Shown here: positions 1 to 64,000 of the stretch, piece by piece | Numbering within the stretch: position 1 is the stretch's first letter | Layout: each line of letters begins with the position of its first letter | From: Mycoemilia scoparia | Lineage: Eukaryota > Kickxellomycota > Kickxellomycetes > Kickxellales > Kickxellaceae | Assembly (NCBI GenBank): GCA_027575805.1 | Contig: JANBPU010000001.1 | Span: 558,001-622,000, forward strand | Direction: 5' to 3' | Length of the DNA stretch: 64,000 bases | Notes under the pieces: generated by a model | What the model saw: only the letters and a program-made list of their open reading frames with translations | What the model was told of the DNA's origin: nothing | Database searches by the model: none | Position numbers and translations under genes: made by a program

Positions 1-287
1 TAAATAAACCACCAGCAACCTTGGTTCTGTTTTTAGGTGGATGCACATACTCGGAAATTGCAGCAATAAGATTCCTCTCAAAGCAACGTAAGTTAAAAAA
101 GACAAATCTGATCTTTGTAGTGCCATGCATAGGTGTGTGTGTTTGTGTGTGTCAGCATTTTCTCCAAACTCAAAATACCGATTCTATACTTTTCTGTTTT
201 GTTGATATAGATAACCACCAATACATCATAACCACTACTGACATAATAAATGGTAACTCGTTGCTAGACCCCTTCATCTTTAAATAA
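1..287 (+). CDS. VPS33: VPS33-type Sec1/Munc18 protein, C-terminal end (partial)
   Basis: This is the last part of a vacuolar-sorting SM protein, which binds SNAREs in the HOPS and CORVET tethering complexes. Two exons are visible: 1..87, read in frame from base 3, and 211..287. They are joined across a GTAAGT...GATATAG intron and end at TAA 285..287. The joined end reads NKPPATLVLFLGGCTYSEI, then AAIRFLSKQ, then a tail containing YIITTTDIINGNSLLDPF. Vps33 proteins have this same layout: a hydrophobic strand with FxGGxTYxEI, then an I-T-T-x-I-x-N-G tail. Sec1/Sly1 paralogues share the GG-T-EI strand, but the short tail fits Vps33 best. The rest lies left of the window. Confidence 0.8.
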   Translation, partial: NKPPATLVLFLGGCTYSEIAAIRFLSKQRKLKKTNLIFVVPCIGVCVCVCQHFLQTQNTDSILFCFVDIDNHQYIITTTDIINGNSLLDPFIFK

Positions 288-502
288 TCCTGAGGGCGTA
301 TACTTTTGGTATTTACGTTCTGACAACTGGCATGCTTAACCTTTATTTTCTTTTACTTTGTTTAATTAATCCATATCAGCAAACTTTTCCACAAATTATG
401 TGCACATCTACACATTTACTCATGTTATCCTCGCCCAGAAAATAATTTATTGATATTTTCAATGAAATACAGCCAAATAAAAAACATATCTCATAATCTA
501 TT

Positions 503-3372
503 TTAGAGAGTAAAGTTGTAAGGCTTAAATGCTTCAGTAAAGTTTTGGGTAGCCTTGATCTCATCGCTTTCTTCCAACACACATGCCTTCCAGTCCTCAC
601 GCTTTGGCATACCCAAAAACTTTGCCAATACATGTCTATGTACAAGAATAATAAACATTTTAATTTATAGCGAAAGAATAGTTTTTCATATCAGCATATT
701 CAGTGTGAGACTTCAACAAACTTTATTTGAAATTGTGATATTATGATGCTTACCTTCCGAACTGTAAATTGAAGTATGCTCGGGGTGGGATTTGGCATAT
801 TAAGGGCGCATCACCATCAGGCAAATCGACTCTGAAGAATCCGAAATAAGGGTTTTCCTGTAAAAAGAAAAACAAAGATAGTATGATACAGAATTGAAAA
901 GTGGTAGCCAAATAAATCCGAATTTCTACCTAAATTTTAGTTTGATATATACGAGAGAGATACAAAAGAACACAACTTACATGGAAATCCTGTTTCAATA
1001 TGACGCTTTCATCCTTTGCTATCTTTTGGAAAAATTGGCGAATCTCTTGTTTTTTAGAGATAGGAATTGGCACAACTTGGATATGAGAATGCTGGTGGTT
1101 TGCATTTCGACAAATATCGAAAAATACTGGAGCACAATCAAATTTGGCAAAACATTCAGTCAAGGCCTTTTTGAATCTGCTAATATCATTATTACAATCC
1201 GACCAGGCTTCGGTACTGATGTTTGCAAAATGCCGCGGCTTGTCCGTCAAAAACTTCATTGTTGATGGATCGCGAAGGTTGGTTATGTGGCTGATAGGGA
1301 TAATCAGCATGTGTCCCCCACCAGGAATTGGACTGGTATATGTCGATTCGTCTGAAGAGTTGTTGTTGTCAGCTACTAATCCACCCTTGGCCATTGCTAG
1401 ATATGCTTCATCTCCAATTGCCACGATCAGCTGTTTATTGACATCAGGATTTGCTAGACAGAACCAGCAGTTGCTGATTTCTTGGTGCTTCTTTTTGTCC
1501 TTTGAACGACTAATCCTTTCTGGACAGTTTTGGATCCAGTGCCCAGGCTGGTTGCAAGCATGACAGATGTAAGACTCGGGCGGCGGCTTGTGGGCCAGAC
1601 TTGTTGGACCCTCATTCTCACCCTCTCCTGGGCCTTCGCCCTCAATATATGTGATGCTTACGCGCTCAGGACATCTTTGTATCCAGTGACCAGGGTTTTT
1701 GCATATTTTACACATGTATCCTTCAGGGGGCGTAGATGGCTCCTTTTCGGCATCAGTACAGTCCCTTAAAAAGTGGCCGGGTTTCTTGCATTTCCTGCAT
1801 ATATATCCATCTGGTGGGGTTCTTTTGGCCATTTTATTTTGTGGGTTAGCTTTGTCTCCCCAGAAGAAGCTGGCGTTGGACTATTAGGAAATTATATCAT
1901 GTTAGTGGTTTAGTAATGTAAAGCATTCAAACAACAGCAATAATAATAATAGTTGTGTTTTTGGAAGAGAGAGCGCAGAAAAATGGGTAGAATTTGTACT
2001 TGCCCCGTCACCACCATCCAGATCTTCGGCTTTTCTCTTGTTCCCGTTTGTATTGCCGTTGGCATCTTCAGAGCTGTCGAATATGCGCAAGGGACATCCT
2101 GTAGCATTTTTTGGTGGTTGTGGATCGTTGGCGCCGCCATTTTGAATTATGGAGCTTAAGGGAGTAAGATTGAGGGCGTATAGCCATTTGGTTTTCGTAG
2201 GGGTCTTGAGACCACCAAGGCCAATAAAGCGGGTGTAGTGCTTGTGCTGATTAGGGCTTTTTCCGATTTTTACGTCATCGGAGTAGTACCAAGCCTCTCG
2301 CTCGTAATAAAGACTCTCGCCCGAAGAAAAGTGATAGCGGGGTTTGAGTTCGTGGCACACCCTAGACACAGGCTCTGAAACCGATTTACTGCTATTGAAT
2401 GGCTGGTTCGACAACCTTGTAACGCCGAGAGGCCAGTTATAGGTAACAAGAGCGTCCACCATGGCAATTCCATCGCCCGACTCGCTATTGGCAGTCTTGA
2501 TTAGTGACTTTACATCATCCTTGGTATAATGGACACGCTTTCTATTGACATCAGAATTGTCCTCATTTTCGTTCTACACAAAGTAATTCATGCGGTAGGT
2601 TAATGCTTGGTGTGCGCTATGCTTTGTATGGGCTACAAGTTACATGCAGTTCTGAAGATTACCTTTTCTTCTGCTTCGTCTGTAGGATTTGGCACTGATG
2701 GTACAAATCCTTCTGGTACTCCACCCATGTAGGCTATCTTTAGCCCCTGTGATGTCTTCATTACGCCACATGTAGCTACATAAAACCATACATAAACTCT
2801 GGTTAGATCCTGCAATGTATATCGAACGCCATACACGAATGGTAGTGGCTGTGTTAAGCTATATACTATCGACAACATACTTAGACATGTAAGGTTCTCG
2901 GCTATCTCACCAGATGGATTGTTCCCATTGACCTTTTCAAGGACCGATGATGGCAATGGGTTGACTCCAGCAATAAAGTACGTGTTAATGGGTACTAAAC
3001 ACACACATGCAATTGTTAGTAAAGGCGCCACCAGAAATCACGGAAAGCTTGCTCGTCAAGTCGAATCTCCAACTATACCTTTGATGCTACCACCAAGCAA
3101 CTCCTTTACCTCCTCAGTATCATCACCGCTCTCGTCGAAAAGGTCGCCTGCTATAAGAAGCAGATCGAAAGGCCCATTCTTGCCGTTTAGCTTGTCGATT
3201 TTACGAAAAAACTCGCCAATGGCGCCATTAACCGAGCCAGTGACCAAGCTATTAGATACATTGCACAATATTAGCCATGTGAAGTCTCTGTTGCGTTTAA
3301 TATGTACGATATCAAGTCTAAAAATAAGCACGAATAGCCAGCTTACACTTTTGAAGGAGCTGGAGTAGACAT
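503..3372 (-). CDS. CWF19L1/Drn1-like CwfJ-family protein with three zinc knuckles
   Basis: This multi-exon gene belongs to the CwfJ family, linked to the spliceosome and lariat-RNA debranching (yeast Drn1, human CWF19L1). The start at 3372 gives MSTPAPSK, then an intron to 3249, then VLVTGSVNG and FDLLLIAGDLFDE, the metallophosphoesterase-like N-terminal domain. Exons continue through VPINTYFIAGVNPLP, TSQGLKIAYMGG and VDALVTYNWPLGV. Around 1540..1830 lie three C-x2-C-x4-H-x4-C knuckles, each followed by CP or CT. A CwfJ_C_1 (HIT-like) domain follows, with NCWFCLANP and the histidine motif NHQHSHIQVVPIP. The last exons carry the CwfJ_C_2 region: PYFGFFRVDLPDGD, then LAKFLGMPKREDWKAC, ending at TAA 503..505. 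Exon limits were placed by eye; the minor ones between 650 and 930 are the least certain. Confidence 0.88.
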
Positions 3373-4983
3373 TTTGTAAAATATAGAAAGGAGCGATAGA
3401 AATAGAGGAAAATCGACGGATGCTTGTGAGAATTTATACAGGGGGCCATGTCATTATGGTTCTCATAAAAATAGCACTCAGGCCACATGCATGTACAATT
3501 TTAGAACACTGAGACAGACAGAGAGTAAATAATAGTGTGAATAGTCATAGCGTTTATTATTGTATAGAAAGAGTCCCAAAGGATCTGTAGTAAAAGCTAA
3601 TAAATAAAAAAGGCTGTAAAAATCACAATAGTCATGTGCGAGAGCGAGCAAAATAATAATCTAAAAATTTACAGCAGCAAAATGTGTGTTAGCATATCTT
3701 GCACGGGCTTCAATGTTGCAACGTACAGGTGGCAGAATAAAAGGTGCGAGATCAGAAGAGAATTTTTCCCAATAGATAAATCTTCAAAAAATTTAAGTTG
3801 TCCCTATCATAATTTACATCATCTCGGAGGGCAAAGGGCATGTGCGACAAGAGAGAGCAATGTTCACTTACAATACAAAGAAGAAAGACGACTGGCGAAA
3901 CAAAAAAGAAGACGAGTTCAAACAAGAAGATAGCCAGCTGGGTGCCTTTTATACACCACACAAACACTAATCAAGGGCTAAAATTTTTTCTGGCGTGAAT
4001 TCGAAAACACAAGCGAGGCTGCAAATTTGATACCTGGCAGGAAAGGGCGTAGGCCAGGTGATCCACTGAGCAGAGCAATTAGTGGGACAATTATATTCTA
4101 CTATGGTAAAAACCCATCAAGAACTGAGACAAGGTCCCCAATACAGAATAGCAGTGGCCACGCACAGCCAGTTTTAGCATGCACGAGAAATGCAAAATGG
4201 AGGTTTTTCTGTAATACCAAAGAATGCCGGTGATAGGGCAAAACCACATTTGCTTGAAGCGTGGTGCGTTTAAAAAGCTGAACCCATCTGGCACACCCAA
4301 GTTTTTGCCTGATAAAAGAACTACTGCCAACAAAAGTACAAGTTAGACCCGCGACAGAAGGACCTTGTCTTGGGTCTGCTACCCAATATACGCCTATCCT
4401 ACACAAACACACGCACGCTATGACCGAATTTGCGACAGAGGCAAATAGGTCAACTAGAGGCTGGCCTGCCCAGACCCTGGTGGTGTGCATAAACGCTGCC
4501 TACCAGTCTCGATTTGAGACTGTCGCGTTCCCAGCATCCTGTTGGTGGGAGAATTTGCCATTTACCCAGGACACAGATTCAATCATCCACACACACATAC
4601 ACACGCACGCCCAGAGCCGTTATGTCAGATTAGCTGGCTCTTTGTGTGAGTTTCTCCCTGCTTATTAGGTGTCTTCGTAGCTGCCTTCCCAAAAACTGGC
4701 TCTTATTCTCCCCTTTCTTTTTATCAACCTTTTTTACCTATATTGGTCACCCACTTTGTTTCTGCTAAGTGCAAGAGCATTAAGTGAAAATTTCTCTTCG
4801 CTATTTTGACCTCTGCTTATTATAATTGTCTGCTATTTCCCCCATTTTCCAAAAGGCCCAGTTCTAGACTCTCATTTCCTCTAGCTTGACTTCATCCCTG
4901 CTCATTTCCTGTTCATCTCCCTTTTCCCCACCTGTTCTGCGACAAAACATAGTGTCCCGTTAACACCTACGCTGGCTTCCAAA
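3373..4983. other. Intergenic region, divergent promoters of CWF19L1 and casein kinase
   Basis: The two flanking genes point away from each other, so this 1.6 kb should hold both promoters. Open frames here are short, lack recognisable motifs and have no convincing splice partners. A CA/CAC-rich tract lies near 4585..4610 and a pyrimidine-rich tract near 4680..4930, ahead of the kinase start. I see no RNA gene and no copy of the repeat family found elsewhere. Confidence 0.6.
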
Positions 4984-6417
4984 ATGTCTTCCAATGCGGG
5001 CGAATTGGACCTCAGAATCGGAAATAGGTTTCGGCTAGGCCGAAAGATAGGCTCCGGCTCTTTTGGTGATATCTTTCTGGCTACCAACGTGATGAATAAC
5101 GAAGAGGTGGCTGTCAAGCTGGAATCCGTACGTGCTCGCCACCCCCAGCTGGAGTACGAGTCCAAGATATACAAAATTATGGCGGGTGGTGTAGGTATCC
5201 CCTTCATCCGCTACTACGGCATCGAAAACGAATATCATGCCATGGTCATCGACCTTCTTGGACCGTCTCTCGAGGATTTGTTCAACTTCTGCAACAGGAA
5301 GTTCTCGCTAAAAACCGTTCTTCAGCTGGCTGATCAGTTGATTGCACGCATCTCATTCTTCCACTCAAAGAACTTTATCCACCGCGACATTAAGCCTGAC
5401 AACTTTTTGATGGGCATTGGCCGCCGAACCAACCTTGTACATATCATCGATTACGGCCTTGCCAAGAAGTACTATGATCCATACACCAGAATCCACATTC
5501 CATACCGTGAAAACAAGAACCTCACCGGAACTGCCCGCTATGCCAGTATCAATACCCATCTTGGTATTGAGCAGTCCAGACGTGATGACCTTGAGAGTCT
5601 TGGCTATGTGCTCATGTACTTTTTGCGAGGAAGCCTCCCGTGGCAAGGGCTCAAGGCTGCAACCAAGAAGCAAAAGTACGACCGTATCATGGAAAAGAAG
5701 ATGAGCACAAGTACCGAGACTTTGTGCCGCGGCTTCCCTGCTGAGTTTGCCGTATACCTCAACTACACTCGTAGCCTGCGCTTTGACGATAAGCCTGACT
5801 ACGATTACCTCCGTGGAGTCTTCCGCAGCCTGTTCCTACGAAATGACTTCAAGTATGACTACGTCTTTGACTGGACAAAGCTCTCTGAGAAGAAGGAAAT
5901 GGCCCAGCAGACTCGTGCTGAGCCAGTCCCACGAGGAGTGGTCCCGCCCGCAACGCCCCAAGACAGACTCGATGATCCTACCAGGGTACTCCCTTACTCG
6001 TCAGTACGCCGTGTGAACATATCATCCTCCAAAAACCAGATGCATATCCCCTCAACCTCAAAGAAAATCTCCCCTGAAGTTTCTGGACACGATGTATACA
6101 AAAGCAAGCACGCCGACAAGGCCAATGTCATGATTAACAGAGTTAATTCTGGCAACTACATTCATGACCACCAGTACGACAGTATGAATGAAACTCCTGG
6201 ATCTTCGCAGCAGAAAAAATACATGCCAATACCAGCATCCAGGGTTGGCCCCGGAATGGAGGGCCGTGATATCAATGACCCACACAACTCTAGACGCATT
6301 GTTCCTCCTTCAGACCGTGTTTTGAGGAGCGCCACCAACCCTACGGCCCAGCAGAGCGGTCCAATGAAGGCTCTGCCCTCGAAGAAGCAATACAAGTTTG
6401 TCTCCTCCAAGTCTTGA
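4984..6417 (+). CDS. Casein kinase 1, delta/epsilon (Hrr25/Hhp) type
   Basis: Intronless 477-aa serine/threonine kinase. The glycine loop is GSGSFGDIF at residues 23-31, the ATP lysine is K45 (VAVKLE), and the catalytic loop is HRDIKPDN with D135. The stretch [20 protein letters not shown] is the CK1 delta/epsilon signature that replaces the usual APE motif, and it is followed by [16 protein letters not shown]. In this family such kinases act in vesicle traffic, ribosome maturation, DNA repair and chromosome segregation. The tail from about residue 300 is polar and probably disordered; it lacks the CC prenylation end of Yck-type membrane CK1. The DFG motif reads DYG (156-158), an unusual but conservative change. 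The ATG at 4984 is the first in frame and sits in a good context (AAAATGTC). Confidence 0.95.
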
Positions 6418-7065
6418 AGCGCACACCCCCAAAGCTGTTTCCTGGGGGGAGGAGAGAGAGAAGGTTCAAAAAGATATCTGCAAAATCGCACTAGCAAGAT
6501 AAGCATGGATTGATGATCTAAGGGTTGCTGTTGACCCCGCAGTCATTGCTGCTATCCTGGTGCGCACACAATTCCCAACAATTAGCCAATGTTCTGACAC
6601 TTCTACTACGTGTGTTTGTTCTGCGCCGTCCTTTAACCACCATACAATACACACATTTTTCCCAACAGTGCTACCAACCAATCCTTAAATCTTTATATAT
6701 AAAACAGACCCTCATTCACGTAATAGTAGTTGCTCAAGACACACACTCACAGTAGTAAATATCTCATCGACCTAATCTTCAGCTATATATACATATATAT
6801 ATACTTATACTTCCTGAAAGACAAACCGAGATCTTCGATTCCACTCTTCTACTATACTACCACCTATACACACATACCTTGGCCTGATAATTTGTACTCT
6901 CGTAAATTTTTACTTATATAGGTTTTTCAATATTCATTTTTATTATAAACGCTTGATCATTTATATATTGGTAGCTGTGAAGTTTATACAACATCGATGG
7001 TTAAAATAGTGTTGGATATTAGGCTTTTTTGGGGGGAATTGCAAACTCAGAAGAGCTGCTCTACA
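6418..7065. other. Convergent intergenic region
   Basis: This region separates the ends of the casein kinase gene (+) and NDUFAF6 (-). It is AT-rich, with TATATA tracts near 6784..6806 and runs of A/T suited to 3' ends. No gene is supported here. Confidence 0.6.
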
Positions 7066-9125
7066 CTATTGTTTGTTGTCCGAGGCTGTTAGCCAAGTTC
7101 CTTTTCGCGAAGCTCTCCAGAGTTTATATGGCAACATAATAGATGAACTGGATTGTAATCTGGGATCAAAGACGTTGAACCGACCTTTTTCTAATCTCTC
7201 CAGCCAGTCTTTTATAGGAACCTATAGAAAGACAAAAAGGGAAAAGTATGTAAACACAGACGTGGTTTCCAACTTTAGTATTAGCCAAAACATGCAGAGC
7301 TGACAATATTTAAGGTAACTCTGATTGTTGTTTATGTTGGAGGATTAGGGAGGCAGTTGCGGTATGTGCAAGCCACACACAACATCTGCCATGTTGGGCT
7401 GTAGTAGGATCTAAAACCCAGGCGGCAGTATGTGTTGTTGCATTATACGAGTAGTTATTTTTGAAGGGTCAATTTCTACTAGCAGGCCATTAGTTTCATC
7501 ATATGGGTAGTTATTTTTGAAGGGTGACCATTTGCTAATAGATTGTGATCACTTATTTGACTGTGGTTGTCCCTATAATCGTTGGCCACCAAAAGTCACC
7601 CTTCAAAAAATATGATCCATATGCATATTGGTCAGCCTATATTATCATTGATAATATTGATTTAACCCTTCAAAAATAACTACTCGTATGGGCTATTTTA
7701 GGAATTGGGAAAGGCTTGTGTGTGTGTATGTTTCTGTGGCTGTCTCTATTGAAGTATACTTACGGCAGCTATCAGTGCTGGGTATGAGGCTTTTGGGCTG
7801 TTAGGCATATGGACTTCGGCAACACCACACAACCTGGTGTATCCGATTGTTGCAAGCTCAAAAACAGCTTCTTGAAGTTCTGGCGACATCTTCTTTTCCT
7901 TGATGATGGTTGGAATGTCGACATTGTACTATATATTTGAAAGAAACTGGTGGTTTTATAGCTGCATATCAATTCTATGGAGGAGGGTTGGGATTGGGTT
8001 TATCTCGCACCTTATTTATAAGCTCTTGGGGAAGGAAGCAGTTGTCTTTGCTAGTTGTCAGCTGGGGGAATGATCGTAGGAATGTTGCAATTGCAGATGC
8101 TTGTCCGATGGTGCGGGCCGCCTGGTCTGCCTGCATGTCTCTGACCCCCAGGGCCTCCAGCTGAAGGTGGATTAGCGAGGCGACGGTGTTTTCGCCGTAT
8201 TGTTCGAGATCCTTGATGGTGTCAAATTTACTTTTTAAAAAGTACTCCTCCTACAAAAAATGTTGCATCAATACACACATGGGCATTGGTGTGAACAAGT
8301 CCCGGCCAGACGATGGATAATGGCATCGCGGCATCCTGATGCACAAATGTGTTTGGACTTACCCTGGTTTTCAGTAGCCTTCTGATCCACATTTTGGATA
8401 GTCTGAACCTGCTGTGGACGTCAGCTAGGGCTCTTGCTACTGGCAGCTGAGGAGGCTGGCCCTAATAAACCATCACGATGAATTACATCATTAGTTACGT
8501 GTATCGGAAGTTTTTAAAGCCAAGAATCTCGTTTGCCATATGTATTGTGCGAGAATACTGGCAAGTGCTAACGGCCATTGGTAGCACTCACTTTAAAGGC
8601 ACCATCGATGGCATTTTTCCAAAACTCATAGCGCATTCTGCCGACGGCCTCCTGGCTAACAACATCACCGATGCGTGATAGCTCAAGGTTAAGCGCTCTG
8701 ATCGTCCATACCAATTCTCTGACCGGTTGTGGCGAAAACAGCGAGCAGAGATAATTGTCATGATCTCCTTTTCTATAGCAGCAATAATCGAAAAACGGCA
8801 TTATAAACACAGATATTTATGATCCTACTACTTTTCGCCATCGCCATCATCGTTTCTTCAAAGGATTTCTATGCTAGTAGAACCGATAGTATATGTACCT
8901 AACCAATTCTTGACAATAGGCCATGTCGCTTTTTCTAGTAATGATACTGCCCTTGGGAATTTCTATTTTCGAAGGTGATTTTGAACCAAGGCCGCCGCCC
9001 TGCGGGAGTATGGATGTGGTGGAAAACGTCTTGATGGTGAGTCGAGAGATATCCACCACAGTATCCCGATTTTGCGAAAATAACCTCCCTGGTAGCTTTT
9101 TCCAGCCCGACATTAAAACCTGCAT
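7066..9125 (-). CDS. NDUFAF6: NDUFAF6-type complex I assembly factor (squalene/phytoene synthase fold)
   Basis: Six exons give a 355-aa protein: 8899..9125, 8592..8772, 8363..8461, 8011..8250, 7764..7928 and 7066..7221. All joins keep frame and use GT-AG. The N-terminus (MQVLMSGWKKLPGRLF...) is basic and hydroxylated, like a mitochondrial presequence. The core reads ELVRKGDHDNYLCSLF, then LNLELSRIGDVVSQ and MRYEFWKNAIDG. Next come IKDLEQYGENTVASLIHL, then ADQAARTIGQASAIATFLRS. The tail has IGYTRLCGVAEVHMPN and RFNVFDPRLQ. Human NDUFAF6 shows the same order (R-Y/D-Y-LCSL, LE-YAENT-SL, A-HIGKA). In that family the enzyme active-site residues are degenerate and the protein helps build the ND1 module of complex I. 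The 542-bp last intron carries nested MITEs. Confidence 0.9.
7445..7689. mobile_element. MITE subfamily B, interrupted by a nested MITE
   Basis: The element has perfect 25-bp terminal inverted repeats, at 7445..7469 and 7665..7689, containing GTTATTTTTGAAGGGT. The interior, read in reverse, has TCAATGATAATATAGGCTG. It matches the copies at 12271..12409, 37118..37242 and 54149..54285. There is no coding capacity. It lies in the last intron of NDUFAF6 and is split by the A-type element at 7501..7622. Confidence 0.85.
7501..7622. mobile_element. MITE subfamily A, nested inside a subfamily B copy
   Basis: This 122-bp element starts ATATGGGTAGTTATTTTTGA and ends with the inverted GGTGAC...ATCCATAT. 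Its interior (GATTGTGATCA, then CCCTATAATCG) is shared with the copy at 33997..34114. It sits inside the interior of a B-type element, so it inserted later. Confidence 0.85.
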
Positions 9126-9903
9126 GCTATTTTTGTTTGGATATATATCCTTGTTCCTTTCTGTCTCGCCAAATTTTAGTACTTTCGAGAGATAAAAAAG
9201 AAGTTGGTTGGCAATAAGAGACCAAAGGTTGACTACATGATGGCCTGGTAGAAGCTAAAAAAGCACAAGAAAATGCGCGTTTTGAGGACAAAAGTTATGG
9301 GTGGCTAGAATGCCATTTTCGAATATTCTGATCTCACTGGAGTATAATTTATTTCGTGAAAACGATAAGTCTGTGTCTATAAAAGATATCCAGAATGATA
9401 GAGTAGTGAAATGGAAGCATTCGATTTCCAGCCTCTATGTTTACCTGGAAAACTATTGTTTCGAATACAGTGGATCGGGTGGCAGCTAGGAAAATTCCAT
9501 GTTGCCGCTATCCATCCATCTTATCCGCGCCTTGTAGTTAACAGGGCAAAGTGACCAACTAGACGATGATGATGGTGATCAAAATCCCTACTATCTCTGG
9601 CCTGAGGGAATATAGTATAGCGTTTATTCTTGTATTAGATCTGGGCCATACACTTTGTCAATACCAGTTTGTGTGTCACTATGTGTTTGGAAGTTGACTC
9701 ACAAGCAGTGATTATTTGCTCACACACAGGCATTGTGAATTTTCCTAATAAAAAGGCCATCGGTCATCTCTTTGGATCATCACTTTTTCTTGTATTCTTT
9801 GGAGCCCGGAGTTTTATTATCTTGGTTACTTTCCACCTCTATATATTTATACTCTTATAATACATACACACATATATATTTATATAAGCATATATATTTA
9901 ACC
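9126..9903. other. Divergent intergenic region, NDUFAF6 / tryptophan synthase promoters
   Basis: This region holds upstream sequence for both flanking genes. The part next to the tryptophan synthase start has TATATATTTATATAAG-like AT tracts (about 9840..9900) and the TGACTCA box listed separately. The short open frames here have no recognisable product. Confidence 0.6.
9695..9701. promoter_or_regulatory. Candidate Gcn4/Cpc1 (general amino acid control) box
   Basis: The exact palindromic-core heptamer TGACTCA lies 203 bp upstream of the tryptophan synthase ATG. Fungal amino-acid biosynthetic genes are commonly induced through this site by the bZIP factor Gcn4/Cpc1. A single exact 7-mer can occur by chance; the gene context raises its value. 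Confidence 0.5.
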
Positions 9904-12248
9904 ATGGCTTTGCAATTAACTGCGGCATTCAAAAAGGCTGAAGAAGAAAGTAAGTTTTTGTATAGTATTATGTGGCATAGATCAACTTTTGCTGCGTCTA
10001 TTACCATTGTAGTATACCATTATAGCTTGCGCCGCCTTCTCTAACCGAATACTTTTTGACTTTTGAATTCGAATTATGTAGATCGCCCAGCATTTGTTGC
10101 TTTTGTCACCGCTGGCTTCCCAAATGTCGAAGAGACGCCCGATATATTGCTTGGTCTACAAAAGGGCGGGGTTGATGTTATTGAGCTAGGTAGGTTCACC
10201 ACAGAAGCATTGTAATACACACAGGCTTTGTTGCAATAAAGACCCTCATTATATACTGTTTGAGAGATCTCGATTTAAACTAACATCTGTGGATATGCAT
10301 GCAAACAGGTATTCCTTTTACCGATCCTTTGGCAGATGGTCCAACTATCCAGGAGGCCCATATTGTTGCTCTAAAGAACAAGGTTGACATCGACACATGT
10401 CTTGAACTGGCCAAGAAGGCCAGAGATAGGGGCTTGACCGTCCCTCTCGTGTTCATGGGATACTACAATCCTATAATGCAGTATGGTGAAGAAAAGCTTG
10501 CTCAAAGATGCGCCGAAGTTGGGATCAACGGGTTCATCCCTGTCGACTTGCCACCAGAGGAGGCTAAGTCATTCTGCGAGGTCGTGAATAAGGCTGGCCT
10601 ATCTTATGTTCCCCTGATCACACCATCAACAACCAGCCACAGAATTGGCCACCTTGCCTCGGTTGCATCCTCATTCATCTACGTCGTTTCACGCCTGGGC
10701 GTCACCGGCGTAAAGGAGACAGTCAGCGAAGAGCTACCAGAGCTGATTAGCAGAATTCGTGTCCATACCAAGCTTCCTTTGGCTGTTGGATTTGGTGTTG
10801 GAAATGCCAAACAGTTCCGTGAAATTGGTGCTCTCTCAGATGGCGTTGTCATTGGCAGCAAGCTGATCAATGTCTTGAAGAATACGCCTGAAGGCCAGTA
10901 CGGAAAGGCCGCCGAGGAGTTCGTGCATGAGGTCTCGGGACGCAAGGATGGCCGCTACGTTCGCGAGCAGCCACTTCCCACCTACGTTACAGAAACTGCC
11001 GAGCCATTTGTTTCTGAAGACAAGTCACATCACCGTTTTGGCGAGTTTGGTGGTCAGTATGTCCCAGAAGCCCTGTTTGATTGTCTAGAGGAACTTGAAA
11101 AGGCATACAACGAGTGCAAGAGCGACCCCGAGTTCTGGAAAGAATTCAAGAGCTACTATGACTATATTGGAAGACCATCCGTGTTGTATAAGGCCGACCA
11201 GCTAACCAAGAAGGTTGGCGGTGCTACTATTTGGCTCAAGCGCGAGGATCTCAACCACACCGGCGCTCACAAAATCAACAACGCCCTAGGCCAGGCATTG
11301 TTGGCTAAGAGACTTGGCAAGAAGCGCATCATCGCCGAGACTGGTGCTGGGCAGCACGGTGTGGCCACGGCTACCATGTGTGCTCGCATGGGTCTGGAGT
11401 GCGTCGTCTATATGGGTGCCGAGGATGTTCGCCGTCAGGCACTGAATGTATTTAGGATGAGGCTTCTTGGAGCCAAGGTTATTGCCGTTCACAATGGTGC
11501 AAAGACACTCAAGGACGCCGTCAACGAGGCCATGAGAGACTGGGTTACCAATGTCAGAACCACCCACTACCTGGTTGGCTCAGCCATTGGGCCACATCCC
11601 TTCCCAACTCTTGTGCGCGATTTCCAGTCGATTCTTGGCGAGGAAACCAAGAAGCAGATAGTTGAACACACTGGATCTCTTCCTGATGGTGTTGTTGCCT
11701 GTGTTGGTGGTGGCAGCAATGCCATTGGTATGTTCTATCCATTTATCAAGGACACTTCAGTAAGGCTTTTTGGCGCCGAGGCAGCTGGCGATGGCATCGA
11801 AACAACCCGCCACTCGGCCACTCTCAGCAAGGGTACCCTTGGTGTGTTCCACGGAGCCAAGACCTACTTACTTCAAGATGAGAAGGGACAAATCCTTGAG
11901 CCACACAGTGTCAGCGCTGGTCTTGACTACCCAGGAGTTGGTCCTGAGCATTCCTGGTTGAAGGCCACTGGGCGCGGCGAGTACAGTGCTGTCAGCGACA
12001 AGGAGGCATTGATCGGGTTCCGCCTCTTGTGCGAGACAGAAGGTATCATTCCTGCCCTCGAATCCTCGCATGCCATCTACCATGGCGTTGATGTTGCCAA
12101 GAGACTTGGCTCAGGAAAGAACATTGTAATATGCCTTTCTGGTCGCGGAGACAAGGATGTCAACACAGTTGCAGAGGTATTGCCAGAAATAGGACCTCAA
12201 ATCGGCTGGGATCTTCGCTTTGAAGCAGACCCATCTGTACAAAACTAG
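9904..12248 (+). CDS. TRP5: Tryptophan synthase, fused alpha-beta (TRP5 type)
   Basis: Three exons (9904..9949, 10082..10189, 10309..12248) give a 697-aa bifunctional enzyme for the last two steps of tryptophan synthesis. The alpha half cleaves indole-3-glycerol phosphate. It carries [14 protein letters not shown] and [20 protein letters not shown], which holds the catalytic Glu and Asp. The beta half begins near [15 protein letters not shown] and joins indole to serine with PLP; the PLP lysine is in [11 protein letters not shown] and the phosphate-binding loop is [10 protein letters not shown]. The order alpha then beta in one chain is the fungal arrangement. The first exon ([15 protein letters not shown]) is short, and the intron joins restore NRPAF and ELGIPF exactly. 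A TGACTCA box lies upstream. Confidence 0.97.
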
Positions 12249-12270
12249 CAGCTTAACTATTGTTTTTACC

Positions 12271-12409
12271 ACATGGGTGGTTATTTCAAAGGGCTAAATG
12301 CAGACAGTGCATGATGATGTGTTGGTCAATGATAATATAGGCTGGCTAGTATGCAGGTTGAAATTGGCCTATTAGTAAAACTTGGTTCTTCAAAAATAAC
12401 CACTCATGT
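12271..12409. mobile_element. MITE subfamily B copy
   Basis: About 139 bp with inverted ends ACATGGGTGGTTATTT and AAAATAACCACTCATGT. The interior TCAATGATAATATAGGCTGG is the subfamily B signature. It lies 22 bp after the tryptophan synthase stop, so it may fall in that gene's 3' UTR. Confidence 0.8.
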
Positions 12410-12918
12410 TAAGATAGTTGGTCCGCAGCCATAAAGCTTGCAGTTATTTGCTTCGCAATTTTACCTTATATATATACACACACACAGACACACACGGACA
12501 ACTGCTGTTTGATATTTCTTAATAAAACCACAGACACTACATATGCAAGCTGAATTTTCATTATAAGAGTGCAGCAAGACATTGTTTTATAGTAAAGGTT
12601 GTGATTTTCATGAGCACGGCTTTGGTCACAAAGTATTATTGAATAATCTCAATAAAAGAGCATTGGGTTTGGGAGTTGTTGAATAAAAATAACAGTCTCT
12701 TTTATCACCATCCTATCAAAGATACAGGGTGCACGCGACCTTGGCACAACAAGCAGCAAGCAAAGAGTCAGCCTGTGTGTGTTCAGAACACACGCTCACG
12801 CTGCGGTTGAACTGATTACATCGCATAAAAGGCCATTTAGCTTGCGTATCCTTTTGCTTCTTTTACCATCATCGTTGTCGTCGCCACTTGTAGTTATTTC
12901 TACTTTTTTTCCTTAAAA

Positions 12919-13990
12919 ATGAGCAACGTTCCAAACCACCCTCCTCCCACATATGAGGAAAGCCAGCTAATTGGCACCAATGATCCTTATTACCCAAACA
13001 TTCCAAGCGAATTTGCTGAAGGAGGCAAAGTTGGCGAGTCAAGCTTGGAAATTCGAATGGGTAAGTGTCAGTTTATTTTAAATTCATTTGCAATGCATGC
13101 AAGAGAGCCACCAGAACTCCTGTCTTTCTGACATTTAGCAGTATTAAAATAACGAAATGTATGTGTGTATGTGTGTGTGTGTGTCCGAATTTATAGCATT
13201 TATTCGCAAGGTCTACTCAATTCTAACAGCACAGATAATATTTACCTTTTCGATTTCTGTCTTGTTCATCAAAAACCAAACAATAAACAGGTGGATCTTT
13301 TTAAAGTATGTATTGTTTTACCATCCTTTTATATACATCTAGTATCGTTTAGAATCGATTCTAGCTCTGATTTAACATCTGCTTTTGTACTATATCAGCC
13401 AATGGTTCGGAATGGTCGCAATTGTCGGCTATCTGGCTTCCTTCTTTTTGCTATTCGCCTTCCGTACAAAATCACCAGCAAACAGATACTTGCTTGGGCT
13501 ATTCACATTTATGACATCTTTGACGATCGGAATTGTATCTGTTCAGTACGAGCTTGACGTTGTCCTCCAGGCATTAATTTTGGCCATTGCACTTTTCGTT
13601 TCTCTTACGCTATTCACATTCCAGTCCAAATATGACTTTTCCAAGCTCGGCCCAATGTAAGTAATACACAACACATATACACTTTTATGCAAACAGAATT
13701 CTTGCCATACTAAGCAACCGTTTCTACTTTATTATAGCCTATTCTTTGCTCTTCTTGGAGTCATCTTTGTGGGACTGATAAACATCTTCATTCCATTCGG
13801 TAGTACCTTCAGACTTGTCATTGCAGTCGTATCCGTGATAATATTCTGTGGCTTCATCTTATTTGACACCTATATGATCATAAACCACTTGTATCCAGAC
13901 CAATACATCGATGCCTGTATCAGTCTTTACCTGGATTTCATCAACCTATTCCTTAATTTGCTCCGCATTCTTGGAAATTCGGATAACTAG
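12919..13990 (+). CDS. Bax inhibitor-1 / TMBIM (lifeguard-type) membrane protein
   Basis: Four exons (12919..13060, 13197..13305, 13399..13656, 13738..13990) give a 253-aa protein. The N-terminus is a short cytosolic proline-rich segment (NHPPPTYEES), a PPxY motif of the kind bound by WW-domain E3 ligases such as Rsp5. After IRMAFIRKVYSILTAQ come about seven hydrophobic segments, including TSLTIGIVSVQY and ALILAIALFVSLTLFTFQSK. The C-terminal part reads IFCGFILFDTYMII, then DACISLYLDFINLFLNLLRIL. Both are hallmarks of the family (FDT and a DLINLFL-like segment). Yeast Bxi1/Ybh3 and human TMBIM proteins act in the ER, Golgi or vacuole on calcium balance and cell-death control. Every splice join restores the family frame. 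Confidence 0.92.
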
Positions 13991-14212
13991 ATAATACATC
14001 TGTGCTTTAAACCTAAATAGCCATACACCCACCTACTAGGATAAGTTGTTTTGGATTTTTTTGCCAAGAAGCCTTCTAATAGTTAAATGATATTACTCAT
14101 CTTTTAAATTGATTTACTTTTATGTTGTTTTATCTCTGGTATTATAATGATGGCGAAGTTAAATTTTCATGCTACAATAAGACTTGACCTATTCACAATC
14201 AATTGAATTTGG

Positions 14213-14310
14213 ATCATAATTTTTGAAGAGTACCTTTGGTGTCCAATGCTTATAGGCGAGGCAATCACAAACTATTAGTAAATGGTCATCCTTCAAAAAT
14301 AACTACCCAT
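14213..14310. mobile_element. MITE copy, shortened
   Basis: About 98 bp between the inverted ends ATCATAATTTTTGAAG and CTTCAAAAATAACTACCCAT. The interior is A-like (GTGTCCAATGCTTATAGG, GCAATCACA). It lies between the convergent ends of the Bax-inhibitor gene and RPB2. Confidence 0.7.
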
Positions 14311-14526
14311 TTAATGGACCTAATAATAATGAATAGAATGGAAAATTGGATAGATTTATTTTTTAATTTGCTGTAAGAACGCATTTAGTATATAGTAGAG
14401 AGTGGGAATTTATAAAGTGTGGGTTAATATCCTGCGATATGTAATATAGCACTATAAGAATATCGCAATAAAATTGGAAAATGTCATGAATACGAAATAA
14501 AAATATACCTAATAAAAAACGGAGAT

Positions 14527-17500
14527 TTAGTTATACTTGTCAATACTATGGACCATCAGTCGAGGTGCAATGTTCATTGCCATGAGCTCTTGGAACAGAA
14601 GTTTGCAAGCATATGGAATGTGAACCTGACTGATCTGTGTCTTATTTCTACAAGCTCTACACTCAAACTGATTTTTCTTGAGGCTAGCGACTGCCATCAA
14701 ACCACATCGGTCACAAACATGGACACGGTAGGCGTCACTAGCATCGAACAAACGTTCTTTTAGGAAGCTAGCGACACCATGAGAAATCATACAGTTGTGC
14801 GCAACCACTCCGTTGGCAATAAAGTTATGGTTCTGGGACACTTGAATGTCATAAACTTTGCTCTTGCCCTCAAGCGAAGATACATTCACCGCCTCCAGAT
14901 ACATCCTGAATTGAGATTTGACAGCACTTTCTGTATATTCGTTAAACCATTCTTTGGCACCAATAGATGAAAGATGACTGTCAAAGTTCACCAGTTTGTT
15001 GGGATTTGTCTCATTTTGATCTCCAGAGTGACGGCCACAATAATATTTGTGCAGTATACCAAATTCAGGGGTTTGAGTATCAAGCTTCTCGTCCGAAGAA
15101 ACAACAATGGCCTTGTCTTTAGATGCCTCGCTTCCGGAAATACCACTGAACAATATCTGTTGTAGCTGTTTATAAGAAGCAATAGCTTCTATTTGGGCGG
15201 ACTTGACAATGTTGTGGCTAACACCAACAGTCATGTGGAATAGACAAACATCTCTTTCCTTCAGGACAATTGTGGTTCCTTCACTATTATCAGTTTTATC
15301 TTGTAGCGTAAGCGTGTCTTGGTTAAATCCGAGGATCGACATTATATAGGTAAGGTCAGCCAAAGAAGTGGCAGAGTTCTGATTTGACTTGAAGACAAAT
15401 GGAACATCAAGGTGACCATCTTCAATGGTGATGGCCTTGGAGGTACCCAAAGCCATTCCTCCAAATAGACCGCTGGCAAGCTCGCGAAGAAGCACTGGGT
15501 TGGCAGCTTCGGTTACTGATCTAACAGTTAGAGAACCCTTCTGACCAATAGTCGAGATGAGTGGCTCTACTGTGGGGATTTGTATATAGTAGCTTCCATC
15601 CTTTTCAATCTGTGTAGCTGCACCACAGAATAGCTTGACATCTCTCAGAATAGATTCAGAGTCATATGAATTTTCAGCAGTAAATACAGCCGACTCATCT
15701 CCACTTATGTCCTGTTGGGCCAAAATGCGACCAACAAGGCGGTAGGCGGCACAAAGTTTTTGATAGGTTGCAAAACTGCTTACACCGATGGTCTTCATAT
15801 CATTGATGAAATCCACTGAGGGTGGCTGAATACTCTTTACAACCTTGTGTCCAGTCAGGTCCGTTGCAGCCCTCCACTGGTTATCGCTGCAAAGGAATGG
15901 ATGGTCCTTTGTGCATGTAACAAATGTTCCGTCATGGAAGATGACCTTAACACACTCTTGCTCTCCTTTATCCGCAAACCCGACAATACTATCGCTTTCA
16001 ATAGATTTTTTCTCTTGATTGAATGAAATCAGGTCTTGATTTTGCATATCGATGAGTGAATCGAGACGAACCTTAGCATGTGGTAAAGATATAGCCATAT
16101 CTCCCGTCAAACAATCACGTTCCATCTCACCGAAACGAAGACCACCATCACGCGACCTACCTTCGACAGGCTGTCTAGTCAAAATCTGGACGGGACCTCT
16201 GGCACGCGAGTTACCGGTCCATACAGGGATACCATTACGACGAACGTAGAATACGTGACCAGGAACCTCAATGCAGTGAACTGTTCCAGTGTAGCCAATA
16301 ATTTGCTCAATTTCATCACTGGATAGATGTGTACCTGGTTGGTTGACTTCTGGTTTGAGAGCATCGGGATTATCCAGGATAGTCACGCACATTTCTTGGT
16401 TGTCGTAAGACTTGATGTTTGCAGCCAAACCACCATGAAGGCATAATCTCTGGATATCATCAGCCATGCAACTTGTAGTGATGATGTGGGTATTCTTAGT
16501 CATAGACTCTGCTTGAGCCAAGATCATACCATCAAGCAAAGCAGAACACTGTGGTGCACTTAGAGCCCAAACCCATGATGGAAGTCTACGAGCATTGAGG
16601 TCAGATGAAACTGTTTGAGATACAAGTTCAAAAACTGCTTCATTGAAAATCGACAGAGCAGTTTTATCTATGTGCTCAAATGTAACACCAAGTTGTGATA
16701 GGAGCTTGGAAATAACATCCCTAGAGTGTAAGGACTTTGTGCTAATTGAGATAGAGGTCGATGCTTGCTCGTACCCTGATAACAAGCATGCGCCCAAAAT
16801 AGATAGCCATACGTTTTCGGTTTGCGAGTCCTGATCCTCAAATAGTGAAAGCTTGGCCCGAGGAGCATTCCATTGGGCATTTTTCTGGTAAGAAACATGT
16901 TTTCTCCACAGCCTGTCAGCACGGCAAAGTTCATAATCCTCAGATAGATCCGAACCTGGTGTTTTGTTGACCCACATGCGATGGTTCAGGGTGGTGACAA
17001 GGCTGATTTGAGGATTTTCAATCTGATACATTGGCCCATTGTGATCATAGTTAAACAGCTGCTTGGGCCTTTCGTAAGATAATACGCCCCCCTTTTGAAG
17101 AGTTGCCACACGCTCGGCTTTGCTTAGCTCAGTTATAGGTTTCCAGCCATTCTCAGTAAGGACCTCGTGATCTGGAGTAAGACAATGTATCTTATCGTCC
17201 ACCATGTGCTTCAGACGTTGGTAATAAGTAGGACCAAGGAAGATTTGGGCAGCTAGTTTACGACCGGTGTGTCCGTTATACATGACCTCAAAACCTCTGG
17301 GTTGGTAGTTGCGGGCAAGCAGCTCTCGAGAAATAGCTTCTACAGTGACATTGGTGAATGGCGTGGCATCACCTTCCAAGCCAATGAGTGAGGATAATTT
17401 TGACAGCAAACACTCAATCAAGTGCCCAATTGTCATACGAGATGGAATAGCGTGGGGATTGACAATGAGGTCAGGGACGATGCCTTCGATTGTGAAGGGC

Positions 17501-20500
17501 ATATCTTCGGTTCTGTATGTCATACCAATTGTACCTTTTTGTCCGTGACGGGACGCAAATTTATCACCAATCTGGGGAACACGTGTTGAACGTACACGAA
17601 CCTTAACAAAACGCACACCGTCGCCATTAGTTGTAATCATGACTCGGTCAATGATACCATGTTCAGTTGATCGGAGAGGCTTGGAAGCATCGATTTTGGT
17701 ATGGTTTTTCGTTCTCTGGCCTAGTTCAAGAGACTCGGCAGGAATGGGAGTGGTCTTGCCGATGATAATGTCATCACCAGTAACTCGAGTACCAGGGGCA
17801 ACAAGCCCATCTTCCTCCAACTTTTCATAGGTTCCGTGCTTAAGACGAAGAGTAGTCTCACGGGTAGGCTTTTCAAATCTACCTATACTGTCACCGCCCT
17901 CTCTATTCTCTTCGTCTTGGTATGATCTGAAGTATAAGGATCTGAAAAGGCCTCGATCAATGGAGGATTGGTTCATAATGGTAGAATCCTCCTGGTTGTA
18001 TCCTGAATAGCAGAGAATGCCGACAATGGCATTCTGACCAGCTGGGAGTTCACAGAACTTGAGGTATTCCATCGCTCTTGTGGTAGCGAGAGGCTTTTGG
18101 GGATAATAGAGAATATTCGACAAAGTGTCCATACGAAGCTGGTAGTTAGTAAGCATAATTCCCATCGCTTGCTTACCCATAGCAGATTGGTAGGTATTAC
18201 GTGGTGACTGGTTGTGATCGGGGAATGGAATAATTGAAGCACAAATACCTAGAATCATTGATGGATGGATTTCACAATGCGTCCAAGAATTGATATAGAT
18301 ATTACGCTTGGATCTGATACGGAATGAGGGATCCGCTGGTTTGCTTGGCTCGATTCCTGATTTGTGGTAATCATAGCTTTCGCGCAGCTCTTCTGGGGTC
18401 ATACATATCATGGCTGTTTCCTCTTCTTCAGCATCAAGGTACTCGATAAGGCCGTCACTGATCAGTGAATGCCATCCATCACCTTCATCTTCCTGGAATT
18501 CCTGCTCCTCTAGCCTTTGCACATGCTCAGGGCGTACCCTTAGTTGTAGATCATCTACGACAAACAGTGGACGACAGACACGGCCCTCATCTGTATAAAT
18601 ACGCAGCTCCTTTTCGCGAATGTCACGCACAATGGAAATGTCGAACGATAGAGATGTTTCGCGGCGCATTTGCCTCAGCTGAGGAACAAGTTTGTTTACC
18701 TCTCTATGGATGCCTAGCCACACACCATTGACAAAGATCTTGGTCGCGTCTGAAATGTTGGTTACCTGAAGTTCCTCGAGGTTTTCCATGCCCCAATCGT
18801 TTAGGAAATCGTGAATTGGCTGGGCACTGCATGAAATTGTAACGTGTGCCATCAACGCAAGGTTCTTGACCAGACCACATGCCTGTCCTTCTGGGGTCTC
18901 AGCCGGACAGTTATGGCTCACAATGCTGTTTGCAAAGAATGAGTGGTTCTTTGAGACTGTGTTGAAGTCGAAAACGGCCTCTGGCTCAATTTCCTCGACA
19001 GTCACTATGGGACTCCACACAAAGGAAGGAGATTCGCTTGAGTAAAGCTTTTGGAATTCGTCCCATCCCATGAAGCTATTGGGACTGACTGTGGTGGTAC
19101 TCTGCTTATTGAAGTGCTCACGCATCTTGAGGTACTCAACAGGTGCAGCGCTGCGGCGCGACTTGTATGCAGAATAACGATACCCGACACGCTCATAGAA
19201 TGCAACGATGTTGTCACCAGAGAGCCCAACTTGAACAAGAGCAGAAAACTTGTTATTGACTGTAAAGCGAGATACCGAAGCTGAAATATCAACGTCAGCT
19301 AGGAGCTTGACGATCTGACTAGCGTATGTCTCCGTAGTGGGTAATAGCTCCTCAGTGCAAGGCAGTTGTAGGGGATCCATACAAGCACTCGACTTGGCCT
19401 GGCTCCTTGTGATGGAAATATAGCAGCCATCGCCGCCAAATAGCGCTGCAAGGAATTCACGCTTAACAAGGACTGGGGCACCACAAAGCCACTGTGGCAA
19501 AGTGCGAGCCTGGTCATGCCTGTTACCACAACGTCCTCCAAGCCCATAAAGGAAGGCACAAATATCAGCAGCAAGGCTCAGGCGCTTATGTGATCCCTTG
19601 CTATTTACAACCATTTCCTCTACAGTACCTGGTTCGAAACCAAGGGTGGCCAAGTCGCAGTTTACAGCAGCAGCATCAGCGTCTTCCCCAAGGAATAGGC
19701 CACCGCTCCATCTGCCCCCACATATGTCAAGATTTCCAGCGCATTGGACAGCACCGAGAAGGCGGGTTGCGGCCAGCAATTTAGGAAGGGGCAACTCAGC
19801 GTCCACTAATCCGAGTTTCTGTAGACGTGCGAGAGTTGCGGCTGGGGGTGCGTTCTCCAGACGGTCATAATCAGCAGCTGCCAAACGGAGCAAATAACTC
19901 TCAGGTGGGGGGATATAGGCAGGCTGTGGGGACACCAACAGGGCGTGTTTGGCGGCGTTGAGGTCGCCAACATGGATCCAGGCAGGTTTGCCAACTTCGC
20001 CAGTTTGAGGATCTATCGGTGCAGCGCGCAATGGGTGCTCTGGTGTGGCCTTGATGATGCGCCCGTCGGCCATAGTGACGCGAAGTAGGCGCTCGGGCAT
20101 CTTGCGGAACCAATGATCAATGGCACTTCCTGTGACAGAAAGAGTGTCAGGGTTGATGGTTGCTACGCGCGAACCGTCAGCCAAGTCACAGATTCGGGCA
20201 ACGTCCATACCATTGTCCAATACCACTTCGGTATCAGCAGTAACGCAAACAAGACCCCAATGCGTATTGTGGAGCTGGCGTGGTTTAGCAATTTTACCGT
20301 CACGGCCAATTGGCGTGTTGCAACGACGAAGATGTGAAAGCGTTGAGGCAAATGTGTATCTGTTAAGTACCTGGGAGACACCAGCGCGAGACTGCATGGC
20401 CTTCTTTTGGTCACCCCAGTTTCCGGTTGCCAGAGAATACTTAAGGCCAGTAGTGATGGTGGTGGACTTGATGCCAATAGTGGGCCTGAACTCCCTCCCG

Positions 20501-22008
20501 CTATCAATACACTTTTGCATGTAGCGCGTCACATCCTTTGTCATTTTTCGGAATAGATTTCTAAACAGCATAGCCAAAAGAGGACCAGCCAAGTCCATTC
20601 TCTTTTTGCCATAGTGATCACGATCATCTGGGTCCTTCCGTTCAAGCGCACACATGAGCAGACGGTGTACCATGTAGCCAAAGAAAAACGCCTTGCGTGT
20701 CTCATTGTGGATCTGGGTTCCTACATGGGGCAAAAATTCTTTCTGCAAGATCTCGGTGGCATAGGCAATACGGCGATCTTTACTAATGCCAACAGCAGTA
20801 CCACGCTTTCCAATAAAGTCCAAGGCAACTTCTTTTTCCTGAATAACAAAGGCCTCCTCAATAGATGGCTTGAGGAGCTCGAGCATCTGAGTGTCATTGG
20901 GGTCATAGCAAATGTGCTCCAAGATATCCTTCGCTGATATCATACCAAGAGCCCTGAAGATAATCAAGATGGGGATCTCGGCACGAATATATGGAATTGT
21001 AGCATGTATCGTTTGGCCTGTGTCTTTTTCTATGTTCTTTGGGGTCATCTTCAAAGATAAAGGACTGGCCTGTTTGGACATTCTTTCTGCACTACTACGA
21101 ATTTCAGCAACATAGTGGGGACTTGGCAAATTCTTTTGGAAAACGAATATGGTGTTAGTCGCTATACGCTCCTGAGCAATAAGGACCTTTTCTGACCCAT
21201 TGATGATGAAATAGCCACCCTGATCATATGGACACTCATCAAGGTGGTATAAATCTTCATCCTTGAGCTTGTACAGTAGACAGTAATTTGAACGCAACAT
21301 AATTGGAATTTTTCCAACAAAGATCTTCTGTGGGCCGCCATCATCTGTGTGTTCGGTTTCCATATACATATCAGCAACAGACGTTACATTTTGGTTTTCA
21401 GGGTGACTAGGGTCTGCAACTTTAACCTCTCTACTGAAATCGATCAGCAATGGCGAGGCGTATGTAAGATTCCTTAAACGGGCTGCATGGGGGTTCATAA
21501 GTTCTGGCGTGCCGGCCTCAGTTGAACTGGGTCTGGATAGATATGCTTGGCCAAACTTCAAGTGGTGGCGTTTCTGTTGTTACATTATCGTTTGAGCATA
21601 GGATTAGAAAAAGAGCTGTTATAAGCCTACCAGTACAGAACTCCAGTTGAAACAATATACAGGCCTGTACTTACCAAGAGCTCGCGTCCATTATTCCCAG
21701 GGACCGAAGTCTGTAACACGAGATTTTTATTTTCATCTATGACTTGCTGCAAAGTCCTGTCAATGAAATCATTGTACGAACTCAACTGCTGGTACACCAA
21801 GCCGTGCTCGTTGAAATAGCGCGTAATAATTGTCCAGCATTGGTCCTGGGTAATATCTTCACTTTCCTCTTGCTCATACGCGACTATTTTGTTATAATAG
21901 TTCAATAAGGCCAAAATAAGCAAACCTTCAGTTAAGGATTCATATTAGTAAGAAACTTTAAATAAATTTCTCCATACCCTGATCTTCATAATATTCCTCT
22001 GCCTCCAT
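14527..22008 (-). CDS. RPB2: RNA polymerase II second-largest subunit with three in-frame inteins
   Basis: Three exons (21978..22008, 21675..21883, 14527..21573) encode a 2428-aa precursor. Removing the inteins leaves 1217 aa, close to the usual fungal Rpb2 (about 1220). The start gives [20 protein letters not shown]. Extein landmarks in order are [81 protein letters not shown], and [10 protein letters not shown]. The C-terminal zinc site is CDRCG...CRACRNK, and [13 protein letters not shown] lies at the end. Rpb2 forms half of the polymerase II cleft. The three inserts each start with Cys, end with Asn before a Cys or Ser, and restore a conserved extein sequence exactly on removal. Their sites are listed separately. 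No frameshift is seen. Confidence 0.97.
14794..16113 (-). other. Intein 3 in RPB2 (440 aa), before CMISHG
   Basis: The insert lies between [10 protein letters not shown] and [15 protein letters not shown]. It starts [10 protein letters not shown], block B is [14 protein letters not shown], and it ends [19 protein letters not shown] followed by HN, with Cys as the +1 residue. The two LAGLIDADG-like helices read [14 protein letters not shown] and [12 protein letters not shown]. The Asp/Glu expected at the end of each is replaced by Gln and Met. Splicing looks functional; homing endonuclease activity does not. Confidence 0.92.
16210..17184 (-). other. Intein 2 in RPB2 (325 aa), before SRARGPVQ
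   Basis: The insert lies between HMVDDKIH and [14 protein letters not shown]. It starts [14 protein letters not shown], block B is [11 protein letters not shown], and it ends [16 protein letters not shown] with Ser as the +1 residue. The penultimate His of most inteins is Gly here, a known variation. At 325 aa it is the shortest of the three. Its endonuclease-like segments (LGACLLSGY and [14 protein letters not shown]) lack the catalytic acids, so the endonuclease is probably dead. Confidence 0.92.
18910..20247 (-). other. Intein 1 in RPB2 (446 aa), before CPAETPEG
   Basis: The insert splits HWGLV from CPAETPEG. The N-terminal splice block is [10 protein letters not shown] and block B is [14 protein letters not shown] (T-x-x-H). 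The C-terminal block is [20 protein letters not shown] followed by HN, with Cys as the +1 residue. The central region resembles a LAGLIDADG endonuclease. The first dodecapeptide-like segment is [13 protein letters not shown], where the expected acidic residue is missing. The second is [13 protein letters not shown], which keeps an Asp. Splicing residues look complete; endonuclease activity is doubtful. Part of it is clearly more G+C-rich than the host gene. Confidence 0.93.
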
Positions 22009-22439
22009 ATTTGCAAAAGTCGACAAATTTATACCACAATTAGAAATAAAGAGACCAGTTTAAAAACACAATCTATAAGGCTGACAATGCAATGCTAGAT
22101 TGCCGCAACAAAGGTATAAATGTATATTCGCTAATGCTGCGCGTGAAGCAAATGAGAATCAAAGTCAATGTTTATTATTTTCCAAAACGCAATCACCTAT
22201 TAAATTTCCTAAACTCCAATAAAGCTCAAAAAGCTTATGTGTATTAATTTGATTAGATAGTGCTGAATTATGCAATCAGGAGGCAAGTCCCTACTTGAAT
22301 TTTGATACATAAATCAAAGCTTTCCAACACCCAAAAACCACTTGATGCCCAAATTGCGTCATTTCGAGCCTATTTATACCAACTCGAAACCCATATCCAG
22401 CTTTACTCTACAACACATTCTACTTTTAAATATATTAAC
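22009..22439. other. Divergent intergenic region, RPB2 / dipeptidase promoters
   Basis: RPB2 (-) and the dipeptidase gene (+) start on either side. The region is AT-rich with no coding potential. A TATTTATA-like tract lies about 70 bp before the dipeptidase ATG. Confidence 0.6.
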
Positions 22440-24292
22440 ATGGACTCTCTCTCTAAGTATTACGAAACTGTCGAACAAGATAAACAGCACTACATCGACC
22501 GCCTCAGTGAGATCGTTGCTATTCCAAGGTACGCCACCAACCAGCCATTGATGGTGTTGCTGTTGCTTGCATCCACAGTAACTCATCCCATATACTCTTC
22601 CAAGCCTTATTGGCAAATGTTTATTATTTTTTGTTCAATAAAGTACATGTATTGACTAAATAACCTGCATTCTACATTCTATAGTGTCAGCTGCAGCGCT
22701 GACCATCGCCCAGATGTCGTTCGCATGGGTCACTGGCTAAAGGACCAGTGGGAAGCTTTGGGTGCTGAGACTAAGCTCGTCAACCCAGGTACTCAGGAGC
22801 TCGAAGGAAAGACTCTTGATCTTCCCCCAGTTGTTCTTGGTAAATACGGAAACGACCCCGCAAAGAAGACTCTGCTTGTCTATGGTCACTATGACGTTCA
22901 GCCTGCACTTAAGGAGGACGGCTGGAGCACTGATCCCTTCAAGCTCGTCATTAACGACAAAGAGCAGATGGTTGGACGTGGCTCTACTGATGACAAGGGG
23001 CCTGTTCTTGGATGGCTATGCTCCGCCGAAGCCTACAAGAAAGCTGGTCTTGAATACCCCGTTAACCTAAAGTTCTGTTTTGAGGGTATGGAAGAATCCG
23101 GAAGCGAGGGACTCGAGGAAGTCATCCGTGACGAGGCCGACAAATGGTTCAAGGGAACCGATGTTGTTTGCATCAGTGATAACTACTGGCTCGGAAAGGA
23201 GAAGCCTTGCCTTACTTATGGTCTTCGTGGTGTAAGCTACTTCTATATCACGGTCCAGGGCCCAGGAGCCGATCTCCACTCTGGAGTTTTCGGAGGCACC
23301 GTCCATGAGCCCATGACTGACCTCGTTAACCTTATGTCTAAGCTCGTCGATGTAAAGGGCAAGATTTTGATCCCTGGTATCTACGATGGTGTTGCCCCTG
23401 TCACTGATGAAGAGCATCAGGCATATGAAGGCCTTGAGTTCAAGCATTCTGACATGGAGGACGACCTCAAGCACAAGGTTATTGTCCACGATGAAGAGAA
23501 GAAGACTCTTATGCACCGGTAAGTCTCAAACAATAACACAATTCGCCTGTATTGCTGTTTATATCACGAATTACCAACACTCTATTTTAATTTTCTTCAT
23601 GTAGCTGGCGTATGCCTTCTCTCTCTCTCCACGGCATTGAGGGTGCATTCTATAATCCTGGAGCCAAGACAGTCATCCCTGCTCGTGTAATTGGCAAGTT
23701 CTCCATCCGTACTGTTCCCAACATGGATCGTGCTGAAGTTGCCAGAATCACCTGCAAGTACCTTAACGAGGAATTTGCTAAGCTTGGTAGCAAGAATAAG
23801 ATGACTGCAGAGATGGCCCATGATGGTCCCTGGTGGTACTCTTCACCTAAGCATCCCAACTTTGGTATGTATTTAACAGCACTTTGTATAATTATATGTC
23901 CACATTTCTTTGTGCTGATGGTAAATAACTAATATACTTTATCCTGCTATCTGAAACCGTGTAGTTGCTGGTGCAAAGGCCATGGAAAGAGTCTTTGGTG
24001 TCCAACCCGATCTCACTCGTGAGGGAGGCTCTATTCCCATCACGATCTCCTTCCAGGAGGCACTTAACTGCAATGTTCTTCTTTTGCCAATGGGCTCGGC
24101 TGACGATGTAAGTAGCGTGGGAAAATTTTTCATATGGGCGAGAATGTAATGGTGATTTACTTTGCTAACCACTAATATTTATGACTTTAGGGTGCTCACT
24201 CGATCAATGAGAAGCTCAATATCCGCAACTTTATTGAAGGCATCAAGGTCTTTGGTGCTTATGTTGACGAGCTTTCCAAGGCTGACCTCTAA
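22440..24292 (+). CDS. DUG1: Cytosolic M20 dipeptidase (Dug1 / CNDP2 type)
   Basis: Five exons (22440..22528, 22685..23518, 23605..23864, 23965..24107, 24191..24292) give 475 aa, the family's normal length. M20 metallopeptidases of this type cleave Cys-Gly and other dipeptides; yeast Dug1 works in glutathione breakdown. Metal-site motifs are visible: [39 protein letters not shown] and [11 protein letters not shown]. The dimerisation lid carries [11 protein letters not shown] and [12 protein letters not shown]. The last exon holds the final ligand, [20 protein letters not shown]. Introns are 82-156 bp with GT-AG ends, and joins restore [13 protein letters not shown] and LMHRWRMPSLS. The gene converges on NOC3, 173 bp away. 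Confidence 0.95.
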
Positions 24293-24465
24293 ATTTTTTC
24301 AGTTTTTCCACATTGTTTTATTTACTACTATTATCCCAAGGAATTGCTGAGGGCATTCCAAACAACCAATATTATTTAGTGTGAAATACAATTAGTCAAT
24401 TATTACAAGTGCAGCTTTTGAAACAATAAAACTAAATTTTAAGTCATGGCAGAATCACTCAGCAA

Positions 24466-27376
24466 TTACTGCCTCTCAGAATCCTGCTTCTGTTGTCTTT
24501 TAAGGAGCTGCTTGGCAAACCGGATTAGATCCCCAACTGCAGAGCGTACATCAGCACTGTGGTGTGTCTGTAGCCAGTGGATCTCATAGAGCTGAGTTGC
24601 CAGCGGGTTACACATTTCAGGATCATCCAGTTCTTTGCGGTAAACACCGTTCATTACAAGTGTCGTCTCATTGTCACTGTCATCGCCGGCATTTTCCTCT
24701 GGAATCAACCAACTGGTTAGTTTAGAGTATTTAATAAAAAGCTTGTGTACAAATCTAATTGCCCGAACAGCAGTTTTTGATGGCCAATACAAAGATGCTA
24801 TCATGAGTCGCTTCATGAATGCAGCAACTCTCTGGGGGTTCGTCTTGGGACCGACAAAGAACATACGGTTGAGACAATCAAACAGCAAGTCAGCCTCGCT
24901 TCTAACCTTTTCATTCCAATCGATTTCAGACTCGCTTTTGTCTTGGCCGGCATTTTCATTATTTTTGGGATCGTTAAACTTGGTTGACTCGATGTTCGAT
25001 CTGCAAGACAACTCTCCAAGAAGGCTGTACAGATGCCTATAGAAGTCTCCAAGATCAAGATTAAGGGCCTCGCCTTGGCCACTCAGAATATGCACGGCAG
25101 TAAGAATGCAAAGTAACGAGGACCTAGTAGACATTGTGGCAACTGACTTTTCTACTTGACCCTGAATAACACTCTTTAGAGTCTTTAAAAGGTCTGGGAA
25201 AAAGTCGACGCTAATAAGGTGGGCAAACTTTGCCAAACCCTCAAGCACCACGGGAATTAAGACTGCATCTTCGCTGTCTGCCAAGCTCTTGTTGCCATTA
25301 TTTGCCGCATACTCTTTGTAATTCTTGAGTATTCTAAAGTATGTTACAAATACCGCAGATAGAGTCTTTTCGTGCCATTTTGTGCGCTCTTCTACGCTGA
25401 CCTCGGCCTCAGCCTCAAGCATAGACCTCTCGACTTCGGTCTGCTCTTTTCTTATTTTGATCTGCTTCTTACTAAGCTTAACATGCCTCTTGGCTTCTAG
25501 CCTTGCCTTGCTTCCACCTTTCTTTCGCATGATTTTACGGCGCTCATGTTCTCTCTGGCGCTTATTGGCTTCCCGCTCTTCCCTTCTCCTGTCTTCGGGG
25601 TTCTCGCTCAGCTCATCATACAAACGAAGCTTCAACCATGGTCTTAGACATGAAGGATCAATGCGAGAACCTCCGCCAAGCCTTTTTATTCTTTTACTAG
25701 CACATTCTACGGATTCTTTGGCGTATTCACCGGAAATATCCATATTGAATAGCTGCTCTGTATAGTGGCGACCAAGTTTAGCTATCGAGGCGTAATTAGG
25801 ATGCAAAACACGGAATGATGGCTGAACGTAGACATGCACTAGATCATCGATTAACTCGGCACGGAAGTTGAAGTGTGGGTGCTCTGTCACAAGTTCTCCC
25901 ACACATTTTACGGCAATTTCCGCACCAACTCTGTCAAAGCTCGGTTGTTTGAACTCCTGAGTGGCTTTCACTATAATTTTATGGATTTGTGTGATGAAGT
26001 TTTTATAATGGTTTACTATTAGCTCTTCGAATTTACGCTGGGCCTTGACCTCCTTGGAAACCTTTGTCGCCTTTTCTTCTGCAGTCAGCTCACGAATGCG
26101 GTAGTCGGGTAGAATGTCTTTATAAATTGCCAGTTGAGTCAAAAGTCCAAGGTGTTGCACTTTTATATTGCCCCTTGCTTGCTCCTCATCACATATGCCG
26201 ACGAGTTTTTTCATCTGACCGATATTCTTTTCTGGGTTCTGGGTAATCAACTCTGCTATTTCAGCCAACTGGATTTTTCTGGCAATAACATATTGTTTCT
26301 TTGGCAAGGAGGATAGATCAATGTCGTTTACAGTGTGGGATGCCCGTTGATCTTTGACAGCAACAGACTGTGAATCGTCTTCGCTGCTAGCTGCTTCGCT
26401 TTGATCCTCTGACACGCCCTGCACGTCCTCATATTCACCTTCAGAAGCGCTGGGTTGAATTTCAGAATCTGCGCCATCTTCGCCCTCAGCAGCATCATCA
26501 TTTTCGCTTCCTTCATCTTCAACCGTCAACAGTCGACCAGATGCATCTTTGATAGGCAGCCTTGTGCTTTCGCTTTGTTTTTTATTGAGATCACCATAGA
26601 GTCCGAATTTTCTAGGAAGTTTCTCATAGTCCATTAGATCAGACATGGCTGTCTTTCGCTTTAATGCCTTTTTTTCTTTGTGATTAAGGATGCTGGGCTT
26701 TTCGTCATCAAAAACTTTGGCCAACTCTTCGTTGCTGGTATCATCATCATCGACCCCGCTATCTGGCATAGCTAGGTCGCTTGAATCATCAACATTATCA
26801 TCCTCGTCGCTTGTCATATATTCGAGCTCAGATATCCCCTCATCCAAATCGTCATCTTCGCTCTCTGTTAATTCACCTGGTTGCAGCGATTCACTTTGAT
26901 TTGATTTCTTGCCATCATTCCCCTTTACTACGTCTAAATAGTTGTCCTTCTTCTCCTTTTTATCGCTATCGTCAATACACAAATTAGAAACCAAACATTA
27001 ACAATTGCAAATATGTGTTTATTTTACACTATATTTCCCCAATTCCATTATGATGGTTTGGGCCCAATAATTATAACTCGGTAAATTACCTTTTCTTTTC
27101 TAGATCTTCAACATTCATGGATTTTAAAAACCCTAGCCTGCCAGAATTGCCCATTACAAATGATATGTCCTCCTCATCAACACCCTCGCCACCATCTCCG
27201 TTGTCTTTTTCGTCCTCCTCATCTTTGCGCAGCTGATTGAGATCTGGTTTGTGTTTCTTGTTCTTTGATTTCGGACCTGCAGCTGCGCTATTGCCATGCT
27301 TTTTTGATAGAGCACCTTTTGATTTCGGCTTTGCCTTTACTCCAAATGAGCCCTTTGCTCCGGCTTTCAAACCCAT
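24466..27376 (-). CDS. NOC3: Nucleolar complex protein 3 (NOC3)
   Basis: Two exons (27090..27376 and 24466..26965) give 928 aa. Noc3 pairs with Noc2 in pre-60S ribosome maturation and export, and in yeast also in replication licensing. The N-terminal third is basic then strongly acidic (runs of D/E with S), as in nucleolar proteins. The NOC3 domain carries KIQLAEIAELITQNPEKNIG, RGNIKVQHLGLLTQLAIYKD and ILPDYRIRELTAEEK. A basic coiled-coil stretch (REEREANKRQREHERRKIMR) comes next. The CBF/Mak21-like C-terminal domain has LLKTLKSVI, AVHILSGQGEALNLDLGDFY, and RVAAFMKRLMIASL. Human NOC3L shows the same order. The first exon is the less conserved part. Confidence 0.93.
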
Positions 27377-29152
27377 TTTTATTAAAGATAGAAATATTCT
27401 CTATGACATCAAAACCCAAACCAAAACCTATGCAAGCAAAAAATAATTTTTAACCAACATAAACCTTGTGCTATTTGATTAAATCTCTCTGGCGTGATTA
27501 GATCTTATTATAGTCTTCATAATCTGATTGTCATGGAGGGTTGATTAAACCAAAGGATTAGGGGGGGCAAAATGGTTGAAGAACTTTTATTGGAGGCATT
27601 AATGTCTAGTGCATGCATAAACATCCCAAGGGACTAGCCAAAAGACTGAAATATAGACAAATAAACAGATCTCTGCAAAGAGGCTGGAATTAGCCCCAGG
27701 CTGACTGCTGTACAAACAGCCCCCCAAAAAATAGGGCGAATCTTGTGGGAAATGATTTACTGGAAGCGGCTAGAAGATGAGCCGCGCTTACCACAATTTA
27801 GCGATTCGTAACAAAGATAGGCCTGCAGAAAAACGAAAACAAAGCTGTCTATAATGACAAGCAGTTTAAAGTCTTAATAGCGAGGGGCGATTGCTGACAA
27901 AAGCCATTCGGGGCCGAAAATCCGCACACTTGGTTGCTTTGTGACAACGCCCATCACGTCCACATTAAAGAGAACTAGAAAGCACCTTGTAGAATGGTAC
28001 TTTGGATGTGCAGCTTAATGGAACAAAACAGGCTGTGTGTCACTGCTTATGACGATATCCATTGGTTTGTAGTGGGCCAAAGCTATATTTGCATCGACAT
28101 TACAGTGTGAAGTCTTTGCTTTGGCGCTACTACTTTACCAGCGTTGGGCAAGTGTGTGTGACAGTCTCTGCAGTCTCGTAAACAGCCCAATGACCGGACT
28201 CGCCGGCGTGCGCCAGATTTCTTTGTAGAAGCCGATGCAAGGGAGAAGACAACAATTCACACCAAGTACACACCAGTCGCCAACAGTGGCCCAAAGAGGC
28301 GCCACAAACGTAGAGTTTCAAGCACATTTATTTGTCTACAGACAGCTTTTTTCAACAAAGAGTGCCCAAATCATATCATATCGTCAAATTCAATAGCACC
28401 CAAGAGTTCACTCAAGATCAAACCCAAAAGAGCCATATGCAGGTCAAAGCCAAAGCAAAGATTGTCTATCCTGCGGTTCCGAAGGTTGTCTACCATCCCC
28501 CCTCACCTGAAAGTCACGATGTCCGTGTGTATGCAGACGTTTGCGTGGTAATAGCCTGCTATTGTATCAGCCCAACATAGAATTTTTATTATTCTGCTGG
28601 AATTTGCGTGGATGTGTGTGTGAGCGTGCACGCCAAGTGAATTTAAACTATCCTCACACCCACGTATTGTGACTCTAATTCTTTACGTTTTCTCATAACC
28701 ATCGCTTTTGTGGTTTTCTTTATAAGCACATATATATTCTCTCTCTGGCCGCCAAGATTCCGTTTTCATTTATCTCTTCATTTCTCCCTGCCTTATTTTT
28801 GCTTAATATATTTTTCATTGCCTTTTTCGACCTTTGCATTATATCATCGCTTCTAGACTCCAGCCGCCATCAACCATAGCTTCAAGGAATCCATCTGCCG
28901 TGTTTAATCTCAGCGCCCGCCCACCCTTTTTAGACCCCCTTCGCCCCATTTCTTTGTATCTTGCCAGGAGTAGCCACCCACACTAGCTTTGGATACACAG
29001 GGAAGCTATTCTGCACGAGAAGGACCTCCAAAGGCACCAAAAGCAGCTTGGATATATACACATATATACCCCGCGCCATATTTCCTACACCAGCTTGACC
29101 ACCACGATATTTCACAACTGTATGATATCACAGCCCCTGAAGCATAAAAAGC
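27377..29152. other. Divergent intergenic region, NOC3 / PAP2-enzyme promoters
   Basis: This 1.8-kb region lies upstream of both neighbours. A TC-rich stretch (about 28735..28960) and TATATACACATATATACC at about 29050..29070 precede the PAP2-enzyme start. An 82-codon open frame at 28332..28580 has no recognisable motif and I do not call it. No repeat copy is seen. Confidence 0.55.
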
Positions 29153-30235
29153 ATGGTTGACATACAGTTTTCCCCAGCTATAATGGGCTGGAAGCGTTCA
29201 GTGGTTCGGGGAGCCTCTCAGGCCACCGCCCTAGTCCAGAGAAATGTCTATATCCGGCTCGCCGTCACTATAGCCTTCGAGGTAGCCTTAATAGCCATAA
29301 CCTTCTGCTCTAATTTCCTGTCAGGGTACATATTCAACCACTTTTTCGATTTCAAGGCCAGCCGCATGGCAGCTATGGACAACGCGCTGAGAATTATCAA
29401 GGCCGAGAAGCTGTTTGGCATGTTTATCGAACAGGCGGTGCAAAAATGGAACAGCGATTATATTGGCGGCTGGTCCTTTTGGAACACGTATTACGCCGGC
29501 GCGCACCCAGTCGTTACCGCCGGTGTTTTGGTTATCTTGCTTGTTCGAATGCTCTACTGGCAGACATTCCGTTCGAATTGGAAAAAGCTGCGTAGCAGCG
29601 TTGACCAAACCTCGCCCTCGCCCTTCCGCACCGAGGAAGAACGCAGCCCCTTCCACGTACAAAACCCAGCCCAGCAATACTACTTTTTACGCTCTGTGTG
29701 GATCCTTGGGGCGTGGATCGCTTTCCTTGGATTTGTCTTCATACCAACCATGCCGCCTAGACTTTTGCCAACCTGCGACTACTTCAACAACACAGGCCTC
29801 AATGTCGGCGGCTGTATAGCCAACGATTTTACATTTGTAGATACTATCGGACGCTTTGGCTCGCTGCTGTGGGATTGGGAAGACCCGTCGGTTAAAACAC
29901 TCAACAACCCCTACGCCGCTTTCCCAAGCCAACACTCGCTATTTGCATGCTGGGTTGCTATGGTGTGGATTTGCATCTGGGGGCCCTCCTCACAAACTGT
30001 AACAGCCTTCCGCAGACCAGCCGCTTTTTGGTTGCATTTCCTCGGTCGCTGGTCCATAGTTCTGTATCCCATGTTAACCATCTATTGTATTGTTGTTACT
30101 GCAAATCACTACATATTCGATGCCTTTGGCGGAATTGCCGCTCTCGCACTCTCCTACGTTATTGTAAGCTGGCGGACTTCAAAGAAGAAGGAAGGCTCCC
30201 CATCTTCGCCTCATCCAGAAATGCTTCCAGTATAG
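29153..30235 (+). CDS. PAP2-superfamily membrane phosphatase/phosphotransferase
   Basis: Intronless 360-aa integral membrane protein. Hydrophobic segments include LAVTIAFEVALIAITFCSNF, VVTAGVLVILLVRMLYW, SVWILGAWIAFLGFVFI and WSIVLYPMLTIYCIVV. The C-terminal half has the three PAP2 catalytic motifs in a divergent form: PTMPPRLLP, NPYAAFPSQHSLFACW (PSxH) and ANHYIFDAFGG (H-x3-D). This arrangement, with PPR-L, PSQH and NHY--DA, is that of the PAP2_3 group, which includes inositol-phosphorylceramide synthase-like and other lipid phosphotransferases. The substrate cannot be told from sequence. The tail is polar and probably cytosolic. Confidence 0.8.
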   Translation: MVDIQFSPAIMGWKRSVVRGASQATALVQRNVYIRLAVTIAFEVALIAITFCSNFLSGYIFNHFFDFKASRMAAMDNALRIIKAEKLFGMFIEQAVQKWNSDYIGGWSFWNTYYAGAHPVVTAGVLVILLVRMLYWQTFRSNWKKLRSSVDQTSPSPFRTEEERSPFHVQNPAQQYYFLRSVWILGAWIAFLGFVFIPTMPPRLLPTCDYFNNTGLNVGGCIANDFTFVDTIGRFGSLLWDWEDPSVKTLNNPYAAFPSQHSLFACWVAMVWICIWGPSSQTVTAFRRPAAFWLHFLGRWSIVLYPMLTIYCIVVTANHYIFDAFGGIAALALSYVIVSWRTSKKKEGSPSSPHPEMLPV

Positions 30236-32214
30236 TAGAAGGACAGCATGGTGATATCCTGGATACACCTGTCTATCTCGCATACCATCACCTCGCTTTT
30301 GCCGGTGCTACAACAAATACTACTGCTAATATACTTCTAATTACTCTTCGAACCCTGTAATCTATATATACATATAACTACAACACCAAACTGTCGTGAT
30401 ACGCGTTCTGGGCCTGTTTTGACTTTCTACAAATAATCCATCATATATTCTCGATATTATTATATTACTTCTATTATTACACCCCAGTTATCTAATGTCT
30501 CTCCTGGCATTCCACCATTTTCACTAGTCATTTGCTAATTGTTATTTCTGTTTGCTCTCCACAACACCACTATAGACCTTCTAATATTTAAAAATCTCCA
30601 AGTTTCAACTTCTTGCTTTTTAATCCACCCTATGTTGCTTTCTCGTTTACTCAATGAATTTGTTTCTCTATCAAGTATCAAAGGAATGAAGCTACATTAC
30701 ACTTGTTATGGTCCCCACATAATATAATATCAGCTATCCTCCCTGTCGAGCCCTTGGCGCTGGCCACACCATCATAATTCATCCCTCAAGCAAGGCTTTT
30801 TTTAACAAAGCTTTATTGACACCATCTTTGGACTCTAGTTTTTCATGCAGAAGACAACCTCTATTTTGGCACATGACTTGGGAGGGCATTTGTCTTTTGG
30901 ACAGCATGAGCATGCATGATTCTCTCTAAAGATTTAAATTGTTTTTAGAGATGGCGTATGCAGATCTGTGGAATGTTCTGCATAAAGGTGGCTTTTGATT
31001 ATTTTTTCACACACATTTATTGTGCATTATTTGGCTTTTAATGAGTCAATTTTTTGTAGTATTAATGTGTATGCTCGGCGACCATGAGGTTTATTTGCAC
31101 ATCCCAAAGTGAGTGAATGTTTTATTGCAGGCTATAAGAGCATAGTTTTTTAACAGTAACCACAAACCAGGATACAATATAATAAATAATAGATCAAAGT
31201 ACTGTTGAATACTTTTAATTGCTATTAATGTTATGCCTGTGTGTGTGTGTGTGTTTATTGCAACAATTAATGGTCATGTCTACAGTAATTTCTATGGTTG
31301 TGGGGTTATTATTACATCATGGTTTGCAGCTACATCACCACCGTGATGTAAAATCTAAAAAATACTAGTAACAAAAATGCTTGAACCAATATTGTTACTT
31401 TCAAGCCGAACTGTTAACATGGGCTCTCTAAATTACACACTTTTAATTCAAAAATACGTGGATTTGGCCGATAATTCCAGTACTGATTAGCCACACAATA
31501 TGTGTGGGTGGGTCCCAGAAAAATACACCATAAATTTTATAAATGACAGAATCTCCTTTAAAGGTGTACCGACCAGAATAACACCCTGGACAATAGCCAA
31601 TAGTCCATCATGCTCCAGCCAAAGTGTATGAGCTATGAGCCGATTTACAGTGAATGTTTGAAAGTACCAATTTGTTTCCTTTTGATGGAGAGCCTGCCAG
31701 CTATTAAAAACAATAGGGGGCGAGCACAACCAGCAGTAGCATTATGTTTGTTTTAGGGCAAAAAGAAATCATCAATAAAGAGTAAACTCAAATGACCATC
31801 ATATTTGCTCGCTAATAGATCTAAATAGGGTTTTTTGGGCCAAGTAAGAATACAGTTGGCTATCTAGTTTGTTTTATCGTCTATAAACAAGTGGAAAAAA
31901 AAGATATAATATAAAGAACTTGATCCTAATCATAACTTAGGCATCATGTGTATCAAAATGCTTGAAGGTCATCTTTTTCATGCTATTGACCATTATAGCG
32001 ATAACAGCCAAATGGCCACCCTTAAAAATGGCATATAATTTTTTCTTTGGAATTTGTTTATTGGATGTTGTAAAGAAAGAAAATTAAAAATGAAAACATC
32101 CTAATTTTCTCTTTCTCATACCATCAATAAGATGGGGGAGGGATGGGGAAGAAATAGCATTCCAAGAGCTTTTACTACCCCATCCATGTCCATCATACTT
32201 TTACAAATCCACAC
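30236..32214. other. Gene-poor convergent region with repeat relics
   Basis: No gene is supported. Contents: AT-rich 3' flanks, a (GT)n microsatellite at about 31239..31254, and a decayed repeat at 31606..31720 that resembles 33369..33470. A broken A-type MITE trace lies at about 31960..32035 (GAAGGT, ACAGCCAAATGG, CACCCTTAAAAATGG). Confidence 0.55.
31606..31720 (+). repeat. Decayed repeat, partner of 33369..33470
   Basis: It shares CTCCAGC, then GTGTATGAGCTATG, then TTTCCTTTTGATGGAGA with the second copy. In the matching frame it would read HAPAKVYEL*ADLQ*MFESTNLFPFDGE; the other copy reads EAPAKMYELWASLRGMYENTSLFPFGGE. Two in-frame stops mark this copy as broken. It was probably once coding in a mobile element; the family is not identified. 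Confidence 0.5.
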
Positions 32215-32679
32215 TCATTCTTTCTTTTTACCTTTTTGATTTTCTGTTTCCGTCTTGCTCGAATCTTTAGACAAAGCTTTATTTCCCTCTTCAAACATAC
32301 CTTGAACAATAAGCAATGCACAAACAATATCCATAATATATTCAAAGATAACATGAATGAACCATGGAATGGGGTTGTAAGTTCCCTTGTTGGCAGCATA
32401 ATAATCATTTTGCCGATTATACTTCCTACAAATTGGGTCCACGGTGATATCAAATGGTATCAAGAACAACAACATAAAGAACTGGAAACTGTAGAAGCCA
32501 ATTAGTATGAGCATACGAATTAGTTCAAGAAGTTTGTTGTTGGTTGGTTCGTGGGCACATAATCCGATAAGAATTATCGCGAAGGAAGGAGCACCCACGC
32601 AAGCAGCAATGATGGGACCAATGACGCTTTTAAACTCACGTTCCTTTAAGGATGATCGTATGTCTGTGTTGGCGTCCAT
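32215..32679 (-). CDS. Small multi-pass membrane protein with KKxx-type tail
   Basis: Intronless 154-aa protein that I do not recognise. Three or four hydrophobic segments are visible: VIGPIIAACVGAPSFAIILI, then a segment holding LIGFYSFQFFMLLFLIPFDI, then IPWFIHVIFEYIMDIVCALL. The loop NDYYAANKGTYNPIPWF is aromatic-rich. The polar C-terminus ends KGKKKE, so lysines lie at -3 and -4 as in dilysine ER-retrieval signals. An endomembrane location is inferred from that alone. The start at 32679 is the only upstream ATG, and a purine-rich stretch precedes it. Confidence 0.6.
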   Translation of the reverse strand: MDANTDIRSSLKEREFKSVIGPIIAACVGAPSFAIILIGLCAHEPTNNKLLELIRMLILIGFYSFQFFMLLFLIPFDITVDPICRKYNRQNDYYAANKGTYNPIPWFIHVIFEYIMDIVCALLIVQGMFEEGNKALSKDSSKTETENQKGKKKE

Positions 32680-33189
32680 GGTTGGGAGGAGGAAGAGGAG
32701 AAGGAGAAGGAGGGCAATGGGTAGAAAAGAGCGTATGTGGAGGAGTAAGTGGATTCCAGGATGTTATTGAATGAAAGGATAGAGAAAGTGTGGGGTTTAT
32801 ATACATGTGTGTGTGCGTGGAATTGTTGAGAGTTTTGTAAGAAATTTACAATTTTTATATTTGATTTTTTGGTTTCAAAGTTTGTAAGTTATTTTTTTTA
32901 CTAAAAATGGTTTTAGGCCTATTAGCAATAATTTTTTTTGATTTAAATGTTCAGGAATTTACAATTTTTATATTCCTGTTTTTTTGGGGGGAGGCATGTA
33001 TAAATAAGGAGGATAAGGTTTTGTTGATTTAAAAAATGGTTATGGTGGTTGGAATTTGATGTATTGGATTCTCGTTTTTTACTTTTTTTTACCAAAAAAA
33101 TAAATTTCTGTATGATCATTTCATCATTTGTGAAGTGCACGTGTGTATATATATATATATAGTATATTTGAATATATTGGCCACAGTTT

Positions 33190-33313
33190 ATATGGGTAAT
33201 AATTTTTGAAAGATACCTTTTGGTGGTCAAAGATTATAGGGGCTGAAATCACAGCCAAATGGATATCCAGTTTTACTAGTAAACATTCACCCTTCAAAAA
33301 TAATCGCCCATAT
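33190..33313. mobile_element. MITE subfamily A copy
   Basis: The ends are ATATGGGTAATAATTTTTGA and the inverted CTTCAAAAATAATCGCCCAT. The interior holds CACAGCCAAATGGATATCCA and TTTTACTAGTAAAC, shared with 33791..33910 and 43962..44081. AT flanks both ends. Confidence 0.8.
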
Positions 33314-33368
33314 ATCAGTGCCTCCTCCAAAAAGGCACTAGAAAATTCCCTTGGATACTGGCTAATCA

Positions 33369-33470
33369 TCTCTGAGGCTCCAGCTAAAATGTATGAGCTA
33401 TGGGCTAGTTTGCGGGGTATGTATGAGAATACCAGCCTGTTCCCTTTTGGTGGAGAACTTAACAAATAGT
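33369..33470 (+). repeat. Decayed repeat, partner of 31606..31720
   Basis: The open frame reads SEAPAKMYELWASLRGMYEN followed by TSLFPFGGE. The DNA is about three-quarters similar to 31606..31720 by eye. It directly follows a MITE. It is probably a relic of a protein-coding mobile element whose family I cannot name. Confidence 0.5.
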
Positions 33471-33790
33471 TTATGAGATCTTCCCATATCTAATTGCATT
33501 ATGATTTTTGATAATCTAATTTGGGGGCCTTTTATTCCTAATAGCTTATGAAATAAAGCCATAGGGAATTTCTAATGCCACCCAAAATTTAAAATAGATG
33601 TGAGCACCAAGTTTTATTAGAGTGCCAAGAAATCAAAATCAAACAATTATTATACTCACTACAAAATTATTCTATTGCAACACTTAATCATCGCTGATAT
33701 GATTGAGCTAACAAGCAAATATTATCTATTGATAATGCTATTGTGCACATAGAAACAATCTAGTATCTAATTTCTGCAATACCAATAGAT

Positions 33791-33910
33791 ATATGGGTAA
33801 TAATTTTTGAAAGATACCTTTAGGTGACTGAAGGTTATAGAGGCAATCACAGACAAATGGATGTCTAGTTTTACTAGTAAACATTCACTTTACACAGATA
33901 CTGTCCATAT
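33791..33910. mobile_element. MITE subfamily A copy, one end decayed
   Basis: The left end ATATGGGTAATAATTTTTGA is intact. The right end has decayed to ACACAGATACTGTCCATAT. The interior matches 33190..33313 (AATCACAGACAAATGGATGT, TTTTACTAGTAAACATTCAC). Confidence 0.75.
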
Positions 33911-33996
33911 ACACTATTTTATATTTTTTGATAGTCATTTTTTGAGGGCCTATTTTTGTTTGATAATTTGTAATTTTTAACCATAACAACCAGCAA

Positions 33997-34114
33997 ATGA
34001 GTAGTTATTTTTGAAGGGTGACCATTTAATAATAGACTGTGATCACACATTTGGCTGGGATTGCCCTTATAATCGCAGGCCACCAAAAGTCACCCTTCAA
34101 AAATAATCACTCTT
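33997..34114. mobile_element. MITE subfamily A copy
   Basis: The ends are ATGAGTAGTTATTTTTGAAG and the inverted CCTTCAAAAATAATCACTCT. The interior has AGACTGTGATCACACATTTG and CTTATAATCGCAGGCCACC, closest to the nested copy 7501..7622. Confidence 0.8.
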
Positions 34115-34730
34115 TTGTGCTCATAGTTTTATATGCACTTTAATCATATAATTTTATCATCACTTTGCAATTCAAGTGGCATCTGTAAATGCAGTGGCCT
34201 TAGTCGCAAATGGGTATCAAGTTGACTGCCTCCTAAAAATGCTATTCACCAACTAAACATATAACTCATTTTGTAGCTGCGATTTGGTAGGGTCATGATG
34301 CTTATATGTCAAATGACATGTCCATAGTAGATTATATAATCATGCTCTATGTAGCACTATTAGAAGTCATTATAAGGTTCAGTTGAAAAATGATGCTTGT
34401 TGAGTCTCAAACCTGGAATAACAAAGAAATTGAATTTGGAGTCAAAATAAACTATTGGGTTTAGTCAACCTTTTAAAAAGTGCTGCACAATGTGGGTATC
34501 CAAGACGTGTCAATTTTACATTTAATATTTTCCTAATGGGCCATTGATATATTAAAAATTGATAGTGGACATGTCATATTTTTACTATTCACGATATCAT
34601 TTTTACCATCATAAAAAAGTACCAGTATTGCACCACTGCCATCAAAGTAGATCAAAGGATATGTGGAGGCATCAATATTTACTCATTGCTATCAGCTAAC
34701 TCATGTGCACATGCAAGTTTGCTTCGCAAG

Positions 34731-34740
34731 TATAAAATAG
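34731..34740 (+). promoter_or_regulatory. TATA box of the small two-exon gene
   Basis: TATAAAATAG lies 142 bp upstream of the inferred ATG at 34873. It is the best TATA-like match in this gap and supports transcription to the right. Confidence 0.4.
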
Positions 34741-34872
34741 GGGCGTTAAAGCCTCTATAAACCTATAGTCACATCAATCATCCTATTTCTTTTATAATCT
34801 CCTGAACATCTTGCACAGCAAAAAATACGACGACGGGATATAAACATCTTGGGTTTATATTGCAGAAAGGTA

Positions 34873-35227
34873 ATGGAATCCTATTACATTGACAGGCTTA
34901 AAATCAATGATGAAAGCCAATTCAAATACAAAATTACCAAAATTATCAAGGAAAGCTCTATTGTAAGTGTATAAATTTTCAGAGCTATATACACTATACA
35001 GACAATCATGTTGATATCAATTAATATTTTCTTAATTGTTGTTCTTTTTTAATGTATTATAGCACTCGGTCGAATTTGATAGTAGTGCTATCAATACAAG
35101 CCAGATATTAGATTGTGTGGGGTGTTCTCTGGCAAGCTCGAAGCCCTTTACTCTTGTAATTGGATACTTTGAAAGGTCCACCAATATATTGAAAACCAAA
35201 AATATAACATACATAAATACGGGCTAG
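34873..35227 (+). CDS. Candidate two-exon microgene, 84 aa, unknown
   Basis: Exon 1 (34873..34962) starts MESYYIDRLKINDESQFKYK and ends at GTAAGT. Exon 2 (35063..35227) follows TTATTATAG and opens HSVEFDSSAINTSQILDCVG. It runs 54 codons without a stop and ends at TAG. The intron is 100 bp, phase 0, with consensus ends like those of neighbouring genes. The product is charged at the start, has two cysteines (CVGC) and lacks a membrane segment. I know no relative. It could be a fast-evolving small gene or a chance open frame; the matching splice signals and TATA box favour a gene. Confidence 0.42.
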
Positions 35228-35480
35228 TGGTTGATGACAGCATTAATACGAAGGCATTGGATTTTTTTGGCTTTTGAGTAAATAAAAGTTTCCCTTATTA
35301 CTTTATATTCAAACAAAGGTTGAAAATTCAAACCACACTTTTTGACTTGAACCTGTTAAGTACCAATTTTGGCTGAGGATATATTAGTAAATTACTTGGG
35401 ATTTATAGCCCTGTGATTCAAATTGTCATGAACCACTTTGTATTCATGCCAAAACAAACATTACAAAGACACAAAGTATA

Positions 35481-35602
35481 ATATGGGCAATTATTTTTGA
35501 AGGGTAAAAGTTCACTAGTAAAACTGGACATCTATTTGGCTTTGATAGCCCCTATAATCTTTGGTCACCAAAAGTCACCCTCCGAAAATTATGATTCAAA
35601 TA
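35481..35602. mobile_element. MITE subfamily A copy
   Basis: The left end ATATGGGCAATTATTTTTGA pairs with a partly decayed right end (CACCCTCCGAAAATTATGAT). The interior has TTTGGTCACCAAAAGTCACC and CCCCTATAATC. It lies just beyond the end of the NOP13-like gene. Confidence 0.75.
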
Positions 35603-35677
35603 TAACGTCAAAATAACAACATTATAATACACACATTCTGTATTATCACTAGCATATCATGTATAAAATTTGACCAT

Positions 35678-36907
35678 CTATTCAAAAGTGGTCTTTTTGC
35701 CCTTGAATGATACAGGGAGACCCTGGAGTTTAGTTTCTGCCATGTTATCGGTTTCTAGATCACGGTCTTGGCGAATCTCTGATGAATCGAGTATCTTGGC
35801 TGTTTTTAATTGACGAGAATCACCACCTTCATCGCCAGCATCTTCTGCACTGCCTGACTGCTTTCGTTTCTTTTGATGTTGTGATCCATCAGCACCCTTT
35901 TTCTGCGCAATATGTTCTGGGACTGGGAAATGTTCCCATGGCCGACCCTTCTTTGTTGCTAGTTCACCAGCATACTCCACGCGTATCCGCTTTCCTTCCA
36001 ACGTATGCGATTTCTTATCTTCAAAGGCTAAAGTTGCGCCCTCAAGATCCTTATAGTCAATATATCCAAAGCCTTTGCATTTTTGCGGGTTGTCCTGGAA
36101 TGTGGCAAGACGCACTTTGATGATTTTTCCAAACTGGTCAAATATCTTTCTTAGATCTTGCTTTGTTGCTTCGAAGGGTAGATTGCCAACAAACAATGTT
36201 GGAGAGGGTTGTGTATTTTCTCGGCCCTTTTTCTTCGTGCTTGATGAGTCTTGTGATGCTGGGATTTTGCCATCTTTCTTGAAATTTTTTCCATTTTTGA
36301 TGAGTAGCGGTCTACCATCAAGTTCCTGTTCTGATAAACTGATCGCATATTCCATTGCCTCTTCAGTATCAAAATCCACATAGGCAAAGCCACGATTTGG
36401 CTTTCCGTATTGTCCCTTGGGCATATGAATTCTGGTTATCTCACCCTTGTCCGTCCTGAGAAATTCTTTAAGTTCAGCTTGTCCAGTGGCAAATGCTAGA
36501 TTTCCTATCCATACACACCATTGCGACTTTTTGGGCTTTTTCTGGGCCTTCTTGGCCTTGGAGCCGCCCTTTACACCCTCCTCTTGGTCACTCTCTTCAA
36601 TGCCCTCGAGGTCTTCAGTTGACTCTGGGTTCACGTTTTTCTTTGTCTTCTTTGCCTCCTTCTTCTTGGTCAGATCGGGTTTAATGTCGGCCTCAAGCTT
36701 GCTAAAATCGTAGCTATCGTCATCGTCTTCGTCTTCACCAGCCTTTTTATTTTCGATATCATGTACTTCTTTTTTAGCTATTGTTTCAGTACTTTGTTCT
36801 ATGCTGTGGGGGACTTCGGCATTATCTAATAGTTTTTCTTCTTGGGGCTGTGAATCTTTGCTCTTGTTCTTGCTTTTTGTTTTACCTTCTTTGCTTTTCT
36901 TGCCCAT
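35678..36907 (-). CDS. Two-RRM nucleolar RNA-binding protein (NOP13-like)
   Basis: Intronless 409-aa protein. The first 125 residues are Lys/Glu-rich and low in complexity. RRM1 follows QWCVWIGNLAFATGQAELKE (RNP2) and carries NRGFAYVDFD (RNP1). RRM2 has TLFVGNLPFEATKQDLRKIF and KCKGFGYIDY. After RRM2 comes IRVEYAGELATKKGRPWEHF. The tail is basic (KKGADGSQHQKKRKQ). The domain layout, the VWIGNL form of RNP2 and the charged arms fit the Nop13 family of fungal nucleolar proteins bound to pre-ribosomes. A distinct paralogue such as Nop12 is possible but less like it. Confidence 0.8.
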   Translation of the reverse strand: MGKKSKEGKTKSKNKSKDSQPQEEKLLDNAEVPHSIEQSTETIAKKEVHDIENKKAGEDEDDDDSYDFSKLEADIKPDLTKKKEAKKTKKNVNPESTEDLEGIEESDQEEGVKGGSKAKKAQKKPKKSQWCVWIGNLAFATGQAELKEFLRTDKGEITRIHMPKGQYGKPNRGFAYVDFDTEEAMEYAISLSEQELDGRPLLIKNGKNFKKDGKIPASQDSSSTKKKGRENTQPSPTLFVGNLPFEATKQDLRKIFDQFGKIIKVRLATFQDNPQKCKGFGYIDYKDLEGATLAFEDKKSHTLEGKRIRVEYAGELATKKGRPWEHFPVPEHIAQKKGADGSQHQKKRKQSGSAEDAGDEGGDSRQLKTAKILDSSEIRQDRDLETDNMAETKLQGLPVSFKGKKTTFE

Positions 36908-37615
36908 TGCCAGTAAATATTAAAAATGCTGATAATAATAATTTAATGTCTGTGTAAAAGTTTTTTTTATAAACTATACTTTTTTGACTGATAAATTTCG
37001 AGTATATAATTTTTTCTACCCAAAATGTTATGGGTAGATCTTTATTATTGTGTTCGTTGTGATCTAGACACTTCTATTAACAACCTATTGATCACTTTTA
37101 TAGTATCCAAAGCAGATACATGGGAAGATTATTTTTGCAGGGCCAAATGTGTACTTTACATGAAAATGTAGGTTGGTCAATATACATGATGAAGCTAGCC
37201 TACTAGTATAAATTAGTAGCCCTTCAAAAACAGCGATCCATATTTGAAAATTGACATGGTAGTATTGTCCGAATTTCACGTTTAAATAGTAGACATGTAT
37301 GAGAACATAGCTATCTAACAACGATCTTACTGGTATATACATCAAATATAGCCCATCATGATGGCACACTACTTACTTATAACGATAGGGCTCTATGGAA
37401 TTAAACTCACTAGCATCGAATTTAGCTCATCATTGCTATCCCAGGACTTGTACCCATAAGCCTACCTGATCCATCATTATTGGTGAACATTGATTAAAGC
37501 ACTACTATTGCTTGCTAGCCTCATAACATCGTGAATATATTTAGCTGTGTAGTAGCGCATGTGACGTGCTGTGACCTGAGCTGTCAATCGAATCAAAATA
37601 AAAAATTGTTAAATA
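36908..37615. other. Intergenic region with one MITE
   Basis: AT-rich DNA upstream of both the NOP13-like gene (-) and the microprotein gene (+). It contains the subfamily B copy at 37118..37242. No gene is supported. Confidence 0.6.
37118..37242. mobile_element. MITE subfamily B copy
   Basis: The left end is ACATGGGAAGATTATTTTTG and the right end CCTTCAAAAACAGCGATCCA. The interior has GGTTGGTCAATATACATGAT and GCCTACTAGTATAAATTAG, shared with 54149..54285. The ends are more diverged than in other copies. Confidence 0.7.
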
Positions 37616-37846
37616 ATGTCCAGTAACAGGTCAATCTGGGAAATATACAAAGGACTTCAGCCCAAAACTCGTATATACATTGGATTGGGGTTCATGGGTC
37701 TATCAATTGCGGGGATGTACATTAGCGATAGACTTGAAGAGATTTATCCAGCTGACGAAAACGCCAGAGCAGTTCAAATCAATAAAGGACCCCACTTTAA
37801 CATTCCCAAAGATGTTAGTAATAATGGCGAAAAGAATGCGAAATAA
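37616..37846 (+). CDS. Single-pass microprotein, 76 aa
   Basis: A small protein with one membrane helix (IYIGLGFMGLSIAGMYISD) preceded by a basic segment (GLQPKTR) and followed by the acidic RLEEIYPADENA. The pattern, a short basic N-terminus, one helix and a hydrophilic tail of about 35 residues, resembles small mitochondrial inner-membrane or assembly proteins. That location is inference. I recall similar fungal hypotheticals with R-IYIGLG and SD-LE but no assigned function. The ATG lies 110 bp after a GTGACGTG-like motif. Codon use is unremarkable. Confidence 0.6.
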   Translation: MSSNRSIWEIYKGLQPKTRIYIGLGFMGLSIAGMYISDRLEEIYPADENARAVQINKGPHFNIPKDVSNNGEKNAK

Positions 37847-39390
37847 TTTTATCACCACTTTTGTTAAACAGGACTTGGACTAGCAATAAATTTGTAAATC
37901 TCCACAATAGAATGATGTAGCATGTGATGGTCTCTTAACCTGAAAAAAGAAGTATCAATGTAGCTGCTCCGGTAGCTTTTGGAAAATAACAAATTGAAGT
38001 AGGAGTCGGCTAGCAAATGCTTTGCTCGACTCTGGCTTGATAAGAAATGTCGATTTATGTGTGTGTACTTTGTCACTAGTCTGCTTATCATAAATAGTGA
38101 TGCTGAAGCTAGTGGAACACCGAATTAGCAATCAGATGTAAATATTCTGGAGTCATCGTTACCAATCGTGATGAGGTCCGTCTTGAAACTCTGCATGCCA
38201 CAGTTTCTAGTCTCACCGAGGCCCTTCAGGCAGTAAAAGCACGAATGAGGCACTGCATTTCTGCTGAGAAGTAAAGAAATTCTAATACTGTAAATAAACT
38301 TATGTCCTGGTAGTGTCGGCATGTCTTTCGTCAAACCAGCTCTTATAGTTTGGGTTACTCTGGCATCAAAGAGACGAAAATTCTTCTTGACATTCCACAG
38401 TTTGTGTTCAAATCTTGGGCTAAACATAGTAAAACATAGAGGATCAGAGAACTTTCTCCTAAAAACACTCAGTTTCTAGATAGGTTCATCCAATCAAAAA
38501 TGAATATTTAGCACATCATTTTCCAAGTGATTTATTTGATTGGTAGCAAAACATTATTTTTTAAATCTTCTTTCTTCAGGTCTGTCCCCTTATATTTGGG
38601 CTTTACTTGACATTAAATTCCATAGATATAATGCATCTCGCATATACTTGAGATTCAAAATGTATGCACAACATACATAAAGATCGAAAACAATTTTTTA
38701 TTTACACACCGAGCATACAAACCCTTGAGAAATACACCAACCTTTCAGACTAGTCAAGGTTAAATACTGCTCTTACATTAAGTTTGCACACATGTGATAT
38801 ACTGTTCTATAATAGTATATAAAACGCCAGAGTCAATTTCTACACAGTATCGTGCCAAGTAAGCTGTGCACGCCAAAAAGTTGTACTGTCATTTGATGGC
38901 AACTTTGTGCAATTTACACACTCCTAGTATTATGTTTCAAGGGCTGTCTGAATGGCAGTTCTGGAGAAGACTATTCAGCCCAAAATTTTTGTTCGTGACT
39001 CTTGTGTGGCAACAACAAACTGTTGGATGTTATACGTAGAACAGTAGTACGTGGCTATGACATGCTACTTCACTACTGCTACAATTCCATGTGGTACCCT
39101 GGAAGTGGCTCTAACATACATCTTGATATCACTAACATTATGAGCAGGATGGTCAAAGAGGATGTGCTGCGTCCATTCTTAATGCTTCATAAAGTGTAGT
39201 TAAATATACTGATTTTATGTATGCAGTCCAATACCTAGGCTCTGGGTCAAGGATACTAAAGGGCGATTCTTTAGTTGGATTTATACATTTATACGAAGAC
39301 AGTCCGAGATCCTTCTTGTGTTCCCATCCTTTGCAAAAATTCAAATCTTGTAGTTTTAGATTGTTCAATATATCGTTTTGATGCAACAGT
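37847..39390. other. Intergenic region, no supported gene
   Basis: A 100-codon open frame lies on the minus strand at 38125..38427. A second frame overlaps it (SVRLETVACRVSRRTSSRLV then TMTPEYLHLIANSVFH), but I could not join them into a convincing gene. The remainder is AT-rich. TATATAAAACG at about 38815..38825 is TATA-like but more than 550 bp from the next start. Confidence 0.5.
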
Positions 39391-41684
39391 ATGCCGTGCA
39401 CTTCAAAAAACGAAGACATCCTTAAGACACCGGAGCCCATAAAGACATATACAAACACACATCCATTGGAGCTATGGTATTCATCGAAATTAGAAGACAA
39501 CGGCTATATTGATATGGACTGCACAATCCAAAGGTGCGTTCGAAAGCTGGACTATCGGATAATGCCATTCATGTGTTTCGGGCTGATATTAAGCACCATG
39601 GTTAGGACTAGCATGGGTAAGCGAATAGCCCAAACTTTTGTAGATTTGTATAGCAACATGGAGATTTAGATCTTGTCAGCTTTCTCACACATTGGCATCT
39701 TCAATCATTCTAATTCTCAATAATGTATCTTGCACCCTGAACAGGCCTATCTAAGGCCACAGGGCTCGAGGACTCGCTGTCATTAAGTGGCTTGGAATAT
39801 AATCATGCTCTCATGGCGTTCTTTTCAGGCAAGTATCCTTCACCGTGCCACTGAGGTTCAAGCCATGCAGTAACAAACCAAGCTAATATAAATGGAATGC
39901 TGGGGGATTCCGGAATCGCCCTCCTATATTTGAATTACTGTCTAGGCTTCGTCATCTTCGGAATCCCATCCAATATCTTTTTAAAGCTATTCGGGGCCGT
40001 ATACTGGCTCCCCTCCGTTGGCGTGATACTGGGGATACTCTCACTTATCCAGGCATCAGCTGCCGGAAAGCACACGCTGTTCATCTGCAGGGTCTTTCTT
40101 GGAATCATATCAGGTACTGTATCCAATTTTCAAAGCAAGTGATTCCTCTCTGATTCTCGCAGGGTGTTATCCGTACTAACAGATTTGCACAATATAATCA
40201 CAATAATTAGCTAGCTTTGGCCCAACCGGCGTCTATTACATATCTCTATGCTATCCAAAGAGGTACTCGACCAAACGTATCGCACTATACAGTGCATCCG
40301 GCCCACTAGTAGGATGTTTATCTGGTCCCTTATCCATATTTCTCGCCTTCCTTAAAGGCAATCATGACCAGGGCTGGCGCTGGATAGCTGGAGCTCAAGG
40401 CGTGTTGCTAATAGGCTGGTGTATTTTAGCCTGCTTCATATTGACAGGTAAATACCAACACGTTTGGTGGTCAAACATGCACAAAGTCATACCCAATATG
40501 TGCCTCTAACAGTAATTTTTTGTGGCTTATACTTGCTTATTTAAAGATAATCCTGAAGAGTCGCGTCTGTTCAGCGGCAGCGAAAAAGAAGTATATCGAA
40601 ATGTTATGAAAAATGAGAGGGGCACGCCCAGTAAAGAAGTAATTAGTGCGAATAAAATACTCGGTGCGCTTAAGAGATGGTGGTTGTGGATATTTGGATT
40701 CCTTGCGCTCCTTATTAGCGTGTCTGTTATTAGCCTTGCAGTGTCAACCACAAGTCTAATCCAGTCCATGGGAATCTCCACAACGCACTCTGAAGGGCTT
40801 CTGACGCTTCCAAGCATGGCAGGGTAAGTATTGGCCAAAGCAAGGCTTCAAAAACACTCTTGAAGTGGTTTTAAGAGATGTTCCTTAAGTGCTTTATTGG
40901 ATCTCTTCGCCAATCAATAGATTTGTAGGGGCATTGCTGGCTCCCTGCATTCAAAGCCAACTTGATTCGTTTCCAGCAACGATCGTCATTTTTGAGGCCA
41001 TCTCTGCAGCATCTTCACTAGCTTTGGCAATGCTAACAAACATTCCAGCAAGAGTAAGTGGTCGTACCTTTGTTGATTTTACATAGGATCGACACCATGC
41101 TAACATTTTCATATGAAAAAGTCCCCCTAACGCGTGCTCGTATTACCATTTCTTGACCTGGGGTAGATATTTTTCCTTTGCACGATCTCACTCGGTGCGA
41201 ATGGTGCAGTAACGACAATAATTTGTTGGACAATGTACAGAACCGTAAGTAGTTAGCAGTATAACGTGCATCCCTCTAGCATGTGTTAGTGCACCTTGTC
41301 GGTGCGCTTAGTAGCATCTATTTATATACATCGCTTCTTTATTAGGATGGAGTTATTGCAAAGGGTGTTGCGAATGGTCTAATAGCAACATTTTCAAACA
41401 CTGGAGGGCTGGTTTCTAGCTATTTATTTCGTAACGAAGATGGTCCTGACTACCGTAAGTATTCTGCCAATAGGCCAAATCATCTGGCATTTATACGTGC
41501 TTGTTACTAATTGCTGTGTGTGATTAACACCGATTTTATAGCCGTCGGTCATCTTACAAACTGTGGATTTTCGGTGGCTGCGATCCTTGTATCAGTTGCA
41601 CTACAAGTATATTTTGAACATACAAGGGCAACTAGGTCGGCATCATCTAGATGTAAAAATATACCTGTGAAGCTTAGAAAATAG
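39391..41684 (+). CDS. MFS permease, anion:cation symporter (Dal5/Tna1-like) family
   Basis: Nine exons were placed: 39391..39616, 39745..39828, 39946..40113, 40211..40447, 40547..40823, 40921..41053, 41167..41244, 41346..41454 and 41542..41684. They sum to 484 codons with every join in frame. Such carriers import vitamins or organic anions (nicotinate, allantoate, pantothenate) by proton symport at the plasma membrane; the substrate is unknown here. Motifs include CVRKLDYRIMPFM, GLEYNHALMAFFSGFVIFGI, and PSNIFLKLFGAVYWLPSVGV. The middle carries FGPTGVYYISLCYPKRYSTK and GWRWIAGAQGVLLIGW. The loop has DNPEESRLFSGSEKE. The last helices read NGLIATFSNTGGLVSSYLFR and NEDGPDY. Intron 2 (39829..39945) uses a GC donor (CAG|GCAAGT). 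The gene has far more introns than its neighbours. Confidence 0.88.
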
Positions 41685-42254
41685 ATTACGTTGACTGTTT
41701 TTTGCACTTAAATGCCTAATAAAATATAATATTAGAATTCATTTTACCAAAAAAATAGCCTGAATTATAATTCTTACCAAGTCTACTTTCCCTGCGAAGC
41801 TAATTACAGCACATATGAAAATCACAGCCATTAAACAATGGACTCGAGTGTCTGACCACAAAGTTGATCAGTGTAAATAAATGCCCAGCGACTATAAAAC
41901 GCAGGGACCAACTTTACGGGTCCATACCTTCAAGCACGGGGGATACAGCTCCCGACCAACCGATGCGCTTTAGAATTTGTGATCAGAATTAAAAAGTGGA
42001 CCAATCGTGGCTTGTCTCGTGATCCCACGCTGAGATGTCAGACTTTAACCTGATTTTCTTGGCCAGAGCTTTAAGCCCAACTTGGTAGTTTATCATCATG
42101 TTAAGCCTCTATAGTTTTCGTTTACTTTTAACACTCTAATAATAAACACTCTAGCACACCTTTATTTCGCCCCATACTTTTAAGACTTGTGGCAGAAGCT
42201 GAAAAAGACTGTATTTTAGCTCCTAGTAGCTCCAGTATATAAACCAGCCGGTAA

Positions 42255-43639
42255 ATGGATTGGTCCAACATTCATACCTCTGGTCAGAGAGAAGGGAATT
42301 TGAACCACAGCTTGTTTGATAACGGTATGTTGAACCCGCACTGAGCTTTTATATCATTAATAACATTTGACTTTGTTTCTTTGTTTTGCATTTGTTGGTT
42401 CCTAACATTTTCGATAACAATTTAGACCAAACTTTTATATTCCCAGGCATGGACTGGCTCGAAGGACCGCCTCCACCATTGTCTGGCTCTGCTGCGCCGT
42501 TACAACCCCCAACATTGCCTCAAGGACTATCGCCAGCGCCATTGTTTGACGACAAAGAACTAGAAACAATCAAGCCTGTGCTGCCGTTGACAAAAGCGGT
42601 AGGTAAAGCGGAAAAACCACCTAAGGAGAATCAAGATTTAACCATTACAAGCGAAGGACAACTGTTTAACAGCGAGGAATCGAAAAACCTCCAGGCATTT
42701 CTCGATGGAATTGGATCGGAGAATTTTGCCTTCGACTCTTTCTTGGATTCGCCCCAGAGATACTTCCTCTCAAATGACATGACGACCTTTGGTATGGGGA
42801 TGGGAATGGGCGTTGGCGCTGGGATGATTGGCGCACTAGACGAGCGTATTCCTTACCTTTCCCTGGAAGACCAAATTGCCACGCATGGGCACTCGCAACC
42901 AAGACAGACGGGGTCAGGAGGCGATAAAACCTGTTTATTCCCTATTCCAGAAGACATGGCAGCAACGAATAATCAGGAAACAGGAAGACTACCATATATG
43001 GGCAGTTTTGGCAATTTGCAGAAAGTGAAGGAGTGGCTCCAGCAAAATAAGGAACACCATGAGTTACCTCCAGTGCATGACGCAAAGTCACCCACACCAG
43101 GCCCCATATCTCCTTCAGCGCTTTCTCCCCCTGAAAATGAACAAGGAAAGGCCAAACGCAAAGCCTCTGATCAACATGTGACTCAGCGCCGCAAAAGTCG
43201 AGCCCAGATACAAACCCAAAAACAAAACACTGCTACAAAGGGCTCCACAGCGAATTCCGATGATAATAATAATAAACCACCCGTAGAAAGGCGAAAGATC
43301 ACGACAAAGAATGGTGAAGTTCGTGAGCTCCTCACTGAGGAGGAGAAGCGGGCAAACCACATCGCGTCCGAGCAGCGCCGGCGAAACCAGATTCGTCAAG
43401 GCTACGATGAACTTCTGGAGCTCATCACGACTCTACAGGATCCCTCATTGCGGAACCATCCCGGCACTTCGCAATCCCAGCCTAGCAAAGCAGTGATTCT
43501 AGAGCATGCAGTTGAATTTATTCGTAACCTTGAAGAGGGTAATCAGGAGTTGAGGAGGAGGCATGAGGAAAAGAGACGTATGGAGCCATCAAGCTCAAAG
43601 CCAAATTCTTTCCAAATCCATCCGCACATGCCACGTTAG
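42255..43639 (+). CDS. bHLH transcription factor
   Basis: Two exons (42255..42324 and 42426..43639) give 427 aa. The first exon (MDWSNIHTSGQREGNLNHSL) joins in frame to DQTFIFPGMDW. The bHLH domain lies near residues 320-400. Its basic region is KRANHIASEQRRRNQIRQGY; helix 1 continues DELLELITTL, and helix 2 has SKAVILEHAVEFIRNLEEGN, running into a short leucine-poor coil. The H-x3-E-x3-R triad predicts binding to class B E-boxes (CACGTG). The long N-terminal part is Pro-, Gly- and Ser-rich, with a Met/Gly repeat (GMGMGMGVGAGM) and a basic nuclear-signal-like stretch (KAKRKASDQHVTQRRKSR). The basic region recalls Ino4-type and other fungal HIASEQRRR factors; target genes cannot be assigned. 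Confidence 0.88.
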
Positions 43640-43961
43640 CCCACAGCACTAGATGTGTAAATATTATATACATATATAAATGATCTCTAACCACTCCACA
43701 TAGATAAACTCGTAGAAGCCAATCTTTAGTCTTCATGAGAGCTTCTGACATTATCTCTATCCCTGTATTGTTTTCCTCCTTTGCATGTTAATAGTCTCTC
43801 CCCCACTTTTCCCTAGTAGCCACATCAAGTATGACACAGGCCATCTCAGATCTTTGTAATAATAATAATATAATACCAATAGTAATATAGATGTAGTCTA
43901 TTTGGGATAGTTTAACTACGATTAGTGATAAGCATTTCATCTAATTTCGGGTTATTTAATA

Positions 43962-44081
43962 ATATGGGCAATAATTTTTGAAGGGTGAATTTTGGGGACC
44001 AGTGATTATAGGGGAATCACAGCCAAATGGATGTCCAGTTTTACTATTGAACTTTCACCCTTCAAAAATTATTGCCCATAT
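43962..44081. mobile_element. MITE subfamily A, best-preserved copy
   Basis: This 120-bp element has 28-bp perfect terminal inverted repeats, starting ATATGGGCAATAATTTTTGA. The interior carries TCACAGCCAAATGGATGTCC and AGTTTTACTA. AT flanks the ATGGGC/GCCCAT ends on both sides. It can form a long hairpin. Confidence 0.9.
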
Positions 44082-44454
44082 AATAACAGTGCCCCTGTGG
44101 ATAGTGTAAATGTGTGTTGAGCCAGTCAAAGACAAGATTGCTTCTTTTCTTGCTCTTGTTTTGGAGCGTACTGTTATAGCACTGCATGAACATTTGAATG
44201 TTTTTATTGTAACAGAAGCAACCACAAAGGCGAATGTTTACTGGCCATGTAAAGCCGAATACAGTACATATACGCCGGGAAATTCCTATCTCCAACAGTG
44301 TGGAACTCCTCATAAAGTTCTAAGGATGATGCAGGCCAAAGTTAGCTCACATTACAAATGTGAAACATTTAGCACCATGCAAGCACAACAAAAGAGAAGC
44401 CAAGTTCAAGACAGCTTCATGCATGTTCTGTAGTTTATGACTCTTGGAGTTATC

Positions 44455-44580
44455 ATGTGGGTGGTTATTTTTGAAGGGTGACCAATTTACTAATAAATGG
44501 CGGTCGTCCATTAGGCTGCGATTGCCCCTATAATCGCAGCAGGCCTCCAAAAGATACTCTTCAAAAATTATGATCCATGT
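44455..44580. mobile_element. MITE subfamily A copy
   Basis: The left end is ATGTGGGTGGTTATTTTTGA and the right end CTTCAAAAATTATGATCCAT. The interior has GGCTGCGATTGCCCCTATAA and TCGCAGCAGGCCTCC, like 33997..34114. Confidence 0.8.
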
Positions 44581-44640
44581 GATTCCAGATGTATTGTTGC
44601 TATGTTCAAATCGCGATTAAGAACAGAGATGGGATATATT

Positions 44641-44731
44641 CGGCCAGATTTTACAAGGACTTGGAAAAAATGGATCCCCAAGAGTTGCATATTAAATGAC
44701 CTGTAATTGAGCTAAAGCCTGAGGGCCCATT
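44641..44731 (+). repeat. Dispersed repeat, partner of 54508..54598
   Basis: It shares GGCCAGATTT, AAAATGG, TCCCCA, TTGCATAT and, spaced as in the partner, ATTG and TCTGAG or CCTGAG. One frame reads ARFYKDLEKMDPQELHI; the partner reads ARFHTILGKMGPQELHM. Both lie a short distance downstream of MITEs. Probably relics of one mobile element; the family is not identified. Confidence 0.5.
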
Positions 44732-45271
44732 TATGGCCACTATACAATTGATTCCGAGATAAATCTCGCAATTTGGTAAACTAAATAGAGCTGGTATATA
44801 CTATAGGTACTTTGAAATGGTCGGTATTCTAAAAATAAGTTTAATTAGAGAAAGTAAAGTTTACTCAAACATTTAAAAACATAGTTACTACTTTAATTTC
44901 CATACTTTCGCCATCAGTAAAGAAAACCATATATTTGCCTAAAAAGGAAAAAAATTAAGCATTTTTCCATATTCATAACTTGATTGCTCCAGTAATTGCT
45001 GGTTTTAAACTAAAGGCATTATGTATTGCTATGGGGTATGATGTCTATTCAGAATCTTTTCCACCATTCTAGTAACGGATATATTTTTGGCCACTCTTTG
45101 CTTTTGTATGTGATGCCGAGATCGCAGGAAAGCAATCATACACAAATATCATTGGCATTGCGATTTTAGGAGCCTACACATAAAGTGCAATTATGACTTG
45201 GGATCAAAAAATAGTTGCAAGCTGTAAAGTATAGGAGGCCGTAGTATCATACATCGGTGAAATAGACGTGT

Positions 45272-45544
45272 ATGTATATAACTTTTAATACAATGGCACA
45301 TTATTTGTGTACTCGAAGTACAATGCAGTTATTAAAATATGCATATGACGATGTTGTGGTGCTTTTAAAAACATTGAGCATGTGGGAGATCCAGGGATCC
45401 CGATATTTTCCAAATATACGAAGAAGAGTAGAAAAATATTTTAAAAGATATTGTGTTTGGTGTATGAGAGTTGTGTGGATTAAAGCCATCCGATCAAGTG
45501 GTAAATATATGTACAAATTTATTGCCGAGCAATTCATGATGTAA
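45272..45544 (+). pseudogene. Ty3/gypsy integrase zinc-finger relic
   Basis: The frame reads LKTLSMWEIQGSRYFPNIRR, RVEKYFKRYCVWC. This matches the H-x-x-x-KTL...YYFPNMR-x-VE-Y-x-x-C-x-x-C layout that precedes the DDE core of Ty3/gypsy integrases. The CxxC pair is present (CVWC). The two histidines expected upstream are not clear and no DDE domain follows, so this is a fragment. No LTRs were found. Confidence 0.5.
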
Positions 45545-46038
45545 AATTGGCATTGTCCTCAACATATATTCCAGCATGATCTTCCCAAGACCATGTATCT
45601 GCATTCAAAAACACCAAGGAATAGTGTTGTGGATTAGTGTGTGGGCAATCTCGAGTAAGTCATGCTTTAAAGGGATGATTTTGGTCAAATGTGAATAACA
45701 TATGGAAATAAAATTGCATGCGTCCGTAAGTCTCCTTTAATGACTTGTAAACACAAGCCACGATGAACGAAGAGTCCTTGGGGCTTGGGGGATTGGGTTC
45801 AAGTCATACACCTCGTAAAGTTCAGGTGATGGCAAGTATGTACCAGCAATGTCTCCTGGCATGCTTTGCCCGATGAACGAAGTAGTGCATCAGTCTATCC
45901 TAAGAATGTAACTCTCTACATTGCTCGCAAAGCTTTGTAGAATATAAAAACACTCCACAGAGGGTCCTTTTGTTGGCAAACCACTTCAGCTTTCACCTTC
46001 TAAAGATCCATCTCTGGCATTTTCATCATATACAAACA

Positions 46039-47472
46039 ATGGTGACTCTAAACTCCATTTTGCTTCTAACTACTGCGCTCGCTTCGTCCTTCCTCCATTT
46101 TGCGCTTGCCAACATAAATGGAACAGCAGAAAATCGCGCATCAGGATTCAACGTCAAGGCTAATAGTAATCTCATTCTTTACTGGGGTCAAAACTCTAGG
46201 GGACAGCAAGATAGCCAAAAGCCTCTGTCTGAGTACTGCAAGGACGGAACAGTTGATGCCTTTACTTTGGCATTCATGAATGGTTTCCCGAACATAATAA
46301 TGAATCTCGCAAACGGGTGTGAGACCATGTACAGCGGTACCAACATACTCAATTGCCCACATGTTGGTGAGGATATAAAGACCTGCCAAGCCGCTGGAAA
46401 AGCTATACTCCTCAGCCTTGGTGGGGCATCAGGTGCCTATGGCTTCTCATCCGATAGTCAAGGAGCAGAGTTCGCCGATACCTTGTGGAATATGTTCTTC
46501 AAGGGCAACACGACCTATCGTCCATTTGGGGATGCCGTCTTGGATGGTATAGACATAGACATAGAGGGTGGGTCATCTGTAGGATACGCAGGGATGATCA
46601 ATCGTCTTCATGAGCTCTTTACCGCCGACCCATCGAAAAAGTACTATTTGACTGCTGCGCCCCAATGCCCATACCCCGACTCTTATATGGGAACTGCTCT
46701 TAACTCTGCATGGTTTGACATGGTATTTGTTCAATTTTATAATAACTACTGCGGTCTCAACAACTATGGCACTTTCTTCAACTTTGATGAATGGGACACC
46801 TGGGCCAAAACAAAATCTCTCAACAAGGATGTCAAGGTCTATATTGGCGCACCAGCATCCCAGAGTTCTGCGGGTAGCGGGTATGTATCTGCCGATCAGT
46901 TAGTAAATATTGCCACATCGGTTCGAAACAAGTACTCCAGCTTTGGTGGAGTCATGGCCTGGGATACCAGTACTGCATTTTCAAATGGTAACTGGGCAAC
47001 ACAGGTATCTTCTTCGCTGAAAAGCGGCAATGGTAGCAGCAATGGTAGCACTGCTTCTGGAAATATGCGGTTTGCCCAATTTGCGCCTAATAGAATTGAC
47101 CCCCCACCTACAGTTTACAGTCAATGGAGGATCCACTCCGGCGATGTGGATGCAACAATCTCGGTTTTAGAGCTCAATGCAGCAAACGGAAACTTCAATG
47201 TGCTATGCAAAGTAAAAACCAACAACCAGCCTATCCTTCCACATTGGAAGCTCTGGTTCACTTTACCCGATGGTCAGCAGCTGACATCTGCCCCCATGGG
47301 AATCAACGCACCATTATCACAGAGCGGCCCTAAGAGTGGCAACATAACCATTTCGGCCGATCCCACAGATTCCTCGTCACATATGGCAGTATACTTTTCT
47401 CTCGCGGGAACTTATCAAGGCAAGACCTTCCAATTCCCAGACCCAGCCACTATAGGATTCAGCCCTAAATGA
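46039..47472 (+). CDS. Secreted GH18 chitinase, class III (plant/fungal type)
   Basis: A 477-aa protein starts at the first in-frame ATG, 46039; the frame is open upstream but without ATG. The signal peptide is MVTLNSILLLTTALASSFLH followed by FALA. The TIM barrel carries NLILYWGQNSRGQQ, AILLSLGGASGAYGF and the active site LDGIDIDIEGG (DxxDxDxE). The barrel continues FVQFYNNYCGLN and FGGVMAWDTSTAF. A Gly/Ser/Asn linker (SGNGSSNGSTASG) leads to a C-terminal domain of about 120 residues. That domain has QWRIHSGDVDATISVLEL and PHWKLWFTLPDGQQL, suggesting a beta-sandwich and perhaps carbohydrate binding. The enzyme would hydrolyse chitin outside the cell for wall remodelling or nutrition. Intronless. 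Confidence 0.93.
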   Translation: MVTLNSILLLTTALASSFLHFALANINGTAENRASGFNVKANSNLILYWGQNSRGQQDSQKPLSEYCKDGTVDAFTLAFMNGFPNIIMNLANGCETMYSGTNILNCPHVGEDIKTCQAAGKAILLSLGGASGAYGFSSDSQGAEFADTLWNMFFKGNTTYRPFGDAVLDGIDIDIEGGSSVGYAGMINRLHELFTADPSKKYYLTAAPQCPYPDSYMGTALNSAWFDMVFVQFYNNYCGLNNYGTFFNFDEWDTWAKTKSLNKDVKVYIGAPASQSSAGSGYVSADQLVNIATSVRNKYSSFGGVMAWDTSTAFSNGNWATQVSSSLKSGNGSSNGSTASGNMRFAQFAPNRIDPPPTVYSQWRIHSGDVDATISVLELNAANGNFNVLCKVKTNNQPILPHWKLWFTLPDGQQLTSAPMGINAPLSQSGPKSGNITISADPTDSSSHMAVYFSLAGTYQGKTFQFPDPATIGFSPK

Positions 47473-47693
47473 GATTGACAAACAGACCCTCTCTCTTTTC
47501 TCAGCATTCATCAGCGATAGTCAGTATTTTATGTAGTTGGAGTGCAATTTGGATTTAGTATGCCATTCCTGTAGCATCAGTTAAATTTGTATTTGATTTA
47601 TAAGAACAATTATTATTATAAAGAAATTCTTGTTGGCAACTGTTGCACAAAGTTTAGAATAGCCCAAAGCAGCTCAATTATAAATCCTGCATA

Positions 47694-49403
47694 CTAATTA
47701 TTCTTTTCTGGTGCAACAGCAAGCATGCATTTCCACTTGTCATTAGCGGCCTTTCTCCATGTACGGGCATATCCGTCGTCGCCGCTACTCACAAGCTGTG
47801 TTCCCGTGATGTTCCACCTGAGCTTTCGGACAGGCAGCCCACCATGAGCAATCCATTTGGCCTTGAGTTCGCAATGGGGCTTGAAGTTTTGTATATACGA
47901 CTTGAGGCTGTCACTAATAGCTCCATTTGGAGGTGACTCTCTTGCTTCGTTGTCATCTTCATCGTCGAGTGCATATTGGCCATCTTCGTTGGAAAGTCCC
48001 AGCCTAGCTGCAGTGCCAGAGGTATCCAGTAGTGCATTGTCATTGTTGAGGCCATAGTCATTTTCGTATCGAAATAGGTCGTCGTCAGACTCAATGTTTC
48101 TCTTGCCACTATACAAGTCCAGCCATAGGTGATACACGGAGATGCTACCATCTGCACATCCAACAGCAATTAAATGGTAGGACCTGTATACAGAATCGCG
48201 AGCCAACACACAAGAACAACAATAGTTGTTTTAAAACCATGTTTTTATAGTATCAGCATGTCACTTTGTAATAAGCATTGCTAATAGAAATACATACCGT
48301 CCCATATGAGGTGCCCACTGTAGGGTGAGAATCGGGCTATCATAGCTGTCAACATCCAAAAGCAATTTCCAGTTACTTGAGTCCTTAGAGTAAATCTACA
48401 AACCATGGAGATATAAATCAGCCATGCCTTAGCCATAAACATTCTTTAAGTATACACAAAGATTTTTTCCAATTATAGATCCTGGCTACCTTGACTTTGT
48501 TCTCTTTACTACATCCCACAGCAATCATAGCAGCTTGGGAGAAACGGGCAGGACACCATGTAACAATAAGTGGTCCATCCGAATCTTTTGCGCCACCCAA
48601 AACTGCATTTATCTGTGAGTGCGTATCCCAGTTTTGAAGACTGGTCGTATCGTGTGGAGAGTAGAACCTGACAATTCCTTCAGAACTTGCTACGGCCTAC
48701 ACATTGTATTTGCACATTTGCACATAAGTACACTTCAAATACCTTGATATAAGCAATATTGGGCTAGTCGCTTACTAAGGTTATAGACATATATTCTGGA
48801 GAGAATGCGATCGAATGAATAGCACCACGGCTCTCCAGGAAGGAAGCAGCTGGAGCCCATCGCTTTCCACTATTTGTTTCGACTATATTTCAAAACACAC
48901 ATACATAATGAGTTATTATAAATGTTTTCTGTCATTATAGTATGGCTCTCTAAAGCACTTAAACAGCATATCTTACCATTCTTTTGTTCAATCCATATTT
49001 TCACTGATCTGTCTAGTGAGCAGGATGCCAGTATTTCTCCAAACTCTGGGTGGGCCCAGTTCAAGCAAATAACAGAGCTATCGTGCGCCTGTTTTATCAG
49101 AATAAATATCAGGTGCATTAAGCATTTGTACATTAATTATTGTCATGCTTATTGTCATAACTAATGCAGAAATTGCTACAATAGTGCCCATATAGAGAGA
49201 GCAGAAATTCTAAAAGATACAGAATTATATAAACATACCTTCCAAGAATCATTTAGCACCCAAGAATTGGCTTCTTTGTTATAGTCCCAGACCTTTATAC
49301 ACTGATCTGACCCACAAGTGGCAAATCTTGTTCCATAGTAATTATAGGCTATGTCGTGGATTAGATCGTCGTGGTTGACCTGGAGTGGCTTCTCTTGACT
49401 CAT
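47694..49403 (-). CDS. SEH1: SEH1 WD40 nucleoporin / SEA complex subunit
   Basis: Multi-exon gene starting MSQEKPLQVNHDDLIHDIAY. Seh1 is a WD-repeat protein shared by the Nup84 (Y) complex of the nuclear pore and the SEA/GATOR2 complex that controls TORC1. The first blades read GTRFATCGSDQCIKVWDYNK, AHDSSVICLNWAHPEFGEIL and ASCSLDRSVKIW. Later ones have GAIHSIAFSPEYMSITLAVA, LIVTWCPARFSQAAMIAVGC, HLIAVGCADGSISVYHLW, LRWNITGTQLVSSGDDGYAR and TWRKA. The HPEFG of blade 2 is typical of Seh1 and Sec13. An acidic insertion (about 48090..47930, DDEDDNEARESPP) before the last blade is longer than usual. Intron limits between 48200 and 49240 were set by eye. Confidence 0.9.
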
Positions 49404-50116
49404 ATTTGGGTTTTTGTTTCTAGCGTTAACGAGAGTCCTCTTATAGTCGCTTAGTAGACCTTTCTTGACCCCGTAGAAGCTTTGACAATTGCTGTTTATA
49501 TATTTTATCGAAGTTAATGGTAATGCATGTTTTTCAACAATGATCGATTATGGGTCAGCAATTTTTAGATCATAGACCTGAATGCACAGGACTTCAATAT
49601 TGGGCTTTAACTTCCAAAAACAAATATCGCCAACTACTACTCCCTTTTTGAACTCTGCAAAATCGAATGTTCGTGATTTAGTATATTTAGGACATAATTT
49701 CCATGTGTAAGCAGAATTAGTAGCTGTTGTAAACACTATACTGTGTAGCTGATTGTGACTAGCGAATAAAAGTTAAGGGGTGAGTTGTTTTTGCTACTGG
49801 CCTTTTTAGAAGTAAGCATGGCTTTTGCAAAGAGCTTCAAAGAGCACAATAAATTTCACGCTGGTAAAAACCAGGGCGTACGAGAGTAAATCAGAGTGAG
49901 AGATTTATGCCAGCAAATGAGTATGGCATGGTATTTCCGAGATGGTGGGTTTAAAGGGGGCAACAGCATAGCTGAGCTTCCATTTGTGACTACAGTGTAA
50001 GACTGTGAGAGTATTTGTGCCCATTCCAAGCAGAGGCATTTTTGCAAAATGGCCAGAAACTCAGTGAATGGATTAGTCACTGCCGATCTGAAGGCCATCA
50101 AAGCACTTGTTTACGT

Positions 50117-50158
50117 TGAGTCATTTTTTCTATTGGCCAGCATTACATCTCACGCTGT
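50117..50158 (+). promoter_or_regulatory. Candidate stress/metal control sites upstream of metallothionein
   Basis: TGAGTCA (50117..50123) is an exact AP-1/Gcn4-type site. CTCACGCTGT (50149..50158) fits HTHNNGCTGD, the core bound by copper-fist activators such as yeast Ace1. Both lie 250-290 bp before the metallothionein ATG. The second motif is degenerate and could be chance. Confidence 0.35.
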
Positions 50159-50254
50159 TGCTGCCCCCTTAAACTCTGATATAGCCGAAATTTATGATAC
50201 ATAGACATTGCCCAGTGCTCCTCTCTCCCAATTTCCGCCTCATATCAAAAAACA

Positions 50255-50262
50255 TATAAATA
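50255..50262 (+). promoter_or_regulatory. TATA box of the metallothionein gene
   Basis: TATAAATA lies 145 bp upstream of the ATG at 50407, in a pyrimidine- and AT-rich promoter. A strong TATA box suits an inducible gene. Confidence 0.5.
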
Positions 50263-50406
50263 CCACTCATTTTCCAATATCCTTGAAAGTCCCATCATCT
50301 TTATTTCCATTACCATTACAATCGACTTCTAACTATAAGGTTTCTTCCGCAAGCCCCAACACTTTTATCGAAATCCTCGCGAAAACTACAAGACCATCTT
50401 ATAAAA

Positions 50407-50934
50407 ATGTGCGGCTCCACAGAACATAAGGACACTCAAGCTCTCTGCAAGTGCGGTACCAACTGCCAATGTGGACAGAGTTGCCAGTGCGAAAAGAAGG
50501 AATCTGCTTGCAAATGCGGAGGCAAGTGTAGCTGCGCTCAAGAGTGCAAGTGCGGACAAGAATGCAACTGCAAAGACAAGGAATCTACTTCTGGCGAAGC
50601 TGTGTGCAAATGCGGAGACAAGTGCGGTTGCAAGCAGGAGTGCAAGTGCGGACAGGAATGCCAGTGCGGAAAGAAGGAATCGGCCTGCAACCGTGGATGC
50701 AAATGTGGTGATAAATGCGCCTGTGGTGATAGATGCAATTGCGAGAAGCAGGAGGAGAGCTCCGCTTGCTCAAGCTGCTCATGCAAGGGCGCCTGCGACT
50801 ATAAAGGCTGCACTTGTGGAACACCCGAAGCTGCTGGTAAGGGATGCACATGCCCTGAGACCGCCAACTGCAAGAAGGGTAAGCAGTCCCCTTCGTCTTC
50901 TAAGTGCTGTGGATCGAAATCATCATGCTGCTAA
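50407..50934 (+). CDS. Long modular metallothionein
   Basis: Intronless 175-aa protein with 43 cysteines by hand count (about 25%), no aromatic residue except one Tyr, and many Cys-x-Cys pairs. It should bind copper, zinc or cadmium through thiolate clusters in the cytosol. The core is a repeated module, CKCGxKCxCxQECKCGQECx followed by CxxKES. It is seen twice as near-identical DNA 96 bp apart (50509..50598 and 50605..50697), with weaker copies before and after. The C-terminal part changes to CSSCSCKGACDYKGCTCGTP and ends KCCGSKSSCC. Fungal metallothioneins are often 25-60 aa, so this is long and probably grew by internal duplication. Start chosen at the first ATG (AAAAATGTGC). Confidence 0.9.
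   Translation: MCGSTEHKDTQALCKCGTNCQCGQSCQCEKKESACKCGGKCSCAQECKCGQECNCKDKESTSGEAVCKCGDKCGCKQECKCGQECQCGKKESACNRGCKCGDKCACGDRCNCEKQEESSACSSCSCKGACDYKGCTCGTPEAAGKGCTCPETANCKKGKQSPSSSKCCGSKSSCC
50509..50697 (+). repeat. Tandem 96-bp repeat within metallothionein
   Basis: Units begin TGCAAATGCGGAG at 50509 and 50605. They share AGTGCAAGTGCGGACA, GAATGC and AAGGAATC in register. Differences are mostly single codons, so the duplication is fairly recent or kept alike by gene conversion. Confidence 0.75.
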
Positions 50935-51223
50935 GCCATCTTTAAAGCTTTGATGAGGTGTCACAAGGATTATATATCACTCACATTAAATTTATAATTG
51001 CACAAACATTTTAAACCCTCAGCTGCATCTTTTAGTATCTCAATAGTTCATATTTTACAATAAACACTCAGTATTACCAATAAAAATGTAAACAAGGTGT
51101 GTGATTTTGACAAGGGCAGGGCCTTTATAAAATTTGGAGTTGCTGGAAAATGACTTCATAAAAGTGCTTTTTCCAGCCACATGTCCCTAGGAATCTGCAT
51201 AATGCAATGTTACAGTATCGAAC

Positions 51224-53422
51224 TCAATCTCTTAACCTGTATAACAAGAAGTATGCTGAAGACGTGCAGACCCTATCAGTGGTTATTGGCAGAACAGAGT
51301 CGTCATCGAACTCATACCATTTCTCCGTGTAGTGAGGATGGAATATATTGTGGATGCCCTTGGCGATATCGTGGCCGCCACCCTCTGTGCTGCTTTGGGT
51401 TTTTATGCGCTTTTTGGCAAAGGCTGTATAATGGCCATTGTTGACGCTTCCGTAATGGTTGCAAACAGCGTAAAGGTCATATATTAATTTACGACCGCTG
51501 GAAAACATGCCTTGATTTCCCAGAGCAAAGCGAGTCAAATCAAGGTCGTGTAGCGGGAATTCGATAAACGTATCGTTTTTTGTTAGAGTTTCGAGGTTCT
51601 GGTACTCAAAGCGGTTAAAGTGAACGATGAGGTACTGAGGTAACCTCCATAGATTGAGCTGTTTGACTGCATCCTGGGGAGACTTGCAGTTGTCGCATAC
51701 CCATCCACTAACCTGCTCCTTGCTCGTAAACCCATTAAAGCAATCCTGGATGGTGACTCTTGGGATTTCTGATTCGGGAATCTGTGTTCCATTGTTCAGG
51801 TGCTTTTGCAAATTGCTGTTGTTATTGGGTGGTCTGACCCATTCCTCGTCGGGCACTTGCGGGAGCTGGAGTGTCTCCTCACTGCCACCCCCATCGGGCA
51901 TTACAAAAAATGAGTAGTTGATGAGATGGAAGGGGTTCTTTCGCTCTAGCCCGTTCAAAATACTTTTCAAGCTGTCGAGGTCATAAAGGCACACAACCGT
52001 GTCATCGGAGTCGACAAACAATTCACTGCATAGATGATTTCTCAAGTCAGATGGCGCAATGGATCTATTCTTTGGCATAAACCTTGGTAGATTTGGTTGC
52101 CGCTCAGTGTGTGGTTTTGGTGGCGTTGAAGCTGCTGGTTTGCTGGACAACTGCAAGCAACTTAAAACCATGGCTAGGCTTTTTGGATTGTAGCTTGAAA
52201 GCTTTCGGTGAATGGCGCTACTTAGTCTTTTCATGTTGGGCGCAAACAAACTACTGTCAGATTTGTAGGATATAGATGATAGAATCACTGCAACCTCTTT
52301 TATGTAATCCTCAAATGACACTCGCGAGTTGTGCTGAAGCCACCGCAGTATTTGGATATAATACACGCCGGTTGGGAGTTGCTGATCTCTGTGCGATATT
52401 ACTATAAGCGGTATATTGGTGCCGGGGTTCTCCAAATACAGCGATCTAGGATCTGTTGTATCCTGTGGTTTGAACACAACTTGACTGAGATAGTACCCTA
52501 TATCATCGCTTCCCAAAAGCTTTGTAACATCGTGTCTTAGCTCGTAGACGACCATTACTCTATCAAATTTTATATCCGAGATCTTTTCTTCAAGCGCATA
52601 AATGTATTCAATGCGCCCGTCTTCGATTTCGCAAAGCATCATGTAGCTGGGACCGTCTGTCTTCTTTGCCCTATGGATGACTTCGTATAGTCTTTCTATG
52701 CTCCATTGCTTATTTACCATCAGGCTCATTAAGGTCGGCCGATACCTCCAGTCAATCGGCACGTAATAGAAGGTCAGCCTGCGTTCGCCCATGCTCGGTA
52801 CAGTTAGGCTAAGCGATTTGAAAGTCTCAAATTTGGTTGAATGGTGATTGCACTGGGTGCATGTGAGCCTTGACATATATTGACCCTGAAATAGATCAGT
52901 TATGATGCTGTCTTCTCGTAATTTTTCGTCCTTCCATTGTATATGGGCCTTCTTGTATTCTGGCATATTTTTGTCCTCTTGAAGCTTGGTTTTGGGCTTA
53001 TTTACAACGCGGTTGAGACCTTCGTGTAGTGCGTTGAGGAGATAGTTTAGAAATTCTGAGCTGTCTTGCTGATCTTCAATGTCAAACAGGTTGGAAAATT
53101 GGGTAATAGTTTTGAAAAATGGAGTTGTATCCATAGATCCTTTTCCTTTTCCGACTTTTCCTGACTTGACCATTTCCTCCATAAGCTGCCCATATGACTT
53201 TGCAATATTCCTTTCATCATTTTTGTTCGGAGAATTATGTCTAAGCTGTCTGATGTGTGTATGACTAAGGAAATAGTGTGTTAACTCGGGTACGTTGAAT
53301 AGACACTGCAATGCGGAATTCGCATAGCAAGTATTGCTTAAATTGTTCAAGCCTGTTTCAACATTTAGCGGGTTAGATTCTCCTTCAATGATATATGGTG
53401 TTTGTGGTTCTATATCAGGCAT
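51224..53422 (-). CDS. Ubiquitin-specific protease (USP/UBP family)
   Basis: Intronless 732-aa deubiquitinase. The Cys box is GLNNLSNTCYANSALQCLFN near residue 25 and the His box is CNHYGSVNNGHYTAFAKK near residue 660. QQDSSEFLNYLL is the QQDxxEFL motif. A CxxC zinc pair is visible (LTCTQCNHHSTKFE) with the partner CDNCKSPQ, as in Ubp12/USP4/USP15-like enzymes with a split catalytic domain. The long insertion between the halves carries a ubiquitin-like region then polar linker. The DUSP domain usual in that group is absent, since the Cys box begins almost at the N-terminus. It would remove ubiquitin from unidentified substrates. In the Cys box, Ser replaces the common Gly (NLSNTCY) and Ala replaces Met. 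Confidence 0.92.
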   Translation of the reverse strand: MPDIEPQTPYIIEGESNPLNVETGLNNLSNTCYANSALQCLFNVPELTHYFLSHTHIRQLRHNSPNKNDERNIAKSYGQLMEEMVKSGKVGKGKGSMDTTPFFKTITQFSNLFDIEDQQDSSEFLNYLLNALHEGLNRVVNKPKTKLQEDKNMPEYKKAHIQWKDEKLREDSIITDLFQGQYMSRLTCTQCNHHSTKFETFKSLSLTVPSMGERRLTFYYVPIDWRYRPTLMSLMVNKQWSIERLYEVIHRAKKTDGPSYMMLCEIEDGRIEYIYALEEKISDIKFDRVMVVYELRHDVTKLLGSDDIGYYLSQVVFKPQDTTDPRSLYLENPGTNIPLIVISHRDQQLPTGVYYIQILRWLQHNSRVSFEDYIKEVAVILSSISYKSDSSLFAPNMKRLSSAIHRKLSSYNPKSLAMVLSCLQLSSKPAASTPPKPHTERQPNLPRFMPKNRSIAPSDLRNHLCSELFVDSDDTVVCLYDLDSLKSILNGLERKNPFHLINYSFFVMPDGGGSEETLQLPQVPDEEWVRPPNNNSNLQKHLNNGTQIPESEIPRVTIQDCFNGFTSKEQVSGWVCDNCKSPQDAVKQLNLWRLPQYLIVHFNRFEYQNLETLTKNDTFIEFPLHDLDLTRFALGNQGMFSSGRKLIYDLYAVCNHYGSVNNGHYTAFAKKRIKTQSSTEGGGHDIAKGIHNIFHPHYTEKWYEFDDDSVLPITTDRVCTSSAYFLLYRLRD

Positions 53423-54036
53423 TTATATGCGGTATGTATTATATTACAGTTAATAGAGAGCGGTGGTAGTAAAAATTAACAGCTAGGTAGAAAATATTAA
53501 ATGAAAAATAAAATGTGCTTGAACCACCACCCTAATGCTTTATCCAAAATACACATGTACAAATAGTTGAGGTTTGACCTATTCTTTATAAAATTGGTTA
53601 TCCCACATTTGCAACATTTACCCAAAGAACTGGGTTACTTTATTCTAAGATAATGTATAGATCACAAAGAAAGGCTTTAGCTAAATGTAAAGCCTGCTCC
53701 ATATGACAAAGGCGGTAGCCAAATGAATCAGTGAATAAGCTAGATTTCCCAACCCATTGAACATAAAACATGGAAAGTAGAAATAAATTGATTTCAAAAC
53801 TCGAATTTCTCACCTCACAGAAGACACCCTTGCTTATTTCTGCTTCTTTTGGCTTATTGTGTATGGTGTATATTTGATTGGGAAAAGACCAAGTGCTCTA
53901 TCGTGTAGCCTAGAGCTATTGTATATTTATTGACTGAATAGGCCATTTTGTTTGGACTTCAATTAAAGCAAAATCACTTCTGTGGCCATAGTAGTGTTTC
54001 AAACTGTTCTTTGGGACATTTTTTTACAAAATCATT

Positions 54037-54152
54037 CAGTGATTGTTTTTGAAGCGTGACTATTTTCTAAAAAATGGTTGTCAATATTTTGGTTTAGTGC
54101 CTCTATAACCATTGTCCACCAAAAAGTACCCTTCAAACACTATGAACCATAT
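54037..54152. mobile_element. MITE subfamily A copy, diverged
   Basis: The left end is CAGTGATTGTTTTTGAAGCG and the right end AGTACCCTTCAAACACTATG, then AACCATAT. The interior has GCCTCTATAACCATTGTCCA, the A-type block, with many substitutions. It abuts the B-type copy that follows. Confidence 0.7.
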
Positions 54153-54285
54153 AGGAGATATTGTGAAGGGCTAAATGTATATCTCTCATGACAAAACATT
54201 TATCAATGATAATATAGGCTGGCCATTATGCATGATAAAACTGGCCTACTAGTAAAAATTAGCCCTTCAAAAACAATGATTCGTG
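54149..54285. mobile_element. MITE subfamily B copy
   Basis: The left end is ATATAGGAGATATTGTGAAG and the right end AGCCCTTCAAAAACAATGAT. The interior TATCAATGATAATATAGGCT and GGCCTACTAGTAAAAATTAG give the clearest uninterrupted B-type sequence in the window. Confidence 0.8.
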
Positions 54286-54507
54286 TGAACATTGATTATC
54301 ACATAGTCAAAAGTTCTTGGTCTGATGTATGAAGATTCTTTGGCACTTTTCGCAAAAGCACCCTAGCTGACCCCACACATTAATTGGCCCAATGCTTGTT
54401 CTCTTGCAACAAAGCTAATACATTACTTCTGATTTACATTATGATATGGCTTTGAATGATCTCGGCCTTCCAAGAGAACTGGCACACACATACTCACGTC
54501 ATGCATT

Positions 54508-54598
54508 TGGCCAGATTTCACACCATATTAGGCAAAATGGGTCCCCAGGAATTGCATATGGATCGGCTGGCGATTGGACCAAAATCTGAGAACTCATT
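54508..54598 (+). repeat. Dispersed repeat, partner of 44641..44731
   Basis: The frame ARFHTILGKMGPQELHMDRL matches ARFYKDLEKMDPQELHI of the other copy. It lies about 220 bp after the tandem MITEs. Family unknown. Confidence 0.5.
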
Positions 54599-55040
54599 CC
54601 TATCTATTTCATGCCTAATCGCTAGTGAATTTCTACCATTTGCAAAACATGTAAATCATGTGTCATGATTATAATATTCCAATGATAATAAATGTACCTC
54701 CCACACAATTGCTAAAGTATATACGGCTCCTCATCACTGAAGAGAGAAGCCAATAGAGGCAATGGTCACTTGTGGTATGAATGCAGCCACCACTTCGACG
54801 AAAAGCAATAGGAATGGAGAGGGGGTATATATACAGTTGAGATGTTTACCAGGATACAGGGCACTGAAAAACAGCCACAAACATCATAATATTCATTTAT
54901 AGTGGATGATATCGTATAGTTTATAACTGTGTTTTATAGTATCTAACGAAATAAATAAGGAAGAAAACCATGGAATAATATTGTAATAATTAAGTTGATT
55001 GTGGGAAAACAGCAAGTATACAGCAGTTGGTAGTGGATTT

Positions 55041-58000
55041 TTAACTGGATTCACCAGAAGTTGAGGACAGCAATGTGGGAGACGATTCTGTCGATGATTG
55101 TGATGATGATGATTCTGGCTGAGCGTTGGAGGTTGGGGGTGGCGAAATAGCCACAGAATCCGATTTCGATTGAACTGATGGCGATGTGGGGGTGGCTGAA
55201 GTATCCAAAGGCTTTGCTAATGCTCCAGCAGTTGGGGCTGGGGTGGTCGAAGAGGGAGCTGCACGGTTAAGAGCAATATGGCTCTTGACTAGATGGCCTG
55301 CAGCTAAAGCAGCGCACAGAGATAGCTCACCTGCCATCACAGTGGCACAAATAATGCGGGCTAACCTACGGGCATTGGCACCAGGTTCATCGGGATGAGG
55401 TCCTCTGCAACCAAGCATATCCAAGCATGCAGCCTGAGGATACAAGGCAGTTCCACCGCCAATTGTACCGACCTCAATACAAGGCATAGTACACGAAATA
55501 CGAAGATCACAATCATCTTCGTTGCATGGTTCCATTAGGGTCATGCATTGTGAAGATTCAACATTTTGGGCTGGATCCTGTCCAGTGGCAAGGAATATAG
55601 CTGTTAATGTATTGGCTGCATGTGCATTGAATCCGCCAATAGATCCGGCCATAGCTGATCCTATAAGATTTTTGTTAAGATTGAGGCTGCATAGGGCCTG
55701 CACGGTTGTCTTGAGCACAGTCTTTACAACGTGACCAGGGATGATGGCCTCAGTAACAACAGACTTGCCGCGCCCCTCGATCCAGTTGATCGCTGCTGGC
55801 TTCTTGTCAGTGCAGTAGTTAGCGCTGACTGATACAACCTTAGCCTGGGGGAATATATCGCAGATAGTACCTAGAGCCCGCTCGCATCCCTTGGAAATCA
55901 TGTTCATTCCCATAGCATCACCAGTGAAAGTCACAAAGCGCACAAAGACCAATCTACCGGCAACGGCTGCCTTGAGGGTGCGGAGTTTGGCAAATCTACT
56001 TGTCGACTCAAACGATTCCTTGACAGTCGTGAAGCCATCGTAACCGTCTAGCCATACCTTGAGATCAGCTGCATCCATGGCACTGGGCATCTGGACACAT
56101 GGGCCACGGGACATGCCGTCTTTGAGAAGAGCCGTGCTCGCACCGCCTCCCAAAGTAATTGCTTTGCATCCACGAGAAATAGAGGCAACAAGTGCACCCT
56201 CAGTAGTGCTCATCGGAATATGGTAGAGCTTGCCATCAATGCGGAGTGGACCAGCAACACCAACAGGAATAGGAGTATACCCAATGACGTTTTCGCAACA
56301 TTGGCCATGAACCTTTGTGTAATCATAATGCTTATATGGCAGAAGGGATGACTCAAGAGTCTTGGTTTCTGATGCACGAGATATGATGCTGCGACGAATA
56401 CGAATGGCCCGCTCAAAAGACTCAAGCTTCTTTTCCAGTGCATAGGCTGGGATGACGCCAAACTTGACCAGCTGGATGATCTCAGCATCGCTGAGTGCTG
56501 ATGAGCCATCAGACTGTAGAATGTTTTTGCATTCATCAACTGAGCGAATAGGCTCCTGCTCGTCAGATGAAGACCCTCCATTGGAGTCGGCTGATGTATC
56601 TTCCTTATCAAGAGATCTGGTCGAAAAGTTCCGCATCAATACATGAGTGCCACCTTGCCTCTTCATAACCATGTCAGTGGTAGAATCTGATCTAGGCAAG
56701 AGCGCTGAAAGTGCTGACGAAGCAAGCTGTTTCTGCTGCTCTTTGGCTCTGTTGGAAGGAACGACATTCCGCTCATGGATAGTGCCGGATCTGGGGGATA
56801 GAAGTGCGCTATCTTCAATCGATACAGGCTCCTTGGCTCTGTTCGGCTCAGTGTGGGCATCGGAGTACGAAGAAAGCTTCTGCAGGCCATGACCATTGTT
56901 CATAATGGCTGAGGCAAAATCAGTAGGCTCAGGAGTAGATGGGGCAGTTGGGATCTGTGAAGGATCAGATGGCATTTTCCCAGTGGCTCTGTTGCAGCTG
57001 CTGCTTCTGCTGCTGCTACTGCTACAGCTACTATTGTTACTGGACATAGTCAGATAGCCTGATTTTAGAGGTGCCGAGGAGGAGTGCGACTTTGTTGTCT
57101 CTGAACCGCGTGTGCTGCTGCTGCTGCTAGATTGGGACGCGTACGCATTCTTCTGGATGAATAGATAAATGTTGGCCACCATAGATACAACCAAAATTGC
57201 AGCAATAAGCATGTTGACAAAGATAACGTGATCTGAAGCATAAGCGCTCCCACTCTCGCCATCCACCCCATTGATGATGAACTTGACCGGGACATTGAGG
57301 TCAACTCTGTATGGAATTGTGGTCATGACATTCGCAACAATGTTGTGCAGCAACGGGATGATAAAACCATCAAGGTTAGAAGACCCAGCAGAAAGCACCT
57401 TTATAGGCCCAGCAGATGCTGCGTTCTTGACATACAAGGGGTTGGCGGCGCCAGTCAGAGAGCCCGAGTACTTGTCTTCAAACACAATGCTGCGCATTGG
57501 GGTACCGATGTCCGCCAAGTGGAATACAGCAAAGCCGCAAACAATAGCCATCTTGAGACTGCGCATGGCCTTGGTGTTTTCTCCGAATCCATCACCATTT
57601 TCAAGATACTCAGTGACCACAGTTGATGACTGTGTATCCTCAAAGACAGCCTGTGACTGCTTTTTGGAATTCGATGAGGCGCGAACACGAATTATTTCGA
57701 CCTTAAGGGTGAGGAATGCAGTGTAGAACGAGAACAAAAATATACAGTCGAAGGTCAGCAGAAGCATCGAGATGATGGCAAACTCCCGAAGCCCACGAAG
57801 GTTGGTCAGCGCCCCAGTTAGGAGGACACCGATCTCAAACATATAATCGCGGAGTATTGCGTGCTTGCATTTGTCAATGCCTGCAGAAACCTGGTGGACG
57901 ACACGAGTGGGAGGCCTTGCCAAGAGGGTGCTATTTTTGTTGTCGCGACTGCTGCTTCCTTGGCCTTGAGATTCGCTATTGTTGTCACGATACGCTTCTA

Positions 58001-59126
58001 GAAGAACAGAGCGGGTTAGGTTGAGGGCCTTGTCAAACCCAACACATGTTATAAGCAAAGGAAGAGCCTCGGCAAGCAAAACGGGGTTTATTGTCACACC
58101 AATGCAGTGGGAGACAAACAGTGCCATGGCAAAGGCACAGAAACCGGAAATAATGATGCACAATGCCAGAGTGATCCTTGACCCACATTTCCTCATCCCT
58201 GTGAACACGTTGACGAATGTGAACAATGTGAGGGTGTAGCTGATAAGTTCGAACAATACTTGCATAGCATTGGCATCCTGGATCAGGTCATGGATGCGCC
58301 AGACCACCTTGAACAAGACACTAATAGCCCAGGCGTGGGTTGATAGGTCGGCAACCCATCTCTCAACAGCGCCCATTGCTCTGGCCTTGCTGAGTCTCTG
58401 CTCAAGGCGCTCTGTGATGCCCTGCTCCCATCTATTGGCAATAAACGTCTGTGTTGGGGTGGTGATGTTCAAGACGTAGCCAAGAACAACCGACTTGGCT
58501 CCCATGATGCGGCCATAAATACCCCTGCGGGGGTTTTGCATCATGAACACCATGTTCTCATTGACGGCCTCGTCAATGGGGAGGCTTGAGGCAATGTTAG
58601 ACTCGTCGTATATGGGACTGAGAGCCATGCATCTTTTAGAACTACCAGAGACGCCATTTTTTCCCACAGCCGTAGCACAGACATCCTTGAGACGAATAAC
58701 CATGTCCTGGTGCCTATCATCCTCTTCCTCTGATTGAATAGGTATCTGGTAGGATTGGATTTCACGATGAATCTTCTGGATCAGCCGTGCAGATTCGGCA
58801 CGAAGAACGCCATGAGAAGAAAAGGCATGAGAATCAGATATGGCTACAGAGAAGACACGGTAGTATTCACTAAGGGCATCATTACTAAACTCGCGACGGG
58901 TGTTTGAAGACAAGGGGCGCAGCTCTGAAGTTCCCTCAGAGACGTAGCTTACGGGCCGGTGGGGCAGATCAGTGTTGGAGGTGATAAAGAGGTCGCTCTC
59001 ACGTATTGAGCCCCACATAAGACAACACGCAGCAACCACTGTAATAACGCAGGCCACAATGGTCTCTAGCGGGCGACGAGTGGCGGTCCGGCTAACCATA
59101 TTTGCCAGGCGAAGGTCGAGAAACAT
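55041..59126 (-). CDS. HMG1: HMG-CoA reductase (class I, membrane-bound)
   Basis: Intronless, 1361 aa from the ATG at 59126 (CCCACCATG); the frame runs a few codons further up, but only to GTG. It makes mevalonate from HMG-CoA, the control point of sterol and isoprenoid synthesis, in the ER. The N-terminus has [21 protein letters not shown] sterol-sensing-like membrane domain follows ([20 protein letters not shown], then [20 protein letters not shown]). A long polar linker of about 300 residues is rich in Ser, with poly-Ser runs. The catalytic domain has [19 protein letters not shown], then [11 protein letters not shown] (Glu). [13 protein letters not shown] follows, then [16 protein letters not shown] (Lys). 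[20 protein letters not shown] is followed by DPAQNVESS (Asp), and [15 protein letters not shown] (His). All four catalytic residues are present. It is longer than yeast Hmg1 (1054 aa), mainly because of the linker and a Pro/Thr/Ser-rich tail after the catalytic domain. Confidence 0.96.
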
Positions 59127-61567
59127 GGTGGGGTATTCTACCACTAATATTGCTATCGACGCTGTTCCTTAACTATATATTATAATCTCTCGGTACAGAT
59201 ACGAGGTCAGTCTAGGTACTAAAAGGTCAAGCAGCTGGTTAGTTGGAATTTGATGGGCACAAGGAATGGCATCGCCAATGGCAATTTGAATTCTATTTAA
59301 TGAATCGCATCTCAAGAATAAAAAGTGCGGGAAGCAAACGTGAGACAGGGGCGTGACAGGGGACTATCGATCACTAGACTCTATATATTTGGTCTTCGGC
59401 GTCAAGATGTGGCAGTCTGAAGATAGGGTAGTAACCGGGATTTTTTGGAGCCAGGACAGAAAACATGAGGGAAAATCTGAAAGACAGAGATAGTACTTAC
59501 ATCGCGAGGATATGTAGAATGACAACTATTTCTGCGTGTGTACCTTTGGGCAAGAGATGTTGCTTTAGGAGATATCCCACTGGAGCCTGATATCAGGACG
59601 AGGACTGTGATGAGGTGATGTGTAGGGTGTCAGACAATAGAGGCGCTTTTGGTTCTAGCCAAGAAGCAGAAGCGATGTCCAGATAGCTTTAAGGAGGTAT
59701 GAAAAGAAGGGTAGACAAGCTACAAGGTCCAAAAGGTGCGGAAAACAAGAGCAAAAGAGGAGAGAAGTGTCTAGCACGGCTGGAGAGATATTTTGGGCTG
59801 TCAACAACTTTTAAACCAACCAAAAACATCAAGCTAGAAACGATATCAGTGTAGATCTCTGAGAGTCCTTTTGCTGGAAAGGAAGACTGATGAGGGGTTG
59901 CCAGTCAAGCCTGCTGTGTACTCTTCGACTAGCCACAAAGAATCCCCATTTCCAAGACGTAAGTAGACTGTGCCACTATGTTTTGAGTGCCAGCTGCAAC
60001 GACGCACCCCTGTTTGGTACGGGGTTTACCAAACCACAGCCAAGCGCTGCTCTTGAATACTTGCATTTTATGTCTGTTTGTGCAATACATAAGGAATATT
60101 GTGATGACATTTTTGTTGTTCCGAGTGCCTAAGATATCATTTGAGCAAGCCCCAAATGCACTACTGCTGCCTTCGAGCCGCTCAATGATTCCTTTCTGAG
60201 CTCATGTCCTATACTCCTTGTATTTGTGACTCCCTCGTTGGTCATGTAATATCTATTTTCACCTTCTGGTTGGCTTTTGTAGCATTATTTTGCTCTGCTG
60301 TTTGCTTTGTCTTGTACGTTGCCATATGTAGCAAATGCTTCATTTTGCAGATTGCAAAGTATGGTGACAGATATATTGATTAACAAGGAGCAAAATGCAA
60401 GTGTGGAGAATTATTTAGAGGAATTGCTACCAAATCAACGCATTGCTCAGAGCCAAGCCTATTCCTTTTTTCGGGCTTCTCTTGGACTGCATGGAAAATA
60501 GCACATTTTGCAGACCAGGATTGACCATTGCATTTTCTAGCATTGGCGGTTTTTCTGTATCTATAAATTAAAATATAATCCTTTTATGGCATGCAATTAG
60601 ATTAAGACCAATGCTTTGGGGTTTGAATGACTTTCTAACAAAGTCACGGTCAGAAGCCGAATGGGTATGAGTGTGTATGCCCCCATAGTTAGAAAAAGAC
60701 CACAGTCGATTTCCAAAGCCCGCATTTTTTGTTCAGAGGATTCAGTAAAACATCCCTATAACGTTCCACCAGGGATAGCTGGGGCTCGCTTTTGTTGAGG
60801 CGCTCGTAGAGCAGCTGTCTGTTGAAAGCATTTTTAGACTGTTACTTCATCCTATACACAAGAGCCATTTCCAATGCTATCAGAGGCTAGAGAAGGCATC
60901 TTTGTAGATACTTGTATCAGCAAGCTTATCAATTGTCACAAGATAAGACGATAAAAGAATTCGAAAATTGTTGGCTTATCTATTCATGTGGTGGCCTATC
61001 AGTGATCTCTGATAACAGCCAATGCTTCACCTTTTGTCGATAACGGCTGAAAGCTATTGGCATGTGCGTTCATTACAGGCACTCGCCTTGTTTGCAGCAG
61101 AAGCCAGAGCTGTTCAGTATAGGCGTGATTTGACTGTAGTTTAGTCACTACTAAAAGGAGAATTATCTAGCTCCAGTCATGCTTATTGGATTATACTAAA
61201 GCATGTGCTTATGCTTTTTACACATTAAAAGTCTACTCTGTCTCACTCGTTTCAATTGAGGCACTGGTATGCTAACAGCCAATGGTCATCTAACCTATGT
61301 GCGTGTCATCGGCGATACATGGATTCCGGAGAATAGTTGGAATTGGCGGGTATGGGCTGATGACATCCAGAATCATGTGTCTGTGGTGCTCTTAGGCCAC
61401 CATGTTTCTAACATCTGGAACTATAAATACTACATTTTCAGCGCGTGAAACACTTTCATTAACTCTATATCACCCACCTTTATTTTATTTCTACAGGCAC
61501 TCTTGCTTGAATTAACTCACCTAACCCCAAAGGCATTGTATTGCGCTAGCACAAGTTCCCAAGAATA
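59127..61567. other. Divergent intergenic region, HMG-CoA reductase / isocitrate lyase promoters
   Basis: This is 2.4 kb between divergent genes. Nothing in it reads as a gene; open frames at 59890..60199 and 60307..60501 have no motifs or splice partners. A cluster of GATA-type sites is listed separately. TATAAATACTAC at about 61420 is TATA-like, about 145 bp before the isocitrate lyase ATG. Confidence 0.6.
60925..60980. promoter_or_regulatory. Cluster of GATA-type sites upstream of isocitrate lyase
   Basis: CTTATC (60925..60930), AGATAAG (60941..60947), CGATAAA (about 60949..60955) and CTTATC (60975..60980) fall within 56 bp, about 600 bp before the gene. Fungal GATA factors control nitrogen and some carbon genes. 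Functional linkage is inference. Confidence 0.3.
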
Positions 61568-63208
61568 ATGGTCAGTTTATCTTCTGCAACCAGCTTTGTC
61601 GACCAAGAGGAACAGAGGTTCCGTAGCGATGTCGCTCAGGTAGAAAAGTGGTGGAAGTCACCAAGATTCAGCAATATCAAGCGCCCATACTCTGCTTCCA
61701 GCATCGTTTCCAAGAGAGGCACACTGAAACAGGAATACCCATCTAACACGATGGCCAAGAAACTCTGGGACATCCTTACTCGCCACAAGGCCCAGGGAAC
61801 CTGTACACACACCTTCGGAAGTCTTGATCCCATCCAGGTCACTCAGATGGGCAAGTATTTTGAGACGATATATGTTTCTGGGTGGCAAAGCTCGTCAACA
61901 GCAAGTACCACAAATGAGCCTGGGCCGGATTTGGCTGACTATCCAATGGACACTGTTCCTAACAAGGTTGAGCACCTCTTTTTGGCCCAGCAATTCCACG
62001 ATCGCAAGCAAACTGAGGCGCGCCTTCGCCTTCCAATTGAAGAGCGCAGATCTGTCCCCTATACCGACTTCCTTCGTCCCCTAATTGCTGATGCTGACAC
62101 TGGACATGGCGGTATCACTGCAACTATGAAGCTGGCCAAGCTATTTGTTGAGCGTGGTGCTGCTGGAATCCACATCGAGGATCAGGCGGCTGGAACCAAA
62201 AAGTGTGGCCATATGGCTGGCAAGGTGCTAGTTCCAGTTGGTGAGCACATCAACAGACTGGTTGCCATCCGTGCTCAATTTGACATCATGGGCACCGAGA
62301 CCATCATTGTTGCTCGTACTGACGCAGAGGCAGCCACCCTTATCACCAGCAACATCGATCCACGCGATCACCCATTCATCATCGGGTCTACTAATCCTAC
62401 TATACCAGCGCTAGTTGAAGTAATGGGCCAGGCCCAGAAGAACGGTGTATCAGGCAGCGAGCTTGAGAATATCGAAAGGAAATGGATCGAGCAAGCCGGG
62501 CTCAAAACCTTCAGCGAGGCTGTCCAGGAGTGGGCAAAGAAGCAGGGGAAATCATCGTCATCTATTGCTGCATTTGCTGCAAAGGCATCCGAACTCTCGC
62601 ATAGCGAGGCACGTGCTCTTAGTATTCGACAATTTGGAAGTGCAGCAGAGGGAATTACCTGGGACTGGGACAAACCACGTCCTCGTGAGGGCTACTACCG
62701 CTACAGAGGTGGCACTGAGGCCTGTATAATGAGAGGAATTAACTACGCACATTATGCTGATCTCTTGTGGATGGAAACTGCCAAACCCGTGGTCTCGCAG
62801 GCCCGCCAGTTTTCTCAAGGCGTTCTTCGCCACCATCCACATACTATGCTTGCTTACAATCTTTCGCCATCCTTCAACTGGGATGCTGCTGGACTTGACG
62901 AGAAGGCCATGAAAGACTTTATCCCAACTCTTGGTTCTCTAGGATTCGTGTGGCAGTTCATTACCCTAGCCGGATTTCATGCCAATGGTCTCATTACTGA
63001 TACCTTCTCCCGCAACTTTGCCAACGAGGGAATGCTCGCCTATGTCCGAGACATACAGCGCCAGGAACGCAAGAACAAGGTTGAAACTTTGGAGCACCAA
63101 AAGTGGTCTGGAGCCCACTATGTTGACAACCTGATGACACTTGCCACTGGCGGTGTATCTGCTACAGCAGCAATGGGCGAAGGAGTCACTGAATCTCAGT
63201 TCAAGTAA
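61568..63208 (+). CDS. ICL1: Isocitrate lyase (glyoxylate cycle)
   Basis: Intronless 546-aa enzyme, the normal fungal length. It splits isocitrate to glyoxylate and succinate, allowing growth on fatty acids, acetate or ethanol. Motifs: [39 protein letters not shown] followed by [11 protein letters not shown] (KKCGH catalytic Cys signature), and [15 protein letters not shown]. Later come [17 protein letters not shown] and [20 protein letters not shown]. The fungal/plant insert between the barrel halves ([20 protein letters not shown]) is present. The C-terminus ends ESQFK, with no canonical SKL-type peroxisomal signal, so location cannot be decided. The gene converges on UBE2S, 373 bp away. 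Confidence 0.97.
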
Positions 63209-63581
63209 TATACTATGGTCTTTTTATTCTATACTCTACTTTTATTATAATGACATGGATTGCTAAATGGAAAGTTTTCTATCAAAAAGTGTACCAAGTT
63301 GTATTAATTAAATAAACAAGCTTACTCTCCAAAGGAGCAAGTTAAAACCACATACACCAACGAAGTATACCGAACTATACCCTCGTGCTAATTACAAGTT
63401 TGGCCCCCAAGTCCTATGTTTTAGCCTGATATTGGAGATGGTATTCCAATAGGCTTTTAGAAGAGGATGTTCTACCAAGAATACTATTTATCATCTTTAA
63501 TAGTGACGACATGTCTTTAATCGACAAATATAAATAATTCGAAATGGAGAAAATCTGGTTGGATATAGACTAGATATGTTT

Positions 63582-64000
63582 TCACAGCCTTCTAAGGCCG
63601 CTCTTTTTGTCCTTCTTCTTTACTGCTTTTGGTGCCTCCTTGGTGACCGGTTTTGTTGTTTCCTTTTGTTGTTGTTGTTGTTGCTGTTGTTCGGAAACAT
63701 TGTTTTGTACAAGGGTGTTTTCTGTATTTGATGGGCTTTTGGCCCTATCTTCATTATTATAGACTGGGAATTCGATACTACCTTTGTTTTGAGCGTGAAT
63801 GCTTGTCATCAGAGCAGCATGTCGTGAATAGGCATCGTATTGTTCCAAAAGGAGCTTTCCAGCTTCCTCATTTAGGGCCGATTCGGGGTTTGGATAGATA
63901 AGCAGGCATTTTATGGTAATGAGTATGTGTTCTATTCCGAGCTGTCTATTCCAGTCCTTTTTAAGGGTATTTACACATATTTCGCCAGACTCAGAAACAT
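63582..64000 (-). CDS. UBE2S: UBE2S-type ubiquitin-conjugating enzyme, C-terminal part (partial)
   Basis: The last 139 codons of an E2 are visible; the 5' part lies right of the window. The catalytic Cys is in [15 protein letters not shown] (Cys codon 63975..63977). It continues [20 protein letters not shown] then [20 protein letters not shown]. The E2 core matches UBE2S almost residue for residue ([23 protein letters not shown]). After it comes a Lys-rich tail with a glutamine run coded by CAA/CAG repeats, ending [12 protein letters not shown]. In animals this LRRL tail docks UBE2S on the anaphase-promoting complex, where it extends Lys11-linked chains. The same role is inferred here. S. cerevisiae lacks this enzyme. 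The stop codon lies at 63582..63584. Confidence 0.93.

Follow-up and report, generated by a model that had tools for sequence, protein, structure and literature searches.

Three putative inteins at the c, b and a sites of a single fungal RPB2 gene in Mycoemilia scoparia

Introduction

Can a single essential gene depend on three separate protein-splicing events? The question is raised by RPB2 of Mycoemilia scoparia (Kickxellales), which carries three long in-frame inserts. Inteins leave their host protein by a standard route, in which an N-S acyl shift at Cys1 is followed by transesterification to the +1 Cys or Ser, cyclisation of the terminal Asn and an S-N or O-N shift. The RPB2 intein sites a, b and c were defined in different organisms, and were mapped to the active cleft or to the contact with RPB1 (Goodwin et al. 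2006, PMC1635734). Here we analyse the Mycoemilia gene within a 64,000-nucleotide stretch of DNA (the window), and compare its inserts with homologues from other fungi, from environmental sequences and from the rest of the genome.

Results

RPB2 lies on the minus strand (22008..14527), with an ATG at 22008 and the stop codon at 14527. Removal of two 5' introns, both gt..ag, predicts a product of 2428 aa that matches every letter of protein P0001, deposited as 'DNA-dependent RNA polymerase II [Mycoemilia scoparia]'. The window gave no matches in Rfam or tRNA scans. The features are as follows.

21978..22008, minus strand: exon 1, with the ATG at 22008 (the splice model yields P0001 exactly)
21884..21977, minus strand: intron 1, GTATGG..ATAG, 94 nt (splice model)
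21675..21883, minus strand: exon 2 (splice model)
21574..21674, minus strand: intron 2, GTAAGT..ACAG, 101 nt (splice model)
14527..21573, minus strand: exon 3, 2348 codons plus stop, containing all three inteins (splice model)
18910..20247, minus strand: intein c, 446 aa (aa 523-968), HWGLV|CPAE, RPB2-c site (fork); PF14890 (40.0 bits), TIGR01445 and TIGR01443 above cut-offs
17185..18909, minus strand: middle extein, 575 aa; solved Rpb2 chains match across one stretch
16210..17184, minus strand: intein b, 325 aa (aa 1544-1868), DDKIH|SRARGP, RPB2-b site (hybrid binding), ends TGN; below curated cut-off
16114..16209, minus strand: extein between inteins b and a, 32 aa; same spacing in Goodwin et al. 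2006
14794..16113, minus strand: intein a, 440 aa (aa 1901-2340), GEMERD|CMISHG, RPB2-a site (anchor); PF14890 (58.5 bits), TIGR01445 and TIGR01443 above cut-offs
14527..14793, minus strand: C-terminal extein, 88 aa, plus stop (gene model)

The insert sizes and boundaries given in a preliminary description of this locus hold, and the gene model bears out the extein length of 1217 aa that it had proposed for mature Rpb2. The inserts lie in frame at conserved sites that are without insert in many homologues. When the precursor was compared by phmmer with the solved Rpb2 chain 1i3q_B, the best stretch aligned residues 969-1544 with chain residues 523-1105, beginning at the first residue past c and stopping one residue into b. 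The host frame of the inserts has no stop, against 11 and 32 stops in the two other frames of c, 8 and 28 in those of b, and 17 and 34 in those of a; from base composition, the chance of open frames of such lengths is 8e-9, 1e-8 and 2e-12, respectively.

The residues expected of inteins, already pointed out in the preliminary description, are present in all three inserts. Position 1 is Cys in each, block B contains TxxH (ATPEH in c, TTLNH in b, CTKDH in a), and the inserts end in HN|C (c), GN|S (b) and HN|C (a); Gly-Asn ends have been reported for other inteins (Goodwin et al. 2006, PMC1635734). The intein profile search that had been suggested as a check gave a divided answer. Scanned alone, c and a scored above the curated thresholds of three models: 40.0 and 58.5 bits with Intein_splicing (cut-off 35.8), 38.3 and 26.1 with intein_Nterm (cut-off 24.5), and 17.7 and 36.8 with intein_Cterm (cut-off 15.6). 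Insert b fell short with intein_Nterm (19.4 bits) and, scanned alone against Pfam, had no match at E 0.1. Its identity as an intein rests on the allelic Spiromyces intein at the same site, to which it is 39% identical over its full length. When profiles were compared, site c was linked both to site b (E 2e-8) and to site a (E 3.6e-42). The c and a intein families are thus distantly related by profile comparison.

Aligned with their homologues, the inserts are assigned to the known RPB2 sites c, b and a. The extein runs on at both sides of allelic inserts, which we found in Coemansia, Spiromyces and chytrids. In Mycoemilia, 32 residues separate sites b and a, the same distance as between alignment positions 1664 and 1696 of Goodwin et al. 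2006 (PMC1635734); it is by this spacing that the third insert probably corresponds to the site of Chlamydomonas Cre RPB2. The Spiromyces protein P0066 has an insert at b (DDKIH|S) of 354 aa, the size listed for Sas RPB2-b (PMC1635734), and a second insert of 462 aa at the a site, unlisted in that paper, which is 33% identical to Mycoemilia intein a. Spiromyces, the closest relative, thus has b and a, and its partial sequence is without the site-c region. In Coemansia, RPB2 and RPC2 have inteins at site c that are 57-68% identical to Mycoemilia intein c. In Batrachochytrium (P0015), an insert of 488 aa, the size listed in PMC1635734, aligned at c within an RPC2-like extein. The Dictyostelium RPC2 site described in the same paper would fit a Cys 10 residues past c.

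Each insert groups with its own allelic lineage and not with the two others. Duplication of one intein within RPB2 is ruled out by this clustering with allelic counterparts. In the site-b tree (67 rows, length filter 250-480 aa), intein b falls within a group of environmental inteins of the same site, probably viral ones, with weakly supported nearest branches (62, 12, 75 and 80); another tree gave it a different nearest neighbour, with support 97/91.

The catalytic acidic residues of the LAGLIDADG blocks, picked by eye, are mostly lost: c keeps one of two, and b and a keep none. Both residues are kept in the site-a majority consensus (ten aligned rows) and in a Phlyctochytrium site-c intein. 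All three homing endonucleases thus look inactive, as far as motif positions chosen by eye can tell, so that the inserts are probably fixed. The splice regions are more conserved than the middle in all three inserts. Identities of the N-terminal, middle and C-terminal parts are 51, 28 and 56% for a and 56, 33 and 58% for b relative to Spiromyces, and 83, 60 and 80% for c relative to Coemansia P0005.

The inactive look of the endonucleases (by eye) and the poor scores of b with intein models would also suit inserts of which one or more no longer splice, the cell making do with incompletely processed polymerase or with another copy of RPB2. We consider this unlikely, as the splice regions are conserved above the remainder of the inserts, the nucleophiles are in place in all three, and Goodwin et al. 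(PMC1635734) locate the sites at the active cleft or at the interface with RPB1. Moreover, among the best candidates scored in a search of the Mycoemilia genome itself, we saw one RPB2 locus, an RPC2 and a third, RPA2-like locus, but no second RPB2.

Removal of the inserts from mRNA as spliceosomal introns, with no precursor protein being made, is still less probable. The gene model does contain two introns, both 5'; however, none of the GT/GC-AG pairs lying up to 24 nt from the insert boundaries restores the extein, a check on which we reject the intron reading, and the inserts, free of stops in the host frame, code for proteins that bear intein residues. Least credible is the entry of foreign inteins through assembly error or contamination: b and a have many environmental, probably viral, RPB2 relatives (those of c are few and distant), but extein and inteins share a single open frame within a contig of 705 kb, the same sites are filled in Spiromyces of the same family (b and a) and in Coemansia (c), and the ranges of GC content overlap between inserts (0.43-0.52) and exteins (0.43-0.55).

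We therefore favour, with a probability of about 0.93, a 2428-aa Rpb2 precursor that contains three independent cis-splicing inteins of three allelic lineages, now probably immobile. Each insert would most likely be excised post-translationally by the standard intein route, yielding mature Rpb2 of 1217 aa. The three lineages probably reached sites c, b and a separately, and each intein was presumably once mobile by means of its own LAGLIDADG homing endonuclease. The inteins are now likely to be immobile and retained because splicing is essential; a cell that did not excise them would lose the function of RNA polymerase II.

Three inteins in one RPB2 had been described as rare. This is so for the combination found here: of the 207 proteins collected by three protein searches, one only, the Mycoemilia RPB2, has all three sites filled. 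An insert at site b occurs in 93 of them. Rarity does not hold for the number of inserts, since 49 of 173 RPB2-like hits with enough coverage, Mycoemilia counted, contain between three and five inserts of 130 aa or more. The exteins of the other 48 are at most 49% identical to that of Mycoemilia, which suggests that these sequences probably come from giant viruses. Such environmental RPB2s resemble the Mycoemilia gene in having several inserts, including ones at sites b and a, and also use sites around positions 526, 756, 763, 974 and 1008 (extein numbering); in contrast to Mycoemilia, none of the multi-insert genes collected fills c, b and a together. Scans of viral contigs gave 36 loci with intein a as query and 9 with intein b, the latter in mixed hosts as read at the boundaries.

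RPB2 is one of 9 genes, most of them essential, that together hold at least 20 inteins in the assembly. Three are in RPB2, ten in PRP8, one in each of two AAA protease genes, and one each in protein kinase C, IleRS, VMA1, an eIF5B-like GTPase and dynein. Position 1 across 20 of these inteins is Cys in 18 and Ser in 2. A search of viral contigs with the AAA-protease inteins found no relative. The Mycoemilia RPC2 is 71-74% identical to Coemansia Rpc2; neither it nor the RPA2-like gene holds a copy of intein c, both matches crossing the site without insert.

Discussion

Each RPB2 insert is an element of a known kind at a known site; what stands out is one fungal gene that fills all three, the sites of Goodwin et al. 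2006 (PMC1635734) having been occupied in different organisms. The case may be undescribed, as had been suggested for this species. Our literature search, with subscription papers mostly outside its range, found no account of it: no title on inteins in Coemansia, Kickxellomycotina or Zoopagomycota, in FtsH/AAA proteases or IleRS, or on multi-intein Prp8 describes such a case, and a search for the Mycoemilia genome returned unrelated papers. The sites themselves were already known.

The intein load lies far above that given for fungi in a 2018 survey of eukaryotes, where the example genomes have two and three inteins, three being the larger. In PMC8229266, intein-rich archaea are given 14 to 15 inteins in three cases and up to 19 identified; Mycoemilia, a eukaryote, exceeds this maximum with its at least 20. 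It seems rather probable, although we hold this with clearly less confidence than the reading of RPB2, that M. scoparia, perhaps together with its order, bears more inteins than any other known lineage, a load shaped by repeated invasion, hopping between paralogues and jumps into new genes. The RPB2 inteins are part of this load, within which families seem to have moved from one paralogous site to another and to have entered further genes. Paralogue hopping may have taken place between RPB2 and RPC2 in Coemansia and between the two AAA proteases in Mycoemilia; the RPB2-a family may have jumped into protein kinase C and IleRS, and the VMA1/Prp8 family into dynein and eIF5B.

If this is true, the genome, without an active-looking endonuclease, would be locked into obligatory splicing of RNA polymerase II, the spliceosome, V-ATPase, translation proteins and dynein. 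The cell probably must splice unusually many essential proteins before they work, and offers a natural system for asking how it copes when none of its polymerase, spliceosome, proton pump, motor and translation proteins can do without protein splicing. Two further questions are how inteins jump between paralogues, and whether the need for splicing renders these proteins sensitive to metals together, an effect shown for the Cryptococcus Prp8 intein (PMC6805012).

Prp8 is presented as a repeated intein target by Green et al. 2019 (PMC6805012), who name seven Prp8 sites, a to g, over all eukaryotes, as against ten inteins in Mycoemilia PRP8. These ten gave no hits with PF14890, TIGR01445 and TIGR01443, so that inteins could be undercounted in surveys based on these three models; most of the ten match PF05203. 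Green et al. also describe Prp8 and VMA1 inteins as alike and, in agreement with this likeness, the Mycoemilia Prp8 and VMA1 inteins share the Hom_end_hint model.

Three inteins in RPB2

The three in-frame inserts singled out in the preliminary description lie in the following gene:

22008 (ATG) to 14527 (stop), minus strand: RPB2, with two short introns near the start.

The predicted product of 2428 aa is identical to the deposited "DNA-dependent RNA polymerase II" of Mycoemilia scoparia (Kickxellomycotina, Kickxellales, Kickxellaceae), and a Pfam search recognized in it Rpb2 domains 1 to 7 together with an intein splicing domain. The insert sizes were reproduced as 446 aa (intein c), 325 aa (b) and 440 aa (a), and each insert carries the splice features noted earlier: it opens with Cys1, contains a TxxH block and closes with an Asn that precedes Cys or Ser. 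Without the inserts an extein of 1217 aa remains, confirming the proposed mature length, and the inteins make up 1211 of the 2428 precursor residues, that is, the half previously claimed. RPB2 with three inteins is real; their splicing as protein is predicted. A reading of the inserts as spliceosomal introns is excluded as far as sequence allows.

Scanned alone, inteins c and a scored above the curated cut-offs, but intein b reached only 19.4 bits with intein_Nterm (cut-off 24.5), and a Pfam scan of b alone gave no match. The case for b as an intein is allelic: a Spiromyces insert of 354 aa at the same place, 39% identical over the full length, has the size given for the Sas RPB2-b intein by Goodwin et al. 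2006 (PMC1635734). In profile comparison, 83 site-b inserts matched 20 site-c inserts at E 2e-8, once rows outside 200–650 aa had been dropped (83 of 93 and 20 of 23 kept). Against sequences of solved structures, a matched several inteins (best E 1.3e-8) and c matched weakly (E 0.003); b had a marginal match alone, to the PI-MtuI (RecA) intein, residues 3–38 to 70–106, out of register (E 0.002).

Sites a, b and c were named from different organisms and stand at alignment positions 1696, 1664 and 843 in Goodwin et al. (PMC1635734); the Dictyostelium RPC2 site has position 853 there. In M. scoparia, 32 residues separate sites b and a, and site c is followed ten residues later by a Cys (CGLVKN). 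Because these spacings agree, as do the known intein sizes recovered for Spiromyces at b and Batrachochytrium (488 aa) at c, all three named sites appear to be filled, site a being assigned by spacing alone. The sites fall in the fork (c), hybrid-binding (b) and anchor (a) domains, at the cleft or RPB1 interface (Goodwin et al., PMC1635734); intein excision should therefore be needed ahead of polymerase assembly.

Relatives of the RPB2 inteins

Three protein searches, one taking the best 120 of 182 matches and another scoring the 7998 candidates with most words in common, gave 207 different proteins, with inserts at c in 23, at b in 93 and at a in 62. Among these 207, only M. scoparia RPB2 has all three sites filled. 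Ten other matches have exteins more than 60% identical to that of M. scoparia: nine carry a c insert, two of which (P0003 and P0011) stop short of sites b and a, and the tenth, a partial sequence beginning after site c, has inserts at both b and a:

P0066, Spiromyces aspiralis, partial: insert of 462 aa at site a, in addition to the known RPB2-b intein.

Three inteins in one polymerase subunit had been considered rare. However, 49 of the 173 RPB2-like matches with sufficient coverage, M. scoparia included, contain from three to five inserts when those of 130 aa or more are counted, the other exteins being at most 49% identical to M. scoparia. A three-intein RPB2 is therefore not unique, but it is apparently new for a fungus. 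One multi-insert match was deposited as viral metagenome, and we infer that the multi-insert proteins are of giant-virus type. Environmental RPB2-like proteins (P0062, P0067 and others) carry up to five inserts, including some at other conserved sites, at about 526, 763, 974 and 1008 in extein numbering.

A tree built from the splice regions of 54 rows, in which the program flagged long branches and support was below 95 at several forks, placed each intein inside its own allelic group: c beside the Coemansia and chytrid inteins, b and a beside the Spiromyces and environmental inteins of their respective sites.

Mobility of the RPB2 inteins

With the endonuclease blocks chosen by eye, one of the two catalytic acidic residues remains in c and neither in b or a, whereas relatives of c and a have retained the pair. 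In each of the three, conservation is higher in the splice regions than in the middle. Both observations fit inserts that are retained because they must splice out. Relatives show clear signs of past mobility. The c-site inteins of RPC2 (P0002) and RPB2 (P0003) in Coemansia sp. RSA 1933 are 97.6% identical and the exteins 36%, which looks as if an intein had recently moved between a Pol III and a Pol II gene. No insert was seen at the c site of M. scoparia's own RPC2 and RPA2-like gene. The Batrachochytrium dendrobatidis host of a 488-aa c-site intein (P0015) is 59–60% identical to four Coemansia RPC2 and 39–41% to six RPB2 exteins; the 488-aa Bde intein, matched by size to the list of Goodwin et al. 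(PMC1635734), where it is RPB2-c, may reside in RPC2.

All five collected Coemansia RPB2 covering site a (P0005, P0007, P0008, P0010, P0012) have Val in place of the intein-required Cys (GEMERDVM) and no intein a. Resistance to intein a through this Val is only a thought, since Val also occurs in five environmental proteins.

Inteins elsewhere in the genome

The interest of the triple-intein RPB2 lies in the genome-wide intein load. We searched the M. scoparia assembly (G000; 466 contigs, 21.16 Mb), using intein models, a PRP8 domain and then single inteins as queries, and found 17 further inteins, all in open frames, giving at least 20 in nine genes.

Further inteins of M. scoparia (C, contig; L, excerpted locus with its own coordinates)
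G000:C412:173828-193321 (L042, L043, L045), minus: PRP8, ten in-frame inteins of 380, 443, 418, 456, 418, 429, 463, 244, 439 and 453 aa
C90:134108-135169 and C378:9936-11033 (L015, L016): two AAA-M41 proteases, one intein each, same paralogous site, Ser1
L017 4675-6246 (C212) and L018 4166-5383 (C23), plus: protein kinase C (PKC) and IleRS inteins
L050 1501-2730 (C90), L051 910-2145 (C212) and L054 1501-2601 (C22), minus: VMA1 (V-ATPase subunit A), eIF5B-like GTPase and dynein inteins

The PRP8 precursor has 6485 aa and its extein 2342 aa. Comparison of residues 1–2426 with solved Prp8 chains gave matched stretches ending at most three residues from the inferred junctions (both ends of intein 1, start of 2, end of 3, start of 4); the remaining ones were placed by eye alone. 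The 244-aa intein, at FWEKS|SGFEE, seems to occupy the common Prp8-a site. By BLASTP, the inteins of the two proteases, which we take to be of mitochondrial type, are 45% identical and the exteins 46%. The PKC intein lies in the activation loop. We presume that the class I tRNA synthetase on C23 is IleRS, that the EF-Tu-type GTPase on C212 is eIF5B, and that the VMA1 intein sits at the site known from yeast. The eIF5B-like and dynein inteins break the P-loop after GK, in dynein that of the first AAA site of a cytoplasmic heavy chain.

In the surveys cited here, 257 inteins are given for 231 eukaryotic species, with two in Rhizophagus irregularis and three in Fusarium fujikuroi as several-per-genome examples (Green et al. 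2018, PMC5784728), and the Prp8 sites known across eukaryotes number seven (Green et al. 2019, PMC6805012). For Salmacisia, three inteins are described, their hosts being Prp8, RPB2 and an RPB2-like gene (PMC10849329); for three archaea the figure is 14 to 15, with up to 19 identified (PMC8229266). Our literature search found no publication on M. scoparia inteins.

Genome scans with PF14890 (Intein_splicing), TIGR01445 (intein_Nterm) and TIGR01443 (intein_Cterm) missed the PRP8, VMA1, eIF5B and dynein inteins, and these models matched none of the ten Prp8 inteins scanned alone. Because four genes were missed in this way and the genome search scored best candidates only, 20 is a lower bound. 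The Pfam cut-off of Hom_end_hint (PF05203) was passed by nine of the 17 (VMA1, eIF5B, dynein, Prp8 inteins 2, 4, 5, 6, 7 and 8) and that of Intein_splicing by three (both AAA proteases and PKC). The IleRS intein scored 34.5 against a Pfam cut-off of 35.8 and passed intein_Nterm and intein_Cterm; Prp8 inteins 1 and 10 scored 27.4 and 31.7, below the Pfam cut-off of 32.1. Prp8 inteins 3 and 9 gave no intein match in the model scan and matched RPB2 site b by profile comparison (E 1e-23). The PKC and IleRS inteins join the RPB2-a family, matching site a in profile comparison (E 1e-46).

In none of the 19 inteins that have an endonuclease region are both acidic residues retained, judging by eye (one block only in Prp8 intein 5; picks unsure in the AAA and dynein inteins); the IleRS intein, like RPB2 c, keeps one. 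No endonuclease block was found in the 244-aa Prp8 intein. Seven inteins nevertheless passed the Hom_end Pfam cut-off (VMA1 with 84.9 bits, dynein, and Prp8 1, 2, 4, 6 and 7), which speaks against regarding them simply as "dead relics": the domain is recognizable even where the residues are gone.
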